This document shows, in pieces, positions 1 through 64,000 of a DNA stretch of 64,000 bases (position 1 is its first letter; the number at the start of each line of letters is the position of its first letter). The stretch is taken from contig NZ_JQMQ01000005.1 in the NCBI RefSeq assembly GCF_000744815.1, forward strand, positions 3,666,055-3,730,054, written 5' to 3'. Made by a program: the position numbers and the translations under genes. This DNA is from Phaeacidiphilus oryzae TH49. Its GTDB lineage: Bacteria; Actinomycetota; Actinomycetes; Streptomycetales; Streptomycetaceae. Below the pieces are notes generated by a model. It made no database searches, was not told the origin of the DNA, and was given only the letters and a program-made list of their open reading frames with translations.

Positions 1-282
1 GGCGGCCCCGTGGGCGCCGGCTCCCCGGCGGTGGCCCGGGCCTGCCGGACGGCGTCCGCCGCGGACGTGCCGGAGGGCCATGATCCCGGGCCCCGCACGC
101 CGGGGCGGGACTCCGGGCACGAGCTGCCGGATCCGAGTGCGGAGAGCGGGCGCGGACTCTTCCTGATCCGGGCCCTCACCGACCACGTCCGCTTCCGGGC
201 GCATCCGCGCCGGGGCACGGTGGTCTCCTTCGACAAGGCGCTGCGCTACGGCGGGGAGCCCTTGTCGGCCCGCGCCTCCTAG
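1..282 (+). CDS. RsbW-like ATP-binding (GHKL) protein, 5'-truncated
   Basis: Reading frame open from the left window edge to a TAG stop, so the gene starts outside the window. Near its end the product has a GRGLFLIRALTD segment, which matches the second glycine box of the small serine kinases/anti-sigma factors of the SpoIIAB/RsbW class, followed by a short final beta strand and GTVVSFDK. The N and G1 boxes would lie upstream of the window. The visible part begins with a Pro/Arg/Ala-rich linker. Streptomyces genomes hold many such proteins, which bind ATP and usually act on an anti-sigma antagonist or a sigma factor. The partner here is unknown; a related full-length ATPase is at 8177-8647. 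Confidence 0.6.
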   Translation, partial: GGPVGAGSPAVARACRTASAADVPEGHDPGPRTPGRDSGHELPDPSAESGRGLFLIRALTDHVRFRAHPRRGTVVSFDKALRYGGEPLSARAS

Positions 283-366
283 CCGGGGCCGCCCCGGCTC
301 GACCGGACTTGACCCTCACGTCGCGTCAGGCCTCAACCTGGGCGTCGAAGGAGGGAGGGGTCGAGG

Positions 367-1167
367 ATGGTGGAGATGACGAAGCAGGTCGCGGAAGGCC
401 GTACGGTCGGCCAGGCGGCCGAGCTGGCCGGGGTGACGGTGCGGACGCTGCACCACTACGACGAGATCGGCCTGCTGAAGCCGAGCGGGCGCACCCCGTC
501 CGGCTACCGCCGCTACTCCGCGGACGACCTGGACCGGCTGAGCCGGATCCTGTTCTACCGCGAGCTCGGCTTCTCCCTGGAGGACATCGCGGCGCTGCTG
601 GACGATCCGGCGGTGAGCGCCGTCGGTCACCTGCGCAGGCAGCGCAGGCTGCTCGGCGAGCGCATCGCCCGGCTGGAACGGATGGCCGCCGCGGTCGACC
701 GGGAACTGGAGGCGAGAGGCATGGGGGTCGACCTGACACCCGAGGAGAAGCTGGAGATCTTCGGCGCGGAGTACGCCGAGAGGGAGGCCGAGTACCGGGA
801 GGAGGCCCGGAACCGCTGGGGGGAGACCGAGGCCTGGCGGCAGTCGCAGCGGCGGGCGGCCGGCTACACCAAGGAGGACTGGCAGCGGATCAAGTCCGAG
901 ACGGACGAGATCGAGCGGCGGCTGGCCGAGGCCGTGCGGGGCGGGGTCGCCCCGGACAGCCCGGAGGGGATGGCGGTCGCCGAGGCCCACCGCGCGCACA
1001 TGGGCCGCTGGTTCTACGACTGCCCGTACGCGATGCACCGCGGCCTGGCCGAGATGTACCTCTCGGACCCGCGGTTCACCGAGTACTACGAGCGCCGGGC
1101 GGCCGGCGCCGCGCAGTGGATCCGGGACGCGATCCTGGCCAACGCCGCCGCCCACGGCGAGGACTGA
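367..1167 (+). CDS. MerR-family regulator with TipAS antibiotic-recognition domain
   Basis: 266-aa transcriptional regulator. Residues about 12-80 form the MerR winged helix-turn-helix (TVGQAAELAGVTVRTLHHYDE, then GYRRYS), followed by a coiled-coil dimerisation helix to about 125. The C-terminal half (about 145-260, rich in Trp, Tyr and Glu) has the all-alpha TipAS form that in TipAL binds thiopeptide antibiotics. No covalent-binding Cys is obvious at a matching place except the one in FYDCPYAMH. The start is supported by a GGAGGGAGGGG Shine-Dalgarno about 6 nt upstream; an ATG three codons in is also possible. Expected role is activation of a drug-response promoter on ligand binding. The neighbours (ATPase upstream, convergent aminopeptidase) do not reveal the target. 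Confidence 0.85.
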   Translation: MVEMTKQVAEGRTVGQAAELAGVTVRTLHHYDEIGLLKPSGRTPSGYRRYSADDLDRLSRILFYRELGFSLEDIAALLDDPAVSAVGHLRRQRRLLGERIARLERMAAAVDRELEARGMGVDLTPEEKLEIFGAEYAEREAEYREEARNRWGETEAWRQSQRRAAGYTKEDWQRIKSETDEIERRLAEAVRGGVAPDSPEGMAVAEAHRAHMGRWFYDCPYAMHRGLAEMYLSDPRFTEYYERRAAGAAQWIRDAILANAAAHGED

Positions 1168-1228
1168 GCGGGGCGGGCGCGGGCCGGGAGCCCGGGTGCG
1201 GCCGGGCGCGAACGGGTGCGGGCCGGGC

Positions 1229-1248
1229 GCGGGCGCTTCGACGCCCGC
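1229..1248. terminator. Hairpin between convergent genes
   Basis: GCGGGCG-CTTCGA-CGCCCGC inverted repeat in the 112-bp gap between the convergent MerR and aminopeptidase genes. It could end transcription from either side; there is no U-tract, as is common in Streptomyces. Confidence 0.5.
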
Positions 1249-1279
1249 CCCGGCCTGCCGCCCGCCGGCCGACCTCCCG

Positions 1280-2743
1280 TCAGCCGCGCAGCCCGGCCAT
1301 CCAGCGCTCGACCTCCGCCGAGGTCCGCGGAAGGCCCTCGGAGAGGTTCCGCCGGCCGTCCGCGGTGACCAGGATGTCGTCCTCGATCCGGACGCCGATG
1401 CCGCGGTACTCCTCCGGGACGGTCAGGTCGTCCTCCTGGAAGTACAGGCCCGGCTCGACGGTCAGCACCATGCCCGGCTCCAGCGTCCCGCCGACGTACT
1501 GCTCGACCCGTGCCTGGGCGCAGTCGTGGACGTCCAGGCCGAGCATGTGGCCGGTGCCGTGGAGGGTCCAGCGGCGCTGGAGGCCGAGTTCGAGCACCCG
1601 CTCCACCGGGCCCTCCAGCAGGCCCCAGGCGACCAGGTGCTCGGCCAGCACCCGCTGGGCGGCGTCGTGGAAGTCGCGGAACGCGGCGCCCGGGCGGACG
1701 GCGGCGATGCCCGCCTCCTGCGCCTCGTACACCGCGTCGTAGATCTTCCGCTGCAGGTCGGTGAAGGAGCCGCTGATCGGCAGGGTGCGGGTGACGTCCG
1801 CGGTGTACAGGGTGTGGGTCTCCACGCCGGCGTCCAGCAGCAGCAGCTCGCCCTCGCGGACCGGGCCGTCGTTGCGCACCCAGTGGAGGGTGGTGGCGTG
1901 CGGTCCTGCGGCGCAGATCGAGCCGTAGCCGATGTCGTTGCCCTCGACCCGGGCGCGGCGGAAGAAGGTGCCCTCGATCCAGCGCTCGGAGGTGGCGATC
2001 GCCTGGGAGAGCTCGCGGACCACGTCGGTGAAGCCGCGGACGGTGGAGTCCACCGCGTTCTGCAGCTGGCCGAGCTCCCAGTCGTCCTTCACCAGGCGCA
2101 GTTCGCTGAGGAAGACCCGCAGCTCCTCGTCGGTGCGGAGGGTGGTGTGGGGGGCGAGGGCGGCCTCGATCGGGGCGTCGTGGCCGCGCAGGACGCGGGT
2201 CGGCGCGGGCCGCTCGGCGCAGGCCTCGACCAGCTCGTCGACGACCTTGCGGACGTCCCGGGCGGGCAGGCCGAGGAGCTGCTCGCCCTCGGCGAGGCTG
2301 TTGCGCCGGCCGACCCACAGCTCGCCCTGGCCGTCCAGCCAGAACTCGCCGTTCTCCCGGTTGGAGCGGGGCAGCAGGTAGACGGTGGCGTCGTGGCCGT
2401 CCGCGGTCTCGCCGTCCTCGCCGAGGCGGGGCTCCAGCACCAGCACCGCGTCCTGGGTCTGGTCGCCGGTCAGGTGGGTGTACTCGCTGGACGGGCGGAA
2501 GGCGTACTCGGTGTCGTTGGAGCGGGTCTTCAGCCGGCCCGCCGGGACCACCAGGCGCTCGCCGGGGAACCGGGCGGAGAGCGCGGCCCGCCGCTTGGCG
2601 GCGTACGGCGCCTGCTCGACCGGCTCCAGACCGCGGCGCTCGGTGTCCGCCCAGCCGGACTTCATCGAGGCCGCCAGCTCGTCCGAGAGCGCGGGGTAGA
2701 GCCCGTTCTTCCGACCCTTGATCTTCTTCTCCTCGGCCACCAC
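1280..2743 (-). CDS. pepP: Xaa-Pro aminopeptidase (aminopeptidase P, M24B)
   Basis: 487-aa cytosolic metallopeptidase that removes an N-terminal residue preceding proline. The N-terminal half (about 45-210) is the creatinase-like domain; the pita-bread catalytic domain follows. The five dinuclear metal ligands are all present: D304 (LLLDAG), D316 (YTADVTRT), H399 (HGTGHMLG), E430 (TVEPGLYF) and E454 (VRIEDD). Length is normal for the actinobacterial family. The start is GTG (two GTG codons in tandem), 8-11 nt after a GAGGAGG Shine-Dalgarno. The gene lies 73 bp downstream of the SpoIIE-type phosphatase gene on the same strand, so co-transcription is possible. Confidence 0.93.
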   Translation of the reverse strand: MVAEEKKIKGRKNGLYPALSDELAASMKSGWADTERRGLEPVEQAPYAAKRRAALSARFPGERLVVPAGRLKTRSNDTEYAFRPSSEYTHLTGDQTQDAVLVLEPRLGEDGETADGHDATVYLLPRSNRENGEFWLDGQGELWVGRRNSLAEGEQLLGLPARDVRKVVDELVEACAERPAPTRVLRGHDAPIEAALAPHTTLRTDEELRVFLSELRLVKDDWELGQLQNAVDSTVRGFTDVVRELSQAIATSERWIEGTFFRRARVEGNDIGYGSICAAGPHATTLHWVRNDGPVREGELLLLDAGVETHTLYTADVTRTLPISGSFTDLQRKIYDAVYEAQEAGIAAVRPGAAFRDFHDAAQRVLAEHLVAWGLLEGPVERVLELGLQRRWTLHGTGHMLGLDVHDCAQARVEQYVGGTLEPGMVLTVEPGLYFQEDDLTVPEEYRGIGVRIEDDILVTADGRRNLSEGLPRTSAEVERWMAGLRG

Positions 2744-2816
2744 TGCCGCCGCCTCCTCATCGAACGTTCTCCGACATGGTAGGCGGCGCCGGCCGGCGGG
2801 GGAGCCCGCCGGCCCG

Positions 2817-4697
2817 TCAGCTGAACCGGGCGACCATCAGCACCAGGTCGTCGACCGGCTCGGCGTCCCCGGTGCCCTCCAGACAGCGGGCCAGCAGATG
2901 CCCGCAGAACCGGTCGGCGTCCTGCCTGACCTCGTACGGGGCGTCGGCGGCCGCGGCACGCAGCCGGGCCTCCCCGGTGTGGAGGGAACCGCCGGAGCGC
3001 CGGGCCAGGCCCTCGGTGTAGAGCACCAGCAGGTCGCCGCGCTCGGCGCGGAGCTCCACGCTGGGCGCCTCCCAGCAGCTGAGCATGCCGAGCGGGGCGG
3101 AGAGCGAGGTCTCCACGAAGCTGGCGCCGTAGTTGGTGACCAGCAGCGGCGGGCACTGCCCGGCGCCGGCCAGGGTGAGCCGGCGGGTCGCCGGGTCGAC
3201 CACGGCGTAGAGGGCGGTGGCGGTGCGGGTCGGCTCGGTGGTCTTCAGCAGCAGTTCGAGGTCGCCGAGGACGGAGACCGGGTCCTCGCCCTCCAGCACG
3301 GCGTACGCCCGCAGGGCGGCGCGCAGCCGGCCCATCGCGGCGGCGGCGCCGGGGCCGTCCACCGCGCGGTCGGCGGTGCGGCGCTCGCCGGCCGGTCCGA
3401 TCCGGCCGATCGGCCCGCCCTCGCCGACGCTGCCGACGGTCAGGCCGACGGTGCCGTCGGGCAGCACGATCGCGTCGTACCAGTCGCTGCCGGCGGCCAG
3501 GTCGAGCCCGGCCGGGAGGCAGCGGGCGGCCAGCCGCAGCCGCGGGACCTGGGGAAGGCGGTCGGGCAGCAGCCCTTCCCTGAGGGCGGCCGCGGTGTGC
3601 AGCAGACGCTGCCGCTCCAGCTCGCGGGAGAGCTGGCGGGCGGCGTCCGCGCAGTAGTCGCGGGCGAGTTCGCGGGTGCGTTCGGACGGGCTCCAGGGCC
3701 GGTCGCGGAACCAGACGGCGGCGCCGAAGGGGGGCCCGTCGCCGATCGACAGCGGCAGCGCGTAGGAGGAGCCAAGGCCGAGCTGGGCGGCGACCTCCAG
3801 ATAGCGGGCGTACGGGTCGGCGGGGTCGGGCGGACTGTCGGGACCGTCATGAGCGACACCGATGCCGACACCGACACCGACACCGACTCCGTCGCCCAAG
3901 CCGACCCCGTCGCCGAATCCGTCGCGGTCGCCCAAGCCGTCGCGGTCGCCGAAGCCGGTGGCGTCGATGGCGCCGGTCAGGTCGGCCGGATCGGTCGGAG
4001 CGGCCGGGTCGCCGACCGCGCCGCCGGGCCGGCCCCGCCGGCCGTCTCCTCTGCGCCGCAGGGCAGGTGCCGGAGCGTCAGCTGACGTGGCGTCAATCGC
4101 CGGTCCGGTGTCGGGAGGTCGTGCGGTCAGGTCGCGGTGGACGGCCTCCTTGGCCCCGGCGGCGATCGCGTCGAACGGCCCGCCGCTCAGCGGAACCGTC
4201 TCCAGGGCGCCGAGGGCGGCCCGGTCCAGGCCCAACCCGACGATGGCGCCCGGCAGTTCGACGCTGCCGAGGGTCCGGGCGGGCGCCCGGCCCGGGGAAC
4301 GCTCCGCCGAATGCGCTGCCGAAACGGTCCTGCGGGTCGGCGTCCCGACCACCGGACGGGATTCCGCATCGGCCGCCCGATTTCCTGGAGCCGATGCGGA
4401 CGCCTGTTTCATTGATTCGACCACGGACGGGCTGCGCGACCATTCCCGGTTCCCGGAGACGACCACCATTCCTCGGGAGGCGCCGAGCACCGAGGCGCCG
4501 CCCGCGAGCAGTTCCCGCAGCGCCTCGTCCAGATCGGCCGCGCCGGCCAGCCGACCGCCGAGTTCCCGCAGCCGAACCAGGTCGGAGAGGCGCTTGGCGC
4601 GGCGCTCGCCGGCCGTCCCCGGGGCCGCCTCGGCGGGTTTTTCTGTGGGGGCGCCGGGAGCGGGGAGGTCCGGCGTCGACTGCTGGACGAATTCCAT
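2817..4697 (-). CDS. GAF/SpoIIE-type PP2C protein phosphatase with degenerate metal site
   Basis: 626 aa. A split GAF-like region (about 36-80 and 292-350) flanks a disordered insert with Gly-Asp and Gly-Val repeats (about 246-285). A coiled coil (LSRELERQRLLHTAAALREGLLP, 357-379) leads into the SpoIIE/RsbU phosphatase domain (about 385-626). Family members dephosphorylate anti-anti-sigma factors. The first metal-binding motif is kept in form (SDWYDAIVLPDG, D405/D408), and the C-terminal YTEGL and DDLVLMVARF are present. The usual GDV-x-GHG is instead GSVGEGG (S423), so a conserved Asp and His are replaced. Activity may be reduced, or the protein may act as a binding pseudophosphatase. ATG start; the upstream GGGGGTAGGCA can serve as ribosome site. 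Confidence 0.82.
   Translation of the reverse strand: MEFVQQSTPDLPAPGAPTEKPAEAAPGTAGERRAKRLSDLVRLRELGGRLAGAADLDEALRELLAGGASVLGASRGMVVVSGNREWSRSPSVVESMKQASASAPGNRAADAESRPVVGTPTRRTVSAAHSAERSPGRAPARTLGSVELPGAIVGLGLDRAALGALETVPLSGGPFDAIAAGAKEAVHRDLTARPPDTGPAIDATSADAPAPALRRRGDGRRGRPGGAVGDPAAPTDPADLTGAIDATGFGDRDGLGDRDGFGDGVGLGDGVGVGVGVGIGVAHDGPDSPPDPADPYARYLEVAAQLGLGSSYALPLSIGDGPPFGAAVWFRDRPWSPSERTRELARDYCADAARQLSRELERQRLLHTAAALREGLLPDRLPQVPRLRLAARCLPAGLDLAAGSDWYDAIVLPDGTVGLTVGSVGEGGPIGRIGPAGERRTADRAVDGPGAAAAMGRLRAALRAYAVLEGEDPVSVLGDLELLLKTTEPTRTATALYAVVDPATRRLTLAGAGQCPPLLVTNYGASFVETSLSAPLGMLSCWEAPSVELRAERGDLLVLYTEGLARRSGGSLHTGEARLRAAAADAPYEVRQDADRFCGHLLARCLEGTGDAEPVDDLVLMVARFS
3849..3960 (-). repeat. 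In-frame low-complexity repeat encoding GD/GV runs
   Basis: About 110 bp inside the phosphatase gene, built from short units (plus strand CGACAC repeated, then CGTCGCC-type units). On the coding strand they read as GDRDGLGDRDG followed by alternating Gly-Val. The repeat keeps the frame and lies in the predicted disordered linker, so slippage would change linker length without breaking the protein. Confidence 0.75.
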
Positions 4698-4840
4698 TGC
4701 CTACCCCCAGTTCATGCCGTTCGGCAAGCTCTGCCTTATTCCTACACACACCTATTGGGCGATGTCCAGGATTACGGCTTGACGGAGTGGAGGTGTCTGT
4801 TTGCCGAAGCCCCCGGCAGATTGTCGGAAGAATTGTGGGA

Positions 4841-5557
4841 TCACCAGTCGGCACGCCGGAATCTCAGCCCGCGCCGCTGCGGAGGGCGGTGGTGGACGAC
4901 CACCAGCGGCATTCCCACCACCCGGAAGCCCGCCTCCACCAGCACCGAGGTCAGCCTGGCCTCCGGCCGGCCGCCGGGGCCCAGAGGAAGGGCCGCCTGG
5001 AAGGCGGCCCGGGTCAGACAGCGCTCGGTGGACTCCCGCAACCCCGGCGCCCGCCGCTCCCGGGCGGCCGGACCGGTCGGCAGCCCGACCGTCATGTCCG
5101 CCTCCCCGCGCAGCACCGGAGTGAGGAGGGTCTCCGCCCGGACCGCGGTCGGCCCCAGATCGGCGGCGATCAGCAGCAGCGGCCGGGCCACCGGCCCGTC
5201 CGGCCCGGGCGTTCCGTACTCCATGTCGTCGCAGGCGGCCACCGCCGCCGCGCCGCTCTCCAGCGCGGCCGCCCGGCCCAGGCGCCTGCGGTGCCGGACC
5301 ACGGCCGCGCCGGAGTCCTCGGCCACCCGCGCGGTGGAGTCGGTGGACGCGTCGTCCACCACGACCACCAGGTCCACGGTCGGGATCGAGCGTGCGGAGA
5401 GGACGGTCAGGGCGATCCGGGCGGCGTCGTCCCGGGCGGGCACGACCACGGCTCCGGTCTCCGCGAGGCGTCCGGCGGCGCGGGCGGGACCGGGGGCCGG
5501 ACCAGGGGTGGCTGACGGACCGGGATCGGGTGTGCGGCGGCTCTGCTGCGCATCCAT
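4841..5557 (-). CDS. Family 2 glycosyltransferase-like protein
   Basis: 238 aa. After a Pro/Ala-rich start of about 35 residues, the product shows a GT-A nucleotide-sugar fold: AVVVPARDDAARI, then DLVVVVDDASTDSTARVA, typical of family 2 glycosyltransferases. It is short and has no membrane segments, so the acceptor end is minimal. A DxD-type motif is not clear; LLIAADLGPTA lies near its usual position. ATG start without a good Shine-Dalgarno. A TACCAT box lies only 6 nt upstream of the ATG, so the mRNA may be leaderless. Donor and acceptor cannot be deduced. The divergent Prim-Pol gene starts 440 bp away. Confidence 0.72.
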   Translation of the reverse strand: MDAQQSRRTPDPGPSATPGPAPGPARAAGRLAETGAVVVPARDDAARIALTVLSARSIPTVDLVVVVDDASTDSTARVAEDSGAAVVRHRRRLGRAAALESGAAAVAACDDMEYGTPGPDGPVARPLLLIAADLGPTAVRAETLLTPVLRGEADMTVGLPTGPAARERRAPGLRESTERCLTRAAFQAALPLGPGGRPEARLTSVLVEAGFRVVGMPLVVVHHRPPQRRGLRFRRADW

Positions 5558-5997
5558 GACCGGATGGTACGAGTGTGAGACTCGCCACCCTAGACCCTTG
5601 CCTCACCCGTGTGGGGGAACCAGCAGGCACAGCCGTGCGTCAATCCCGACGATGCGTCAATCTCGGGGACAGGGACGGCTGGTGGGCGCTGGTCCGCGGT
5701 GGCGGACCGGTGCCGGCGGACGTCCCCCTGCTGGTGCACGTGTGCGGCGGGCTGTTACGGGCAGGACCTGTACAGCGGGACCAGTCCGGTGAACTGACCG
5801 GGCGTCAGTACGGCAGTGAAGTACGGCAGCATCTGCGGTACGGAAGAATCGAAGGGTGGGCGCGGAACCGGGTGGCGGTAATCGCCACCCTGCGCCACCC
5901 CCCGCCACATACCGCAACCGGCAACCCGCGTGATGCGCTTCTCGTTGCGCGAGGTCACGTACCGATCCTTGGCTGGTCACGGAAAGGACGAGCGCAC
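5558..5997. other. 440-bp intergenic region between divergent genes
   Basis: No convincing gene. It holds the promoters of the divergent glycosyltransferase and Prim-Pol genes. Visible elements are a GAGTgtgagACTC inverted repeat (about 5574-5586) just upstream of the glycosyltransferase start, and two direct copies of GCGTCAATC about 15 bp apart near 5637 and 5652. A GGAAAGGA ribosome site at about 5980 precedes the Prim-Pol ATG. Confidence 0.5.
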
Positions 5998-6777
5998 ATG
6001 CGCCGTTTCCTCGGAATCCCCGGAGTCCCCGGAAACCGACGAAGGACCAGGTCGGCACTGCTCGGCGCGGCCATCACCTGCGTAGAGCAGTGGCGCTGGC
6101 CGGTCGTGCCCGGCGCGCTGCCCGCGTCGCCTCCGGCGCCCGGCCTGTCCTGGGGCCCGGCCCCGGCGGAGTCCGCCGAGGGCGACGAACCGCTGGGCAC
6201 CGGATGCTCCTGCCCGCGCCCGGACTGCCCGGTCCCGGGCGCGCATCCGCACGATCCGCCGCTGCTCGCGGCGACCACCGACCCGCGGATGGTGCGCTGG
6301 TGGTGGACCACCCGGCCGACCGCCCCGCTGGTGGTGGCGACCGGGGAGCGGGTGGCCGCGGTCAGCCTGCCGGCCGTGGCCGGCGCGCGGCTGCTGGACT
6401 ACCTGGACGCGCTGCGGCACCCGGTGGGCCCGGTCATCGCCACGCCCACCCGCTATCTGCTGCTGGTCGCCCCCTACACCCACGAGGAGCTCGCCGAGCT
6501 GCTGATGCGCCAGGAGTCGGTGCCCACCAGCGTGCGGTACCACGGCCCGGGCGGCTATGTGCTGCTGCCGCCGTCCAGGACCGCCGCCGGCGAGCTGCGC
6601 TGGGTCCGCGAGCCGGTGCCGCCGCAGGACGCGGGCGCGGGTGCGCGGGCCGGCGCGGAGCCGGTCGAGATGGGGGTGGGGGGCGTGGCGCCCTGGCTGC
6701 CGCCGGTCGCGGACTTCGTCGACGCGCTCGTCGCGGCGGGGAGTTCGGCCCCGGACGGAACCCGGCTGGCCTACTGA
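5998..6777 (+). CDS. Bifunctional DNA primase/polymerase (Prim-Pol) N-terminal domain protein
   Basis: 259 aa. Matches the actinobacterial proteins with an N-terminal Prim-Pol (archaeo-eukaryotic primase-like) domain: LLGAAITCVEQWRWPVVPGA, a Cys/His cluster (CSCPRPDCPVPGAHPHD) typical of the family, then WWWTTRPTAPLVVATGERVAAVSLP. There is no fused helicase. The usual DxD catalytic pair of full primases is not evident, so synthesis by this protein is unproven. The open frame extends 141 codons further upstream, but the ATG at 5998 is preceded by GGAAAGGACG at proper spacing and matches the usual family start MRRFLGIPG. A strong hairpin terminator follows. Confidence 0.75.
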   Translation: MRRFLGIPGVPGNRRRTRSALLGAAITCVEQWRWPVVPGALPASPPAPGLSWGPAPAESAEGDEPLGTGCSCPRPDCPVPGAHPHDPPLLAATTDPRMVRWWWTTRPTAPLVVATGERVAAVSLPAVAGARLLDYLDALRHPVGPVIATPTRYLLLVAPYTHEELAELLMRQESVPTSVRYHGPGGYVLLPPSRTAAGELRWVREPVPPQDAGAGARAGAEPVEMGVGGVAPWLPPVADFVDALVAAGSSAPDGTRLAY

Positions 6778-6780
6778 AAG

Positions 6781-6825
6781 GCCCGGCCGCTGGCGACGGG
6801 GGATGCACCAGCGGCCGGGCTGTTT
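6781..6825 (+). terminator. Rho-independent terminator after the Prim-Pol gene
   Basis: Perfect 13-bp stem GCCCGGCCGCTGG (6781-6793) pairing with CCAGCGGCCGGGC (6808-6820), 14-nt loop, followed by TGTTT. Confidence 0.85.
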
Positions 6826-6937
6826 AAACGGTAACAAGAATTGGGCCGCACGCAAATTCCCTGTGCGGAAGCCGCGCGGGAAACCTGCAGTACATCGTCA
6901 ACCATGTGACACAGCTCACGAGTTGACGCGCTGTCCG

Positions 6938-6968
6938 CAGGGCCCCGGAGGGGTCTTTCGGGGCCCTG
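6938..6968 (-). terminator. Terminator of the SEC-C protein gene
   Basis: CAGGGCCCCG (6938-6947) pairs with CGGGGCCCTG (6959-6968) around an 11-nt loop. It lies 7 bp beyond the stop codon of the minus-strand gene and so ends that transcript. Confidence 0.75.
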
Positions 6969-6975
6969 CGACCGG

Positions 6976-8019
6976 TCAGCCGATGGTGAGCTGCCGGTTG
7001 ACCAGACCGGCCCGGGACTTCCGCTCGGCGGCGGTGAGCGGCCCGGTCTCGGCGAGGGCGGCGGTCAGCCGCTCCCCGAAGGCCACGGCCGGCTTCTCCA
7101 CCTCGGCGGCGGTGGTCTCCGCCGGCAGGTCCCACACCGGGACGGTCAGCCCGTGCGCCCGGAACGAGCCGACCAGGCGGGTCCCCTCGCCGAGCCCGGC
7201 CTCGCCGGCCGCGGAGAGCCGGGCCAGCGCGTCCAGCAGCCGCTCCTCGTCGTGGGTCATGACCCACCGCAGGTGGTTCTTCTCGGCGGCCCGGCACCAG
7301 TACGCCGCGGACAGGCCGGAGCCCAGGCGCTCGGTGGGGATGATGGCGGCGTTGGCGCGCTCCAGCGAGGCGGCGACCTCTCCGGAGGGGCTCTCGGCGC
7401 CGTCCGGGCTCTCCAGCCAGTAGCCGAAGTCCTGGTGGAGGGTGAGGTCGAGCCCGGCGGAGGTGTCCAGCAGGTCCTGGAGGCGGGGGGAGTCCGGCTG
7501 CGGGCGGCGGACCGCGACCGAGGCGCCCGGCTCGGCGGCCAGCGCCTGCGCCAGCGCGTCGCCGGCGTCCCGGCTGACGTCCCCGGAGCCGCTCTGGGTC
7601 TGCAGCCCCACCAGGACGCTGCCGTCCTGCCGCCGGATCGCGGCCAGGGCCAGCGGCAGGACCGTGGTGAGGGTCACCGAGGGCACCTCGCCGACGGCCA
7701 GCTCCCGGCCCCGCTCGCTGAGCCGCAGCGGGGCGGTGGCGGCCGGCACCAGCTCCCGCAGCGCCACCCAGTCCGCCTCGTCCGGGAGGCCGGCGAACGG
7801 GCGGGTCACCAGCTCCTGGGCGACGTGCGCGGCCTCCCGGCCGTGGCAGGCCTTGTAGCGCCGGCCGGATCCGCACGGGCAGGGCTCCCGGGCGCCGACC
7901 ACCGGTACCGGCTCGTCCGAGGAGAGCGGCCGGCGGTTCTGCGGGGCACCCGCGGCACCGCGCCTTCCGGCGCGCTTGCCGGCACCCTTCGCGGTGTTCT
8001 TCCGTTGGGCAGCTGCCAT
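6976..8019 (-). CDS. SEC-C motif protein (DUF5926 family)
   Basis: 347 aa. A basic Ala/Lys/Arg N-terminus (about 1-35) is followed by the SEC-C zinc motif PCPCGSGRRYKACHGR (about 47-62), the same C-x-C-x8-CH pattern as at the SecA C-terminus. The rest (about 65-345) matches the actinobacterial family DUF5926; no catalytic motif is recognised. Conservation in Streptomyces is recalled knowledge; the function is unknown. ATG start with a GGAGAGA Shine-Dalgarno. Single-gene transcription unit with its own terminator. Confidence 0.8.
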   Translation of the reverse strand: MAAAQRKNTAKGAGKRAGRRGAAGAPQNRRPLSSDEPVPVVGAREPCPCGSGRRYKACHGREAAHVAQELVTRPFAGLPDEADWVALRELVPAATAPLRLSERGRELAVGEVPSVTLTTVLPLALAAIRRQDGSVLVGLQTQSGSGDVSRDAGDALAQALAAEPGASVAVRRPQPDSPRLQDLLDTSAGLDLTLHQDFGYWLESPDGAESPSGEVAASLERANAAIIPTERLGSGLSAAYWCRAAEKNHLRWVMTHDEERLLDALARLSAAGEAGLGEGTRLVGSFRAHGLTVPVWDLPAETTAAEVEKPAVAFGERLTAALAETGPLTAAERKSRAGLVNRQLTIG

Positions 8020-8176
8020 GGTGCGGTCTCTCCGGTTCGGTTTCGGGCGTGCGTGACGACGCGTCAGCGTGTCCGCCGTACAGCCCGGAAGCGTAGCCGG
8101 ATCGGCCGGTGCGGCACGCCGAAGCGGGCTTCGGCGGGGCTCGCCCGGGGGCGCCCGTGGCCGCCTGGAGGATCCT

Positions 8177-8647
8177 CTAGCTCACGGCCTCGCGTCCCGG
8201 CGCCGGCAGCGCGGCCCAGACGGTGACCTTTCCCGGCTGGTCGTCGATTCCCCACTCGGTGGCGAGGAGCCCGACGATGCCGAGACCGCGACCGCCGCGG
8301 GCGGTCAGTGAGGGACTCGAACGGCGCGGCCGGGTCGGCCCTCCGCCGTCCGTCACCCGTATCGTCAGCACGCCGCCGCCGATCTCCCAGCCGACCTCCA
8401 CCTGCCCGATGGCCGTTCCCGAGCCCGCCGCACCCTCGGTGCGGTCGGAAAGGGGCCGGGCATGCCGGCAGGCATTGCTGAGAAGTTCGGAAAGGATCAG
8501 CGATGCATCGTCGATGACCGATTCCGGTATCCGATGCGCTGTCAGTTCCTTGCGCAGCCTGCGGCGTGCGGTACCCACACTCGCCGGACCATGGGGCACG
8601 GCCATGGTCGACGAGGTCGGCACGTCGTACGCAACCACCAACGTCAC
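8177..8647 (-). CDS. RsbW-like ATP-binding regulator (GHKL, HATPase_c_2)
   Basis: 156-aa single-domain GHKL protein of the anti-sigma/serine-kinase type. The N-box is SLILSELLSNACRHARP, G1 is RVTDGGGPTRPRR and G2 is GGRGLGIVGLLATEWGI, all intact, so ATP binding is expected. In Streptomyces such proteins pair with STAS anti-anti-sigma factors, SpoIIE-type phosphatases or SigB/F-family sigma factors, but no STAS gene lies next to it. GTG start after GAAGGAGGTCC, a near-consensus Shine-Dalgarno. The possible link to the phosphatase at 2817-4697 and the sigma factors at 48874-50739 is inference. Confidence 0.85.
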   Translation of the reverse strand: MTLVVAYDVPTSSTMAVPHGPASVGTARRRLRKELTAHRIPESVIDDASLILSELLSNACRHARPLSDRTEGAAGSGTAIGQVEVGWEIGGGVLTIRVTDGGGPTRPRRSSPSLTARGGRGLGIVGLLATEWGIDDQPGKVTVWAALPAPGREAVS

Positions 8648-8948
8648 CCCCGGACCTCCTTCACCGCACGCCGAGGTGTGAATGCCCCGGGCGGACCTGC
8701 CGGAAACGAAATCCCCAGGATCAGGACGCCGTCGTAACCGCCTCGGAATATCAGCCCAAAGAGGGCGTGGCGCTGTGTAGTCAAATTATCACTCAGCGTC
8801 GATAATCTGCTCGAAATCCCTGGCCTGACGGGCGGGCGCAGGCATTTTCAGCCATTCCCGGAAGATGCGCTCCGCATACGCCCCCGGAGCTTCCGATGCC
8901 CCCGGGAAGGTGACGGATCGTCGGTGTCCGCGGCGCTCGGGTGGATTG
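8648..8948. other. 301-bp intergenic region
   Basis: Lies between the glycerophosphodiesterase stop and the ATPase start, both on the minus strand. It contains a patch of lower GC (about 8750-8820). A 73-codon minus-strand frame (8789-9010) runs into the upstream gene but resembles nothing known and lacks a good ribosome site. I take it as promoter region only. Confidence 0.4.
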
Positions 8949-9824
8949 CTATTTCTTGACGGTGTTCGCACTGATTGACGGAAATGGCGGCGTTCGTCCG
9001 AGTTGGGCAAGGATCCGGGCCGGATGGTTGGTGATCAGGGCGTCCACGCCGAGCCGCAGGCAGAGCTCGACGTCCGCCGGGTCGTCCACGGTCCAGACGT
9101 GCACCCGGTAGCCGGCCCGGTGGGCCCGGGCCACATACGCCGGGTGCGCCCGGACCAGCGCGATCCCGGGTCCGGCGATCCGGGTGCTGCCGGGCAGTCG
9201 GCTGCCCTCGCCGGGCAGTTGCGGGCGCTCGGTGAGGAACACCGTCGGCAGCCCGGGCGCCAGCCGCTGGGTGCGCAGCAGGGCGAGCCGGGAGAAGCTC
9301 ATCACCCGCACCGCCGGCTCCTTGTGCTCCGCCGGGGGCTCCAGCAGCCCGTACCGGCGGAGGGTCTGGATCAGGCGCTCCTCGACCCGGGGCCCGTAGC
9401 GGGTGGGGTGCTTGGTCTCGATGGCCAGCTCCACCCGGCGGCCGCAGTCCGCGACCAGGCCGAGGAGGTCCTCCAGGGTGAGGACCGGGGAGGGGCCGTC
9501 GCCGCCGCTCATCCAGGAGCCGAAGTCGTGCCGGAGCAGCTCGGCGAGGGAGAGGGTGGAGACCACCCCGCGGCCGTTGGAGGTGCGGTCGATCCGGCGG
9601 TCGTGGAGGCAGACCAGATGCCCGTCGGAGGTGAGCCGCACGTCGCACTCCAGCGCGTCCGCGCCCTCCTCCAGCGCCCGGCGGTAGGCCGCCAGGGTGT
9701 GCTCGGCGATCGAGCCCGAGGAGCCGCGGTGGGCGACCACGTGGACGCGGTCCCGGTTCGGGATCGCGATCCCCTCGGGGGCGGTGGCTCGGGGGGACCG
9801 TGGAGGGGTCGTGCGCTCGCTCAC
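8949..9824 (-). CDS. Glycerophosphodiester phosphodiesterase
   Basis: 291-aa TIM-barrel GDPD. The signature is complete: VVAHRGSSGSIAEHTLAAYRRA (catalytic HR and EHT), GADALECDVRLTSDGHLVCLHD (metal ligands E and D, catalytic H), then DRTSNGRG. No signal peptide, so it is probably cytosolic and cleaves glycerophosphodiesters to glycerol-3-phosphate and an alcohol. The C-terminal HVWTVDDPADVELCLRLGVDALITNHPA is characteristic of the family. GTG start. It sits 104 bp from the stop of the permease gene, same strand. Confidence 0.92.
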   Translation of the reverse strand: MSERTTPPRSPRATAPEGIAIPNRDRVHVVAHRGSSGSIAEHTLAAYRRALEEGADALECDVRLTSDGHLVCLHDRRIDRTSNGRGVVSTLSLAELLRHDFGSWMSGGDGPSPVLTLEDLLGLVADCGRRVELAIETKHPTRYGPRVEERLIQTLRRYGLLEPPAEHKEPAVRVMSFSRLALLRTQRLAPGLPTVFLTERPQLPGEGSRLPGSTRIAGPGIALVRAHPAYVARAHRAGYRVHVWTVDDPADVELCLRLGVDALITNHPARILAQLGRTPPFPSISANTVKK

Positions 9825-9928
9825 CGCACCAGACTAGGCAGCCGTACCGGGGCCGCCGCGCGCTCCGTGCCGACGGCCGGGTGACGGCACCGTGAAGTCT
9901 CGGTGCCGCTCACCCCGGCGGCGCGGGC

Positions 9929-11425
9929 TCAGCGCCCGCGGCGCTCGGCGCGCTCGGCGCGCTCGCCGCCGCTCCCGCCGCTGCTTCCGCCGCTGCGCTC
10001 GCGCTGCTCGCGGCGGGTCAGCGGGGTGAGCGCCAGCATCAGCAGGGCCGGGACGAGGAAGGAGAAGAGCGAGGCCGAGGTCCACACCTGCGGGTGAATA
10101 CCGGTCAGTTCCTGCACGCGGGACCAGAAGTCGGGCCAGAACGCCCCCCAGCCGGTCAGCTCGGTGGGCGCCAGCAGCTGGTAGACGGCGAAGCCCAGCG
10201 CCCAGGGCAGCAGGGTCAGCCAGCGGGTGGGCGCCTGCTCCGACATGTCCCAGCCGCCGGGGCGGCGTCCGGCCCCGAAGAAGTAGTCCACCGCCAGCAC
10301 CGCGAAGAGCGGCACGAAGACCGCGCCGATCAGGGAGAGGAAGGCGAAGTAGGAGTCGAAGTTGCTCACCAGCAGGCCCAGCACGGTGACCAGCGCGCCG
10401 ATGCCCAGCGACAGCCAGCGCCGGTCCACCCGGGGCAGCAGGTTGTGCAGCGACATCGCCGTCGAGTAGACGTTGGCGAAGGACTGGTCGGCCTCGCGCA
10501 GCACCAGCACGGCGAAGAACAGCCAGCCGGCCGCCACCCCCATGAAGGTCGAGAAGATCTTGTTCGGGTCCCCGCCCACCTGCACCAGCGCCACCAGGCC
10601 GAGGACGTAGCACCAGACCTGGGCCACCGAGTAGCCGAGGAACGAGCCCCAGAAGGAGGCCCGGCCGGTGCGGGCGTGCCGGGTGTAGTCGGCGGCCAGC
10701 GGGACGAAGGAGATGGAGACCGCGACCACCGCGTCGGTGGCGGGCAGGAAGCCCTGCCAGTTCCCGTGGCCCGGGTCGGGCACGCCCTGCCGGACCAGCT
10801 GGACGGTGAAGTAGAGCATCGCCACCGCCACCGCGATCGCCACGTACCGCCGCAGCACCGCGATCGAGCCCAGCGGACGGATCGTCAGGCCGGTGGTCAG
10901 CAGCCCGGCGAGGACGACGTACAGCCAGTGCGGGCCGCCGCCGAAGAGCGCCTCGGCGCCCATCGCTATCACCGTCAGCTCGTACACCCCCCAGCCCACG
11001 CACTGCACGATGTTGAGCACCGTCGGGGCGTAGGAGAGGCGGGTGCCGAAGAGCCCGCGGAGGACGGCCATCGCCGGGGCGCCGGTCCTGGTGCCGACCA
11101 CGGCGGCGATGGAGAGCATCAGCGTGCCGATCACGGTGCCGACCGCGATGGCGGTGATCGAGGCGGTGATCGAGAGTTCGTGGCCGGCCGTGCCGAGGAC
11201 GGTGGCGGCGCTGCTGAAGCCGATCAGCGAGACACCGAGGTTGGCCCAGAAGGCCGCCTGGTCGCGCAGGCCCAGGGTGCGCGGCGGGGCGGTGTCGAGC
11301 ACCAGCGGCGCCTCGTGCTCGCGGTCCCCGGACAGCAGGGTGGCGGTCCGTTCGGCCACGGCGGAGGACGAGGAAGAGGAAGAGGACGAAGAGGACGAAG
11401 AAGAAGACGTAGACGGGGACGTCAC
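9929..11425 (-). CDS. cytX: NCS1-family permease under TPP riboswitch control, probable HMP transporter
   Basis: 498 aa. A cytosine/purine permease-like (NCS1) protein with about 12 membrane helices starting at FWANLGVSLIGFSSAATVLG. The TPP riboswitch that ends just upstream of the start identifies it as the CytX type, which is thought to import the thiamine precursor hydroxymethylpyrimidine. The N-terminus carries a run of about 15 serines from TCC/TCT/TCG codons, predicted to be cytoplasmic. The C-terminus is a Gly/Ser/Arg-rich tail. GTG start, with AGGGAG nine nt upstream inside the riboswitch 3' strand. Substrate assignment rests on family knowledge plus the riboswitch. Confidence 0.85.
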   Translation of the reverse strand: MTSPSTSSSSSSSSSSSSSSSAVAERTATLLSGDREHEAPLVLDTAPPRTLGLRDQAAFWANLGVSLIGFSSAATVLGTAGHELSITASITAIAVGTVIGTLMLSIAAVVGTRTGAPAMAVLRGLFGTRLSYAPTVLNIVQCVGWGVYELTVIAMGAEALFGGGPHWLYVVLAGLLTTGLTIRPLGSIAVLRRYVAIAVAVAMLYFTVQLVRQGVPDPGHGNWQGFLPATDAVVAVSISFVPLAADYTRHARTGRASFWGSFLGYSVAQVWCYVLGLVALVQVGGDPNKIFSTFMGVAAGWLFFAVLVLREADQSFANVYSTAMSLHNLLPRVDRRWLSLGIGALVTVLGLLVSNFDSYFAFLSLIGAVFVPLFAVLAVDYFFGAGRRPGGWDMSEQAPTRWLTLLPWALGFAVYQLLAPTELTGWGAFWPDFWSRVQELTGIHPQVWTSASLFSFLVPALLMLALTPLTRREQRERSGGSSGGSGGERAERAERRGR

Positions 11426-11432
11426 GGCCCAC

Positions 11433-11517
11433 AGCTCCCTACGCCGGCATTACCCGGTCAGGTTCAGGCGGTCGGCGTCCCCATGTCGACGCCCTCTCAG
11501 CCCGGCTGGTCCGAGCT
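11433..11517 (-). promoter_or_regulatory. TPP riboswitch (THI element)
   Basis: On the minus strand the conserved blocks appear in order: GGGCTGAGAGGGCGT, a variable P3 arm, CCTGAACCTGACCGGGTAAT, and GCCGGCGTAGGGAGCT. The closing P1 stem pairs AGCTC (11513-11517) with GAGCT (11433-11437). The AGGGAG ribosome site overlaps the 3' P1 strand, so TPP binding should sequester it and block translation of the permease. Confidence 0.93.
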
Positions 11518-11703
11518 CCCGCGTTCCGTTGTCGCCGGGACATGGTAGGACGGAGCCCCCGGCGCGGCCAAGCGCCGTGCGCTCCCGGTCCCGGCGACCG
11601 GATCGAGGCCGCCCGGCACACCGATTGACGGGTTCCGTTTACGGTGTCCAGACAGTCGATGGACGAAGCTAAGGGACCACGGTCCTGTCCTAGGAGGTCT
11701 TTC

Positions 11704-13152
11704 GTGAGCACCGAGCAGGAGGGTGGGGGCGCCGACGTGCCATCGGCGAAGACTCCTCCGGAGGGGGAGGAGGTGCTGCACCGGCTTCCTCCGCCTCAGC
11801 CGCCGTCGGCGGAGCCGCCCGCGCAGCCGGCCGCGGAGCCGCCCGCGGAGCACGCCGCGGTGCCGGGTGCGGGTCCCGCCGACGCGTCGGCCCCGGGTCC
11901 CGCCGCTGCGCCGGCCGGAGCGGATGCCTTCGCCGCCGCGCCGCCGCCTCCCGCCGAGCCCCCCACGCAGCCGTACATCCTCGGCGGCCAGTACCCGCCG
12001 CCGCCCGCCGCCCCGCCGAAGAAGGGGCGCGGGGGGCTGATCGCCCTCCTCGCCGCCGTCGCGGTGGTGGCCGGCGGTCTCGGCGGGGTGATCGGCTCCT
12101 CGGTGGAGAAGAGCAACTCCTCCTCCGACTCGAGCACCACGGTCTCCTCGTCGACCGACCCCAAGGCGCTGGAGCGCTCGCCGAACAGCGTCGCCGGGAT
12201 AGCGGCCAAGGCGCTGCCGAGCGTGGTCACCATCGAGGCCAGCGGCTCGCAGGAGACCGGTACCGGCAGCGGCTTCGTGTTCGACACCCAGGGCCACATC
12301 CTGACCAACAACCATGTGGTCGCTCCCGCGCTGAACGGCGGCAAGCTGACCGTCAAGCTCTCCGACGGATCCAGCTACCCCGCCTCGGTGGTCGGCCGGG
12401 CCTCCGGCTACGACGTCGCGGTCGTCAAGATCGACAACCCGCCGACGGACAAGCTGAAGCCCCTCCCGCTGGGTGACTCGGACAGCGTCGCGGTCGGCGA
12501 CCCGACCGTCGCCATCGGCGCGCCGTTCGGCCTCTCGGGGACGGTGACCACCGGCATCGTCAGCGCCAAGAACCGGCCGGTCGCCTCGGGCGACGAGACC
12601 GGCAGCCAGACCTCGTACATGAACGCGCTGCAGACCGACGCGTCGATCAACCCGGGCAACTCCGGCGGGCCGCTGCTCAACGGGCAGGGCCAGGTGATCG
12701 GGATCGACTCGGCGATCCAGTCCACCAACAGCGGCGGCTCCAGCCCGTTCGGCGGCAGCAGCCAGCAGTCCGGCAGCATCGGCCTCGGCTTCGCCATCCC
12801 GATCAACGAGGCGAGGCGGGTGGCCGGCGAGCTGATCAACACCGGCCAGCCCATCTACCCGATCATCGGCGTGCTGCGGAACGACAACTACCAGGGCGAC
12901 GGGGCGCAGATCTCGCCGACCGCGATCCAGGGCACGCCCGCGGTCACCCCCGGCGGCCCCGCGGACAAGGCCGGGCTGAAGGCGGGCGACGTCATCACCA
13001 AGCTGGACGGGGTGCCGATCGACAGCGGGCCGACCCTGGTCAGCGAGATCTGGTCGCACGAGCCGGGCCAGAAGGTCAGCGTGACCTACACCCGGGGCGG
13101 CCAGACCCACACCACGACGCTCACCCTGGGCTCTCGCAAGGGCGACCAGTAG
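11704..13152 (+). CDS. Membrane-anchored HtrA/DegP-like serine protease (S1C) with PDZ domain
   Basis: 482 aa. The first 110 residues are Pro/Ala/Glu-rich and cytoplasmic, followed by one transmembrane helix (about 111-131) and a Ser-rich stalk. The trypsin-like domain spans about 160-385 with the full triad H204 (LTNNHVV), D237 (YDVAVVKID) and S320 (INPGNSGGP). A C-terminal PDZ domain follows (about 405-478, GGPADKAGLKAGDVI). The protein is thus an extracytoplasmic quality-control or regulatory protease. The GTG start is chosen because AGGAGGT lies 5 nt upstream; the frame stays open 20 codons further but has no ribosome site there. Confidence 0.92.
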   Translation: MSTEQEGGGADVPSAKTPPEGEEVLHRLPPPQPPSAEPPAQPAAEPPAEHAAVPGAGPADASAPGPAAAPAGADAFAAAPPPPAEPPTQPYILGGQYPPPPAAPPKKGRGGLIALLAAVAVVAGGLGGVIGSSVEKSNSSSDSSTTVSSSTDPKALERSPNSVAGIAAKALPSVVTIEASGSQETGTGSGFVFDTQGHILTNNHVVAPALNGGKLTVKLSDGSSYPASVVGRASGYDVAVVKIDNPPTDKLKPLPLGDSDSVAVGDPTVAIGAPFGLSGTVTTGIVSAKNRPVASGDETGSQTSYMNALQTDASINPGNSGGPLLNGQGQVIGIDSAIQSTNSGGSSPFGGSSQQSGSIGLGFAIPINEARRVAGELINTGQPIYPIIGVLRNDNYQGDGAQISPTAIQGTPAVTPGGPADKAGLKAGDVITKLDGVPIDSGPTLVSEIWSHEPGQKVSVTYTRGGQTHTTTLTLGSRKGDQ

Positions 13153-13299
13153 CGATCGCCGGCAGGGCCGGCGACGGCGGCGAGCGGGCCCCGGAGACCA
13201 GACCGGACGGAATGGCTTGTTCCGCCCAGTCCGTGCCGGGGCCGCTCGGCAGTCGTGAGAAGATCGCCTCTGACGGCCCGCCCCAGCCGGCGGGCCGGA

Positions 13300-13387
13300 G
13301 GAGAGTTGCCCGAGCGGCCTAAGGGAACGGTCTTGAAAACCGTCGTCAGGTAACCCCTGACCGTGGGTTCGAATCCCACACTCTCCG
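13300..13387 (+). tRNA. tRNA-Ser (TGA anticodon)
   Basis: Acceptor GGAGAGT (13300-13306) pairs with ACTCTCC (13380-13386). The anticodon stem ACGGT/ACCGT encloses TGA at 13334-13336. The long variable arm is typical of tRNA-Ser, and the T loop is GGTTCGAATCC. CCA is not encoded. Confidence 0.96.
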
Positions 13388-13683
13388 CCGGGGGCGTCCA
13401 CCCAGCTCGGGGCGGGTTCGCGCGAACAGCGCCGACCCGCCCTTCTCGTTCTCCGTCTGGACTGTCGCGCTGCGCTGCGCAGCGCCGTGGGAGAGCGGCG
13501 GGGGGTGTCGTGGCGACGGACGTACAACCGATGGTTGTTTCGATTGCGCCGGAGGTTGTTTGCGAGTGGGAGGGCGCGGGGCTGTAATGCCTGTCTGCCG
13601 GACCCCGACCCCGGACCCTCTGGTCGGCCGAGGGCGCCAGGGCGACCGTCCGGCGACGCCTACGAACCTGGAGCACCGGCCCT

Positions 13684-14253
13684 ATGCGCAACGAGCAGCG
13701 CCTCCGCAGCCGAACCCCCGAGTCCCGCGCGTTCGTGGAGCGCGTGCAGCTCGTCATGGGTCTGACCGCGCGGCTGAACGCGCTTCCCTTCGACGACCTC
13801 GACGGGAGGAGGGAGCTGCTCGAAGAGATCTTCGGCAATCCCGTCCCGGACTCGCTGTCGATCCTGCCGCCCTTCTACTGCGACTACGGCCTGGGCGCCA
13901 CCTTCGGGGAGAAGGTGTTCATCAACCAGGGCTGCTACTTCCTCGACCTCGGCGGCATCACGATCGGTGACCGCGTCATGATCGGTCCCCGGGTGACGCT
14001 GAGCACCGCCGGCCACCCCGTCGAACTCGAGGAGCGCTACGACGGGATCACCCACGCCCCCATCGTGATCGAGGACCAGGTCTGGATCGGAGCCGCCGCC
14101 ACCATCGCGCCCGGGGTGACGATCGGCCGGGGATCCGTGGTGGGAGCGGGCGCCGTGGTGGCGAAGGACGTGCCGCCGATGTGTGTGGTGACGGGGACGA
14201 ACATGGTCGAGCGACGGCGGCTGAAGACCGTTCCCGAGGCCGCTCGGGGGTAG
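13684..14253 (+). CDS. Sugar O-acetyltransferase (maltose/galactoside acetyltransferase-like, left-handed beta helix)
   Basis: 189 aa. N-terminal helical Mac domain (about 1-55) followed by a hexapeptide-repeat left-handed beta helix: YCDYGLGATFGEKVFINQGCYFLD, ITIGDRVMIGPRV, then the catalytic-type STAGHPVE (His) and VWIGAAATIAPGVTIGRGSVVGAGAVVAKDVPP. This is the LacA/Maa/NodL family, which moves acetyl from acetyl-CoA to a sugar hydroxyl. The acceptor cannot be told from sequence. ATG start; upstream GACCCTCTGG is weak as a ribosome site. Monocistronic, 296 bp after tRNA-Ser. Confidence 0.88.
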   Translation: MRNEQRLRSRTPESRAFVERVQLVMGLTARLNALPFDDLDGRRELLEEIFGNPVPDSLSILPPFYCDYGLGATFGEKVFINQGCYFLDLGGITIGDRVMIGPRVTLSTAGHPVELEERYDGITHAPIVIEDQVWIGAAATIAPGVTIGRGSVVGAGAVVAKDVPPMCVVTGTNMVERRRLKTVPEAARG

Positions 14254-14426
14254 GTGTCGGCGGCGGTGGCGGGCGGCCTGTCTGCGCTGCTCGCGGGGGT
14301 GGCTGGGCCGTCCGAGTGGTGTTGATACGACGATCCGTAAGTCGGGGCGTGTCGACTATGGGTTGTATGTCGCTCTTCGCATCATGGCGAATGTATGTAA
14401 AACCGCCTTCCGCGAAGTGAGGGGTC

Positions 14427-14939
14427 ATGGCAGCCACCAAGGTACCGACGCTTTGGGCCGTGCTCGTCCGTGTCATCGGCGTTCTCGGTGTTCTGTTCGG
14501 TGCTGTTGCGAGCGGCGTCAAGTCGCTCGCCGGATTCGGAGGTCGGGCGCCGCAGGCGACGCCCGCGCAGGGAGCGCCCGTGCTGGGCGCGGAGTTCCGG
14601 ACGGAGGCGGTCGGCCGACCGGCCGTCGTACCCGGCGGAGGCACCGGGGGTGAACCCGGTGCGGCCGACGCCGGCCCCGGGGCGCTCATCCCCGGACAGG
14701 GCGTCAGGTCGGCGGCGGCGGTGCGACCGCCGAGGCAGACCGTCTTCAGCGACGACCCCGCGGCGCGCCGGCGCTGGCGGAAGTGGAAGCTCCCGCCGAC
14801 CATGAAGCAGCGGATCCGTGCCGAGGCGCACGGCGCGACCCCGGCCTGCCGGACCCTCGACCCGTCCGCGCTGGAGGCGGTGGGCAGCGCGCCGACCGCT
14901 CGCAGCCGGTCCCGTGACGAGGAACTCTGCGGGGTCTGA
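14427..14939 (+). CDS. Hypothetical protein with N-terminal hydrophobic segment (DUF6344-like)
   Basis: 170 aa. One hydrophobic segment near the N-terminus (LWAVLVRVIGVLGVLFGAVA) could be a signal or anchor. A Gly/Pro/Ala linker follows, then a short conserved-looking stretch LPPTMKQRIRAEAHGATPA. That stretch recalls the Streptomyces family DUF6344, from memory and unverified. No enzymatic motif. Good GTGAGGGG ribosome site 4 nt upstream of the ATG. It directly precedes the long repeat region. Confidence 0.6.
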   Translation: MAATKVPTLWAVLVRVIGVLGVLFGAVASGVKSLAGFGGRAPQATPAQGAPVLGAEFRTEAVGRPAVVPGGGTGGEPGAADAGPGALIPGQGVRSAAAVRPPRQTVFSDDPAARRRWRKWKLPPTMKQRIRAEAHGATPACRTLDPSALEAVGSAPTARSRSRDEELCGV

Positions 14940-15029
14940 CGCCGGCCTCCACGCCTCGGCGTCCGAAGGCCGCCCGATTGCCCCGCTGACTGGGACACGT
15001 TCCCGGCTAGGCCAGGCCAAGACCGGCCC

Positions 15030-15640
15030 GCGCCCCAGCGGCAGCGAGCCCGGCGAAGCCAAGCCGGCAAGCCGAGCGAGCGAGGCAGGCCTGACGCAAG
15101 CCAGACAGCTCAGGCGAGCCAGGTGAGCAGGTAAGCCAGGCGGCTCAGATGAGTCAGGCGAGCCTGGTGGACCCTTTGGTCCGAGCGAGCCAGGCAGGCG
15201 AGGACGACCAGGCGAGTCCCGGCGAACCCGGTGGCCCGAGCGATCCAGGCAGGTCAGGTGAGCCAGGCAGGTCAGGCGAGCCCGGCGGATCCGGTGGCCC
15301 GAGCAAGCCAGGCAGGCCCGGTGATCCGAGTGGGCGAGGCAGCCCAGCAAGTCAGGCGCGACCAGCGGATCCGGTGGCCTGAACAAGCCAGGCGGGCCCG
15401 GCGACCGGTAGGTCCTGACGGCCAGGGCGAGTCATGTGATTCGCGATGGCCCAGGCGGGTCCGGCAGTCCAGGCGGGCCAGGTACGCCGAGCGATCCAGG
15501 CGGGCCAGGCAGGCCAGGCGATCCAGGCGACCCAGGCACGTCGGCGACCCAAGCGATCCAGGCGACCCAGGCGAGTCCCCGTGTCCCAAAGCCGGTCAGG
15601 TCAGTCCGGCGACGCATGAGGAGCCAGGCGAGCCATGCGC
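15030..15640. repeat. Degenerate short-repeat array (AGGCGAGCCAGGC-like units)
   Basis: About 600 bp made of imperfect 10-15-bp units related to GGCGAGCCAGGCAGG and GGCGATCCAGGC. Both strands are open for long stretches because the unit is nearly free of stops. The plus strand reads as collagen-like Gly-x-y (GEPGGPSDPGRSGEP), as does the minus (GSPGSPGLPGPPG). No frame has a good ribosome site or one uniform reading through the array, so I annotate it as repeat DNA, not a gene. Confidence 0.75.
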
Positions 15641-15774
15641 AGGCCCGTTGGCCACGCGGTCAGTCGAGCTGAGCGGTCTCGATGGTCCGGGCGAGTCGCG
15701 GTCTCCCGCGGGGAGGCGAGCCGATAGCTCGGCAGTGGTTGGTTCAGACAGGCGGTCACACCGAACTTCACCAG

Positions 15775-15838
15775 CAGCACAAGCACTACAAGCGCCACAA
15801 GCGCCACAAGCGCCACAAGCGCCACAAGCACGACAAGT
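15775..15838. repeat. 9-bp tandem repeat (CACAAGCGC)
   Basis: About six copies of CACAAGCGC, with variants CACAAGCAC and TACAAGCGC at the edges. In one plus frame it would encode repeated His-Lys-Arg, but that 70-codon frame (15682-15894) has no clear ribosome site. It sits between the long degenerate array and the small secreted gene. Confidence 0.8.
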
Positions 15839-16151
15839 ACCCGACGCAGCTCGGTCGGCTCGGCAGCACGCGCAGCGGAAGCCTCGGCAGGTGACCCGCA
15901 GGGGCGCGGAGACGGTTGCCGCGCGCCCCCGGGGAGTGGCGTGAGGGGTGGCGCGATCCGCCGTAGAGGCCTTGCTTCGCGGGCGGAGAAGCGATTCGCC
16001 GGGTCTGCGCCGACAAAGCAGGTTTGGATACAAGTCGTCACGCTTGCGGGCGAAAAGGTCCTCCCGCATGGCTGCAAGTCGATTTATTGAGCCAGTCTCT
16101 TGGTGCGACGTCGCAACGCATCCACCGACTTCCAGCAATTGGGAGGACCTC

Positions 16152-16460
16152 ATGGCTCGCATCCGCACCGCCCTTGCCGCCGCTCCGATCGCGGTCGCGC
16201 TTCTGCTCGCCGGCGCCGGCGCAGCCGCCGCCGACAACGGCTCCTTCGCGGACCACGGCTCGAACGGCAGCGTCGTCTCCAACTCGGGCAGCGGAAACCT
16301 GGGCGGATTGGTCGACGGCAACGCCCTCTGGAGCCAGCAGACCGCGACCGGTGCCGGGGCGCACAACTCCAACAACACCGTGGCGGTGAAGGGCAGCAAC
16401 AACGTCACCAACACGGATCAGCGGAACACCGACATCTCCTTCGGACCCATCTTCGGCTGA
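16152..16460 (+). CDS. Small secreted protein, Asn/Ser/Gly-rich
   Basis: 102 aa with a clear signal peptide (MARIRTALAAAPIAVALLLA, cleavage probably after AGAGAAAA). The mature part of about 75 residues has no Cys and is rich in Asn, Ser, Gly and Thr: SNGSVVSNSGSGN, then NNTVAVKGSNNVTNTDQRN, ending DISFGPIFG. The alternating polar/aliphatic pattern suggests a beta-rich, possibly self-associating exported protein. It does not match chaplins or rodlins closely, and I do not recognise the family. The ATG follows GGGAGGACC; the frame extends upstream but only into repeats. A strong terminator follows. Confidence 0.75.
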   Translation: MARIRTALAAAPIAVALLLAGAGAAAADNGSFADHGSNGSVVSNSGSGNLGGLVDGNALWSQQTATGAGAHNSNNTVAVKGSNNVTNTDQRNTDISFGPIFG

Positions 16461-16508
16461 GCGGAACAGCACCGGTGACCGGATGATCAGCGGTCATCAG
16501 CGGTCGTC

Positions 16509-16546
16509 AGCGGCCCCGGGAGGCAAGCCGGCCTCCCGGGGCCGCT
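16509..16546 (+). terminator. Terminator of the small secreted protein gene
   Basis: Perfect 16-bp inverted repeat AGCGGCCCCGGGAGGC (16509-16524) and GCCTCCCGGGGCCGCT (16531-16546), 6-nt loop. Confidence 0.85.
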
Positions 16547-16575
16547 GCGCGTCCCGCGTCTTGACAGCCGAAGAT

Positions 16576-16596
16576 TATCTGACGGACAGTCAGATA
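16576..16596 (+). promoter_or_regulatory. Palindromic operator abutting the hydratase start codon
   Basis: Perfect inverted repeat TATCTGAC-GGACA-GTCAGATA ending one base before the GTG start. TTGACA at 16561-16566 is spaced 18 nt from GACAGT (16585-16590), which fits a promoter for a leaderless transcript starting at the GTG. A TetR-type repressor bound here would cover the -10 and start. No such regulator lies adjacent. Confidence 0.7.
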
Positions 16597-16597
16597 C

Positions 16598-17998
16598 GTG
16601 ACGATGCAGGCGGAGCAGCAGCGGTCGAACGACGCGGGCGACGAGTACTCCCGGTACGTCGGGCGTACGGCGTCGGTGGCCAGGCCGGGACTCGACCCGG
16701 TGAACGCGCCGATGATCCGGCACTGGTGCGAGGCGATGGGCGACCGGCACCCGTCCTACCGCGAGGGACCCGGCCAGGTCGCGCCGCCCGCCATGCTGCA
16801 GGCCTGGACGATGGCCGGCCTCTCGGTGGATCTCCAGCGCGCGGGCGCCTACGGCGAACTCCTCACCGATCTCGACGCGGCCGGTTTCACCTCGGTGGTG
16901 GCCACCGACTGCGAGCAGGAGTACCTCCGCCCGCTGCGGCCCGGTGACCGGGTGGTCTCGGACGCGGTCGTCGAGTCGGTCTCCCCGCTCAAGCGGACCG
17001 CCCTCGGGGAGGGGCACTTCGTCACCACCCGGACCGAGATCAAGGTGGCCGGAGAGGTGGCCGGGACCCACCGCTTCCGGATCCTCAAGTTCCGCCCCCG
17101 CGAAGGCGGTTCGAAGAAGAGCGGTGAGGACCGGGCGAGCCGTGCGCCGCGTGGGCTGCGCCCGCGACCGGTGGTCAACCGCGACAACGCCTGCTTCTGG
17201 GACGGGATCTCCGAAGGACGGCTGCTCTACCAGCGCTGCTCCGACTGCCGCCGGGCGCGGCTGCCGTGGCTGCCCGGCTGTCCCGGCTGCGGCTCCGACC
17301 GCTGGACGGCGGAGGAGTCCTCGGGGCGCGGCACGGTCTACTCACGGGTCGTCGTCCACCACCCGCTGCCGCCGGCCTTCCCCGGGCCGTACTCCGTGGC
17401 GCTGGTCGAACTCGCCGAAGGGGTAAGGCTGGTGAGCAACGTCGTCGGCGTCCCGCCGGAGGAGGTGGCGATCGGGACACCGGTCCGGGTCAGCTACCAG
17501 CGCTGCGACGAGGAGCTCACCCTGCCGCTCTTCGTGCCGGTGGACGCCCCGCAGCCGCTGCGGCTGCCGATCACCCGCACCCGGATCGTGGCCGGCGCGA
17601 TCGCCTCCCGCGACTACCAGGACGTCCACCACGACGCCGAGGCCGCCCGGGCCAAGGGCTCGCCGGACATCTTCATGAACATCCTCACCACCAACGGGCT
17701 GGTCGGCCGGTACGCCACCGACTGGGCCGGGCCAGGCGCCGAACTGCGGCGGATAGCTATCCGGTTGGGCGTCCCCGCCTACCCGGGCGACGAGTTGGAG
17801 CTCACCGGCCGGGTCACCGCCCGGCACCGCGAGGGCGGCAGCGCCGACGGCAGCGCCGACGACAGCGCCGCCGGCCGTGAGTACGCCGAACTCGCCGTCA
17901 CCGGAACGGTATCGATCGGCACCCATGTCAGCGGAACGGTCACCCTCGCGCTGCCGGAAGGCGGCGCCGGGGCGGAGGGTACGGGGGTCTCGGCATGA
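16598..17998 (+). CDS. Fused enoyl-CoA hydratase: MaoC-like / DUF35 OB-fold / MaoC (ChsH2-ChsH1-like)
   Basis: 466 aa, three parts. Residues about 15-165 are an FAS1-dehydratase/MaoC-like hot-dog. Residues about 185-310 are a DUF35 unit with a rubredoxin-like zinc ribbon (CSDCRRARLPWLPGCPGC) and OB-fold. Residues about 325-455 are a second hot-dog with a MaoC pattern (YQDVHHDAEAARAKGSPDIFMN). In cholesterol degradation ChsH2 (hot-dog plus DUF35) and ChsH1 (hot-dog) form a hydratase, and the DUF35 part docks the aldolase Ltp2. Here both are fused, and the Ltp2-like gene overlaps by 4 bp (ATGA). The substrate is likely a branched steroid-side-chain-like enoyl-CoA, by inference. GTG start with no Shine-Dalgarno, probably leaderless; ATG 6 nt later is an alternative. 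Confidence 0.85.
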   Translation: MTMQAEQQRSNDAGDEYSRYVGRTASVARPGLDPVNAPMIRHWCEAMGDRHPSYREGPGQVAPPAMLQAWTMAGLSVDLQRAGAYGELLTDLDAAGFTSVVATDCEQEYLRPLRPGDRVVSDAVVESVSPLKRTALGEGHFVTTRTEIKVAGEVAGTHRFRILKFRPREGGSKKSGEDRASRAPRGLRPRPVVNRDNACFWDGISEGRLLYQRCSDCRRARLPWLPGCPGCGSDRWTAEESSGRGTVYSRVVVHHPLPPAFPGPYSVALVELAEGVRLVSNVVGVPPEEVAIGTPVRVSYQRCDEELTLPLFVPVDAPQPLRLPITRTRIVAGAIASRDYQDVHHDAEAARAKGSPDIFMNILTTNGLVGRYATDWAGPGAELRRIAIRLGVPAYPGDELELTGRVTARHREGGSADGSADDSAAGREYAELAVTGTVSIGTHVSGTVTLALPEGGAGAEGTGVSA

Positions 17999-19179
17999 GC
18001 GTGCGGCACGCGGACCGGCTGGGCGGACAGGCCGCGGTGGTCGGCATCGGGGCCACCGAGTTCTCCAAGGACTCCGGGCGGAGCGAGCTCAGACTCGCCG
18101 TGGAGGCGGTCCGTTCGGCGATCGCGGACGCCGGGCTCACCCCGGCGGACGTGGACGGTCTGGTCACCTTCACCATGGACACCAACCCGGAGATCACCGT
18201 CGCCCAGGCGGCCGGGATCGGCGATCTCTCCTTCTTCAGCCGGGTGCACTACGGCGGCGGTGCCGCCTGCGCCACCGTGCAGCAGGCGGCGATGGCGGTG
18301 GCCACCGGGGTGGCCGAGGTCGTGGTCTGCTACCGGGCGTTCAACGAGCGCTCGGGGCACCGCTTCGGCGGCGGGGTCGACCGGCGGGCGCCCAGCGCCG
18401 AGGGCGTGGCGATGGGCTGGACGCTGCCGTACGGGCTGGTCACCCCGGCGTCCTGGGTGGCGCTCCACGCGGCCAGGTACCTCCACCACTACGGGCTGGG
18501 CCCGGACGCCCTGGGCCCGGTCGCGGTCGCCGACCGGCGGCATGCGGCGACCAACCCCGCCGCGTACTTCTACCAGCGGCCGATCACGCTGGAGGAGCAC
18601 CGGGAGTCGCGCTGGATCGTCGAACCGCTGCGGCTGCTGGACTGCTGCCAGGAGACCGACGGCGGACAGGCCCTGGTGGTCACCACCGTCGAGCGGGCAC
18701 GCGACCTGCCCCACCCGCCGGCGGTGATCGCGGCGGCGGCGCAGGGCGCCGGCCGCGGCCAGGAGATGATGACCAGCTACTACCGGGACGACCTCACCGG
18801 GCTGCCGGAGATGGACGTGGTCGCCCGGCAGCTGTGGCGGACCAGCGGGCTGACGCCGAATCAGGTCGACGTCGCCGTGCTGTACGACCACTTCACGCCC
18901 TTCGTGCTCATGCAGTTGGAGAGCTTCGGCTTCTGCAAGCCGGGGGAGGCGGCGGACTTCGCCTCGGGCGGGGGGCTGGAGCTGGACGGGCGGCTGCCGA
19001 TGAACCCCCACGGGGGGCAGCTGGGTGAGGCGTACCTCCACGGGATGAACGGCATCGCGGAGGCCGTCCGCCAGCTCCGCGGCTCCGCGGTCAACCAGGT
19101 CCCGGCGGCGTCGACCGCCCTGGTGACGGCGGGCACGGGGGTGCCCACCTCCGGTCTCTGCCTGGTCGCCGACGGGTAG
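17995..19179 (+). CDS. Ltp2-like thiolase-fold retro-aldolase (lipid-transfer protein)
   Basis: 394 aa, non-decarboxylating thiolase fold: AAVVGIGATEFSKDSG at the start, DAGLTPADVDGLVTFTMD, then the C-terminal LYDHFTPFVLMQLESFGFCKPGEAADF and NPHGGQLGEAYLHGMNG. The nucleophilic Cys of true thiolases is not at its usual place, as in Ltp2 aldolases, which cleave the hydrated side chain to a ketone and an acyl-CoA. Translation is coupled to the upstream fused hydratase by a 4-bp overlap, and the DUF35 domain of that protein is the expected docking partner. Together they would hydrate and then cleave the same CoA ester. Confidence 0.85.
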   Translation: MSVRHADRLGGQAAVVGIGATEFSKDSGRSELRLAVEAVRSAIADAGLTPADVDGLVTFTMDTNPEITVAQAAGIGDLSFFSRVHYGGGAACATVQQAAMAVATGVAEVVVCYRAFNERSGHRFGGGVDRRAPSAEGVAMGWTLPYGLVTPASWVALHAARYLHHYGLGPDALGPVAVADRRHAATNPAAYFYQRPITLEEHRESRWIVEPLRLLDCCQETDGGQALVVTTVERARDLPHPPAVIAAAAQGAGRGQEMMTSYYRDDLTGLPEMDVVARQLWRTSGLTPNQVDVAVLYDHFTPFVLMQLESFGFCKPGEAADFASGGGLELDGRLPMNPHGGQLGEAYLHGMNGIAEAVRQLRGSAVNQVPAASTALVTAGTGVPTSGLCLVADG

Positions 19180-19295
19180 TCGCGCCTCCCGCCCCGGAGG
19201 GCGGGGCGGCGACGCCTGGCGCGGGTCTCGCGGCATGCGAGTGATCTGGGCGTGGGGTCCGTGTGAGTGGCGCGGTCGCGTGGTGACTATCTGAT

Positions 19296-20084
19296 ATGCG
19301 AACGATTCGGGTGCTCATCGCCGCTGCCCTGGCGCTCTGCGCCCTGGTCGCGGCCGCGGGGACCGCCCCCGCCGTCCCCCTCCGCACCTTCCGCGGCACC
19401 GCCTTCGACACCTGCTCGGCCCCCAAGGAGACGTTGCTGCGCGCCTGGTGGGGCCACTCCCCCTATCGCGCCACCGGCGTCTACATCGGCGGCGCCGGCC
19501 GTGCCTGCCGCCAGCCGCGCCTGGACCGCGACTGGGTGCGCACCGCCGACCGGATCGGCTGGCGGCTCCTCCCGGTGTACGCGGGCTCCCAGGCGCCCTG
19601 CGCCACCGACCGGCACCCCAAGCCGGTGATCGACCCCCGGCACGCCCCGCAGCAGGGCGGCGCCCAGGGCGCGGACGCGGTCCGCAACGCCGCCGCCCTC
19701 GGCATCCGCCCCGGCAGCCCGATCTTCCTCGACATGGAGAACTACCGCCGCGGCGACCGCGCCTGCACCACCGCCGTGCTGCGCTTCACCGCCGGCTGGG
19801 CGTCCGCCGTCCGCGCCCGCGGCTACCGCCCCGGCTACTACGGCAGCGCCTACTCCGGCATCGCCGACCTCGCCGCCGCGCCCTCGCCCCTGGTCGACGA
19901 GGTCTGGTACGCCCGCTGGGACGCCCATCCGGACACCGGCGGTTTCCGGGCCCTGCCGCCGGGCCGGTGGTCCGGCCGCCACCGGGTGCACCAGTACCGG
20001 GGGCCGGTGAAGGAGCGCTACGCGGGCGCCGTCGCCTCGGTGGACCGCGACGCCGTCGACAGCCCGGTCGCCATCGTCGGCTGA
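19296..20084 (+). CDS. Secreted DUF1906 glycoside-hydrolase-like protein
   Basis: 262 aa with a signal peptide (about 1-26, ending GTAPAVP). The mature part matches DUF1906, the Rv2525c-type TIM barrel resembling glycoside hydrolases: FDTCSAPKETLLRAWW, TGVYIGGAGRACRQPRLDRDWV, GWRLLPVYAGSQAP, FLDMENYRRGDRAC, GYRPGYYGSAYSGI, EVWYARWDAHPD. The Asp and Glu in FLDMEN are in the position of catalytic acids. Rv2525c is a Tat-exported mycobacterial cell-surface protein of unclear activity. No strong ribosome site before the ATG. A tandem-repeat block follows the stop. Confidence 0.82.
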   Translation: MRTIRVLIAAALALCALVAAAGTAPAVPLRTFRGTAFDTCSAPKETLLRAWWGHSPYRATGVYIGGAGRACRQPRLDRDWVRTADRIGWRLLPVYAGSQAPCATDRHPKPVIDPRHAPQQGGAQGADAVRNAAALGIRPGSPIFLDMENYRRGDRACTTAVLRFTAGWASAVRARGYRPGYYGSAYSGIADLAAAPSPLVDEVWYARWDAHPDTGGFRALPPGRWSGRHRVHQYRGPVKERYAGAVASVDRDAVDSPVAIVG

Positions 20085-20099
20085 AGGCGACGGCGGTCC

Positions 20100-20263
20100 C
20101 GCCCGGCCGGTCCCGGCTCGGCCGGTCCCCGCTCGCCCGGCCCCGACTCGCCCGGCCCCGACTCGCCCGGCCCCGACTCGCCCGTCCCCGACTCGCCCGT
20201 CCCCGACTCGCCCGTCCCCGACTCGCCCGGCCCCGGCTCGGCCGGCCCGCGCTCGGCCGGTCC
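20100..20263. repeat. 15-bp tandem repeat array
   Basis: About 11 units of ACTCGCCCGGCCCCG, with variants GTCCCCG and GGCTCGGCC at the edges, head to tail in the gap between the DUF1906 and acyl-CoA ligase genes. The three middle units share the same GTCCCC variant, pointing to recent local duplication. No coding evidence. Confidence 0.88.
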
Positions 20264-20339
20264 GTGCATCGTCACCGTTCCGCCGCGTTCGACCTGCTGA
20301 CACGAAGCCCCAGGCAGGACAGAATCTGCAACGCCGCCT

Positions 20340-20351
20340 TACCGGCAGGTA
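20340..20351 (+). promoter_or_regulatory. Candidate operator TACC-GGCA-GGTA
   Basis: Short inverted repeat 30 bp upstream of the acyl-CoA ligase start, in the expected promoter zone. Many acyl-CoA-responsive repressors of actinobacteria bind such motifs. No regulator gene is adjacent, so this is only a candidate. Confidence 0.4.
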
Positions 20352-20381
20352 GGCACAGGATCACCACCCTGGAGGCCCCCG

Positions 20382-22076
20382 GTGCTCAGCTCGATGCAGG
20401 ACGTTCCGCTCACCGTCGCCCGGATTCTGCGGCACGGCTCCACCATCCACGGCCGCTCCACGGTCACCACCTGGACCGGCGACCCGGAGACCGGCCCCCG
20501 ACGGCGTACCTACGCCGAGGCCGGCGCCCGCGCCGCCCGCCTCGCCCACGCCCTCCGCGAGGAGCTGGGCGTCCGCGACGACGACCGGGTGGCCACCCTG
20601 ATGTGGAACAACGCGGAGCACCTGGAGGCGTACCTGGCGGTGCCGGCCATGGGCGCGGTGCTCCACACCCTCAACATCCGGCTCCCCGCCCACCAGCTGA
20701 CCTGGATCGTCAACCACGCCGCCGACCGGGTGCTGATCGCCGACGCCAACCTCCTCCCCCTCCTCCAGCCGGTCCTGCCGCAGCTGGAGGAGGGCGTGCT
20801 GGAGCACATCGTGGTGGTCGGCCCGGGCGACCGCGCCCCGCTGGACGGCTACCGCGGCGGCGTCCACGACTACGAGGAGCTGATCGCCGGCCGGCCCGAC
20901 GACTATCCGTGGGCGGACGCGATCGACGAGCGCAGCGCCGCCGCCCTCTGCTACACCTCCGGGACGACCGGCGACCCGAAGGGCGTCCTCTACAGCCACC
21001 GCTCGGTCTACCTCCACTCGATGCAGGTGTGCATGACCGAGACCTTCGGCCTGAACCCCCGGCAGACGGTGCTGCCGGTGGTGCCGATGTTCCACGTGAA
21101 CGCGTGGGGCCTGCCGCACGCCGCCTTCCTGGGCGGGGCCCGGCTGCTGATGCCGGACCGCTTCCTGCAGCCCGCCCCCCTCGCCGAGATGATCACCGCC
21201 GAGCGGCCCACGGTCGGCGCCGCCGTCCCCACCATCTGGACCGGGCTGCTGAACGAGCTGGACCGGGCGGCCGGCGCCGAACCGGGCCGCTACGACACCT
21301 CCTCCCTGGAGGAGGTGGTGATCGGCGGCTCGGCCTGTCCGCCGTCGCTGATGAAGGCCTTCGAGGAGCGGCACGGCATCAGGGTGGTCCACGCCTGGGG
21401 GATGACCGAGACCTCCCCGCTGGGCTCGGTCGCGGTCCCGCCGGGCGGCCTCACCGCCGAGGAGGAGTGGCCCTACCGGGTCTCCCAGGGCCGCTTCCCC
21501 TGCTCGGTGGAGGCCAGGCTGATCGGGCCGGACGGTTCCCGGCTCCCGCACGACGGCGCCCACGCGGGCGAGTTGGAGGTGCGCGGCCCGTGGATCGCCG
21601 GCTCGTACTTCGCCGGGGCGGGCAGCGACCCGGCGGGCGCGCGGCCCGAGGACAAGTTCAGCGAGGACGGCTGGCTGCGCACCGGCGACGTCGGCACCAT
21701 CACCGCCGACGGCTACCTCACCATCACCGACCGGGCCAAGGACGTGATCAAGTCCGGCGGTGAGTGGATCTCCTCGGTGGACCTGGAGAACGAGCTGATG
21801 GCCCACCCGGACGTGGCCGAGGCCGCGGTGGTCGCGGTGCCGGACGCCAGGTGGGGCGAACGCCCGCTGGCCACCGTGGTCCTCAAGCCGGGCGCCGAGA
21901 CCGACCTGGCCGGGCTGCGCGCCTTCCTGGAGGGGCGGGTGGCGCACTGGCAGGTGCCGGAGCGCTGGTCGCTGGTCGAGGCGGTGCCCAAGACCTCCGT
22001 CGGCAAGTTCGACAAGAAGGTGATCCGGGCCTCCTACGCGGCCGGCGAGCTCGACGTCTCGACGGTGGAGAAGTAG
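20382..22076 (+). CDS. Long-chain fatty-acid/acyl-CoA ligase (FadD-type AMP-binding enzyme)
   Basis: 564-aa ANL-superfamily adenylate-forming enzyme. Motifs: P-loop YTSGTTGDPKGV (about 188-199), GMTETSPLG, STGD-type GWLRTGDVGTITADGYLTITDR, hinge DVIKSGGEWISS, and the catalytic Lys region KTSVGKFDKKV near the C-terminus. It activates a fatty or related acid as acyl-AMP and then forms the CoA thioester. The GTG start follows GGAGG by 6 nt and gives the family-typical MLSSMQDVPLTV. It may supply CoA esters to the hydratase/aldolase pair 1.2 kb upstream, but the DUF1906 gene and a repeat array lie between. Chain-length preference is unknown. Confidence 0.9.
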   Translation: MLSSMQDVPLTVARILRHGSTIHGRSTVTTWTGDPETGPRRRTYAEAGARAARLAHALREELGVRDDDRVATLMWNNAEHLEAYLAVPAMGAVLHTLNIRLPAHQLTWIVNHAADRVLIADANLLPLLQPVLPQLEEGVLEHIVVVGPGDRAPLDGYRGGVHDYEELIAGRPDDYPWADAIDERSAAALCYTSGTTGDPKGVLYSHRSVYLHSMQVCMTETFGLNPRQTVLPVVPMFHVNAWGLPHAAFLGGARLLMPDRFLQPAPLAEMITAERPTVGAAVPTIWTGLLNELDRAAGAEPGRYDTSSLEEVVIGGSACPPSLMKAFEERHGIRVVHAWGMTETSPLGSVAVPPGGLTAEEEWPYRVSQGRFPCSVEARLIGPDGSRLPHDGAHAGELEVRGPWIAGSYFAGAGSDPAGARPEDKFSEDGWLRTGDVGTITADGYLTITDRAKDVIKSGGEWISSVDLENELMAHPDVAEAAVVAVPDARWGERPLATVVLKPGAETDLAGLRAFLEGRVAHWQVPERWSLVEAVPKTSVGKFDKKVIRASYAAGELDVSTVEK

Positions 22077-22091
22077 GCCGGAACCGACCCG

Positions 22092-22123
22092 GGGGCGGCC
22101 GCTCGAACACCGTCGGCCGCCCC
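22092..22123. terminator. Bidirectional terminator between convergent genes
   Basis: GGGGCGGCCG (22092-22101) pairs with CGGCCGCCCC (22114-22123) between the convergent ligase and sensor genes. Confidence 0.75.
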
Positions 22124-22128
22124 GTGCG

Positions 22129-25100
22129 TCACTGCTGCACGGCGCCCATCTTGCCCAGCAGGTCGACTATCCGGCCCTGCACGTCCGGGCTGGTCGACCG
22201 CTCGGCGAGGAAGAGGACGGTCTCGCCGCCGCGCAGCCGGGGCAGCTCCTCCGCGTCCATGTCCACCGAGGTGTAGACGACCAGCGGGGTGCGGGCCAGC
22301 CGCTGGTTGGTGCGCAGCCAGTCGATGATCCCCACCCGCCGGCGGCGGACCAGCATCAGGTCCATCACCACCAGGTTGGGCTGGAGCTGCGCGGCCTGGG
22401 TGACCGCGTCGTTCTCCGAGGCGGCGTGCGCCACCTGCATCCCGCGCCGCTCCAGGGTCGCGGTGAACGCCGCCGCGATGTCCGGGTCCTGCTCGACCAG
22501 CAGCACCCGCGGGGCGTGCTGCTCGCTGTCCCGGGGGGCCAGCGCGCGCAGCAGCACGGCGGGGTCGGCGCCGTACGCCGCCTCCCGGGTGGCCTGCCCC
22601 AGCCCGGCCGTGACCAGCACCGGGACGTTCGCCGCCACCGCGGCGGTGCGCAGCGACTGCAGCGCGGTACGGGTGATCGGCCCGGTCAGCGGGTCCACGA
22701 ACAGGGCCGCAGGGAAGTCCGCGACCTGCGCGTCCACCTCCTCGCGGGAGCGCACGGTCACCGGGCGGTAGCCGCGCTCCACCAGGGCCTGCCGGGTCGA
22801 CACGTCGGGCTCGGGCCAGACCAGCAGGCGGCGCGGCCGGATCGGGCCGTCCGGGTCGATGGCGGCCAGATCGCCCAGCTCGCCGACGAGGTCCTCGAAG
22901 GCGCCGGTGACCGAGGCCTCCCCGGACCTGGCGGCGGGTGTCTCGGTGGCGTGCTCGGGGATCTCCTCGGCCTGGTCCGGGTCGGTCTCCGCGCTCGCCC
23001 TCGCGCTGGTCGCGGGCGGCAGCGCGGGCAGGGCCCGCGGGGAGCGGCCCCGGCCCTCGGCGGCGCCGTTCATCCGGGCCGGCTCCAGAGCCGCGGCCTC
23101 GGCCTCGGACGGACCGCCTGGCCGGTCGGGGTCGTGGCCCGGGCCCGGCTCGCCCCCGTCGCCTGGCTGCTGCTGCACCCTGGCGTTGCCGCCGCCGGCA
23201 CCGGCGCCGGGCGGCAGCCCGAGCCTGCGGCGGCGTCCGGTCGGCGTCCCCTGCGAGGGGGTCGGCGGGGTGGGCGGCTCCGGCGGGGACTGGGCGAGCG
23301 ACTGCTCCAGGCCCGGGTACGCGGGCTGGCCGAGCAGTCCGCCGAGGGGGTCCTCGGCGGCCTCCTCCTCCGGGTTGGGCTTGCGCCGGTGGCCGCGCGG
23401 GCGCGGCGGGCGGACCACCTCGGGGGCCGGCAGCGAGCGCCGCTGGGAGCGGTCCTCGCCGGTCCCGGCCGCCGACGGGTCCTCCTGCTCTCCGGGGCGC
23501 ACCCCGTCCCCGGCGCCGGGGACCCCCCCGCCGCCCAGCGACTCCTCGCTGCGGCGGGCGGCGGGCACCGCGGCCGAGCCCTCGCCGGCCTCCGTGTCGC
23601 CGACCGGACCGCCGTCCGCCGCCGGCTGCGCGGTCGGCAGCTCGGGCAGCTCCGGCAGCAGCGCCGTCTCGTTCTCCTTCGGCGCCGCCGAGGCCCGGGC
23701 CTGCGCGGCCGCCGCCGCACGCTGCTGGGCGGCGGCCACCGCCTCACTGTCCAGCGGCAGTTCGACCACGTAGGTGACGCCGTCCTTGCCGGGCAGCCGG
23801 TGGGCCTGGAGGACACCGCCGTGCCGCTCCACGGTGCCGCGGGCGATCGGCAGATGGACGTCGGAACCGCCGGCCGCCGGGCCGCGCACCTCTATCCGCA
23901 CCACGTCGCCCCGCTGCGCGGCCGCTATCACCACGTCCACGCCCTGCGGCTGGATCTCGGCGCCGGAAGCGCCGCGGGCCACCGCGGCGTCCACGATCAG
24001 ATGGCCGAGGGCGGCCGCCAGCCGCTCCGCGTCCACCGCGACCTCCACCGCGGACGGGTGGACGACGAACCGGATCCGGCCGGGCCCGGTCAGCTCGGTG
24101 GCCGCCTCCACAGCGCGGCCGAGGAGCTTCTCCAGTGACACCGCCTCTATCGCCAGGCCCTCCCGGCCCGACTCGGCGGAGGCCTCGAAGCGCTGGTACG
24201 AGAGGACGCCCTCGACCAGCCGGGAGAACCGGGAGCACTCCGCGGCCAGCGTGTGGAGCATCCAGTTCGCCTCCGGCCACAGCTGGCCGGCGGGGTCGTT
24301 GGCGAGGGTGTCCAGGCGGGCCCGCAGCGACTCCAGCGGCCCGCGCAGCTCCTCCTCCAGCACGGCGGTGAGGTGCTCGTGACGGGCGGTCAGGGCGAGC
24401 GAGGCCGAGCGGTCGGTGAACGTCATCACCGCGCCGACCATCTGCTCGCCGTCCCGCACCGGGGCGGTGGACAGCTCCACCGGGACGGCGCGGCCGTCCT
24501 TGCGCCACAGCACACTGCTGCGCACCCGGTGCTTGCGGCCCGACCGGAGAGTGTCGACCAGGGCGGACTCCTCGTCCGGCACCGGAGTGCCGTCCGCCCG
24601 GGAGTGCAGCACCAGCGGGCGCAGCTCCTGGCCGCCGAGTTCGCTGGCCCGGTAGCCGAGGATGTGCGCGGCGGCCGGGTTGACCAGCACCACGCGGCCC
24701 TCGGTGTCCACGCCGACCACGCCCTCGCTGGCGGCGCGCAGGATCATCTCGGTCTGCTTGTGCTGGCGGCGCAGCTCGGCCTCGGTGTCCAGGCGGGTGG
24801 AGAGGTCGCGCACGGCGAGGAGGAGCAGCGGTTCCGGGCGCCCGGAGGAGGAGCCGTAGCCGGAGCCGCCGAAGGGGTCGTAGCCGCCGGAGCCGTAGCC
24901 GCCGCCGCTGTCGTCCTCGAAGTCGTTGGCGGTGATCTCGACGGGGTAGCCGGAGCCGTCGGTGCGGCGGGCGGTCATCCGCACCGGCTCCTCGGCGGCG
25001 CCGCCGCCGTCGTCCGAGCGCGCCGCACGCGGGCGCATCGAACCGGGGATCAGGGTCGGGTCCAATTCGGGGAGGAGATCGAGAACGCCCCGGCCGACCA

Positions 25101-25248
25101 GAGCGGTCCCGGGTGACTGGAGATCACGCTTCGCGGCCCGATTGGCGTCGATCACGGTCCCGTTGCTGTTCACCAGCAGCAATGCGTCCGGTAGGGCGTC
25201 GAGTATCGCTGCGAGGCGAGCAGCGCCTCGGGTCGGCGGGCTGCTCAC
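22129..25248 (-). CDS. PAS-PAS-(pseudo)kinase-receiver hybrid protein
   Basis: 1039 aa. Two PAS domains (about 8-150 and 163-283), a dimerisation helix region (about 284-325), a GHKL-like region (about 425-550), a long Pro/Gly/Glu-rich disordered segment (about 560-800), and a C-terminal receiver-like domain (about 914-1039). The H-box normally reading SHELRTPL is EEELRGPL, with Glu299 where the phospho-accepting His should be. N and G boxes are also degraded, so classical autophosphorylation is unlikely. The receiver keeps the acceptor Asp (VVMDLMLV, about 963) but lacks the usual KP lysine. GTG start chosen for GGGAGGAT 9 nt upstream; the frame is open 56 codons further. Cytosolic, no membrane helix. 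Confidence 0.78.
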   Translation of the reverse strand: MSSPPTRGAARLAAILDALPDALLLVNSNGTVIDANRAAKRDLQSPGTALVGRGVLDLLPELDPTLIPGSMRPRAARSDDGGGAAEEPVRMTARRTDGSGYPVEITANDFEDDSGGGYGSGGYDPFGGSGYGSSSGRPEPLLLLAVRDLSTRLDTEAELRRQHKQTEMILRAASEGVVGVDTEGRVVLVNPAAAHILGYRASELGGQELRPLVLHSRADGTPVPDEESALVDTLRSGRKHRVRSSVLWRKDGRAVPVELSTAPVRDGEQMVGAVMTFTDRSASLALTARHEHLTAVLEEELRGPLESLRARLDTLANDPAGQLWPEANWMLHTLAAECSRFSRLVEGVLSYQRFEASAESGREGLAIEAVSLEKLLGRAVEAATELTGPGRIRFVVHPSAVEVAVDAERLAAALGHLIVDAAVARGASGAEIQPQGVDVVIAAAQRGDVVRIEVRGPAAGGSDVHLPIARGTVERHGGVLQAHRLPGKDGVTYVVELPLDSEAVAAAQQRAAAAAQARASAAPKENETALLPELPELPTAQPAADGGPVGDTEAGEGSAAVPAARRSEESLGGGGVPGAGDGVRPGEQEDPSAAGTGEDRSQRRSLPAPEVVRPPRPRGHRRKPNPEEEAAEDPLGGLLGQPAYPGLEQSLAQSPPEPPTPPTPSQGTPTGRRRRLGLPPGAGAGGGNARVQQQPGDGGEPGPGHDPDRPGGPSEAEAAALEPARMNGAAEGRGRSPRALPALPPATSARASAETDPDQAEEIPEHATETPAARSGEASVTGAFEDLVGELGDLAAIDPDGPIRPRRLLVWPEPDVSTRQALVERGYRPVTVRSREEVDAQVADFPAALFVDPLTGPITRTALQSLRTAAVAANVPVLVTAGLGQATREAAYGADPAVLLRALAPRDSEQHAPRVLLVEQDPDIAAAFTATLERRGMQVAHAASENDAVTQAAQLQPNLVVMDLMLVRRRRVGIIDWLRTNQRLARTPLVVYTSVDMDAEELPRLRGGETVLFLAERSTSPDVQGRIVDLLGKMGAVQQ

Positions 25249-25429
25249 GGCGGGGATCCTCCCTGTGCTCCTGGCTGTCTCGGTGGTCCCCGGCTCTCCC
25301 CCCGGGGCATGCCACGCAGAACTATCCCATCCTCTTTGCGGGCGTGACGACCCGCCTAGTACCGTAGGCGACCGGGATCGCCCCAGCCGGGTAAGCTGTG
25401 GCATCATCCTGGTCACGCCCCGTGCGTGG

Positions 25430-25520
25430 GGAGGCTTCGCCTAGTCTGGTCTATGGCGCCGCACTGCTAATGCGGTTTGGGTCTTAAAGCCCATCGAGGG
25501 TTCAAATCCCTCAGCCTCCG
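25430..25520 (+). tRNA. tRNA-Ser (GCT anticodon)
   Basis: Acceptor GGAGGCT (25430-25436) pairs with AGCCTCC (25513-25519). The anticodon stem CCGCA/TGCGG encloses GCT at 25466-25468. Long variable arm of class II tRNA; T loop GGTTCAAATCC; no encoded CCA. Confidence 0.96.
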
Positions 25521-25527
25521 CTCGAAC

Positions 25528-25560
25528 ACAGCCCCGACGGTTCTCCACCGTCGGGGCTGT
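25528..25560 (+). terminator. Terminator after tRNA-Ser(GCT)
   Basis: CAGCCCCGACGGT (25529-25541) pairs with ACCGTCGGGGCTG (25547-25559) with a 5-nt loop, followed by TTCCGTTTC. Confidence 0.88.
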
Positions 25561-25759
25561 TCCGTTTCTTCACCGCACCTCCCCTGTTCGCCTCCGGCGA
25601 ACGCGCCGCGTCCCGAGCGCGTCGCGCCAGGACGGGCCGGCGACCGGCCGTCCTTCCCCCGCCCACCCCTCCGGCAACCCGATTTCGCCCACGACCCCAG
25701 GTCATGTAATGTTGTCCCCGCAACGCCGACGGGGCGCGAAACCCCGGGAAGCAGAGCAA

Positions 25760-25832
25760 GCGCCCGTAGCTCAACGGATAGAGCATCTGACTACGGATCA
25801 GAAGGTTAGGGGTTCGAATCCCTTCGGGCGCA
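25760..25832 (+). tRNA. tRNA-Arg (ACG anticodon)
   Basis: GCGCCCG (25760-25766) pairs with CGGGCGC (25825-25831). Anticodon ACG at 25793-25795 is read as ICG after TadA deamination; tadA is at 56116-56661 in this window. D loop AGCTCAACGGA and T loop GGTTCGAATCC are standard. Confidence 0.96.
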
Positions 25833-25936
25833 CAGTGGATTGAGGCCCCGTCCGGATTACCCGGGTGGGGCCTCAAGTCGTTGGCAGGGGTAGGGATTTC
25901 CGGGCGCCGGCGGGGCGCGGCGTATCGTCGGGCGGC

Positions 25937-26869
25937 GTGAACGGGATGTCGGGGTACGCCGGGCTGCGCGCCCGGGTGTCCGCCGAGGTGCGGGCGGCGG
26001 TGCACGGCGGGGACCTCCAACTGGAGCGGTACGACCGGCCGCTGGGCGATCCGGGCCTGCTGGGGATCAGGCCGGGGGATCCCGCCTGGCGGGTGCACAG
26101 CAGCGCGACCGGGATGCTCACCGGCGGATTCGCGGCGCTGATGCTGCAGTCCCTCCACCCGCTGGCGATGGCCGGGGTGGCGCAGTTCTCCGACTTCCGC
26201 ACCGATCCCCTCGGCCGGCTCAGCCGTACCGCCCGGTTCGTCAGCACCACGACCTTCGGCTCCGCTCCCGCCGCGCGCGAGTCGATAGCCCTGGTCCGCC
26301 GCATCCACGCCCGGGTGCACGGCACCGCGCCGGACGGACGCCCGTACCGCGCGGACGACCCGGAGCTGCTGACCTGGGTGCACACCGCCGAGGTGTACAG
26401 CTTTCTGAGGGGTCATCAGGTCTTCGCCGCCGGCCGGTCCCGTCTCGGAGCGGCCGAGTGCGACGCCTACTTCGCCCAGGTGGCCCCGATAGCGGAGGCG
26501 CTCGGCGCGTGCGGCGTCCCGCACAGCGCGGGTGAGGCCGTCCGGTATCTGTCGGCGATGCGGCCCCGGCTGCGGGCCACCCCGGCGGCGCTGGAATCCG
26601 TGCGCTTCCTCCGCGGGTTCGGCCGCAACCCGCGGGAGCGGCTGGTGGTGCGCGGGCTGATGAACGGCTCGGTCGGCCTCCTCCCCGGGTGGGCCCGCGC
26701 GGAGCTCGGCATCCGCCGCCCGGCGGCGGTGCGCGCGCTGGCCGACCGCCCGTACGGGCTGGCGGTCGGCCGGCTCCTGGAGTGGGGGATAGGCCCCTCG
26801 GAGATCCAGGCCGCGGCCCGGCGGCGGATCTCGGCGGCTGCGCGCGGGCGCACGGAGGGCGGTCGCTGA
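25937..26869 (+). CDS. MpaB-like oxygenase (DUF2236)
   Basis: 310 aa. Matches the actinobacterial DUF2236 / MpaB family related to latex-clearing protein, a haem-dependent oxygenase fold: WRVHSSATGMLTGGFAALMLQSLHPLAMAGVAQFSDF, FVSTTTFGS, then LLTWVHTAEVYSFLRGHQ. The His residues in SLHPLAM and WVHTAEV are candidates for the buried haem or metal site. The substrate is unknown. The start is uncertain: GTG at 25937 with a TATCGT box 10 nt upstream suggests a leaderless message, with ATG at 25946 as the alternative. Ends 43 bp before the convergent DoxX gene. Confidence 0.78.
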   Translation: MNGMSGYAGLRARVSAEVRAAVHGGDLQLERYDRPLGDPGLLGIRPGDPAWRVHSSATGMLTGGFAALMLQSLHPLAMAGVAQFSDFRTDPLGRLSRTARFVSTTTFGSAPAARESIALVRRIHARVHGTAPDGRPYRADDPELLTWVHTAEVYSFLRGHQVFAAGRSRLGAAECDAYFAQVAPIAEALGACGVPHSAGEAVRYLSAMRPRLRATPAALESVRFLRGFGRNPRERLVVRGLMNGSVGLLPGWARAELGIRRPAAVRALADRPYGLAVGRLLEWGIGPSEIQAAARRRISAAARGRTEGGR

Positions 26870-26912
26870 CCGGCGGCGGCCGGAGCGTCGGTCAGCGCCC
26901 CCCTCCCCCCGG

Positions 26913-27443
26913 TCACCGCCGGGCGCTGCCCGCCGTTCTCCGCGCGCCGGCGGTGGCCGAGGCCGTCCCGGCGGCCCCGGCGGTCGCCGTACCGCCGGTC
27001 GCCGCTTCGCCGGATTCGCCCCGGGACCCGCGGCGTCCGGAGATCAGCCGGTCCAGGGCGAAGGCGCCGGGGCCGAGGAAGACGAGCAGCAGGAAGATCC
27101 AGCAGTACATGGCCGCGGGCTCGCCCCCGCTCTGCAGCGGCAGCAGGGCCTTCGGCTGGTGGACGTCGAAGTAGGCGAAGGCCATGGACCCGGAGCTGAT
27201 CAGGGCCGCGACCCGGGTGAACAGCCCGGCGAGGACGAGGATCCCGCCGGCCAGCTGGATGAGGGCCGCGTACCAGCCGGGCCAGGTGCCGACCGGTACC
27301 GTGCCGCCGCCCTGCGGTGCGCCGCCGAAGACCCCGAAGAGCGAGGCGGCGCCGTGGCAGGCGAAGAGGAAGCCGACCACGATGCGGAAGAGGGCCACCA
27401 CGTATGGCTTGCTCATGTCAATATGCTCGGTGAGGGAGCGCAC
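26913..27443 (-). CDS. DoxX family membrane protein
   Basis: 176 aa with four predicted membrane helices: VVALFRIVVGFLFACHGAASL, WYAALIQLAGGILVLAGLFT, RVAALISSGSMAFAYF and MYCWIFLLLVFLGPGAFALDRL, with the family-typical R-x2-G-x4-HG motif. The last 40 residues are a Gly/Ala/Thr/Arg tail on the cytoplasmic side. DoxX proteins are small quinone-associated or redox-linked membrane proteins; here there is no enzyme partner nearby. GTG start just after AGGAGG (4-nt spacing); a second in-frame ATG nine codons in lacks a ribosome site. Confidence 0.85.
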   Translation of the reverse strand: MRSLTEHIDMSKPYVVALFRIVVGFLFACHGAASLFGVFGGAPQGGGTVPVGTWPGWYAALIQLAGGILVLAGLFTRVAALISSGSMAFAYFDVHQPKALLPLQSGGEPAAMYCWIFLLLVFLGPGAFALDRLISGRRGSRGESGEAATGGTATAGAAGTASATAGARRTAGSARR

Positions 27444-27564
27444 AAGTCCTCCTGGTTTGAGGTGTACTTGTCAAGAGCCGTCACACACTATCCACGCTCG
27501 GCCCGCATGGCAACCGCCCGCCGGTCCGATCGCGGACCGGGCCGTGAGCGGGGATCATGACCGG

Positions 27565-28362
27565 GTGTCAGAAGATCTGGTCTGGTACGCGGCCTACGGG
27601 TCCAACCTCCACCGCGCCCGCCTGGACTGCTATCTCCAGGGCGGGCGCCCGCACGGCTCCTCGCTGTGGCACCCCGGCTGCCGGGACCCCCGGCCGCCCC
27701 GGCGGCATGTGCCACTGCTGCTGCCCGGGCGGATGTACTTCGCCATGGAGTCCGCGGCCTGGGGCGGCGGCGGGATGGCCTTCCTCGATCCGGACGGGCC
27801 GGGCAGTGCCGCCGGCCGGGGCTACCTGCTCACGGTGGACCAGTTCCTGGACGTGGCCGCGCAGGAGATGCGCCGCCCGCCCGGGGAGACCCCGCTCGAC
27901 CTGGCGGCGGCGCTCCGCGACGGCCGCGCGGTCTGCGGCCTCGGCCGCTACGAGACGCTGGTCCTGGCCGGCGAGCGGGACGGCTGGCCGGTGCTCACCT
28001 TCACCGCCCCGTGGGCCGCGGGGGACGTCCCCTGGACGCGTCCCTCCGCCGCCTATCTGACCCAGTTGGGCGCGGGGCTGCTGGAGGCGCACGGCTGGAC
28101 GCCGGAGCGGATCGCGGACTACCTGTGCAGCCGCCCGGGCGCGGCCGGCAACTGGTCCCGGGAGGCGGTGCGGGCCCTGCTGCCCGAGGCCGCCGACGCC
28201 TCCCGCGCCGGCCCGGGCGTCCCGGGCGCTCCCCTCACCCCGGACACCGCGGGCGCCCCCGGCGGCCCAGGCGGCCCCGGTGGTCCAGGCGCTCCCGGCG
28301 GCCCAAGCGCCTCCGGCGCCGCTACAGCTCCCGCACCGGCCGCCCGGCCAGCCAGGCCGTGA
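27565..28362 (+). CDS. Gamma-glutamylcyclotransferase-like (AIG2-fold) protein with Gly/Pro tail
   Basis: 265 aa. The opening VWYAAYGSNLHRARLDCYLQGG is the YGSNL substrate-loop motif of the GGCT/AIG2 fold, and GRGYLLTVDQFLDVAAQE fits the following strand-helix. Streptomyces relatives are often mislabelled histone deacetylase (recollection). The C-terminal about 45 residues are a low-complexity GAPGGPGGPGGPGAPGG tail. The last 41 nt overlap the end of the convergent dehydrogenase gene at 28322, so that tail shares DNA with the antisense C-terminus. GTG start; GATCATGACCGG upstream is a poor ribosome site. Substrate unknown. Confidence 0.72.
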   Translation: MSEDLVWYAAYGSNLHRARLDCYLQGGRPHGSSLWHPGCRDPRPPRRHVPLLLPGRMYFAMESAAWGGGGMAFLDPDGPGSAAGRGYLLTVDQFLDVAAQEMRRPPGETPLDLAAALRDGRAVCGLGRYETLVLAGERDGWPVLTFTAPWAAGDVPWTRPSAAYLTQLGAGLLEAHGWTPERIADYLCSRPGAAGNWSREAVRALLPEAADASRAGPGVPGAPLTPDTAGAPGGPGGPGGPGAPGGPSASGAATAPAPAARPARP

Positions 28363-29296
28363 CGTCCTCCGCCGCGTCGCCGTACGCGAGCTCGAAGCAG
28401 TCCGCGGTGACGTAGCCGATGTGCGGGGTGAGGACGGTGTTCGGGGCGTCCAGCAGCGGGCTGCCGGCCGGCAGCGGCTCGATGTCGTAGACGTCGAGGC
28501 CGGCCCCGCCGATGGTGCCCGCCCGCAGCGCCGAGGCCAGCGCGGCCTCGTCCACCAGGGGCCCGCGCGAGGTGTTGACCAGCCAGGCGGTGGGCTTCAT
28601 CCGGGCCAGCTCGGCGGCGCCGATGATGCCCCGGGTCTCCGCGTTGAGCCGCAGATGGAGGCTGACCACGTCCGACCGCTCCAGCAGCTCCTCCCGGCTC
28701 GCGACCGGGGTCGCCCCCGCCTCGGCGGCCCGCTCCGGCGTCATGTGGCGGGTCCAGGCGAGCACCTCCATCCCGAAGGCGGCCCCGATCGAGGCCACCC
28801 GGGAGCCGAGCCGGCCCAGGCCGATCACGCCCAGGGTGCGGCCGTCCAGACCGGTGCCGACCCCGGCCTGCCAGCCGCCGGAGCGCAGCGAGGCGTCCTG
28901 CGCCCCGGCCCCGCGGGCCAGCTCCAGGATCAGCGCCCAGGTCAGCTCGGCCGCGGCGTAGCGGGACATCCGGGTGCCGCAGACCGTGACGCCGCGCGCC
29001 CGGGCCGCGGCCACGTCGATCGAGGCGTTCGCCTGCCCGGTGGTCACCAGCAGCCGCAGCTCCGGCAGCCGGGCGAGCAGTTCGGCGGGGAACGGGGTCC
29101 GTTCGCGCATCGCGATCACCGCCTGGTACGGCGCGAGCCGCTCGGCCAGCGCATCCTGGTCGGAGAGGTGCTCCGGCAGGAAGTCCACGGCGCAGCCGGC
29201 CGGCAGGCCGGACCAGACGTCCAGCCGGGCCGCCGCGTCGTTGTAGTCGTCCAGTACCGCGATCCGTGTCCGCTCGGTGCTCAAAGGCAGGCTCAT
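28322..29296 (-). CDS. D-isomer 2-hydroxyacid dehydrogenase family protein
   Basis: 324-aa NAD-dependent dehydrogenase. The Rossmann motif is TLGVIGLGRLGSRVASIGAAFG. Catalytic residues follow the family: Arg in VNTSRGPLVDE, Glu in YDIEPLP and His in TPHIGY. The substrate-binding N-terminal domain shows LLVTTGQANASIDVAAA. Related to phosphoglycerate dehydrogenase and glyoxylate reductase; the substrate is not determinable. ATG start with GGCAGGG 8 nt upstream. It is transcribed divergently from a TetR regulator 294 bp away with a long palindrome between them, so it is a likely regulatory target. Confidence 0.88.
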   Translation of the reverse strand: MSLPLSTERTRIAVLDDYNDAAARLDVWSGLPAGCAVDFLPEHLSDQDALAERLAPYQAVIAMRERTPFPAELLARLPELRLLVTTGQANASIDVAAARARGVTVCGTRMSRYAAAELTWALILELARGAGAQDASLRSGGWQAGVGTGLDGRTLGVIGLGRLGSRVASIGAAFGMEVLAWTRHMTPERAAEAGATPVASREELLERSDVVSLHLRLNAETRGIIGAAELARMKPTAWLVNTSRGPLVDEAALASALRAGTIGGAGLDVYDIEPLPAGSPLLDAPNTVLTPHIGYVTADCFELAYGDAAEDVTAWLAGRPVREL

Positions 29297-29360
29297 GGTC
29301 GACACCCTGCCACGGGCGCCTCTCCAGAGCCCGGGAGGCCCGGCCTTCGCCCGGCTCCCC

Positions 29361-29385
29361 GCGAAACGGAACGGTTGCGTTTCGC
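29361..29385. promoter_or_regulatory. 25-bp palindromic operator between dehydrogenase and TetR genes
   Basis: Outer arms GCGAAACG (29361-29368) and CGTTTCGC (29378-29385) are perfect; the inner AAC-G-GTT also pairs, giving 11 of 12 positions symmetrical. A weaker related site (GGAACAGTTTCGGTCC) lies near 29414. Typical of TetR operators, so probably the target of the regulator at 29591. The AACGGTT core recurs at 30240-30246 upstream of the exporter. Confidence 0.72.
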
Positions 29386-29590
29386 TGGAACGGCGCCTAC
29401 TCTTATGAGTACGGAACAGTTTCGGTCCGTTAATGGGCCGGACGCCGAAGTCCGAAGTCCTGTCCTGTCCAAAGGTCCAGTTGACGTCCCCGAGCGAGCC
29501 CTCGAAGCGGCCGTTCTCCTCCTCCGCACGGAAGACGGAAGCCTGTCGGGGCCGGGGGCGCAGGGAAGCACGAAAGCGAGGTGTCGACCG

Positions 29591-30205
29591 ATGGGTCCTG
29601 CCGAGAAGACGGCGGAGAAGAAGTCCGCGGCGGCCCCCCGCCGCAGCCGGCTCACCCCGGAGCGGGAGGGCGAGCTCTACGCCGCCGTCCTCGACGAGCT
29701 CCGCGAGGTCGGCTACGACGCGCTGACCATGGACGCCGTGGCGGCCCGCAGCCGCTGCAGCAAGGCCACCCTCTACCGGCAGTGGCAGGGGAAGCCGCGG
29801 CTGGTGGCGTCGGCGATCCGGCACGTCAAGCCGTTCGACCTGAGCGGCCTGGACACCGGCTCGCTCGCCGGCGACCTCTACGAACTGGCCGACCGCTTCT
29901 GCCACTCCCGCAAGGACGTGGAGCTCGCCCAGGCCATCGGGGTCGCGCTGCACCGCAACGAGGATCTGGCGGAGGCCATGCACGAGACGATCGTGCGGCC
30001 CGAGCTGGAGCGGATGGACGAGATCCTCGACCGGGCGCGGGCCCGGGGCGAGATCGCCCCGGACTGCCCGGCCGCGGACTTCCTCCCGCACATGGTCATA
30101 GGCGCGGTCTTCGCGCGCTCCATGGTCGAGCAGCGCGAGGCCGACCCCGACTATCTCAAGCGCTACCTGGACAACGTGGTCCTTCCGGTGCTCGTGCGGT
30201 CATGA
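29591..30205 (+). CDS. TetR-family transcriptional regulator
   Basis: 204 aa. A basic, Ala/Lys-rich start (1-25) is followed by a TetR helix-turn-helix (about 28-75: YDALTMDAVAARSRCSKATLYRQWQGK) and an all-alpha ligand domain. GAGGTG lies about 8 nt upstream of the ATG. It stands between a divergent 2-hydroxyacid dehydrogenase and, 119 bp downstream on the same strand, a DHA2 exporter, the usual layout of a drug-responsive repressor with its pump. Candidate operators lie at 29361-29385 and, by shared AACGGTT core, at about 30240. Confidence 0.9.
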   Translation: MGPAEKTAEKKSAAAPRRSRLTPEREGELYAAVLDELREVGYDALTMDAVAARSRCSKATLYRQWQGKPRLVASAIRHVKPFDLSGLDTGSLAGDLYELADRFCHSRKDVELAQAIGVALHRNEDLAEAMHETIVRPELERMDEILDRARARGEIAPDCPAADFLPHMVIGAVFARSMVEQREADPDYLKRYLDNVVLPVLVRS

Positions 30206-30324
30206 CGAACGTTTACTACAACCAGACAATACCGATGAAAACGGTTTAACTGGTCGAATACCGGACAGATCGGCCATGCGTCTCTGTCCCTCTGCCTGGA
30301 GTCTCTTCCGGAGGACCCCTTCTC
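30206..30324 (+). promoter_or_regulatory. Promoter region of the first MFS-CRLD gene
   Basis: 119 bp with markedly lower GC in the first 50 bp. Contains AACGGTT (30240-30246) matching the core of the TetR palindrome, flanked by ACCG-N7-CGGT. A ribosome site CCGGAGGA lies at about 30309. No exact -10/-35 pair is certain. Confidence 0.5.
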
Positions 30325-32793
30325 ATGTCATCCACTTCAGTCGACGCCCGCGTCGGCTCCGTGTCCGGCGGGGCGACCTCGTCCCGGGGCACGGAACACC
30401 ACACCCCGCATCGGTGGTGGGTGCTGGCCGTCATCGGCCTGGCCCAGCTGATGGTGGTGCTCGACGCGACCATCGTGAACATCGCCCTGCCGTCGGCCCA
30501 GCAGGACCTCGGCTTCTCGAACGACGGCCGGCAGTGGGTCGTCACCGCCTACTCCCTGGCGTTCGGTTCCCTGCTGCTGCTCGGCGGACGCCTGGCCGAC
30601 CTCTTCGGCCGCAAGACCACCCTGCTGATAGGCCTGATCGGGTTCGCCGCCGCGTCCGCGGTGGCCGGCGCCTCCACCGGGCTGCCGATGCTGATCATCG
30701 GCCGGGCGGTCCAGGGCCTCTTCGGAGCGGTCCTCGCGCCGGCCGCCCTGTCGCTGCTGACCACGACCTTCACCGAGCCCAAGGAGCGCGCCCAGGCGTT
30801 CGGCGTCTTCGGTGCGATCGCCGGTTCCGGCGGCGCCATCGGCATGCTGCTCGGCGGCGTCCTCACCGAGCACCTCAACTGGCGCTACACGCTGTACGTC
30901 AACCTGCTGATCGCGGTGATCGCGGTGATCGGCACACTGGTCTTCGTCCGCAAGCCGGCGAAGGCGGCGCGTCCCTCGCTGGACCTGTTCGGCACCGTGC
31001 TGGCCGCGGGCGGCCTCTTCTGCATCGTCTACGGCTTCGCCAACGCCGAGACCCATCCGTGGAGCAACTGGATGGTCTGGGTCTTCCTGGCCGCCGGCGG
31101 CGTGCTCCTCGCGCTCTTCGCGGTCTGGCAGACCCGGGCGAAGCACCCGCTGCTGCCGCTGCGGGTACTGGCCGACCGCAACCGGTCCGCCTCGTACATC
31201 TCGGTGTTCATCACCGGTGCGGGGATGTTCGGGATCTTCCTGTTCCTGACCTACTACCTCCAGGAGACCCTCCACTACTCGCCGGTGAAGACCGGACTGG
31301 CCTTCCTGCCGATGATCGGCATGCTGATGGTCTTCGCACAGCTCGGCATGGTGGTCCTGGTGCCGCGGCTGGGCGGCAAGCCGATCGTCCCGGTCGGCGC
31401 GGTGCTGGCGGCCGGCGGTCTGGTCTGGCTCACCCGGCTCGGCCTCCACTCCAGCTACGCGCCGGACGTGCTGTTCCCGCTGCTGCTGATCGGTCTGGGC
31501 ATCGGCCTGGTGATGCCGCCCGCGATGAGCCTGGCCACGCTGGGCGTCGCCCCGCACGACCAGGGCGTCGCCTCGGCGACCGTCAACACCATGCAGCAGG
31601 TCGGCGGTTCGATCGGCACGGCGCTCTTCAGCACCCTGGCGTCCAGCTCCGCCACCGACTACATCAAGCACCACCAGCCGCCGAACCCGCTGACCGCGGC
31701 CGAGGCCGCGCTGCACAGCTACGCCACCGCGTACTGGTGGGCGGCCGGGTTCTTCGTCGCCGCCGGCATCATCGCGGTGCTGCTGTTCCGCAAGGGCAGC
31801 CCGATGAAGCAGATGCAGGCCGCCGAGCGGGCCGCCGAGGCCGAGCAGGCCGCCGCCGCCTCCGGCGGCGAGCTGGACGAGGCGGAGTACGAGCGGATGC
31901 TGGCCGGCGACGCCGGAGACGGCGACGCCGCGCGGACCGCGGCGGCCCCCGCCGCCACCGCGCTCGCCGCCCCGGCCGCGGCCACCCGGCAGGAGACCCG
32001 CCAGGACACCACCCAGGTGCTCCCGGTCGCCGTCGGCGCCGCCGTCACCGGTCGGGTGCTCACCGGCGCCGGCACCCCGGTGCCGCAGGCCGCGATCACC
32101 CTGATCGACCCGACGGGCCGTCAGCTGGGCCGGGCCACCGCCGATCCGCAGGGCCGCTTCGCGGTGGACGCCCCGCGGTCCGGCAGCTATGTGCTGGTCG
32201 GCTCGGCCCCCGGCCACCAGCCGCAGGTCGCCACCCTCGCGGTGGGCGAGTCCCCGCTGGAGTACGACCTGGTGCTGGCCGGCACCGCCGGGCTGCGCGG
32301 CCGGGTCCTCTCCGAGGGGAAGCCGGTGGTCGGCGCGCTGGTGGTGGCCACCGACCCGCGCGGCGAGGTGTCCGGTTCCACGCTCACCGACGCCGACGGC
32401 GGCTACGTCTTCGGCGACCTGGTCGCCGGGGAGTACGTGCTGACCGTCTCCGGCAACGGCAGCCGGCCCACCGCCGCCTCGGTGCGGGTCGGCGACGGCG
32501 GCCCGACCGAGCAGGACGTCGTGCTGGACCCGGCCGCCGCGGTCCGCGGCACCGTCCGGCGCCTGGACGGCCGGCCGCTGGCCGACGCCCGGGTCGCCCT
32601 CCTCGACCCGGCCGGCAACGTGGTCGGCGTCCACACCACGGGAGACGACGGGGAGTACGCCTTCTCGGACCTCCCCGGCACCGACTACACGGTGGTGGCG
32701 AGCGGCTATCCGCCGGTGGCCACCCCGGTCCGGCTGGACGGCGGCGGGCAGGAGGGCTTCGACCTCTCGCTCGGCCACGAGCAGGAGGGCTGA
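30325..32793 (+). CDS. DHA2-type MFS exporter fused to three carboxypeptidase-regulatory-like repeats
   Basis: 822 aa. Residues about 25-500 are a 14-helix MFS drug exporter (DHA2/EmrB-QacA type) with motif A (GGRLADLFGRK) and the helix-1 LDATIVNIALP motif. After an Ala/Glu linker (about 500-570) come three beta-sandwich repeats of about 82 residues (starting near 571, 656 and 740). Each has the CRLD pattern GxVL-x-G-x-P-x-xGAxVxLxDxxG...T-x-DG-x-Y-x-F. Fourteen helices with the N-terminus inside place the repeats in the cytoplasm, unusual for this fold. A TetR gene precedes it. The fusion is shared by a paralogue at 37123-39897. Substrate unknown. Confidence 0.9.
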   Translation: MSSTSVDARVGSVSGGATSSRGTEHHTPHRWWVLAVIGLAQLMVVLDATIVNIALPSAQQDLGFSNDGRQWVVTAYSLAFGSLLLLGGRLADLFGRKTTLLIGLIGFAAASAVAGASTGLPMLIIGRAVQGLFGAVLAPAALSLLTTTFTEPKERAQAFGVFGAIAGSGGAIGMLLGGVLTEHLNWRYTLYVNLLIAVIAVIGTLVFVRKPAKAARPSLDLFGTVLAAGGLFCIVYGFANAETHPWSNWMVWVFLAAGGVLLALFAVWQTRAKHPLLPLRVLADRNRSASYISVFITGAGMFGIFLFLTYYLQETLHYSPVKTGLAFLPMIGMLMVFAQLGMVVLVPRLGGKPIVPVGAVLAAGGLVWLTRLGLHSSYAPDVLFPLLLIGLGIGLVMPPAMSLATLGVAPHDQGVASATVNTMQQVGGSIGTALFSTLASSSATDYIKHHQPPNPLTAAEAALHSYATAYWWAAGFFVAAGIIAVLLFRKGSPMKQMQAAERAAEAEQAAAASGGELDEAEYERMLAGDAGDGDAARTAAAPAATALAAPAAATRQETRQDTTQVLPVAVGAAVTGRVLTGAGTPVPQAAITLIDPTGRQLGRATADPQGRFAVDAPRSGSYVLVGSAPGHQPQVATLAVGESPLEYDLVLAGTAGLRGRVLSEGKPVVGALVVATDPRGEVSGSTLTDADGGYVFGDLVAGEYVLTVSGNGSRPTAASVRVGDGGPTEQDVVLDPAAAVRGTVRRLDGRPLADARVALLDPAGNVVGVHTTGDDGEYAFSDLPGTDYTVVASGYPPVATPVRLDGGGQEGFDLSLGHEQEG

Positions 32794-32829
32794 GCTCCCG
32801 GAGCGGAACGAGTCGCGACCCCAGGCAGG

Positions 32830-32868
32830 GCCGGGCGGCACGGAGGGATTCCCTCCGTGCCGCCCGGC
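32830..32868 (+). terminator. Terminator after the first MFS-CRLD gene
   Basis: Perfect 18-bp stem GCCGGGCGGCACGGAGGG (32830-32847) and its complement (32851-32868) with loop ATT. Confidence 0.92.
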
Positions 32869-32982
32869 CGCTCGTGTGTCAGGCCCCGCTCCGACGGCAC
32901 CCGGGGCGGCGCGCCGGGTTGCGTTCCGGTCTCGGTTCGGGAATCGCCCGATCCGGGCCCTGCACGCGTATCGCCAAGCCGA

Positions 32983-32998
32983 AGTGGTCTGGGCCACA
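32983..32998 (+). promoter_or_regulatory. DasR-like responsive element (dre) upstream of ngcE
   Basis: AGTGGTCTGGGCCACA matches the dre consensus A(C/G)TGGTCTAGACCA(C/G)T at 13 of 16 positions. It lies 54 bp upstream of the ngcE start. DasR is the GlcNAc-phosphate-sensing GntR repressor that controls chitin and GlcNAc genes in Streptomyces. Confidence 0.75.
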
Positions 32999-33051
32999 CT
33001 TCCCTCAATCCCGGTGCACACCCAGTCCCCGGGATGTAGGAGGGGATCGAA

Positions 33052-34500
33052 TTGATCTTCGAGCATGGCCTTCCTCCGGACACCCTGAGCCGCCGGCGGT
33101 TCCTCCTCGGCTCCGCGCTCGCGGCGGCCGCGGCGGCGGCCGGTGCCGGCGGCCTCTCCGGTTGCGCGGCGGGCGGCGGCGGGGGCGGATCGAGCAGCAG
33201 CTCCGCGGCCAAGAGCAAGAGCAACCCCTTCGGCGTCGACTCCAGTGCCCCCTTGGAGATGGTCATCTTCGACGGCGGTTTCGGCAGTGACTACGCCAAG
33301 CACTTCGAGACGCTGTACAGCAAGGAGTTCCCGGACGCCAAGCTGAGCATGACGGCGACCCAGCAGATCACCGGCGTCCTCCAGCCGCGGTTCAACGCGG
33401 GCAACCCGCCCGACCTGGTGGACGACTCCGGGGCGCAGCAGATCAAGCTGGACGTCCTCTACGGGAACGGCCAACTGGCCGACCTCGGCCCGCTGCTGGA
33501 CGCCCCCAGTGTGGACGACCCGAACACCAAGGTGCGGGACACCCTGATGCCCGGCACCGTCGCGGCCGGCACATACGGCAACTCGATGTACGACCTCCAG
33601 TACGTCTACACCGCGTTCGGACTCTGGTACTCCAAGTCGCTGTTCGCCAAGCACGGCTGGACAGTGCCGACCACCTGGGACGACTGGATCAAGCAGGCGG
33701 CGGAGATCAAGGCGGCCGGCATCGCCCCCTTCGCCTTCCAGGGCAAGTACCCGTACTACATGCTGGTGCCGATCATGGACCTGGCCGCCAAGCACGGCGG
33801 TGTGGAGACCCTGGTCGCGGTCGACAACCTGGAGCCCAACGCCTGGAAGTCGGACCCGGTGAAGCAGGCGGTGGAGGCGATCTACGAGATCGTCGCCAGG
33901 AACTACTACCTGCCGGGCACCCAGGGGATGACCCACATCCAGTCCCAGACCGCCTGGAACAACGGCAGAGCGGCCTGGATCCCGTGCGGGTCCTGGCTGG
34001 AGAACGAGCAGTTGAAGGCGACCCCGGCCGGCTTCGACATGGCCTTCGCGCCGATGCCCTCGCTCTCCGGCGACAAGCTGCCGCAGACCGCCATCCGGGC
34101 GGGCGCCAACGAGCCGTTCATCGTCCCGGCCAAGGCCAGGAACGTGCCAGGCGGCATGGAGATGATGCGGCTGATGCTCTCCAAAGCCGGCTCGGTGGCC
34201 TTCGCCCAGGTCGCCCACTCGCTGACGGTGGTCAAGAACGCCGTCGGGCCGAACGTGCAACTGCTCCCGGGCACCAGGTCCGCCAACGCGGCGGTGCAGA
34301 CCTCCGGCGCCTCCACCTTCTACTGGTACTACCCCAGCTGGTACGCGCAGTTGGAGACCGACCTGGAGAACGCCACCGGAGAGCTGATGGCCGGCCGGAT
34401 GAAGCCCGCGGACTGGATGAACGCCTGCCAGGCGGCGGCCGACAAGACGGCCAAGGACTCCTCGATCAAGAAGTTCAAGCGCTCCGCGTCCCTGATCTGA
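33052..34500 (+). CDS. ngcE: GlcNAc/chitobiose ABC transporter substrate-binding lipoprotein
   Basis: 482-aa solute-binding lipoprotein. The N-terminus has a twin-arginine motif (SRRRFLLG) and a lipobox LSGC with C38 as lipid anchor. The mature part closely follows NgcE of Streptomyces: NPFGVDSSAPLEMVIFDGGFG, ITGVLQPRFNAGNPPDLVDDSGAQQ, NLEPNAWKSDPV, HIQSQTAWNNGRAAWIPCGSW, GEPFIVPA-like NEPFIVPAKARN. It binds N-acetylglucosamine or N,N'-diacetylchitobiose outside the cell. TTG start with AGGAGGGG about 6 nt upstream. First gene of an apparent three-gene operon behind a dre-like operator. No ATPase gene follows; MsiK elsewhere usually serves such importers. Confidence 0.9.
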   Translation: MIFEHGLPPDTLSRRRFLLGSALAAAAAAAGAGGLSGCAAGGGGGGSSSSSAAKSKSNPFGVDSSAPLEMVIFDGGFGSDYAKHFETLYSKEFPDAKLSMTATQQITGVLQPRFNAGNPPDLVDDSGAQQIKLDVLYGNGQLADLGPLLDAPSVDDPNTKVRDTLMPGTVAAGTYGNSMYDLQYVYTAFGLWYSKSLFAKHGWTVPTTWDDWIKQAAEIKAAGIAPFAFQGKYPYYMLVPIMDLAAKHGGVETLVAVDNLEPNAWKSDPVKQAVEAIYEIVARNYYLPGTQGMTHIQSQTAWNNGRAAWIPCGSWLENEQLKATPAGFDMAFAPMPSLSGDKLPQTAIRAGANEPFIVPAKARNVPGGMEMMRLMLSKAGSVAFAQVAHSLTVVKNAVGPNVQLLPGTRSANAAVQTSGASTFYWYYPSWYAQLETDLENATGELMAGRMKPADWMNACQAAADKTAKDSSIKKFKRSASLI

Positions 34501-34530
34501 GCTCGGCGAGCAGAAGCGACGGAGAGTCGT

Positions 34531-35463
34531 ATGCGGTACCGGAAGTACCCGTTCATCGTCGGCTTCCTGATCCTCCCGGTCGGCCTCTATGTCGCCCTGG
34601 TGATCTGGCCGTATCTGCAGACCTTCGGCTACTCGCTGACCGACTGGAACGGCGAGTCGCAGGCGATGCACTTCGTCGGGCTGCGGAACTACGGGCAGCT
34701 CTTCGACGACCCGGTCTTCCGGACCGCGCTCTGGCACAACGTGCTGCTGCTGGTCTTCCTGCCCCTGGTCACCATCCTCCTCGCGCTCTTCTTCGCCTTC
34801 ATGCTCAACGTCGGCGGCCGGGGCGGGACGTCCGGGGTGACCGGGGTGCGCGGATCGTCCTTCTACCGGGTGGTGTTCTTCTTCCCGCAGGTGCTCTCGG
34901 TGGGCATTCTCGCGGTGCTCTTCGACTCGGTGTACCGGCCGGACGGCAGCGGGCTGGTCAACGGCGTCCTGGTGAAGCTCGGCCTGGAGGACCCGAACCA
35001 CCCGTTCCTCTGGCTGTCCTCGCCGAGCGCCAGCCTGTGGTGCATCCTCTCGGTGCTCGTCTGGTCCAACGTCGGCTTCTACCTGGTGCTGTTCTCGGCG
35101 GCCATGCAGTCCATCCCGCGGGACATCTACGAGGCCGCGCTGCTGGACGGCGCCGGGCGCGCCGGCACCTTCTTCCGGATCACCCTGCCGCTGCTCTGGG
35201 ACTCCGTGCAGACCGCCTGGGTGTATCTGGCGATCCTCGCGATGGACGCCTTCGCGCTGGTCTCCACGCTGACCCCGGGCACCGGGTTCGGCGGCGGCCC
35301 GGACCATCACTCCGAGGTGCTGTCCACCTACTTCATGCGGAACTTCCAGTTCTTCGGGAAGAGCGGATACGCCTGCGCGATGGGGGTGGTGCTGCTCCTC
35401 GTCACCCTGGTGATCTCCATCGCCATGCTGCGGGTGACCCGTCGCGAGCGCATCGAGTACTGA
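34531..35463 (+). CDS. ngcF: Sugar ABC transporter permease (MalF-type)
   Basis: 310 aa, six predicted helices, beginning YPFIVGFLILPVGLYVALVIWPYL. The EAA loop that docks the ATPase is EAALLDGAGRAGTFFRITLPLL. It starts 30 bp after ngcE with a GACGGAGAG ribosome site. Assigned as ngcF by position and family. Partner of the next permease in the membrane channel for GlcNAc/chitobiose. Nothing unusual in length or motif. Confidence 0.88.
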   Translation: MRYRKYPFIVGFLILPVGLYVALVIWPYLQTFGYSLTDWNGESQAMHFVGLRNYGQLFDDPVFRTALWHNVLLLVFLPLVTILLALFFAFMLNVGGRGGTSGVTGVRGSSFYRVVFFFPQVLSVGILAVLFDSVYRPDGSGLVNGVLVKLGLEDPNHPFLWLSSPSASLWCILSVLVWSNVGFYLVLFSAAMQSIPRDIYEAALLDGAGRAGTFFRITLPLLWDSVQTAWVYLAILAMDAFALVSTLTPGTGFGGGPDHHSEVLSTYFMRNFQFFGKSGYACAMGVVLLLVTLVISIAMLRVTRRERIEY

Positions 35464-35489
35464 ACGAACGACCGAGGGGGCTGGGCGAG

Positions 35490-36416
35490 TTGACTGTGAT
35501 CACGGAAGAGCCCGAACGGTCCGGCCGGGCCCGCGGGGGCCGCGGGGGCCTCCGCGACCTCCAGCGGTTCGGTGACGGCGGCGGGACACTCAACGCCTTC
35601 TCCCACGGCTTCCTCGCGGTGTGGTCGCTGCTGGTGGTGCTGCCGATCGTGTGGATCGTGCTGGGCTCCTTCAAGACCGACAACGAGATCGGCGCCAGCG
35701 CCTGGTCCACGCCCACCGAGTGGAACCTCGGCTCCTTCGTCCGCGCCTGGACCAAGGCGGGCATCGGCGGCTACCTGCTGAACACGGCGATCGTGCTGGT
35801 CGGCTCCGTCTTCCTGACCATGCTGCTCGGGTCCATGGCGGCCTATGTGCTGGCCCGCTACGAGTTCCGGGGGAACCGCTTCCTCTACTTCTTCTTCGTC
35901 GCCGGCGCGATGTTCCCCATCTACCTGGCCCTGGTCCCGCTCTTCTTCATGGTGCGGAACCTCGGCATGCTCAACACCTACCAGGGCCTGATCCTGGTCT
36001 ACGCGGCCTACTCGCTGCCGTTCACGGTCTTCTTCCTCCACGCCTTCTTCCGCACCCTGCCGACCACCGTCCACGAGGCCGCGATGATCGACGGGTGTTC
36101 GCACACCCGGGCGTTCTTCCAGGTCATGATGCCGATGGCGCGGCCGGGGCTGATCAGTGTGGGGATCTTCAACGTGCTGGGGCAGTGGAACCAGTACATC
36201 CTGCCGGTGGTCCTGATGGAGCGGCAGAACGGCTTCCAGCCGGACCGCTCGATGCTCGCCCAGGGCCTGGCCAACCTCCTCCTCCAGCAGGGGTACTCGG
36301 GCGACTACCCGGCGCTCTTCGCCGGGATGACCATCGCCATGCTGCCGGTGCTCGCGGTGTACCTCTCCTTCCAGCGCCAGGTGCAGTCCGGGCTGACCGC
36401 GACCGCCATCAAGTGA
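35490..36416 (+). CDS. ngcG: Sugar ABC transporter permease (MalG-type)
   Basis: 308 aa, six helices after a 35-residue Arg/Gly-rich cytoplasmic start. EAA loop EAAMIDGCSHTRAFFQVMMPMARPG. Starts 26 bp after ngcF. TTG at 35490 is chosen because GAGGGGG lies upstream; GTG at 35496 is equally possible. Last gene of the ngc operon. The import ATPase is missing from the cluster, which is normal for Streptomyces sugar importers that share MsiK. Confidence 0.87.
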   Translation: MTVITEEPERSGRARGGRGGLRDLQRFGDGGGTLNAFSHGFLAVWSLLVVLPIVWIVLGSFKTDNEIGASAWSTPTEWNLGSFVRAWTKAGIGGYLLNTAIVLVGSVFLTMLLGSMAAYVLARYEFRGNRFLYFFFVAGAMFPIYLALVPLFFMVRNLGMLNTYQGLILVYAAYSLPFTVFFLHAFFRTLPTTVHEAAMIDGCSHTRAFFQVMMPMARPGLISVGIFNVLGQWNQYILPVVLMERQNGFQPDRSMLAQGLANLLLQQGYSGDYPALFAGMTIAMLPVLAVYLSFQRQVQSGLTATAIK

Positions 36417-36452
36417 GGGCACCCCCGGTCCCCCCGCGGCTCCGGAATGGCG

Positions 36453-36475
36453 TACACTTACTTGCTAGACACAAG
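36453..36475 (+). promoter_or_regulatory. Promoter and candidate MarR operator
   Basis: TACACT (36453-36458) fits a -10 box, followed at once by CTTGCTAGACACAAG (36461-36475), an inverted repeat with CTTG/CAAG ends. It lies about 50 bp upstream of the MarR start. Binding would cover the transcription start, consistent with autorepression. Confidence 0.5.
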
Positions 36476-36523
36476 CAACAACCCGGGGCCGGGCCCCGGG
36501 TGACTAGGTGAGTGGGTGGGGTC

Positions 36524-37126
36524 ATGGATAAGGGGACGGTCCAACCCCAGCCGACCGCGTCGCGAAAGCGGGCGGACCAGCAGGCGAGTACGGCGGGGAC
36601 GGCGACTGCCTCGAAGACGGTGAGCACGGCGAAGACCCGGACCGCGACCCAGGCCGCGGCCGAGCTCGCGGACGAGATCGTCCGCTTCGGGCGGCTGATA
36701 GCCGCCTGGAAGAGCCACTCCTCCGCCGATCGCAGCGCCGCGGACCGCGTACTGCTGGCCCGGCTCGTGGTGGGCGGTGAGCGACGAGCCACCGACCTGG
36801 CCGCGGAGGCCATGCTCGACCTCTCGACGGTGAGCCGGCAGGTCCGCTCGCTCGTCGACCGGGGACTCGTGGAGCGCAGGCCCGACCCGGAGGACGGGCG
36901 GGGAACGCTGCTGGCCGCCACCGATGCGGGGCGCGCGGCCTTCGACGAGTACCGCAGGCAGCGGAACGCCGAGATGGCGGAGCTGCTGGCGGACTGGTCG
37001 CCCCGGGACCGCTACGACGTGGTCCGGCTGATCGGACGGCTGAACGAAGACTTGGCGGAACAACATGCGCGGCGCTGCGCCGGGACCACCGGGATCGCCG
37101 CGCGGCAAGGAGAAGGACAGGCATGA
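36524..37126 (+). CDS. MarR-family transcriptional regulator
   Basis: 200 aa. A Lys/Thr/Ala-rich N-terminal extension (about 1-45) precedes a MarR winged helix (about 50-185): RATDLAAEAMLDLSTVSRQVRSLVDRGLVERRPDPEDGRGTLLAATDAGR. The ATG is preceded by GGTGGGG; an in-frame GTG four codons earlier is possible. Its stop overlaps the start of the MFS-CRLD gene (ATGA), so the repressor and exporter are translationally coupled. Probably controls the three-gene operon through the palindrome at 36461-36475. Confidence 0.9.
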   Translation: MDKGTVQPQPTASRKRADQQASTAGTATASKTVSTAKTRTATQAAAELADEIVRFGRLIAAWKSHSSADRSAADRVLLARLVVGGERRATDLAAEAMLDLSTVSRQVRSLVDRGLVERRPDPEDGRGTLLAATDAGRAAFDEYRRQRNAEMAELLADWSPRDRYDVVRLIGRLNEDLAEQHARRCAGTTGIAARQGEGQA

Positions 37127-39897
37127 GCAATGCCGCATCCCCGCCCATGGCGGGGGCGACGGGGGGCAGGGCAGGTGCGATACCGGCGCCCGTCCCATCC
37201 GGTGGGCTGACCCACCGCCAGATTCTCACCATCCTCAGCGGCCTGATGATGGGGATGTTCCTGGCCTCCCTGGACCAGACCATCGTCAGCACGTCGATCC
37301 GCGTCATCGCGGACGACCTCAACGGGCTCTCCCAGCAGGCCTGGGTGACCACGGCGTACCTCATCACGTCGACCGTCACCACGCCGCTGTACGGCAAGCT
37401 CTCCGACATCTACGGTCGGAAGCCGTTCTTCATCTCCTCGATCGTCGTCTTCGTGCTGGGCTCCGCGGCCTGCACGTTCTCCACCTCGATGATCGAGCTG
37501 GCCGGGTTCCGCGCCTTCCAGGGCATCGGCGCCGGCGGTCTGATGTCGCTGGCCCTCGCGATCATCGGTGACATCGTTCCGCCGCGCGAGCGCGCCCGCT
37601 ACCAGGGCTACATGCTGGCGGTCTTCGCCACCTCGACGGTGCTCGGCCCGCTGCTCGGCGGGTTCCTCTCCGGCCAGGCGCACATCGCCGGGATCGCCGG
37701 CTGGCGCTGGGTCTTCCTGGTCAACGTGCCGATCGGGATCATCGCGCTGTTCGTGGTCGCCAAGGTGCTGAACATCCCGCACACCCGCCGGGACCACCGG
37801 ATCGACTGGTGGGGCGCGGTGACCATCGTGATCGGCGTGGTCCCGCTGCTGCTCGTCGCCGAGCAGGGCCGGACCTGGGGCTGGACCGACTGGAAGTCGC
37901 TGCTCTGCTACGGCATCGGCGTGGTCGGCCTGATCGTCTGGGTCTTCGTCGAGATCGCGATGAAGGACGAGGCGCTCATCCCGATGCGGCTCTTCCGCCT
38001 CGGCGTCTTCTCCAAGACCAGCATCACGTCGGTGTTCATCGGCATGGGCATGTTCGGCGCGATGATGATGATCCCGCAGTACCTGCAGATCGTGAAGGGC
38101 GAGAGCCCGACCAAGGCCGGTCTGATGACGCTGCCGATGGTGGGCGGGATGATGATCGCCTCGATCATCGCCGGTCAGCTGACCTCACGCACCGGTCGGT
38201 ACAAGATCTTCCCGACCATCGGCACCCCGCTGATGATCGCCGCGTCGCTGCTCTTCTACTTCCGCGTCGAGTGGGACACCCCGCTCTGGGAGACCATGGT
38301 CTTCATGGGCATCTTCGGCCTCGGCCTGGGTGGCTGCATGCAGACCCTGGTGATGGCCGTGCAGAACGCGGTCGAGCCGAAGGACATCGGGGTGGCCACC
38401 GCCTCCTCGACCTTCTTCCGTCAGATGGGCGCCACGGCCGGTACCGCGATCTTCCTCTCGGTGCTGTTCTCGAACGTCTCCGGCAAGATCGCGGACGCCT
38501 TCCGCTCGGCCGTCGCCACCCCGGCCTTCCAGGCCAAGCTGCACGACCCGGCGGTGCTGAAGAACCCGGCGAACGCGCCGGTGGTCAACATGATCAAGCA
38601 CCCGGGCGCCGGAGGGAACTCCAGCGGGGTGCTCAACGACTCCTCCTTCATCCAGAGGCTGGACCCGGTCCTCGGCGCGCCCTTCAAGGAGGGCTTCGCC
38701 AACGCGATGCACATCGTGTTCCTGCTGGCCGCCTGCATCGTGGCGCTGGCGTTCCTGGTCATCCTCTTCACCAAGGAGGTTCCGCTGCGGCAGATCTCGG
38801 CCCTCCAGGCCCGGGAGCAGGAAGCCGCGGCGGCCAACGGCGGAGCGGCGGCCGGACCGGTCGACGCGGCCGCCGTCTCTTCGGCCGAGGCCCCGGCCGC
38901 CGAGGTCACCGGCCTCGCCGGCGGCGGCAACGGCCGGCATCGCGCTCCGGTCGGAGCCGGTGTGCAAGCACAGCCCGCGGCGGTCGCGCTGGCCGAGCGG
39001 GCCCCCGCAGCACAGACCAGCACCAAGGTGGTGAACTCCCTGAACGGCTCGACTAACGGCGCCGCACCGCTCGGCGCCGAGATTCGCGGACTCGTCCGCA
39101 GCGGCGAGGGCACCCCCGTCCCGTCCGCCGTGGTCACCCTGATCGACCTGGGCGGGCGTCAGCTCGGCCGGGCCGCGACGAGTGGCGACGGCCGGTACGC
39201 CCTGGGTATCCCGGGCGGCGGCACATACGTCCTGATCGGTTCGGCCGAGGCGCATCAGCCGCAGGCCGCCACAGTCGTCGTGGACGGAAACGGCCTCGAC
39301 TACGACCTCGTTCTGAGCAGCAACTCCGGCCTGGCCGGCACGATCAAGGACTCGGTGACCGGTGAGCCGGTGGCCGGAGCCCTGGTCGTGGCCACGGACG
39401 CGCGCGGGGAGGTGGTCGCCTCCGGCGTCGCCGACGCGGGCGGCGGCTACAACTTCCCGCAGCTCGTCCCCGGCGCGTACACCCTCGCGGTGAGCGGGGC
39501 CGGCCACCGGCCGACCGCGACCCCCGTCGAGGTCGCCGCCGGCGGCACCTCCCGGCAGGACGTCGAGCTCGCGCCCGGCGCCCGGCTGGCCGGTGTGGTG
39601 CGCGCGGCCGGCAACGGCCGCCCGTTGGCGGACGCCCGGGTGACCCTGCTCAACTCCGCCGGTAGCGTGGTCGCCGCCACGGTCACCGGCGAGGACGGGT
39701 CCTACGGCTTCACCGATCTGGACAGCGGTGAGTACACCGTCATCGCGAGCGGATACGCCCCGGTGGCGACCCCTCTCCGGGTCAACGGCTCCGGCGCGTC
39801 CGGCTTCGACCTGGCTCTCGGTCACGAGGGCACTTCGCAGGCCGAGGGCGACGCGCTGGGCAGGCACGGCAAGCACAGCAAGGAGAACCTCGGATGA
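37123..39897 (+). CDS. DHA2-type MFS exporter fused to three carboxypeptidase-regulatory-like repeats (paralogue 2)
   Basis: 924 aa. A 14-helix DHA2 exporter (about 28-560) with motif A GKLSDIYGRK, LDQTIVSTSIRVIADD in helix 1 and motif C STVLGPLLGGFLSG. It has a longer extracytoplasmic loop before the last helix than the paralogue at 30325. A linker (about 565-645) leads to three CRLD repeats starting near 650, 735 and 821, each ending in a segment like SGYAPVATPLRV. Even helix number places these in the cytoplasm. It overlaps MarR upstream and CRLD-YceI downstream by 4 bp each, one tightly coupled operon. Substrate unknown. Confidence 0.9.
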   Translation: MSNAASPPMAGATGGRAGAIPAPVPSGGLTHRQILTILSGLMMGMFLASLDQTIVSTSIRVIADDLNGLSQQAWVTTAYLITSTVTTPLYGKLSDIYGRKPFFISSIVVFVLGSAACTFSTSMIELAGFRAFQGIGAGGLMSLALAIIGDIVPPRERARYQGYMLAVFATSTVLGPLLGGFLSGQAHIAGIAGWRWVFLVNVPIGIIALFVVAKVLNIPHTRRDHRIDWWGAVTIVIGVVPLLLVAEQGRTWGWTDWKSLLCYGIGVVGLIVWVFVEIAMKDEALIPMRLFRLGVFSKTSITSVFIGMGMFGAMMMIPQYLQIVKGESPTKAGLMTLPMVGGMMIASIIAGQLTSRTGRYKIFPTIGTPLMIAASLLFYFRVEWDTPLWETMVFMGIFGLGLGGCMQTLVMAVQNAVEPKDIGVATASSTFFRQMGATAGTAIFLSVLFSNVSGKIADAFRSAVATPAFQAKLHDPAVLKNPANAPVVNMIKHPGAGGNSSGVLNDSSFIQRLDPVLGAPFKEGFANAMHIVFLLAACIVALAFLVILFTKEVPLRQISALQAREQEAAAANGGAAAGPVDAAAVSSAEAPAAEVTGLAGGGNGRHRAPVGAGVQAQPAAVALAERAPAAQTSTKVVNSLNGSTNGAAPLGAEIRGLVRSGEGTPVPSAVVTLIDLGGRQLGRAATSGDGRYALGIPGGGTYVLIGSAEAHQPQAATVVVDGNGLDYDLVLSSNSGLAGTIKDSVTGEPVAGALVVATDARGEVVASGVADAGGGYNFPQLVPGAYTLAVSGAGHRPTATPVEVAAGGTSRQDVELAPGARLAGVVRAAGNGRPLADARVTLLNSAGSVVAATVTGEDGSYGFTDLDSGEYTVIASGYAPVATPLRVNGSGASGFDLALGHEGTSQAEGDALGRHGKHSKENLG

Positions 39898-40718
39898 GCA
39901 GCGGCGTCCGCGCCCGTATCCGCACCAAGGACGGCTGGGTCATCGGCCACGGCGTCCTGACCCTGGCCGACGCGACCGGTACCCAGGTCGCGAGAGTCGA
40001 GGCGGATGAGAAGGAGGGCGCCGTAGAGACCGGGCCGCTGGAGCCCGGTATGTACACGGCGATCGTGACCGCGGCCGGCTACGCCCCCGCGGCGGCCACC
40101 GCGCTGGTCTCGGCCTCCGGCGCGGACCTGGGGACGATCGTCCTGCAGCGGATGGGCGGCAGCGAGCTGCCGCCGCCCGGGGTGTGGACGATCGACCCGG
40201 TGCACTCGGAGATCGCGGCGGTCGCCAAGCACCTCGGCCTCTCCACGATCCGCGGCATCTTCCACGAGTTCAGCGGTCAGGTCGTGATCGACCCGGTGGT
40301 GGAGAAGTCCAAGGTCACCGCCGAGATCAAGGCCGCCAGCATCGACACGGGCAACTCGATGCGGGACGACCACCTGCGCAACGGGGACTTCCTGAACGTC
40401 GAGGAGATCCCGCTCATCACGTATGAGAGCAACGGGCTCACCCCGAACGGTCCGGACCGCTGGACCGTGCAGGGCGTGCTGACGCTGCGCGGGGTCGCCC
40501 GGCCGGTCGACCTCGACCTCGAGTACCTCGGCACCGGGCCCGACCCGTGGGGCGGGACGCGGGCGGCGTACCGGGCGACCACGACGCTGAGCCGGGACGA
40601 GTTCGCGATGAACGACTTCAATCCGATGGTGCGGGCGGGGATCGCCGCCGTGGGCACCACTCTGAAGGTCGAACTCGAGATCCAGACCGTCCAGGGCGAC
40701 GGGAGCGACGCGGCGTAG
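39894..40718 (+). CDS. CRLD-YceI fusion protein
   Basis: 274 aa. Residues 1-85 are a single beta-sandwich of the same type as the repeats on the neighbouring exporter (GWVIGHGVLTLADATGTQVARV..., LEPGMYTAIVTAAGYAPAAA). Residues about 95-270 are a YceI domain (WTIDPVHSEIAAVAKHLGLSTIRGIFHEFSGQV ... LTLRGVARPVDLDLEY ... RDEFAMNDFNPMVRAGI), a lipocalin-like barrel that binds isoprenoid-type amphiphiles. YceI proteins are usually exported, but no signal peptide is present here. The start overlaps the exporter stop (ATGA). It may hand a lipophilic substrate to the pump; that is inference. Confidence 0.88.
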   Translation: MSSGVRARIRTKDGWVIGHGVLTLADATGTQVARVEADEKEGAVETGPLEPGMYTAIVTAAGYAPAAATALVSASGADLGTIVLQRMGGSELPPPGVWTIDPVHSEIAAVAKHLGLSTIRGIFHEFSGQVVIDPVVEKSKVTAEIKAASIDTGNSMRDDHLRNGDFLNVEEIPLITYESNGLTPNGPDRWTVQGVLTLRGVARPVDLDLEYLGTGPDPWGGTRAAYRATTTLSRDEFAMNDFNPMVRAGIAAVGTTLKVELEIQTVQGDGSDAA

Positions 40719-40727
40719 CCGCGACGC

Positions 40728-40767
40728 GGGGCGGGGCCGGGCATTTCTTCTGCCCCGGCCCCGCCCC
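40728..40767 (+). terminator. Terminator of the MarR-MFS-YceI operon
   Basis: GGGGCGGGGCCGGGCA (40728-40743), loop TTTCTTC, then TGCCCCGGCCCCGCCCC (40751-40767), with one bulged C, followed by TTCCCGTTTCCC. Confidence 0.82.
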
Positions 40768-40837
40768 TTCCCGTTTCCCGGGGTTGCCGCCCCGGACCCC
40801 TCCGGCGTGCCCCGAACGCAGCGACGAAGTCGCAAGT

Positions 40838-40968
40838 AAGGGGCGCGGGGAACTGCGCGCCCGGCCGGCTACGGCGCCGCACTCGGCAACGGCCACCGGG
40901 TTGCAGCCCGGACTCCGCTGCCGGGTGCGGCGCCGTAGACGCCTGGGCGCGCAGTTCCCCGCGCCCCT
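40838..40968. repeat. Nested-palindrome intergenic repeat element, copy 1
   Basis: Three nested inverted repeats: outer AGGGGCGCGGGGAACTGCGC with its complement ending at 40968; middle CTACGGCGCCGCAC (40869-40882) with GTGCGGCGCCGTAG (40925-40938); inner CCGGG-TTGCAG-CCCGG (40896-40911). It could form a long cruciform or RNA hairpin. A second element with the same architecture and similar words lies at 58211-58340. Confidence 0.85.
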
Positions 40969-41041
40969 GAAGTGGCCCTTCGGGCCTACTCCCGGGGCCG
41001 CAGTTCCCCGCGTCCCTGGAGTGGCCCTTCGGGCCTACTCC
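40952..41041. repeat. 41-bp direct duplication at the edge of the palindromic element
   Basis: CAGTTCCCCGCG(C/T)CCCTG(A/G)AGTGGCCCTTCGGGCCTACTCC occurs at 40952-40992 and again at 41001-41041 with two differences. The first copy includes the right arm of the palindrome, so the arm plus flank has been duplicated. Confidence 0.85.
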
Positions 41042-41057
41042 GGGGGGCGGGCAGCCA

Positions 41058-42017
41058 CTAGGCCGACGCTGCTGTCAGGCGGGTGACCTGCTCGGGGGTC
41101 AGTTCCAGCGTCGCGGAGGCGAGCAGCGCCGGCAGCTGTCCCTCCGATCGCGCGGAGGCGATCGGCGCCGCCACCGTCGGCTGCGCGCGGAGCCACGCCA
41201 GCGCGACGCTCGCCTGCTCGGCCCCCGTCTCGGCCGCGACGGCCGCCAGCGCCTCCAGCACCCGCCGGCCCCGCTCGGACTCCAGATACGGCTGGACCCG
41301 GTTCGCCCGTGCCCCCTCGGCCACGCTCCCCGGCTGGTACTTCCCGGTGAGGAACCCGGCCGCCAGGCCGTAGTAGGGCAGCGCCGACAGCCCGAACTCC
41401 TCGGCCACCGAGGCGAGTTCACCCTCGTAGGTGTCCCGCGAGACCAGGTTGTAGTGCGGCTGCAGGGCGACGTACCCGGCCAGTCCCTCGCGCCGGGAGA
41501 ACTCCAGCGAGGCGCGCAGCCGCTCCGGCGAGATGTTGGAGGCGGCGATCTGCCGCACCTTGCCGGCCTTCACCAGCTCGTCCAGCGTGCCGATGATGTC
41601 CTCGACCGGCACCGACTCGTCGTCGTAGTGGGTGTAGTAGAGGTCGATCCGGTCGGTGCCGAGCCGCCTGAGGGAGGCGTCCGCAGCGGCGCGGATGGTC
41701 TCCGGCTTGAGGCCCTTCAGCTCGGGGTGGGCGCCGACCTTGGTGGCCAGCACGATGCCGTCCCGGTTGCCGCGGGAGGCCAGCCAGCGGCCGAGGACGC
41801 TCTCCGACTCGCCGCCGGAGTGTCCTTCGACCCAGGCGGAGTACGCGTCCGCGGTGTCCACGAAGTCGCCGCCGGCCGCCGCGTAGGCGTCCAGGACGGC
41901 GAAGGACTCCGCCTCGTCCGCCGTCCAGCCGAAGACGTTGCCGCCGAGGGAGAGCGGATACACGGTCAGGTCCGAGGTGCCCAGCGATACGCGCCGGGCG
42001 GGAGTGTTCTGTGCCAT
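41058..42017 (-). CDS. Aldo/keto reductase
   Basis: 319-aa NADPH-dependent TIM-barrel oxidoreductase. The catalytic tetrad is recognisable: D in DFVDTADAYSAW, Y in ADAYSAW, K in VLATKVG and H in LYYTHYDD. The C-terminal cofactor segment is VAAPIASARSEGQL. Related to the Tas/YajO-type AKRs; the substrate is not evident. ATG start; upstream GTGTTGTATGGACGC offers no clear ribosome site. It lies 20 bp downstream of the TetR stop on the same strand, so probably co-transcribed with it from the double-operator promoter. Confidence 0.9.
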   Translation of the reverse strand: MAQNTPARRVSLGTSDLTVYPLSLGGNVFGWTADEAESFAVLDAYAAAGGDFVDTADAYSAWVEGHSGGESESVLGRWLASRGNRDGIVLATKVGAHPELKGLKPETIRAAADASLRRLGTDRIDLYYTHYDDESVPVEDIIGTLDELVKAGKVRQIAASNISPERLRASLEFSRREGLAGYVALQPHYNLVSRDTYEGELASVAEEFGLSALPYYGLAAGFLTGKYQPGSVAEGARANRVQPYLESERGRRVLEALAAVAAETGAEQASVALAWLRAQPTVAAPIASARSEGQLPALLASATLELTPEQVTRLTAASA

Positions 42018-42037
42018 GCGTCCATACAACACCCCGG

Positions 42038-42616
42038 TCAGCCGGCGCCGCCTTCCGCGGTGATCGCGACCGCGAGCAGTTCCTCGGCGCCGGACCGGAG
42101 GAGGGCGGGGAAGTCGCCCTGCTGGTCCGCCGCCACCCAGCGTTCGGTGGCCAGGCGGAGCACCGCCATCCCGGCGTCGGTGGCGAGCCGGGCGGTGCGG
42201 CGGTCGCAGCCGCGCTCGACCAGCGCGGCGGTGAGGGCCTCGGAGAGGGCGGCGAGCTTGATCAGTTCGCGTTCCCGCAGCGGAGGGTTGGCGGCGATGA
42301 CGGCCGCCCGCTCCTCCAGGAACGCGCGGGGGCGGATGACCTTGGGCGCCGCCTCGAACGCGGTCAGCAGGGCCGGCAGCGGCGGGGTGCCGGCGGGGAC
42401 GGCCGCGATCGCGGCGAGGAACTCCTTCTCCAGGTCCTCGCCGCCGCCGAAGAGCGCCTCCCGCTTGTCGGCGTACCAGCGGTAGAAGGACCGCTCGGTG
42501 AGGTTGGCGCGCTTCGCGATCTGGGCGACCGTCGTGCGGTCGTAGCCCTGCTCGCGGAACAGGTCGAGGGCGGCCCGTTCGAGCCGGCCGCGGGTGTTGC
42601 CTTCCCACCGTGCCAT
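42038..42616 (-). CDS. TetR-family repressor of the divergent oxidoreductase
   Basis: 192 aa. N-terminal HTH (about 8-52: RLERAALDLFREQGYDRTTVAQIAKRANLTERSFYRWYADKREAL), then an alpha-helical ligand domain. The 90-bp divergent gap to the quinone-type oxidoreductase holds two identical palindromes (GACAGCA-GA-TGCTGTC), the obvious binding sites for this protein. It would control itself, the aldo/keto reductase downstream and the divergent oxidoreductase. The ligand is likely a reactive electrophile or quinone, judging from the redox targets. Confidence 0.92.
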   Translation of the reverse strand: MARWEGNTRGRLERAALDLFREQGYDRTTVAQIAKRANLTERSFYRWYADKREALFGGGEDLEKEFLAAIAAVPAGTPPLPALLTAFEAAPKVIRPRAFLEERAAVIAANPPLRERELIKLAALSEALTAALVERGCDRRTARLATDAGMAVLRLATERWVAADQQGDFPALLRSGAEELLAVAITAEGGAG

Positions 42617-42630
42617 GCCGCCATCTTAGC

Positions 42631-42646
42631 GACAGCAGATGCTGTC
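42631..42646. promoter_or_regulatory. TetR operator O1
   Basis: GACAGCAGATGCTGTC: 7-bp perfect arms around a GA centre, 15 bp upstream of the TetR start codon. Identical to O2 at 42670. Confidence 0.88.
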
Positions 42647-42669
42647 GTCACTCTGCTAGCGTGGTGAGT

Positions 42670-42685
42670 GACAGCAGATGCTGTC
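42670..42685. promoter_or_regulatory. TetR operator O2
   Basis: Second identical GACAGCAGATGCTGTC, 39 bp from O1 start to start, near the promoter of the divergent oxidoreductase and 22 bp before its ATG. Confidence 0.88.
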
Positions 42686-42706
42686 ATCACTTGCCAGGAG
42701 GCTTTC

Positions 42707-43639
42707 ATGCGCACTCTTCGCTTTCACGAGCACGGGCCGGCGCTCGACGTGCTGCGGCTGGAGGAGGCGGAACCGCCGGTCCCCGGCCCCGGGCAGATCC
42801 GGATCGCGGTCCAGGCCTGCGGGCTGAACCCGGCCGACTGGGCGCTCTGCGAGGGGCTGTTCGCCGGCGAGCTGCCGCGCGGGATCGGCCTTGAGGTGTC
42901 CGGCACGGTGGACGCGATCGGCGAGGGGGTGGCCGGGGTGGCGATCGGCGACCCGGTGCTCGGCCCGGCGCCGTTCCTCGGGCCGACGGCGGGCGCCGCC
43001 GAGCAGGCGCTGCTGGACGTCTGGTTCCCCCGCCCGGCGGGGCTCGACCCGGTCGCCGCCGCCGCGCTGCCGATGGCGGTCGAGACGGCGTGCCGGGGGC
43101 TGCGGGCGCTGGGTGTCTGCGACGGGGCGGAGGGCAAAACCGTGCTGGTGCACGGGGCCGGTACCACCGTCGGGTACGCGGCCGTGCAGATCGCGATGGA
43201 GCACGGCGCCCGGGTGCTGGCCACCGCCGGGGAGACCTACGCCAAGGAGCTGCGGGCGCTCGGCGCCGAGGTCACCGGCTACGGGGAGGGGATGGCCGAG
43301 CGGGTGACCGGCCTCGCGGGCGGGCCGGTCGACCTGGCCTTCGACGCGGCGCCGGTCAGCGGCGCGCTGCCGGTCCTGCTGCAGACCGTGAGGTCGCCCC
43401 GGGACGTCCTGACGGTCAGCGACTTCGGGTCCGCGAAGGAGCTGGGCGCGCGCTTCAGCGGGCCCGGCGGCGAGGGCACCATAAGCAACGACGTGCTCGG
43501 CCACTACGCGCGGCTGGCCGCCGAGGGCCGGTTCTCGGTCCCGGTGGCCCGGAGCCTTCCGCTGGCGGGCTGGCGGGAGGGGGTGGAGGCCAGCCTGTCG
43601 GGCCGGGCCCGCGGGAAGCTCGTCCTGCGGATCGGCTGA
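42707..43639 (+). CDS. Zinc-independent MDR oxidoreductase (quinone-oxidoreductase-like)
   Basis: 310-aa medium-chain dehydrogenase/reductase: N-terminal GroES-like part (VPGPGQIRIAVQACGLNPADWALCEG, GLEVSGTVDAIGEGV), then a Rossmann fold with VLVHGAGTTVGYAAVQIAMEHGARV. The catalytic zinc ligands of alcohol dehydrogenases are absent, as in NADPH:quinone reductases. ATG start with CAGGAGG 6 nt upstream. Regulated by the divergent TetR through the two operators. Likely reduces a quinone or enal using NADPH. Confidence 0.9.
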   Translation: MRTLRFHEHGPALDVLRLEEAEPPVPGPGQIRIAVQACGLNPADWALCEGLFAGELPRGIGLEVSGTVDAIGEGVAGVAIGDPVLGPAPFLGPTAGAAEQALLDVWFPRPAGLDPVAAAALPMAVETACRGLRALGVCDGAEGKTVLVHGAGTTVGYAAVQIAMEHGARVLATAGETYAKELRALGAEVTGYGEGMAERVTGLAGGPVDLAFDAAPVSGALPVLLQTVRSPRDVLTVSDFGSAKELGARFSGPGGEGTISNDVLGHYARLAAEGRFSVPVARSLPLAGWREGVEASLSGRARGKLVLRIG

Positions 43640-43687
43640 GCGGTCGGCCGTGCGGCCCCGGGGTGGCGCAGACCACGTGACCCCGGG

Positions 43688-43741
43688 GTTCACGCATGCG
43701 GTCGGGATTCAATAACATGAATACCGTCCACGAACGTGAAC
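43688..43741 (+). promoter_or_regulatory. Promoter with candidate operator half-sites for the glucarate genes
   Basis: GTTCACG at 43688-43694 and its complement CGTGAAC at 43735-43741. The latter forms GTCCACG-AA-CGTGAAC (43726-43741), a near-palindrome. TAACAT near 43713 could be a -10 box. No regulator gene is adjacent, so the binding factor is unknown. Confidence 0.5.
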
Positions 43742-43777
43742 GAGCGCCGTACTCGCCCGGTTGAGGAGCCCTGCCCG

Positions 43778-44743
43778 ATGGACCCGATGGACCTGCACGC
43801 CGTACTCACCCCGCCGCTCTCCTTCCCGCTCACCCCCTTCGACGAGGACGACCGGGTCGCGGCGGACGTCCTCGCCGAGCATGTCGGGGAGCAGATCGCG
43901 GCCGGCAGCCGGGCGGTCTTCGTCGCCTGCGGCACCGGGGAGTTCTCCGCCCTCAGCCGTTCCGAGTACCGCGAGGTGGTGCGGATCGCGGTGCGGGTCG
44001 CGGCGGGCCGGGTGCCGGTCTTCGCCGGGGCCGGCGGCGGGGCGGCGACCGCCCGCGAGTACCTGGCGGACGCCGCCGAGTGCGGGGCGGACGGCGTCCT
44101 GCTGCTGCCGCCGTACCTCGTCTCGTCCACCCCGGAGGGGGTGCTGGCGCACATCCGCTACGCGGTCCGGGACACCCGGTTGCCGGTGATCGTCTACCAG
44201 CGGGCCAACGCCGTCCTCGACCCGGACACCGCGCTCCAGCTCCTGGACCTGCCGCAGGTGGTGGGCCTCAAGGACGGGATCGGCAACATCGAGCAGATGA
44301 ACCGGATCGTCACCGCGGTCCGCACCAGCGGGCATCCGCGCGCGGCCGGGTTCCACTTCCTCAACGGGCTGCCGACCGCCGAGCTGTCCACCGCCGCGTA
44401 CCGGGCCATCGGGGTGACCAGCTACTCCTCCGCCGTCCACGCCTTCGCCCCGGACCTCTCGCACGCCTTCGCCCGCGCGCTGGACGCCGGCGACCAGGAC
44501 CTGGTCGACGACCTGATGGCCGAGTTCCTGCTGCCCCTCGGCGAGTTGCGGGACAAGGTGCCCGGCTACGCGGTCTCCCTGGTCAAGGCCGGGGCGCGGC
44601 TCGGCGGCCTGGCGGCCGGGCCGGTCCGCCCGCCGCTGGTGGAGCCGACCGAGGCGCACACCGAGACGCTGGCCGCGCTGATCGAGGCCGGCCGCGCGGT
44701 GCTGCGCAAGCACGCCGCGGACGCGGAAGGGGCCGCCGAGTGA
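43778..44743 (+). CDS. kdgD: 5-dehydro-4-deoxyglucarate dehydratase (decarboxylating)
   Basis: 321 aa, DHDPS-like class I TIM barrel. Schiff-base K165 lies in VVGLKDGIGN and Y140 in VIVYQRANA; the substrate loop ACGTGEFSAL matches the KdgD family. It converts 5-keto-4-deoxyglucarate to 2-ketoglutarate semialdehyde, CO2 and water, the step after glucarate dehydratase, whose gene follows with a 4-bp overlap. ATG start with GAGGAG about 9 nt upstream. The alpha-ketoglutarate semialdehyde dehydrogenase that normally completes the route is not in the window. Confidence 0.9.
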   Translation: MDPMDLHAVLTPPLSFPLTPFDEDDRVAADVLAEHVGEQIAAGSRAVFVACGTGEFSALSRSEYREVVRIAVRVAAGRVPVFAGAGGGAATAREYLADAAECGADGVLLLPPYLVSSTPEGVLAHIRYAVRDTRLPVIVYQRANAVLDPDTALQLLDLPQVVGLKDGIGNIEQMNRIVTAVRTSGHPRAAGFHFLNGLPTAELSTAAYRAIGVTSYSSAVHAFAPDLSHAFARALDAGDQDLVDDLMAEFLLPLGELRDKVPGYAVSLVKAGARLGGLAAGPVRPPLVEPTEAHTETLAALIEAGRAVLRKHAADAEGAAE

Positions 44744-46041
44744 GCGCCGACAGCGGACTGACCATTCGTCAGGTCACCGTCACCCCGGTCGCGTTCCACG
44801 ATCCCGCGCTCCTCAACGCGGTGGGGGTGCACGAGCCGTACGCGCTGCGCAGCGTCATCCAGCTGCATTGCGACGGCGGGGTGGTCGGCCTCGGCGAGTC
44901 CTACGGGGACGATGCCTTCCTCCGGCTGCTGGAGGCGGCGGGGCGGAGGCTGATCGGCCTGGACGCCTTCCACCTCGGCCGGATCCGGCGGGCGGTCCAG
45001 GAGGCCTGCGGCGGCGGGGCGTTCGCCGACAACCACGGGCTGACCGGGCGGTCCTCCAGCTCCAAGACCGTGCTCTCGGTCTTCTCCGCCTTCGAGGTGG
45101 CCTGCCTGGACGCGCAGGGTCGGGCGGTCGGCCGCCCGGTGGCCGACCTGCTGGGCGGAGCGGTGCGGGACGCCGTGCCGTTCTCGGCGTACCTCTTCTA
45201 CAAGTGGGCCGGCCACCCCGAGGCCGAGTACACCGCGGGCCCGGTCGCACCCGACCCGTGGGGCGAGGCGCTCGACCCGGACGGCATCGTCCGGCAGGCC
45301 CGGCGGATGGTGGACGGGTACGGCTTCGGCGCGATCAAGCTCAAGGGCGGCGTCTTCGCCCCGGAGGAGGAGGTCGAGGCGATCCGGGCGCTGCGCCGGG
45401 AGTTCCCCGAGCTGCCGCTGCGACTCGACCCGAACGCCGCCTGGACCGTGCCGACGGCGATCCGGGTCGCCGAGGCGCTCGGCGGCGAACTGGAGTACCT
45501 GGAGGACCCGACCGACGGGATCGAGGGGATGGCGGAGGTGGCCGCGGCCACCGAGCTGCCGCTGGCCACCAACATGTGCGTGGTCGCCTTCGAGCACCTG
45601 GAGCCCGCGGTTCGGCGGAACGCGATCCGGGTGCTGCTCTCCGACCACCACTACTGGGGCGGGCTCACCACCTCGCAGCGGGTCTCCACCCTCTGCGAGA
45701 CCTTCGGGCTCGGCCTCTCCATGCACTCCAACAGCCATCTGGGCATCTCGCTGGCCGCGATGGTGCACCTGGCGGGCGCCACCGAGCACCTCAGCTACGC
45801 CTGCGACACCCACTGGCCGTGGAAGCGCCCGGACGAGGACGTCGTCAAGCCGGGTGTGCTGCATTTCACTGACGGGGCGGTGCCCGTGCCGAAGGGCGCG
45901 GGACTCGGCGTGGAGCTCGACGAGGACGGCCTGGAGCGGCTGCATCGGCTCTATCTGGGCTGCGGACTGCGCCGGCGGGACGACACGGCGTACATGCGCC
46001 GGCTTCACCCGGACTATCGACCCGCCACTCCGGGGTGGTGA
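44740..46041 (+). CDS. gudD: Glucarate dehydratase
   Basis: 433-aa enolase-superfamily enzyme of the MR subgroup. The second catalytic KxK is K200-L-K202 (AIKLKGG). Metal ligands are D230 (RLDPNAAW), E255 (YLEDP) and N278 (ATNMCVV). The general base pair is H329 (MHSNSHLGIS) and D302 (LLSDHHYWGG). Asn at the third ligand is specific for glucarate dehydratases. It dehydrates D-glucarate to 5-keto-4-deoxyglucarate for KdgD. The GTG start overlaps the kdgD stop (GTGA), so the two are coupled. No glucarate transporter gene is adjacent. Confidence 0.92.
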   Translation: MSADSGLTIRQVTVTPVAFHDPALLNAVGVHEPYALRSVIQLHCDGGVVGLGESYGDDAFLRLLEAAGRRLIGLDAFHLGRIRRAVQEACGGGAFADNHGLTGRSSSSKTVLSVFSAFEVACLDAQGRAVGRPVADLLGGAVRDAVPFSAYLFYKWAGHPEAEYTAGPVAPDPWGEALDPDGIVRQARRMVDGYGFGAIKLKGGVFAPEEEVEAIRALRREFPELPLRLDPNAAWTVPTAIRVAEALGGELEYLEDPTDGIEGMAEVAAATELPLATNMCVVAFEHLEPAVRRNAIRVLLSDHHYWGGLTTSQRVSTLCETFGLGLSMHSNSHLGISLAAMVHLAGATEHLSYACDTHWPWKRPDEDVVKPGVLHFTDGAVPVPKGAGLGVELDEDGLERLHRLYLGCGLRRRDDTAYMRRLHPDYRPATPGW

Positions 46042-46074
46042 GGTCTCAAGCCCGAGTCGTTAGGCTCACGTCCC

Positions 46075-46812
46075 ATGTCCGACTACCAGAACCACCCTGG
46101 ATACCAGAACCCTCCGGGGTACCCGGCGCAGAACGGCTATCCGCAGCAGGGCTCCCCGGAGGCCACGCAGGGGATGCCGCAGGCGGAGCGGCCCCAGCAG
46201 CAGGGCGTTCCCCAGCAGGGCTTCCCGCAGCAGGGGATGCCTCAGCAGGGGATGCCGCAGCAGGGGGCGCCCGGGTACCCCGGCGCGTCCGCCGGCTACC
46301 CGGGCGGGCCCGGACAGCAGCAGCCGGGTGCCCCGGCCGGGTACCCGCAGCAGGGCGGCGGCTACCCGCAGGGGCAGCCGGGCGCGCCCGGGCCCGGCTA
46401 CGGCGGTGCGCCCGGCGGGTACCAGCAACCCCCACAGCAGCAGATGCCGCCGCAGGCCCCGCAGCAGCAGATGCCCTCGCAGGCCCCGCAGCAGCCCGGC
46501 TACGGCTATCCGCAGCAGGGCGGCGGCGCCACCTTCCCGCAGGGCGGGCGGTACAACACGCCTCCCGGCGGCGGTCAGGTCCCGGGCGGGCCGCAGGCCC
46601 CCGGCGCTCCGGCGCCCGGGATCGGCGGGGACGACCCGGCGGCCAGCACCCAGATGTTCCAGGCCTTCGTCAACGAGGGGGCGCCGAACACCGATTCGAC
46701 GGCCACCTATGCGGCGGAGAGCAGCGGCGGCGGCAGCCGTACCGGTCTGATCGTCGGCGCGGTGGTCGCGATCGTCGTCGTCATCGCCGTCCTCTGGTTC
46801 GCCCTCAAGTGA
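46075..46812 (+). CDS. Gln/Pro/Gly-rich tail-anchored protein
   Basis: 245 aa. About 210 residues are low-complexity: YPQQG, QQGMPQQGMPQQG pentapeptide repeats and PGYGGAPGGYQ-like units, with many Tyr. A short acidic segment (DDPAASTQMFQAFVNEGAPNTDST) precedes a single C-terminal helix (LIVGAVVAIVVVIAVLWFAL) ending at the last Lys. The disordered part therefore faces the cytoplasm, and the protein is held by a tail anchor. Such PQG-rich repeats resemble polar scaffold or phase-separating regions; no domain is recognised. It starts 33 bp after gudD but is probably functionally unrelated. Confidence 0.75.
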   Translation: MSDYQNHPGYQNPPGYPAQNGYPQQGSPEATQGMPQAERPQQQGVPQQGFPQQGMPQQGMPQQGAPGYPGASAGYPGGPGQQQPGAPAGYPQQGGGYPQGQPGAPGPGYGGAPGGYQQPPQQQMPPQAPQQQMPSQAPQQPGYGYPQQGGGATFPQGGRYNTPPGGGQVPGGPQAPGAPAPGIGGDDPAASTQMFQAFVNEGAPNTDSTATYAAESSGGGSRTGLIVGAVVAIVVVIAVLWFALK

Positions 46813-46954
46813 CGCTCCGTCACTGCGGGCCCGTCGACGGGATGGTGGGACGGGCCGCGGTGGATGTGATTCGCGTCACATCGAGGCGTCGCGCCGCATG
46901 CCGACGGCGTCATGCGGCGAGCGGGGCCGACGCGGTCGGCGGGCCCGGGGCGGA

Positions 46955-47758
46955 TCAGCTCTTCGCGGTCGCCGACACCTGGGAGACACCCGAGACGGTG
47001 GTCACCATGTGGAGGCCGGCCGGCACCTGCCAGTCGGCGAGGCAGAGCGTCCAGGTCTCCGGGAGGGTGCGGTGCGCCGGCACCGGGGCCGCGAGCGGCT
47101 TGCTCATCGCGTAGGTCCACCAGGTCAGGCCCAGCGCCCCGACCACCTTGATCTGAAATCCCACGGTCGCCGATCTCGCCGCCTGCCCGCCGGAGTCGGC
47201 GAGGTCCACGGTGACCTTCTGGCACCAGTTCTGCGCCGTGCCCGCGGTGTGCACGGCGACGGCCTTGAGCACGGGCGGGCCCGCGGGGCGCGCGGTCCCG
47301 GTGCCGCCACCGGACGGCGAGCCGGGCGAGGCGCCGGTCGAGCCGGTCCCGGACCCCGAGCCGGAGCCCGCGTTCGTACCGCCCCCTGCGCTGCCGGGTG
47401 AGCCGGCGCTGGCCGGGGCGGGGGAACCGCCGGAACCGCCCGAGGGCGTGCGGTCCCGCGCGGTGGGGGAGGTGGTGGAGGCGGAACCGGCCGATCGGGT
47501 CGAGCCGCCCGTTGATCCGTGTCCGTGTCCGGGGCCCGGCCGCGCTCCGGCCGCCCCGTCCAGCGAGGAGCCGGACGAGCCGGCGGACGCGCTCGGAGCG
47601 ACCCCGCCGAAGGGCCCGGAGGCCACCCATCCGCCCGTCCGCTCGCCGCAGGCGGTGAGGGTGAGCAGCAGAGCGGCGCCCAGCGCCGCGCCGAGCGCCC
47701 CGGTGTGCCGCCGTGCGCCCCTCGTGCCGCGCCCACCGCTCCCGCCGCTCGTGCCCAT
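46955..47758 (-). CDS. Putative lipoprotein with Gly/Ser linker
   Basis: 267 aa. Signal peptide with lipobox LTAC (LLLTLTACGERTGG), then about 110 residues of Gly/Ser/Thr/Pro linker, and a C-terminal folded part of about 100 residues (VLKAVAVHTAGTAQNWCQKVTVDLADSGG ... ETWTLCLADWQVPAGLHMVTTV) with two Cys and four Trp. The Trp-rich beta pattern could be a carbohydrate- or wall-binding module, but I do not recognise a family. Starts with ATG. Its 5' end faces the divergent phosphatase gene. Confidence 0.68.
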   Translation of the reverse strand: MGTSGGSGGRGTRGARRHTGALGAALGAALLLTLTACGERTGGWVASGPFGGVAPSASAGSSGSSLDGAAGARPGPGHGHGSTGGSTRSAGSASTTSPTARDRTPSGGSGGSPAPASAGSPGSAGGGTNAGSGSGSGTGSTGASPGSPSGGGTGTARPAGPPVLKAVAVHTAGTAQNWCQKVTVDLADSGGQAARSATVGFQIKVVGALGLTWWTYAMSKPLAAPVPAHRTLPETWTLCLADWQVPAGLHMVTTVSGVSQVSATAKS

Positions 47759-47904
47759 CGTCGCCCCTTCCGGATGGCCGGACCCGCGTCCACCAGGTTA
47801 CTGACGGAGCATCAGATCGCCAGGGGCGCGCACCGGGCTCTTGTCCGCGCATGCCAGACTGGCCGGGCCGGCACACCCGCGTGACCCGACCGGGAGGGGC
47901 GTAC

Positions 47905-48741
47905 GTGACCTCGCAGCAAGCGCTCGACGACCAGCCGATCGGCCGCAGCCTGGCGCTCCGCGGCGCGGCCAACGCCCGGGACCTGGGCGGATATCGCACC
48001 TCCGACGGCCGGACCGTCCGCTCGGGGCTGGTCCTCCGCAGCGAGGCGCTCGGCCGGCTGGACGAGGGCGACCGGGCCGCTGTGGCCGCGCTCGGCCTGC
48101 GGCGGGTGATCGACCTCCGCGGCCTCGACGAGGTCGCCCTCCACGGCGCGGACCTCCTGCCGGACGGCGTCGAACTCCGCCGGCTCCCGGTGTACGCCGC
48201 CGACCGCGACATCTACGTGGCCCTGCGGGAGGCGCTGGCCGGACGGGACGCGGCGGCCCAGGCCGCCCTGCTGGGCAACGGCGGGGCCACCCGGCTGATG
48301 ACCGGGATGTACGCGTGGTTCGTCACCGACGAGGCGATCCGCGGGCACTTCGCCGAGGTGCTCCGCAGCCTGGCCGAACCGGACGGCGTCCCGCTGCTCA
48401 TCCACTGCACGGCCGGCAAGGACCGCACCGGGTGGGCGGCGGCCCTGCTGCTGAGCGCCCTGGGCGTGCCTCGGGACGTCGTCTACCGGGACTACCTGCT
48501 GACCAACGAGCGGTCGGCGGCCACCACGGCGGCGATCATGCAGGCCTTCGCGGCCGGCGGCGCGGTCGCCGACCCGGCCCTGATGCTGCCGCTGCTGCGG
48601 GCCGAGGCCGGCTATCTGGACGCCGCCTTCACCGCGGTCGAGTCCGGCTGGCCCGACCTGGAGACCTTCCTGGAGGACGGCCTCGGCCTGGACGGGGACA
48701 CCCGGGGCCGGCTGCGCGACAACCTCCTCACCGCGGCCTGA
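47905..48741 (+). CDS. Tyrosine-protein phosphatase (PtpB/DSP-like)
   Basis: 278 aa. Active-site P-loop HCTAGKDRTG with nucleophile C168 and R174, and the N-terminal NARDLGGYRTSDGRTVRSGLVLRSE typical of the MptpB-like actinobacterial phosphatases. The Lys and Asp in the loop are typical of the members that also act on phosphoinositides. No signal peptide. GTG start with GGGAGGGG 5 nt upstream; an in-frame GTG 8 codons earlier is less likely. The substrate is unknown. Confidence 0.9.
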   Translation: MTSQQALDDQPIGRSLALRGAANARDLGGYRTSDGRTVRSGLVLRSEALGRLDEGDRAAVAALGLRRVIDLRGLDEVALHGADLLPDGVELRRLPVYAADRDIYVALREALAGRDAAAQAALLGNGGATRLMTGMYAWFVTDEAIRGHFAEVLRSLAEPDGVPLLIHCTAGKDRTGWAAALLLSALGVPRDVVYRDYLLTNERSAATTAAIMQAFAAGGAVADPALMLPLLRAEAGYLDAAFTAVESGWPDLETFLEDGLGLDGDTRGRLRDNLLTAA

Positions 48742-48751
48742 GGCCCCGGCC

Positions 48752-48872
48752 GGCGCGTCCTTGGCCGGACGCGATCCCCGGCGCGTCCTTGGCCGGACGC
48801 GCTCCCCGGCCGGGCGTGACCCCGGCCGGGCGCGGCTCCGGCCGGGCGTGACCCCGGCCGGGCGCGGCTCCG
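48752..48872. repeat. Two adjacent direct-repeat pairs (28 bp and 32 bp)
   Basis: A 28-bp unit starting GGCGCGTCCTTGGCCGG occurs at 48752 and 48780. A 32-bp unit starting GGCCGGGCGTGACCCC occurs at 48808 and 48840. The block fills the gap between the convergent phosphatase and sigma factor genes and contains several small hairpins that could terminate both. Confidence 0.82.
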
Positions 48873-48873
48873 G

Positions 48874-49776
48874 TCAGGCCTCGGCGATCAGGCCTTCCCG
48901 CAGCTGGGCCAGCGTGCGGGTGAGCAGCCGGCTGACGTGCATCTGGGAGATCCCGACGTCCTCGCCGATCTGCGACTGGGTCATGTTGGCGAAGAAGCGG
49001 AGCATGATGATCCGCCGCTCCCGCGCGGGCAGCTTGGCCAGCAGCGGCTTGAGTGACTCGCGGTACTCGACGCCCTCCAGCGCCACGTCCTCGTAGCCCA
49101 GGCGCTCGGCCAGCGCCCCGTCGCCGTCCTCCTCCAGCGGGGTGGAGTCCAGCGAGGAGGCGGTGTAGGCGTTGCCCACCGCGAGGCCCTCGACCACGTC
49201 CTCCTCGGAAGCGCCGAGGTAGGCCGCGAGTTCGGCGACCGTCGGGGAGCGGTCCAGCTGCTGGGAGAGGTCGTCGCCGGCCCGGGTGAGCGCGAGCCGC
49301 AGCTCCTGGAGCCGCCGCGGGACCCGGACCGACCAGCTGGTGTCCCGGAAGAACCGCTTGATCTCGCCGATCACCGTCGGCATGGCGAAGGTGGGGAACT
49401 CCACCCCGCGCTCGGGGTCGAAGCGGTCGATCGCCTTGATCAGGCCGATGGTGCCGACCTGGACGATGTCCTCCATCGGCTCGTTGCGGCTGCGGAAGCG
49501 CGCCGCCGCGTACCGCACCAGCGGCAGGTTGAGCTCGATCAGGGTGTCCCGCACGTACGTGTGCTCGGCACAGCCGGGCAGCAGTGCGGACAACCGCCGG
49601 AAGAGGGAGCGGGAAAGCGTCCGGGTGTCCAACCCCGTGGTCGCCACGTCCTCGACGTGCTCGAAGTCGACCGCGTCCACCGCGTCGGCCGCGGCCTCCA
49701 CGGCCTCCGCGGACCGCGGCTGCGGGAGAACCGCCGCATCGGAGCGAACCTCAGGGATGTCCAGCTCTACGGACAT
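48874..49776 (-). CDS. SigB/SigF-type RNA polymerase sigma factor
   Basis: 300 aa. An Ala/Glu-rich N-terminus is followed by sigma region 2 ([48 protein letters not shown]), region 3 ([26 protein letters not shown]) and region 4 ([41 protein letters not shown]). This is the group 3 family of SigB, SigF, SigG, SigN and others that anti-sigma ATPases control. ATG start preceded by GGAGGGGTGGC. It sits 159 bp downstream of a second, similar sigma gene. Their pairing recalls tandem sigN-sigF of S. coelicolor (from memory), so no symbol is assigned. Confidence 0.92.
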
Positions 49777-49935
49777 GCCACCCCTCCAAGCTCAAGACTG
49801 CGCTGTCACCTTGACCGGTCGTCGAGTCGACATGACGACGACTCGACGTACCTCCACTGGGATACCGGATCAGCATCCACGGCAAACCCGAACAGCGCCA
49901 GATGTCACGCGAAGGTAACGCGACGTAACCGTTCG

Positions 49936-50739
49936 TCAGTTCCCGTCCCAGACATTGGTGTTGCGAAGTTGGGCGAAGATTCGGGAAAGCAGCCGGGAAA
50001 CGTGCATCTGCGACATTCCGAGCTCATGGCTGATCTGACTTTGCGTCAGGTTTCCGAAGAACCGCAGAAGGACGATTCGCCGTTCTCGTTCCGGGAGTTG
50101 GACGAGGAGATGGCGGACCATGTCGCGGTGTTCGACATGGGTGAGCGCGCTGTCCTCGTAGCCGAGCCGGTCCACCAGGGCCGGCCCGCCGTCGCCGCCC
50201 TCGGAGGCGGCCTCCAGGGAGGCCGCGTTGTACGCCCGCCCGGCGTCCAGGCAGGCCCGCACCTCCTCCTCGGGGATCCGCAGGCTGGCCGCGATCTCCG
50301 GGACGCGGGGCGCCCGGCCGTGGGTGACGGTGAGCTCCTCGGCCGCGCTGGACACCTGGAGCCACAGCTCCTGGAGGCGGCGGGGGACGTGCATGGTCCG
50401 CACGTTGTCCCGGAAGTAGCGCTTGATCTCGCCGAGGATGGTCGGCAGCGCGTAGGTCGGGAACTGGACCCCGCGCTCGGGGTCGAACCGGTCGATGGCG
50501 TTGATCAGCCCGACCGTGCCCACCTGGACGATGTCCTCCATCGGTTCGTTGCGCCCGCGGAAGCGCGCGGCGGCGTACCGCACCAGGGGGAGGTTGACCT
50601 CGATCAGGGCCGCACGGACCCGCTCGTGTTCGGGTGAGTCGGGAGGCAGTTCGGCGAGTCGCTCGAACAGCGTGCGAGTCAACGCCCGGATGTCCAGGGT
50701 CTGTTGCTGCTGCTTCTCGCCGACTTGCTGAGCCCGCAC
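49936..50739 (-). CDS. SigB/SigF-type RNA polymerase sigma factor (second of a tandem pair)
   Basis: 267 aa with the same arrangement: region 2 ([48 protein letters not shown]), region 3 ([11 protein letters not shown]) and region 4 ([41 protein letters not shown]). GTG start, GAGGGG about 11 nt upstream. It is a paralogue of the adjacent sigma factor, more divergent in region 3 and lacking the long N-terminus. No anti-sigma gene is adjacent, so control must come from proteins encoded elsewhere, such as the GHKL ATPases or phosphatase in this window. Confidence 0.92.
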
Positions 50740-50929
50740 GGACGTTGCACCCCTCGGTTCACCCCTCGAGGTCTGACCGGCGGCGGGCGGCTCTGCTTGG
50801 CGCTCGGTCCACCATCCGTCAAACCGGTCATAGCATCACAAGTCGCACGGTATGAGGGCAAGGACCGCAAATAGGTGTGTTGACGGCAGGGCGCCCCGGA
50901 AAGGGGCGCTGAGCTGGGCTTTCGTTCGG

Positions 50930-51094
50930 CTACTTGACCAGGTTGGTCATAAAGGTGCCTACCGCCTTGGCGGCATCCGAGATCCCCACGAAGCCCGTTC
51001 TGACCAGCTCGGAGGCGCGTACCGGGGAGGTGATGACGGTGTACAGCACAAATACGACCAGGAGCACTGTGATGATCTTCTTCGCCTGAGCCAT
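50930..51094 (-). CDS. 54-aa small membrane protein
   Basis: Short gene starting ATG after a good GGAGG site (51101-51107). The product MAQAKKIITVLLVVFVLYTV... has one N-terminal hydrophobic helix and a 30-residue polar/amphipathic tail ending TFMTNLVK. It could be a membrane peptide or a signal peptide with a short mature part; ITSPVRASEL contains a weak cleavage site. It lies 190 bp upstream of the sigma gene pair on the same strand. The length, codon use and ribosome site support a real gene; the function is unknown. Confidence 0.72.
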   Translation of the reverse strand: MAQAKKIITVLLVVFVLYTVITSPVRASELVRTGFVGISDAAKAVGTFMTNLVK

Positions 51095-51744
51095 GGCTGT
51101 TCCGCCTCCCTCGGTCAGTCCCCTGCCGACCTTCAGGCGGCAGCCTATCCGCCGGTCGGGCGAGCGTGGGGGCGCGCGGGAGGGTGGTGGAGCGCACTCG
51201 CGGGAGCTGTGCGAGCGGAGGGAAGGGCCGAAGGAGAGAAAAAAGGGGGGAGCGGTAGGGGGGACGAACCGCTCCCCCCGGCGGAGTCCCACAACCGGCG
51301 GCCGCGTCGGGGGGGAAGTCGCGGCGACCGGTCCCACAGCGGGGGCTCCGGATCACGCACCGAGGGGGTTCCTGCCAGACCGTCCCGGTACGACCTCCAT
51401 CCTCCGTGAGCGCCGGGCTGCGGGCAGCCGTCCTCGGACCCGTTCCAGCGGGACCTTCGCGGGGGATCGGAAGGGACCTCGGTCAGGACTTTCGCGCGGC
51501 CGGCTCGGGGGATGGCGGGCGGGGGGGCGGCTGCTCGGCCGCTCGGCGCTCGCCTGCTCGCCTGCTCGGCCGCGCGCCTGCTCGGCCATACGGTCGACCG
51601 CCTCCGCCGAACGCCTCTCCAGGCTGCCCACCGCTCGTGTGAACTCTATCGGTCGGGGGATTGCCGCCACCGTCCGTCTGTGCACGGTACCTAGGCCGTC
51701 GTCGACAGGCAGTTGACGATCAGTCAGGAAAGGTCCGGACGTAG
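51095..51744. other. 650-bp intergenic region with C/T-rich repeats
   Basis: Divergent promoters of the small membrane protein and the surface protein. No supported gene. Near 51530-51590 there are repeated CTGCTCGGCC/CTCGCCTG units. A purine-rich patch (about 51225-51260, GAGAGAAAAAAGGGGGG) stands out. A ribosome site AGGAAAGG lies 9 nt before the downstream ATG. Confidence 0.5.
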
Positions 51745-53157
51745 ATGCGACGTTTGTTCGGAGGACGGTGGTGCGGCCGACGGGCCGCGAGCACCGCCGC
51801 CGCCCTGCTGGTGCTCCCCCTGCTCGCGCTGGGCCCCGAGGCCGGAACGGCCTCGGCGGCCGGCGGCGGCTACGGCAGCTGGCGGATGAGCGGGCAGACC
51901 GGTTCGCTGAGCTTCCCGGTGACCGGCTTCCCCGCCGCCACCGTCGCCACCACCAGCAGCAGCCCCGCGGTACCCGGCGGCTCGTCCACCTTCCTCGGCC
52001 CGGCGACGCCGTTCGGTGCCGAGTTCGGCAGCTCGCGCGGCCACAACTACCTCTCCGTGCGGACCGCGCCCGCCGGGGTGCCCTCGGTCACCACCATCGA
52101 CTTCGCCTCCCCGACCCCGGCCGGCGGCTGGGGCTTCGCGCTCGGCGACATCGACGCGGACCATATGCAGATCAGCGCGACCGGCGCGGACGGGCAGCCG
52201 CTGACCGCCGACCAGCTCGGCTGGCAGGGCGCCTTCAACTACTGCGCGGTCTCCCCGCGCCCGGGCACCTGCACCCGCCCGCCGTTCACCGACGAGCCGA
52301 CCTGGGACCCGGCCACCAGCACCCTGGTCGGCAACGTGGTGGACACCGACGGCGGGGCGGGCTGGTTCAAGCCGACCGTGCCGATCCGGTCGATGACCCT
52401 CACCTTCTCGGTGCAGTCCGGCATTCCGGTGGGCCAGATCTGGATGGCCGCGCTGCACCGCGAGATCAGCGGGAAGGTCAGCCTGCAGGACGGCACTCCG
52501 CCGCCGTCCACCACGCTGCAGCTGCGGCATGCCGACGGCAGCCGGGTGCTGGACGCCGACGGCAACCCGGTCACCGCGGTCACCGACGACCAGGGCCGCT
52601 ACTCCTTCCCGGACGTGGCCGCGGCGGACTACCAGGTGGTGATGCGCACGCTGAGCGGCTTCCAGCCGGTCGGCCCGACCCGGCGGAGCGCGGAAACCGT
52701 CCGGCGCTCGGCGTACGAGGTGGACTTCGTGCTGAAGCACAAGCCGGTGAAGGTGAGGGAGCAGCAGCGGATCGCCGAGCCGCCGGTGGATCTGCCGAAG
52801 GACGCCCAGCAGGTGGAGATCCCGCTGCCGCCGGTCGACGGGTCACCCGTCACCGACGTCAGTGTGGTGAGCCCGCCGGAGCACGGCAGCGTGGACTTCC
52901 ACGACGGCGTGCTCACCTACCACGCGGAGCCGGGCTGCCCGCCGGAGGGCGTGGACCGGATCGCCTACGAGGCGTACAACCGCGCGGGCAGGGCGGTGCT
53001 GCGCGAGACCACCGTGCGGTACGCGCGCTGCATGGGGCCGACGCTGGCCGCCACCGGCACCGACGGGCGGCTCGCGCCGCTCGGGGTGGCCTCGGTCGGC
53101 CTGCTGCTGGCCGGCGCGGGAGCGGTGATCGCGGCTCGGCGACTGCGCAGGGGCTGA
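51745..53157 (+). CDS. Sortase-anchored (LAxTG) cell-surface protein with SdrD_B/CRLD domain
   Basis: 470 aa. Signal peptide (about 1-38), a mature beta-rich N-terminal domain (about 40-245), an SdrD_B/carboxypeptidase-regulatory-like beta sandwich (about 248-335: ISGKVSLQDGTPPPSTTLQLRHADGSRVLDADG ... TDDQGRYSFPDVAAADYQVV), another region ending in a Cys pair, and a C-terminal cell-wall sorting signal: LAATG (about 438-442), a hydrophobic helix and RRLRRG. LAxTG is the sortase class E motif of Streptomyces, so it is probably covalently attached to peptidoglycan. ATG start. Ligand unknown. Confidence 0.85.
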   Translation: MRRLFGGRWCGRRAASTAAALLVLPLLALGPEAGTASAAGGGYGSWRMSGQTGSLSFPVTGFPAATVATTSSSPAVPGGSSTFLGPATPFGAEFGSSRGHNYLSVRTAPAGVPSVTTIDFASPTPAGGWGFALGDIDADHMQISATGADGQPLTADQLGWQGAFNYCAVSPRPGTCTRPPFTDEPTWDPATSTLVGNVVDTDGGAGWFKPTVPIRSMTLTFSVQSGIPVGQIWMAALHREISGKVSLQDGTPPPSTTLQLRHADGSRVLDADGNPVTAVTDDQGRYSFPDVAAADYQVVMRTLSGFQPVGPTRRSAETVRRSAYEVDFVLKHKPVKVREQQRIAEPPVDLPKDAQQVEIPLPPVDGSPVTDVSVVSPPEHGSVDFHDGVLTYHAEPGCPPEGVDRIAYEAYNRAGRAVLRETTVRYARCMGPTLAATGTDGRLAPLGVASVGLLLAGAGAVIAARRLRRG

Positions 53158-53266
53158 CCGGCCGGTACCGCCGCCCGCCCTCGGCCCGGGTTCCTCCGGG
53201 CCGGGGGCGGGCGTTCGCGTGCCGGGTGTGCCGCGCACAGGTGGCGGGCCTCGCGCGGGCCGGCGA

Positions 53267-55927
<2,661 letters not shown>

Positions 55928-55947
55928 GACCACAGCCGAGACCGGAA

Positions 55948-55986
55948 ATGCCGATGCCCCGTCCGGTGAAGACGGGGCATCGGCAT
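55948..55986. terminator. Bidirectional terminator
   Basis: Perfect 16-bp stem ATGCCGATGCCCCGTC (55948-55963) and GACGGGGCATCGGCAT (55971-55986), 7-nt loop, between the hypothetical gene and the convergent tRNA-Ser(CGA). Confidence 0.9.
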
Positions 55987-56001
55987 CGGTACTGCTGAGA
56001 G

Positions 56002-56088
56002 CGGTAGCGGTGGGATTCGAACCCACGGTGGAGTTGCCCCCACACACGCTTTCGAGGCGTGCTCCTTTGGCCGCTCGGACACGCTACC
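56002..56088 (-). tRNA. tRNA-Ser (CGA anticodon)
   Basis: Minus strand. Acceptor GGTAGCG (56082-56088) pairs with CGCTACC (56003-56009). Anticodon CGA corresponds to plus-strand TCG at 56052-56054. Long variable arm of class II; T loop GGTTCGAATCC. Confidence 0.95.
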
Positions 56089-56115
56089 GGGGGAGAGCCT
56101 ACCCGAAGGGGGTGC

Positions 56116-56661
56116 TCAGTCCCAAAACGGTTCCCGGGGGTCGGGGTGCTGGTCGCGGCGGTCGTCGAAGAAGGCTGTCAGCTGGGCCGCGCAGTCCTCG
56201 GCGAGGACGCCGTGGACCACCTCGGGGCGGTGGTTGAGGCGGCGGTCGCGGATCACGTCCCAGAGCGATCCGGCCGCGCCGGCCTTCTCGTCCACGGCGC
56301 CGTAGACCACCCGCCGGAGGCGGGAGAGGACGATGGCGCCCGCGCACATGGTGCACGGCTCCAGGGTGACCACCAGCGTGCAGCCGGACAGCCGCCACTC
56401 CCCCACCCGCTCGGCCGCCTGGCGGATGGCCAGCACCTCGGCGTGGGCGGTGGGGTCGCCGACCGCCTCGCGCTCGTTGTGGCCGCGGCCGATCAGCTCG
56501 CCGTCCGGACCGTAGACCAGCGCGCCGACCGGCACGTCGCCGGTGGCCGGGGCCAGGGCGGCCTCGGCCATGGCGGCGCGCATGGGCTCCCGCCAGCGGT
56601 CCCGCACCGGGTCGGGGCGGGGGTGGTGCTGGGCGGGGGCGGCGGTCACCGGTTCGTGCAT
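56116..56661 (-). CDS. tadA: tRNA adenosine(34) deaminase
   Basis: 181 aa. Cytidine-deaminase fold with the zinc site H73-A-E75 (DPTAHAEVLAIR) and PCTMC (C103, C106). It deaminates A34 to inosine in tRNA-Arg(ACG), whose gene is at 25760-25832. The chosen ATG gives about 25 extra N-terminal residues compared with the core; a shorter form could begin at Met27 or Met31. The partner gene upstream on the same strand is the deaminase-associated protein. The end of the gene lies 27 bp from tRNA-Ser(CGA). Confidence 0.92.
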   Translation of the reverse strand: MHEPVTAAPAQHHPRPDPVRDRWREPMRAAMAEAALAPATGDVPVGALVYGPDGELIGRGHNEREAVGDPTAHAEVLAIRQAAERVGEWRLSGCTLVVTLEPCTMCAGAIVLSRLRRVVYGAVDEKAGAAGSLWDVIRDRRLNHRPEVVHGVLAEDCAAQLTAFFDDRRDQHPDPREPFWD

Positions 56662-56707
56662 ACCCCCCAGTCTGGGGGGTGCTCTGCCGTTCGGGTCGTC
56701 AGGTTGC

Positions 56708-57313
56708 TCAGCGGACGGCTTCCAGGACCTCTCCGCAGCCCAGCGCGTCGGCGATCTCGGCCAGGGCCTCGCCCGGGCCGGCGCTCTCCGCGCTGAGGTC
56801 CATCAGGGTCTTGGCGTCCACCCCGAAGTCGATCAGTACGCCGGCGTCGCCAAGCGGCCCGGCCGGAACGGCGTCGTCGTCGGCGTAGTCGTCGGCTTCG
56901 GTGTCTTCGGGGTCGTCGTCCTCGTCGTCGGATTCGAGCCGGTCCGGGGCTTCGGCCTGGGCCTCGGCCTCGTCCAACTCGGCGACCAGGTGGTCGAGTT
57001 CGTCGAGCCCGTCGCCGGACTCGCGGCCCAGCAGTTCGTCGGTGAGGATGATCTCCCCGTACGCGCTGCGCGCGGCCGCGCTGCCGTCCGAGACGAAGAT
57101 CCGCGGGTCCTCCTCGCCGTCCACCCGGACGACCGCGAACCACGCGTCCTCCTGCTCGATGAAGACCAGCACCGTGTCCCCGTCGCCGGCCGACTCGCCC
57201 GCCTCCCGGGCGAGGTCTGCCAGGTCGGAGAGGGTTTCGATGTCGTCAAGCTCCGTTTCGCTCACGTCCCACCCGTCCTCGGTGCGAGCGAGCAATGCAG
57301 CGAAGTACGCCAC
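56708..57313 (-). CDS. tRNA adenosine deaminase-associated protein
   Basis: 201 aa, very acidic. N-terminal MAYFAALLARTEDGWDVSETELDDIETLSDLADLAREAG and EDPRIFVSDGSAAARSAYGEIILTDELLG are typical of the actinobacterial family found beside tadA. A central run of Asp/Glu (about 125-145) is low-complexity, and the C-terminus is GEALAEIADALGCGEVLEAVR. Biochemical role unproven; a role with TadA is inferred from conserved adjacency. GTG start. It precedes tadA with a 46-bp gap and is probably co-transcribed. Confidence 0.85.
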   Translation of the reverse strand: MAYFAALLARTEDGWDVSETELDDIETLSDLADLAREAGESAGDGDTVLVFIEQEDAWFAVVRVDGEEDPRIFVSDGSAAARSAYGEIILTDELLGRESGDGLDELDHLVAELDEAEAQAEAPDRLESDDEDDDPEDTEADDYADDDAVPAGPLGDAGVLIDFGVDAKTLMDLSAESAGPGEALAEIADALGCGEVLEAVR

Positions 57314-57548
57314 CAGGACTCTCCCAGGGTCTCAGCTCTTTGCGGACCGGCGGGGTGACCGCCGCAGGCGGAGGCATCGCCCCCAACCGCATCGTGACAG
57401 AAAGCGCCGCGTTACGGGGGCTGTTCGCGCGCGCGTCCTGGCTGGTCGTGTCGTGGCTCACGCGGAAGCGGATTAGGTTCCTCCGGTTGGCCCCGGCCGG
57501 GGCCGGGCTCGCTTTCGGTCGGCGTTCGGCGTCGCGTACTGTCTCGAC

Positions 57549-58187
57549 ATGCGGATTCACGTCGTCGACCACCCCCTGGTCGCGCACAAGCTGAGCACCC
57601 TGCGCGACGAGCGCACCGACTCGCCGACCTTCCGGCGGCTCGCCGACGAGCTGGTGACCCTGCTGGCCTACGAGGCCACCCGGGATGTGCGCACCGAGAC
57701 CGTGGAGATCACCACGCCGGTGGCGGTCACCCAAGGCGTGCGGCTGAGCCACCCGCGCCCGCTGGTGGTGCCGATCCTGCGGGCCGGGCTCGGCATGCTG
57801 GACGGGATGACCCGGCTGCTGCCGACCGCCGAGGTCGGCTTCCTCGGCATGGTGCGGAACGAGGAGACCCTGCAGGCCGAGACGTACGCCTCGCGGATGC
57901 CGGAGGACCTGTCGGGCCGTCAGGTGTATGTGGTGGATCCGATGCTGGCGACCGGGGGGACGCTGGTCGCGGCGATCAGGCTGCTGATCGAGCGAGGCGC
58001 GGACGACGTCACGGCGCTGTGCCTGCTGGCGGCGCCGGAGGGGGTGGCCCGGATGGAGAAGGATTTGGCCAGGCAGCCGGTGACGGTGGTGACGGCGGCG
58101 GTCGACGACCACCTCAACGAGCACGGGTACATCGTTCCCGGCCTGGGCGACGCCGGCGACCGGCTGTACGGCACGGCGGGGGACTAG
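57549..58187 (+). CDS. upp: Uracil phosphoribosyltransferase
   Basis: 212 aa. Full UPRT family match: [81 protein letters not shown], and the PRPP-binding loop [18 protein letters not shown]. Salvages uracil to UMP with PRPP. The catalytic uracil-binding C-terminus is [21 protein letters not shown] start; no strong ribosome site (GTACTGTCTCGAC). Divergent from the tadA-partner gene. Followed by the second palindromic repeat element. Confidence 0.95.
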
Positions 58188-58194
58188 CGGTCGC

Positions 58195-58357
58195 GCCGCA
58201 GGCGCGAGCCAGGGGCGCGGGGAACCGCGCGGCCGACGCGCGACGGCGCCGCGGCCGGCGACGACTACTGGGTCGCAACCCAGGCACCGTTGTCGACTGC
58301 GGCGCCGTTGCACGCGGGCCGCGCGGTTCCCCGCGCCCCTTGCTCGCGCCTGCGGCG
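58195..58357. repeat. Nested-palindrome intergenic repeat element, copy 2
   Basis: AGGGGCGCGGGGAACCGCGC (from 58211) with its complement ending at 58340; middle ACGGCGCCGC (58243-58252) with GCGGCGCCGT (58299-58308); inner CTGGGT-CGCA-ACCCAG (58268-58283). Outer arms extend imperfectly to 58195 and 58357. Same nested plan and shared words as the element at 40838-40968. It fills the gap between the convergent upp and LytR_C genes. Confidence 0.87.
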
Positions 58358-58399
58358 CTCCGTTCGGGCCGCGGATCGGGGGATCAGCGGATCAGCGGA

Positions 58400-59074
58400 T
58401 CAGCAGTGCGACGGGCTGGCGCTGGCCGCCGGGTGCGGGTGGGCGGCCGCGGCCAGCGCCGCGGAGGCCTGCTGGGGGGTGGCCAGCGCCTTGAAGCCGG
58501 TGCCGATGACCAGGTCGACGGCGGCGTCGGTGCGCGAGTCGGTGGTCGCCTTGGCGCCCGGGACCTCGGTGCCGACCACCGTGGCGACCTGGTCGCTGGA
58601 CGGTCCGCCGATCACCTGCGCCGAGCCCGTGACCTTGTTCTCCAGCGCGGCCGGCGCGTTCCCGATCTTGCCGATCTTGAACCCGCGCTGCTTCAGCTGC
58701 GCGGCCGTCTGGGCGGCCAGACCCGGGCGGTTGGTCGAGTTCAGCACGTTGACGGTGATCGCGGACGGCGCCGGCAGCCCCGCCTGCGGAGCCGCGGAGG
58801 CGCTCGCCGAGGCGGCGTCGGCCGCGCTCGCGGTCGCCGCCCGGGCGGCCGCCCTGCCGTTGCCCGCGCAGCCCACCGCCGCGTTGGCGGTGGGCTTGCC
58901 GCCGAAGACGCCGATCAGCTGAACGGTCCCCCAGCCGAGCACGCCCGCCACCACGACGGCCGCGACCACCGCGAGCAGCTTCCGGCGCTTGTTCGGCCGA
59001 TGCAGCCTGGGGTACGCGTTGCCCGTGATCCGGTACTGCTTGCCCTGCATGCCCGGGGGCGTCAGCATGCTCAC
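58400..59074 (-). CDS. LytR C-terminal (LytR_C) domain membrane protein
   Basis: 224 aa. A short basic N-terminus, one transmembrane helix (about 33-57: LLAVVAAVVVAGVLGWGTVQLI), an Ala/Ser linker, and a LytR_C domain (about 104-200: ITVNVLNSTNRPGLAAQTAAQLKQRGFKIGKIGNAP). The full LCP transferase domain is absent. LytR_C domains are found with cell-wall polymer ligases. GTG start after GAGGAGG. The C-terminus ends in an Ala/His/Pro/Ser tail with a final Cys. Probably in one operon with the DGLHR-motif gene at 59273. Confidence 0.87.
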   Translation of the reverse strand: MSMLTPPGMQGKQYRITGNAYPRLHRPNKRRKLLAVVAAVVVAGVLGWGTVQLIGVFGGKPTANAAVGCAGNGRAAARAATASAADAASASASAAPQAGLPAPSAITVNVLNSTNRPGLAAQTAAQLKQRGFKIGKIGNAPAALENKVTGSAQVIGGPSSDQVATVVGTEVPGAKATTDSRTDAAVDLVIGTGFKALATPQQASAALAAAAHPHPAASASPSHC

Positions 59075-59272
59075 CGTGGTCGCCTCCTCGTTGGGCGGGG
59101 ATGCCTGGGGATTGCCAGGGGATTGGCTGCTACCACGAGACTAGTGCCGGGCCCGGACGGTGGGAACTAATAGATCATCATATGGGCGACCAGGACACCC
59201 GAATGGGCGCCTGCGCCGTATCGGGCCGTCTCGTAAAGCGACCTGACGGGTGCTCAGCGCACCCCTGCCGCC

Positions 59273-59623
59273 TCACTCGTCGAGTTCCGCCGCCTCGCCC
59301 CCACCGCCGACGATCTCCTTGCCGTCCTCGTCGAGTTCGAGCACCCGCGCGTGGAGGACCTGGCGCTGCTGGAGCGCGGCTCTCACCGCCCGGTGGAGAC
59401 CGTCCTCGAGGTAGAGGTCGCCCCGCCACTTGACCACATGGGCGAAGAGGTCGCCGTAGAACGTGGAGTCCTCGGCGAGCAGCGTCTCCAGATCCAGCTG
59501 GCCCTTCGTGGTGACCAACTGGTCCAGGCGTACCGGGCGGGGAGCGACGTCCGCCCACTGGCGGGTGCTCGCCCGGCCGTGATCGGGGTACGGCCGTCCA
59601 TTGCCGATGCGCTTGAAGATCAC
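59273..59623 (-). CDS. Conserved actinobacterial protein with ParB/Srx-like DGLHR motif
   Basis: 116 aa. MIFKRIGNGRPYPDHGR, WADVAPRPVRLDQLVTTK, then FAHVVKWRGDLYLEDGLHRAVRAALQQRQVLHARVLEL. The DG-x-HR motif resembles the nucleotide-binding loop of ParB/sulfiredoxin-fold proteins. Public annotation often calls this family VapB-type antitoxin (recollection), but no toxin gene is adjacent. It is followed by the LytR_C gene on the same strand. ATG start; the upstream TTTCCGTGTGATC is poor as a ribosome site. Function unknown. Confidence 0.72.
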   Translation of the reverse strand: MIFKRIGNGRPYPDHGRASTRQWADVAPRPVRLDQLVTTKGQLDLETLLAEDSTFYGDLFAHVVKWRGDLYLEDGLHRAVRAALQQRQVLHARVLELDEDGKEIVGGGGEAAELDE

Positions 59624-59920
59624 ACGGAAAGCCTACCGGTCCCCGGGGCCGCCCTGCAGCAGGGCATGGGAGGCGCGGGGGCCGCCGGCGCGCGCCGGGG
59701 CCGGTCGAAGTCGGTGGCCGAGGTAATCGAAAAAGCGCCTGAAAAGACGTTGCTTCGATTTGCTCCGATCATCAGATCGAACAGTTCCGGTCGGTCCTTC
59801 ACCGGAACGAATTCAGTGTGCCAGAGCGGGATTTGGGCCCGCTGCGTCCTGAGTACTGTGAAGCGCTCCAAGTCCCACAAGGGGCCCGGTCAACTTGATC
59901 AAGTGCACACCGGAGGCTCG
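59624..59920. other. Divergent promoter region of the conservon
   Basis: 297 bp without a gene. Two AT-richer patches (59720-59800 and 59850-59905) probably hold the promoters of the divergent DGLHR gene and cvnA. CGGAGG at 59911-59916 serves as the cvnA ribosome site. Confidence 0.5.
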
Positions 59921-62476
59921 GTGTCAGTCACCACACGCATGACGACTATCAGAGACCTGCGCGGCCCCGCCGGCCACGCGAAGAAAGGCCCGCCGAGAAA
60001 ACACGGCCGGTTGTGGAATACCGTGATCGCCCCGCGGACAATCCGCGCCAAGCTGTTCCGGATCCTGGTCCTCGCGCTGGCCCTGGTGCTCGCTCTGCTG
60101 GGCAGCGCGGTCGCCACCCAGATCTCCACCTACCGCGAAGCGGCCGACACGGTGTACCAGACCAAGCTCCTGGTCACCCTGCAGAGTTTTGTTCATGAGG
60201 AGCAGAAGGAGCGCGGCCTCACCGACGCGCTGATCGCGGGGACCACCGCCCAGTGGCCGAACGAGATGGCCGAACGCAAGCTCTCCGCCCAGACCGCGAG
60301 CGCGGTCCACGCGCTGGTGAAGGGCCGGCACGACGCAGCCTCCAACCAGGCGAGGGCCGGACTCGATTCGATGCTCGCCGGGCTGGTCGGGATCCGTCAG
60401 GCGGTGGACAACGGCCACGGCGACCTTCTCAAGAACTACTGGTTCTTCACCGACAACAACACCAAGCTGACCCACTTCACCTTCGGCCTCGAAAACGCCT
60501 CCGACCCCGAGCTGCGCAACCACATCCAGGCGCTGCTGACGCTGGGCAACGGCAAGGAGGCCATGGGCGAGCAGCGGGCCCTGATGACGGGTTCGCTGCC
60601 GCAGCAGCATTTCGTCTACGACTGGTACACCCAGTACGTCACCGACCTGGGCACCCGCGAGGCGAACATCAAGGCGCTGCCGCTGTGGACCACGCCCAGG
60701 GAGCAGTCCGCCGTCGACGCCGTGTGGACGACGGACCACGCCAAGCGGGTCCTCGGCTGGGAGCAGATGGCGATCCGCCAGGGCGGCAGGCTCGACCCCA
60801 CGGTCATCCCGCCCACCCAGTGGTACACCGGCATGACCCAGACCATCAACGACCTCCGTACCGTCCAGGTCGCGTACGGCGACGACGTCATCGCCCGGGC
60901 CGAGCAGCTGCAGGCCGACGCCGAGCAGCAGGTGGTGCTCTTCAGCCTGCTGGCGCTGGCCGCGGTCGCGATCCTCGGCGGCCTCTCCGTCGGCGCCGCC
61001 CGCTCCATCTCGGGCCCGCTGGGCGTCCTCGCCCGCAAGGCCGACCGCACCGCCACCGAGACGCTGCCCGAGGCCGTCAACCGGGTCCAGGAGACCGGCG
61101 GTGCGCAGGAGGCCCCCGAGCCGCTGCGGATCCCCGAGCACTCCGGGCACGAGGTCCGGCTGGTCGCCGAGGCCTTCGACAAGGTGCAGCGGGTCGCCTT
61201 CGACCTCGCCACCGAGCAGACGGTGCTGCGCAAGAACGCCACCGAGTCGCTGGTCAACCTCGGCCGCCGGAACCAGAACCTGGTCCGCCGCCAGATCGGC
61301 TTCATCAACAAGCTGGAGCACGAGGACGCCGACCCGCAGCAGCTGGCCAACCTCTTCGAGCTGGACCACCTGGCCACCCGCATGCGGCGGAACGCCGAAT
61401 CGCTGCTGGTGCTCGCCGGCGAGGCCAGCCCGCGCCCCTGGGCGCAGCCGCTGACCGTCACCGACGTGATCCGGGCGGCGCTCTCCGAGGTCGAGGAGTA
61501 CCGGCGGGTGACCCTCCGCCGGATCGACCAGATCAAGGTGAACGGCTCGGTGGTGGCCGAGGTCGCGCACCTGCTGGCGGAGCTGGTGGAGAACGCCCTC
61601 AGCTTCTCCCCGCCGGACTCGGATGTGGAGATCGAGGGCCGGCGCACCAGCAACGGCTACCTGATCGCCATCGTCGACCACGGCCTGGGGATGAGCCCCG
61701 AGGCGATCGCCGAGGCCAACGTCCGGCTCTCCGGTTCGGCCAGCTTCATGGCCGAGCCCACCAAGTTCCTCGGCCACTACGTGGTCGGCTCGCTGGCCAA
61801 GCGGCACAGCATCGACGTCCGCCTCGGCGAGGCACCGGCGGCCGGTGTGGTCGCCCGCGTGCTGCTGCCGGCCGCCCTGCTGGCCGAGAGCATGCCCGGG
61901 CATGGGGCGCCGGCCAACATGCTGACCTCCTCGGGGTCGGCCGCGACCCGGTCCGGTGACCGGAGTGAGGAGCGGGCGGTGGAGGAGGTGCACGTCCAGC
62001 GGACCGACCGCGGCACGGAGCTGCCCGTGGACGACGCTCCGGAACTCCAGCGGGAGATCGACACCGGGGCACTGCCGGAGATCCGCAGCGGCGAGATGGT
62101 CGGCCAGCGGATCGGCGAACTGGAGGCGGCGGCTCCGGTCGAGGAGCTCCGCGGCCCGGTCTCCGGCGGCGGCGCGTACGGCGCCGGCGCGGCCAGGATT
62201 CCCGGGGCGCGCAGCGCCTCCGGGGCGCGTACCAGGAACGGTCTGGTCAAGCGGCCGCGGCGGAGTGCCATCTCGGCGGCGGTCAACGAGACCTCCGGCC
62301 GCTGGCAGGCCGGGGAGGAGCGCACGCCCGAGCGCTCCCCGGAGGAGGTCAAGGCGATGCTCTCCGCGCTGCGCTCGGCGCACGACCGGGGCGCGCGCAC
62401 CACCAGCAGCACTGGCAGCAGCACTGGCAGCAACAGCAACAGCAGCAGCACCACCGGTGAGGGAGGTGTCTCGTGA
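59921..62476 (+). CDS. cvnA: Conservon sensor kinase (CvnA-like, nitrate/nitrite-sensing domain)
   Basis: 851 aa. A transmembrane helix (about 45-70), an extracellular NIT-type helical sensor (about 75-320, VHEEQKERGLTDALI typical), a second helix (about 335-355), a HAMP-like linker, dimerisation helices, and a GHKL ATPase domain (about 515-650: ELVENALSFSPPDSDVEIE, DHGLGMSPEAIAEANVRLSG). The last 200 residues are disordered with a Ser/Thr/Asn/Gly tail. GTG start near GGAGG; ATG at 59939 and GTG at 59903 are alternatives. First gene of a cvnABCD conservon; overlaps cvnB by 4 bp. Confidence 0.9.
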   Translation: MSVTTRMTTIRDLRGPAGHAKKGPPRKHGRLWNTVIAPRTIRAKLFRILVLALALVLALLGSAVATQISTYREAADTVYQTKLLVTLQSFVHEEQKERGLTDALIAGTTAQWPNEMAERKLSAQTASAVHALVKGRHDAASNQARAGLDSMLAGLVGIRQAVDNGHGDLLKNYWFFTDNNTKLTHFTFGLENASDPELRNHIQALLTLGNGKEAMGEQRALMTGSLPQQHFVYDWYTQYVTDLGTREANIKALPLWTTPREQSAVDAVWTTDHAKRVLGWEQMAIRQGGRLDPTVIPPTQWYTGMTQTINDLRTVQVAYGDDVIARAEQLQADAEQQVVLFSLLALAAVAILGGLSVGAARSISGPLGVLARKADRTATETLPEAVNRVQETGGAQEAPEPLRIPEHSGHEVRLVAEAFDKVQRVAFDLATEQTVLRKNATESLVNLGRRNQNLVRRQIGFINKLEHEDADPQQLANLFELDHLATRMRRNAESLLVLAGEASPRPWAQPLTVTDVIRAALSEVEEYRRVTLRRIDQIKVNGSVVAEVAHLLAELVENALSFSPPDSDVEIEGRRTSNGYLIAIVDHGLGMSPEAIAEANVRLSGSASFMAEPTKFLGHYVVGSLAKRHSIDVRLGEAPAAGVVARVLLPAALLAESMPGHGAPANMLTSSGSAATRSGDRSEERAVEEVHVQRTDRGTELPVDDAPELQREIDTGALPEIRSGEMVGQRIGELEAAAPVEELRGPVSGGGAYGAGAARIPGARSASGARTRNGLVKRPRRSAISAAVNETSGRWQAGEERTPERSPEEVKAMLSALRSAHDRGARTTSSTGSSTGSNSNSSSTTGEGGVS

Positions 62477-62898
62477 CCGTCGACATGCACGCGGACTCGC
62501 AGACGTTCAACTGGTTGATCGGCAACTTCGTCAGAAGCACGGACGGAGTGCGGGACGCGGTCGCGGTCTCCTCGGACGGACTGCTGATCGCCGTCTCCGA
62601 GGGGCTCGGCAGGACCGACGCGGACCATCTGGCCGCGGTCGTCTCCGGGCTCGCCTCGCTGGCCCGCAGCGCCTCCCGGCGGTACGACTTCGACGGGATG
62701 AAGCTGCTGATGATCGAGATGCAGCGGGGCTTCCTGATGGTCTCGGCCATCCGGGACGGCAGCTGCATCGGCGTCCTCGCCGACTCCACCGCCGACCTCG
62801 GCCTGGTGGGGTACGAGATGGCGGTGCTGGCCGAGCGGGCCGGCGATCTGCTCACCCCGCAGCTCATCTCCGACCTGAGGCAGGCGCTTCCGCGATGA
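62473..62898 (+). CDS. cvnB: Roadblock/LC7 protein of the conservon
   Basis: 141-aa Roadblock/LC7 fold: FNWLIGNFVRSTDGVRDAVAVSSDGLLIAVSEGL, LAAVVSGLASLARSASRRYDF, LLMIEMQRGFLMVSAIRDGSCIGVLA. These act as small GTPase regulators or docking subunits. GTG start overlapping the cvnA stop (GTGA). The next gene starts in an ATGA overlap. CvnB proteins are believed to act on CvnD. Confidence 0.92.
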   Translation: MTVDMHADSQTFNWLIGNFVRSTDGVRDAVAVSSDGLLIAVSEGLGRTDADHLAAVVSGLASLARSASRRYDFDGMKLLMIEMQRGFLMVSAIRDGSCIGVLADSTADLGLVGYEMAVLAERAGDLLTPQLISDLRQALPR

Positions 62899-63257
62899 GC
62901 CCGGTCGAGCGCGAGCAGGACGAGGGGGCGCCGGACGACTCGCTGTTCGTCCGGCCGTTCATCATGACCGGCGGCCGGGTCCGGCCCGTCCAGGACGGGC
63001 TGCGTCTCGAGACGCTGGTGACCGCGGCGCCCGGTTCACTCTTCGCGCCGCTGGAGTTCGAGAGGCGGCGGATCGTCACCTTCTGCCAGACGCCGCAGTC
63101 CGTGGCCGAGGTCGCCGGCGGCATCGGGGTGCCCCTCGGGGTGGCCAAGGTGCTCATCGCCGACCTGGTGGTGGCCGAGCTGCTGACCGTCCATCAGGCC
63201 GAGGAGCTGCCACTCCACGTGATCGAGAGGATCAGGGACCATGTCCGGTCGCTCTGA
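62895..63257 (+). CDS. cvnC: DUF742 protein of the conservon
   Basis: 120 aa, DUF742 winged-helix-like: SLFVRPFIMTGGRVRPVQDGLRLETLVTA, then VTFCQTPQSVAEVAGGIGVPLGVAKVLIADLVVAELLTVH. It lies between the Roadblock and GTPase genes, overlapping them by 4 bp and 17 bp. Role unknown beyond the conservon assembly. Confidence 0.92.
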   Translation: MSPVEREQDEGAPDDSLFVRPFIMTGGRVRPVQDGLRLETLVTAAPGSLFAPLEFERRRIVTFCQTPQSVAEVAGGIGVPLGVAKVLIADLVVAELLTVHQAEELPLHVIERIRDHVRSL

Positions 63258-63879
63258 CCACAGGAACGGCGCGGGCGGCGCTTCCGCCGCCGGCCCGCAG
63301 GAAGTCCCACTGGCCGCGAAGATCGTGGTCAGCGGGGGGCTGGGGGTGGGCAAGACCACCTTCGTGGGCGCGATCTCCGAGATCGAGCCGCTGGATACGG
63401 AGGCCGCGATCACCGAGGTGTCGGTGGGCGTGGACTCGCTGGACGGGGTGGACGGCAAGACCACCACGACCGTGGCACTGGACTTCGGGCGGATCACCCT
63501 CGATCCGACGCTGGTGCTGTACCTGTTCGGGACGCCCGGGCAGGACCGCTTCTCCTTCCTCTGGGACGACCTGGTGGAAGGCGCGCTGGGCACGGTCGTG
63601 CTGGCGGACACCCGCCGGATCGAGGACTCCTTCCCGGCGGTGGACTACTTCGAGGAGCGGTCGGCGCCGTTCGTCCTGGCGGTCAACCACTTCGACGGCG
63701 CCCAGCAGTTCGACCTCGAGGAGGTGCGGGAGGCGCTGGGCCTCTCGGACGACGTTCCGGTGGTGTACTGCGACGCCCGGAACCGGTCCTCGGTGCGCGA
63801 TGTGCTGGTCGCGCTGATGGACCGGGTCATCCAGCGGCATGTCGAGACGCGGGGCGCGGCCGGCGCGATGGCGCGCTAG
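63241..63879 (+). CDS. cvnD: Small GTPase of the conservon
   Basis: 212-aa Ras-like ATP/GTP-binding protein: P-loop GGLGVGKTT, switch region KTTTTVALDFGRI, DxxG-type GTPGQDRF (switch II), and NHFD in place of NKxD. Belongs to the MglA/Rab-like conservon GTPases. The start overlaps cvnC by 17 bp and the ATG is preceded by GAGAGGATCAGGGACC. It completes the operon; a hairpin follows. Confidence 0.92.
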   Translation: MSGRSDHRNGAGGASAAGPQEVPLAAKIVVSGGLGVGKTTFVGAISEIEPLDTEAAITEVSVGVDSLDGVDGKTTTTVALDFGRITLDPTLVLYLFGTPGQDRFSFLWDDLVEGALGTVVLADTRRIEDSFPAVDYFEERSAPFVLAVNHFDGAQQFDLEEVREALGLSDDVPVVYCDARNRSSVRDVLVALMDRVIQRHVETRGAAGAMAR

Positions 63880-63892
63880 GCCCGGCCCGGTG

Positions 63893-63941
63893 GGAGGCCG
63901 GGGCGCTTCCGGGGTTCCGCCCCGGAGGCGTCCCGGCCTCC
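63893..63941 (+). terminator. Terminator of the conservon operon
   Basis: Long hairpin with near-perfect 22-bp arms (GGAGGCCGGGGCGCTTCCGG at the left, complement ending in CCCGGCCTCC) and a 5-nt loop, followed by TTTCCTCT. Confidence 0.85.
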
Positions 63942-64000
63942 TTTCCTCTGCCCTGCTCAGCCCCGTTCTCCCGAGGGGTTACCGTCGTCCGGGCGCCGCC

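Follow-up and report, generated by a model that had tools for sequence, protein, structure and literature searches.

A one-chain ChsH2-DUF35-ChsH1 hydratase and an Ltp2-type aldolase downstream of a palindromic operator in Phaeacidiphilus oryzae TH49

The fused hydratase and its aldolase partner

The window analysed here is a stretch of 64,000 nucleotides from the genome of P. oryzae TH49 (contig NZ_JQMQ01000005.1). It carries two overlapping genes with the following features, together with the operator before them and a ligase gene downstream:

16576..16596, no strand assigned: palindromic operator TATCTGAC-GGACA-GTCAGATA, both arms perfect, separated from the GTG start by a single base
16598..17998, + strand: fused hydratase ChsH2(MaoC)-DUF35-ChsH1(MaoC), 466 aa (Pfam domains, solved relatives, AlphaFold2 model)
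16691..17059, + strand: N-terminal hot-dog half, ChsH2-like (FAS1_DH_region, residues 32-154; 4wnb_A, 106 bits)
17198..17497, + strand: DUF35, a C4 zinc ribbon and OB fold (zf-ChsH2, residues 201-236; OB_ChsH2_C, residues 239-300; 6ok1_B)
17558..17821, + strand: C-terminal hot-dog half, ChsH1-like (MaoC, residues 321-408)
17995..19179, + strand: Ltp2-type steroid aldolase, 394 aa (NF005892; 6ok1_A)
20382..22076, + strand: acyl-CoA ligase, downstream (AMP-binding)

In the list of open reading frames, 16598-17998 is one uninterrupted frame whose product holds both hydratase halves and DUF35 in a single chain; either GTG 16598 or ATG 16604, in one frame, may be its start codon. All four Pfam domains scored above cut-off. 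The top structural relative was ChsH2(DUF35), 6ok1_B (E 1.2e-37), followed by the Mycobacterium tuberculosis ChsH1-ChsH2 chains 4wnb/4w78. The initial annotation had given the coordinates of both genes correctly, and its order ChsH2-DUF35-ChsH1 in one 466-aa chain is borne out by the single frame, the Pfam domains and the solved relatives. A sequencing or assembly slip was rejected as the source of the fusion, because six Streptacidiphilus assemblies share it, likewise uninterrupted.

The C-terminal half contains the catalytic dyad D339/H344, which aligned to residues 29 and 34 of 4wnb_B, and the ChsH1 dyad motif is kept in all 85 rows of our first tree. The N-terminal half has D49 and, five residues on, Y54 at the catalytic His position. 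In the non-catalytic ChsH2 the catalytic His is replaced by Tyr, according to an excerpt of PMC11321319, and the N-terminal half is expected from its sequence to be non-catalytic as well. Hot-dog catalytic residues, whose absence from both halves would have spoken against the initial annotation, thus occur in the C-terminal half; in the N-terminal half the His is lacking, as in ChsH2. The Tyr-for-His exchange is not found in every fused relative; L132, L142 and L146 are among those without it. The zinc-ribbon cysteines of DUF35 are C214, C217, C228 and C231; their C4 spacing matches that of TcChsH2 and differs from that of Shy. By homology, DUF35 would be the aldolase-docking domain of the fused chain.

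The aldolase reached 672 bits against the lipid-transfer protein model NF005892 (cut-off 469) and 581 bits across 385 residues against Ltp2 (6ok1_A), which confirms the Ltp2-like partner that had been proposed. Both catalytic Tyr are kept, Y297 in YDHF and Y347 in GEAY (motifs starting at 297 and 344); in TcLtp2 the base is Tyr 294 in YDHF and the acid Tyr 344 (PMC12329534, in part). YDHF is found in 85/85 and GEAY in 84/85 rows of the first tree. The hydratase and aldolase genes have the bases ATGA in common, the 4-bp overlap described earlier. C5:4160545 (48%), the second Ltp2-like protein of the genome and the one of eight homologues that was checked for YDHF, was rejected as a second aldolase of the same type because it lacks this motif.

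Ten neighbours in the window were scanned for the remainder of the pathway, and these were rejected apart from the acyl-CoA ligase, which could belong. In eight of the 11 loci shown (L101-L105, L107-L109), ltp2 is followed by a ligase whose N-terminus looks similar by eye, and this synteny with the operon in relatives makes it a putative pathway member.

The AlphaFold2 model of the fused chain (mean pLDDT 77.8, pTM 0.66) packs the two halves as a double hot-dog at moderate confidence; it does not establish the placement of DUF35, and residues 342-345, which include the catalytic His, have pLDDT below 50. About six residues separate the last strand of DUF35 from the C-terminal half in this model. 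A trimmed alignment of model residues 15-453 to 5i7n and 4v12, both single-chain double hot-dog dehydratases, gave Z 27 over 262 residues at 2.7-2.8 Å. The close fit is that of the trimmed alignment, as the whole-chain Foldseek superpositions on these two structures have an rmsd above 20 Å because DUF35 sits between the halves.

The chain resembles M. tuberculosis ChsH1-ChsH2 (4W78, 4WNB) in having a predicted inert and ring-binding MaoC with Tyr for His, an Asp/His catalytic half and DUF35 after the inert half. The M. tuberculosis enzyme, however, consists of two proteins, whereas here one frame without a stop codon tethers DUF35 at both ends. Aldolase score, both Tyr and C4 zinc spacing likewise agree with Ltp2-ChsH2(DUF35) of Thermomonospora curvata (6OK1), a structure that, unlike the present full chain, holds only the DUF35 part of ChsH2. 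ChsH3, CasD and CasQ are also single chains with two distinct hot-dog halves, but they have no DUF35 and are enzymes of C5 side chains (PMC11321319, in part). In proteobacterial Shy-Sal, a MaoC-DUF35 protein docks with an aldolase of thiolase fold, as predicted here; Shy differs in its single MaoC (a homodimer) and Cys3His1 zinc site, and the aldolase has YDCY (sections of PMC11321319 and PMC12329534).

Sterol side-chain genes and the shared operator

Two enzymes of the sterol side-chain pathway have homologues in the genome, CYP125 (525 bits against CYP125 structures) and FadA5 (673 bits against NF005889, cut-off 515). For HsaA and HsaC, no match in the whole genome exceeded the cut-offs of 450 (best 63 and 53 bits). 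The genome-wide search for steroid-degradation genes thus returned the CYP125 and FadA5 homologues and neither Hsa protein, and the earlier observation that the window has no ring-degradation genes extends to the genome for the two tested. Absence of HsaA and HsaC sets this genome apart from characterised cholesterol degraders.

Across 293 genomes of the order, chsH2 was found in 174, a count that pools fused and split forms and in which matches break at long linkers; HsaA exceeded its cut-off in only 13. Both chsH2 and CYP125 occurred in 169 genomes (Fisher p 8e-49, kinship not corrected for), CYP125 without chsH2 in 22 and chsH2 without CYP125 in five, at the thresholds used. This co-occurrence is threshold-dependent: G008, G014 and G030 have no chsH2 at 1e-60 and partial matches at 1e-50.

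In mycobacteria, FadE28/FadE29 supply the substrate of ChsH1-ChsH2, and the igr operon holds fadE28, fadE29 and cyp125 in addition to chsH2, chsH1 and ltp2 in this order. The order of the latter three is the same here, but cyp125 is not in the operon and has its own copy of the operator, and there is no fadE pair, neither gene being detected by tblastn in the operon of the window at ≥120 bits. The genome yielded no FadE28 orthologue (best FadE28-like match 36%, 99 bits), and its best FadE29-like match (54-60%) is in two pieces. Given this absence from the operon and the poor matches in the genome, the preceding step would need another dehydrogenase, for which the FadE29-like protein (54-60%) at C5:6737914-6739101 is a first candidate.

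The window contains two matches to the operator at up to three mismatches, at 16576 (none) and 50032 (three), where 0.03 were expected. At up to two mismatches the genome has 116 sites, compared with two for the pattern read backwards. Of the 80 named loci (the best 80 of 558 confirmed), 79 have the operator upstream of this operon, and it is found at a CYP125/FadA5-type gene pair in all four genomes examined, the present one and three relatives. Another zero-mismatch site lies in front of the gene for an F420 enzyme assigned to the Rv3520c family (TIGR03559, 428 bits against a cut-off of 335); Rv3520c itself lies within the mycobacterial cholesterol gene region. Some sites are within or beside genes without an evident sterol link. 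Literature text searches for the operator returned nothing on topic. A TetR-type gene in an operator-rich cluster (L044:13511-14158) is only a candidate for the regulator.

Recurrence of the fusion

The fusion is real and recurrent. It is present in 20 of 84 tree rows (one of the 84, L154, is labelled only Actinobacteria), and the fused/split label changes nine times on the tree, of which supported branches require at least six. A single distant row roots the first tree, and long branches meet in the second; L099, L100, L102, L105, L106 and L107, apparent duplicates of named loci, were left out of the first tree, as was the incomplete L177. The 80 named loci, as the best-scoring of those confirmed, favour fused forms, and 19/80 fused is therefore not a frequency. 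Beyond these rows, four genomes from further actinomycete families and a Myxococcota MAG carry the fusion; these five were chosen as fused-looking (G375 was added for contrast, and G051 is probably the same contig as L146) and thus do not tell the ancestral state. In the covered sections of PMC11321319 and PMC12502768 a ChsH2-ChsH1 fusion is not mentioned; it may be in print elsewhere.

In streptomycete rows, fused genes are seen at loci lacking the fadE28-like gene that lies between chsH2 and chsH1 in other rows, FadE presence being scored in the fetched flanks by tblastn at ≥120 bits. This link is partly one of definition, since an intervening gene bars fusion, and comparisons of independent row pairs were not significant (p 0.06-0.25). 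Fused genes of other families retain fadE neighbours. The streptomycete pattern makes loss of the fadE28-like gene, followed by loss of the stop codon, a likely route, which would have been taken several times.

Proposed function and alternatives

We consider it probable (about 0.8) that the two genes encode a one-chain ChsH1-ChsH2 steroid enoyl-CoA hydratase and its Ltp2 aldolase, acting at the end of a sterol side-chain pathway. The two hot-dog halves would fold together as an intramolecular double hot-dog, in which the N-terminal half would hold the steroid rings and the C-terminal half (D339/H344) would hydrate the C17(20) double bond of the C3 side-chain CoA ester. DUF35, between the halves, would dock the aldolase, whose base Y297 and acid Y347 would then yield propionyl-CoA and the 17-ketosteroid. 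Hydration and aldol cleavage would be the final step of a pathway that includes CYP125, a MaoC/SDR pair and FadA5 under one palindromic operator. The fixed 1:1 hydratase/aldolase complex put forward in the initial annotation is a plausible prediction. Split proteins already have the contact between DUF35 and aldolase, and what the fusion would add is therefore covalently bound ChsH1. The evidence is best read as a side-chain module for sterols that lacks the ring-cleavage genes tested and whose hydratase is fused around a putative aldolase-docking domain.

The same hydration/retro-aldol chemistry could instead serve a non-steroid branched acyl-CoA, such as another isoprenoid or hopanoid-derived side chain; a substrate other than a steroid had been suggested before. 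The missing HsaA and HsaC matches in the genome agree with this, as do the scarcity of HsaA above cut-off in the order (13 genomes against 174 with chsH2) and the presence in the regulon of enzymes, for example an amidohydrolase, that are not known to have a sterol role. However, the operator ties the operon to the CYP125 and FadA5 homologues and chsH2 co-occurs with CYP125, so the suggestion is not supported. The catalytic and zinc residues are, moreover, those of C3-side-chain steroid enzymes, and C27 of cholesterol is hydroxylated by a CYP125 from Streptomyces (PMC9728343, in part). We therefore regard a non-steroid substrate as unlikely. Even less probable is a pathway that has become vestigial in the present genome, an idea prompted by the loss of the FadE28/29 dehydrogenase pair, with no FadE28 orthologue found and a best FadE29-like match of 54-60%. 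Neither window gene is interrupted, all catalytic residues are in place and the operator is perfect. The 39 of 84 rows in which fadE28 is missing from the operon retain chsH2, chsH1 and ltp2, catalytic motifs included.

Doubt about the functional meaning of the fusion weighs more. The fusion may be neutral and simply follow from the loss of the gene that separated chsH2 from chsH1, with a protein that acts like the two-subunit enzyme; we put this only a little short of even odds. Rows without the fadE28-like gene are about as often fused (20) as adjacent but split (19), and the gap from DUF35 to the C-terminal half varies widely, from about 5 to 57 residues, lengths that depend on where the queries were cut. 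Against neutrality stand the at least six label changes on supported branches and the six Streptacidiphilus rows, all fused and with a short gap of ~9 residues.

Enzymes that remove the side chain but leave the rings intact are useful in steroid drug manufacture. For a sterol side-chain hydratase of the kind proposed here, the fusion also touches on substrate channelling in DUF35-linked hydratase-aldolase pairs, ChsH1-ChsH2-Ltp2 included, which part of PMC12329534 names as a future question, while the long flexible linkers of Shy-Sal are taken there as evidence against channelling. With DUF35 fixed on both sides, a natural chain like the present one would provide a ready test. By eight protein groups including KstD, KshA and HsaA, 55 of 57 Streptomyces genomes were found to be without a steroid pathway (PMC4810484, in part); the regulon suggests a widespread Streptomyces sterol side-chain pathway that ring-gene surveys would miss. 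We tentatively propose that a conserved and co-regulated module for sterol side chains, in most cases lacking hsaA, is present in more than half of streptomycete genomes (the 169/293 with chsH2 and CYP125), where it may strip sterols from the environment down to 17-ketosteroids and so provide acetyl- and propionyl-CoA. On this proposal, in lineages like the present one a single-chain hydratase with DUF35 tethered at both ends may pass the hydrated intermediate directly on to the aldolase.

The fused hydratase and its partner aldolase

The fused protein of the Phaeacidiphilus oryzae TH49 window is most likely a one-chain hydratase of the steroid C3 side chain, as predicted from its domains, residues and modelled fold.

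Genes and domains of the operon (Pfam domains, all above cut-off, by residue of the fused protein)
Window 16598-17998, + strand: fused hydratase gene, a single open frame of 466 codons
Window 17995-19179: Ltp2-type aldolase gene, 394 codons, with an ATGA overlap with the fused gene
Residues 32-154: FAS1-type dehydratase half
Residues 201-236: ChsH2 zinc ribbon
Residues 239-300: ChsH2 OB fold
Residues 321-408: MaoC half

By sequence, the top solved relatives of the fused chain were ChsH2(DUF35) from T. curvata together with both M. tuberculosis ChsH1-ChsH2 chains, each aligning to the expected segment. The aldolase matched T. curvata Ltp2 with 581 bits across 385 residues and exceeded the curated NF005892 cut-off.

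In the C-half, alignment with ChsH1 (4wnb_B) puts D339 opposite its residue 29 and H344 opposite its residue 34; this Asp/His motif was present in 85 of 85 first-tree rows and likewise retained in all four fused genes of other families. The N-half carries D49 and, five residues later, Y54, which matches the replacement of His by Tyr in the inert ChsH2 half described in passages of PMC11321319. Some fused relatives, among them L132, L142 and L146, are without this Tyr. The DUF35 zinc ribbon holds four Cys (C-x2-C-x10-C-x2-C), with the same spacing as the C4 site of TcChsH2 and unlike the Cys3His1 site of Shy, both as described in passages of PMC12329534. Y297 (within YDHF) and Y347 (within GEAY) of the window aldolase correspond to Tyr294 and Tyr344 of TcLtp2, named in the same paper.

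In an AlphaFold2 model built from 21 fused sequences (pTM 0.66, mean pLDDT 77.8, but below 50 at residues 342-345, catalytic His included), both MaoC halves jointly superposed on 5i7n and 4v12, dehydratases with a double hot-dog in one chain; the alignment took in 262 residues between model residues 15 and 453, at Z 27 and rmsd 2.7-2.8 A. The middle part matched the DUF35 of 6ok1, and the N-half the larger chains of 4w78/4wnb. Given this joint fit and these matches, the most apt description of the modelled chain is a double hot-dog hydratase that carries an aldolase-docking domain between its two halves, the DUF35 placement not being fixed by the model. The second linker spans ~6 residues in the model, from strand 308-314 to strand 321-324, and, measured as the gap between matches, is the shortest among 23 fused loci (duplicates counted).

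Recurrence of the fusion

Three arrangements occurred among the 92 loci examined: fadE29-chsH2-fadE28-chsH1-ltp2, separate chsH2-chsH1-ltp2, and the fusion. After duplicates and L177 (cut short) had been dropped, the first tree held 84 rows, 45 of them five-gene, 19 separate (including L152, which retains fadE29 alone of the fadE pair) and 20 fused. The fused label required nine changes, at least six from supported branches alone, and at three points of the tree supported branches put fused rows next to five-gene ones (L131/L136 beside L166, L148 beside L176, L151 beside L186). The window protein grouped with six Streptacidiphilus rows (95% support) and was 78% identical to L153 over the joined pieces.

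A link between fusion and fadE absence was not significant in an independent-pairs test (p 0.06-0.25). Rooted on the MAG locus L156, the tree had fused earliest branches. The tree is explained equally well by repeated loss of the fadE pair and by its being gained once and later lost in some lines, and either state may be ancestral.

Outside the family, the fusion was found in genomes G525, G592, G305 and G505, from three other actinomycete families, with fadE29-like and weaker fadE28-like genes in the vicinity. It also occurs in L156, from a MAG titled Deltaproteobacteria but assigned to Myxococcota by the tree tool. There (L156:1916-4864 and 4974-7498), the fused gene and Ltp2 directly adjoin an ethylbenzene-dehydrogenase-like molybdenum enzyme of the type II DMSO-reductase family (911 bits to TIGR03479, under the cut-off of 985). 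Steroid C25 dehydrogenase belongs to the same family, and an anaerobic sterol side-chain route is possible. In G592 (L241:12165-12770), the neighbours of the fused gene include fadE28/fadE29-like genes, a thiolase gene and a TetR gene that, judged by eye, we take to be similar to KstR; this neighbourhood fits a sterol role.

The operator and its putative regulon

A 21-base palindrome with perfect arms precedes the fused gene, its 3' end one base ahead of the start codon. At up to two mismatches, its 19-base core had 116 sites in the genome, versus two for the pattern read backwards. Among the 80 named loci (the best 80 of 558), 79 carried the operator no more than 700 bases ahead of the operon, the sole exception being the MAG; the backwards-read pattern was upstream in none of the 79. 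At window 16576-16600 and in Streptacidiphilus (L099:3471-3494) the operator directly abuts the start codon, with no space for the usual ribosome site, which suggests that the message may be leaderless in both. Ahead of the operon, window 16152-16460 encodes a small, apparently secreted protein, with a similar gene in L063 and less alike ones in L065 and L103; degenerate short repeats occupy intergenic window 15000-15640 and 20130-20260.

Of 29 TH49 sites with at most one mismatch, nine fall within 41 kb at C5:4127576-4168162 (L043-L045), among acyl-CoA ligase, dehydrogenase, SDR and LLM-type genes (mostly named by eye), a putative large, unnamed regulon. Also in this cluster are a TetR gene, an amidohydrolase and a thiolase-DUF35 pair that lacks YDHF. 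One site lies between divergent CYP125 and FadA5 homologues, and this type of pair had an operator at up to two mismatches in the four best CYP125 loci (TH49 and three relatives, whose thiolase was identified from its N-terminus). Another site is upstream of a MaoC/hydratase-2 gene that is followed by an SDR, the second zero-mismatch site is ahead of an F420 enzyme of the Rv3520c family, and further sites are within or beside genes without an evident sterol-type link.

Side-chain genes, ring genes and the pathway

In a sample of 293 genomes of the order, chsH2 (E <=1e-60) was found in 174, CYP125 (E <=1e-140) in 191 and both in 169 (Fisher p 8e-49, kinship uncorrected). HsaA was above cut-off in 13 genomes, 10 of them with chsH2, and 164 of the 174 chsH2 genomes had none above cut-off. 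The TH49 genome had neither HsaA (best 63 bits versus 450) nor HsaC (best 53 versus 450) above cut-off. Passages of PMC4810484 report the steroid pathway as absent from 55 of 57 Streptomyces genomes; the survey's models include KstD, KshA and HsaA, so its count would miss a side-chain-only module. A Streptomyces CYP125 hydroxylates cholesterol at C27, according to passages of PMC9728343.

The fused hydratase would pass a tertiary alcohol to Ltp2, which would then release propionyl-CoA. The gap in the pathway is the dehydrogenase of the preceding step. No FadE28 orthologue was found in the TH49 genome (best 36%, 99 bits), and the best FadE29-like protein (54-60%) is encoded elsewhere in it; the missing dehydrogenase casts more doubt on the pathway being complete than on the identity of the enzyme. 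The fusion may mean either channelling or a mere by-product, a question that the short second linker makes testable.
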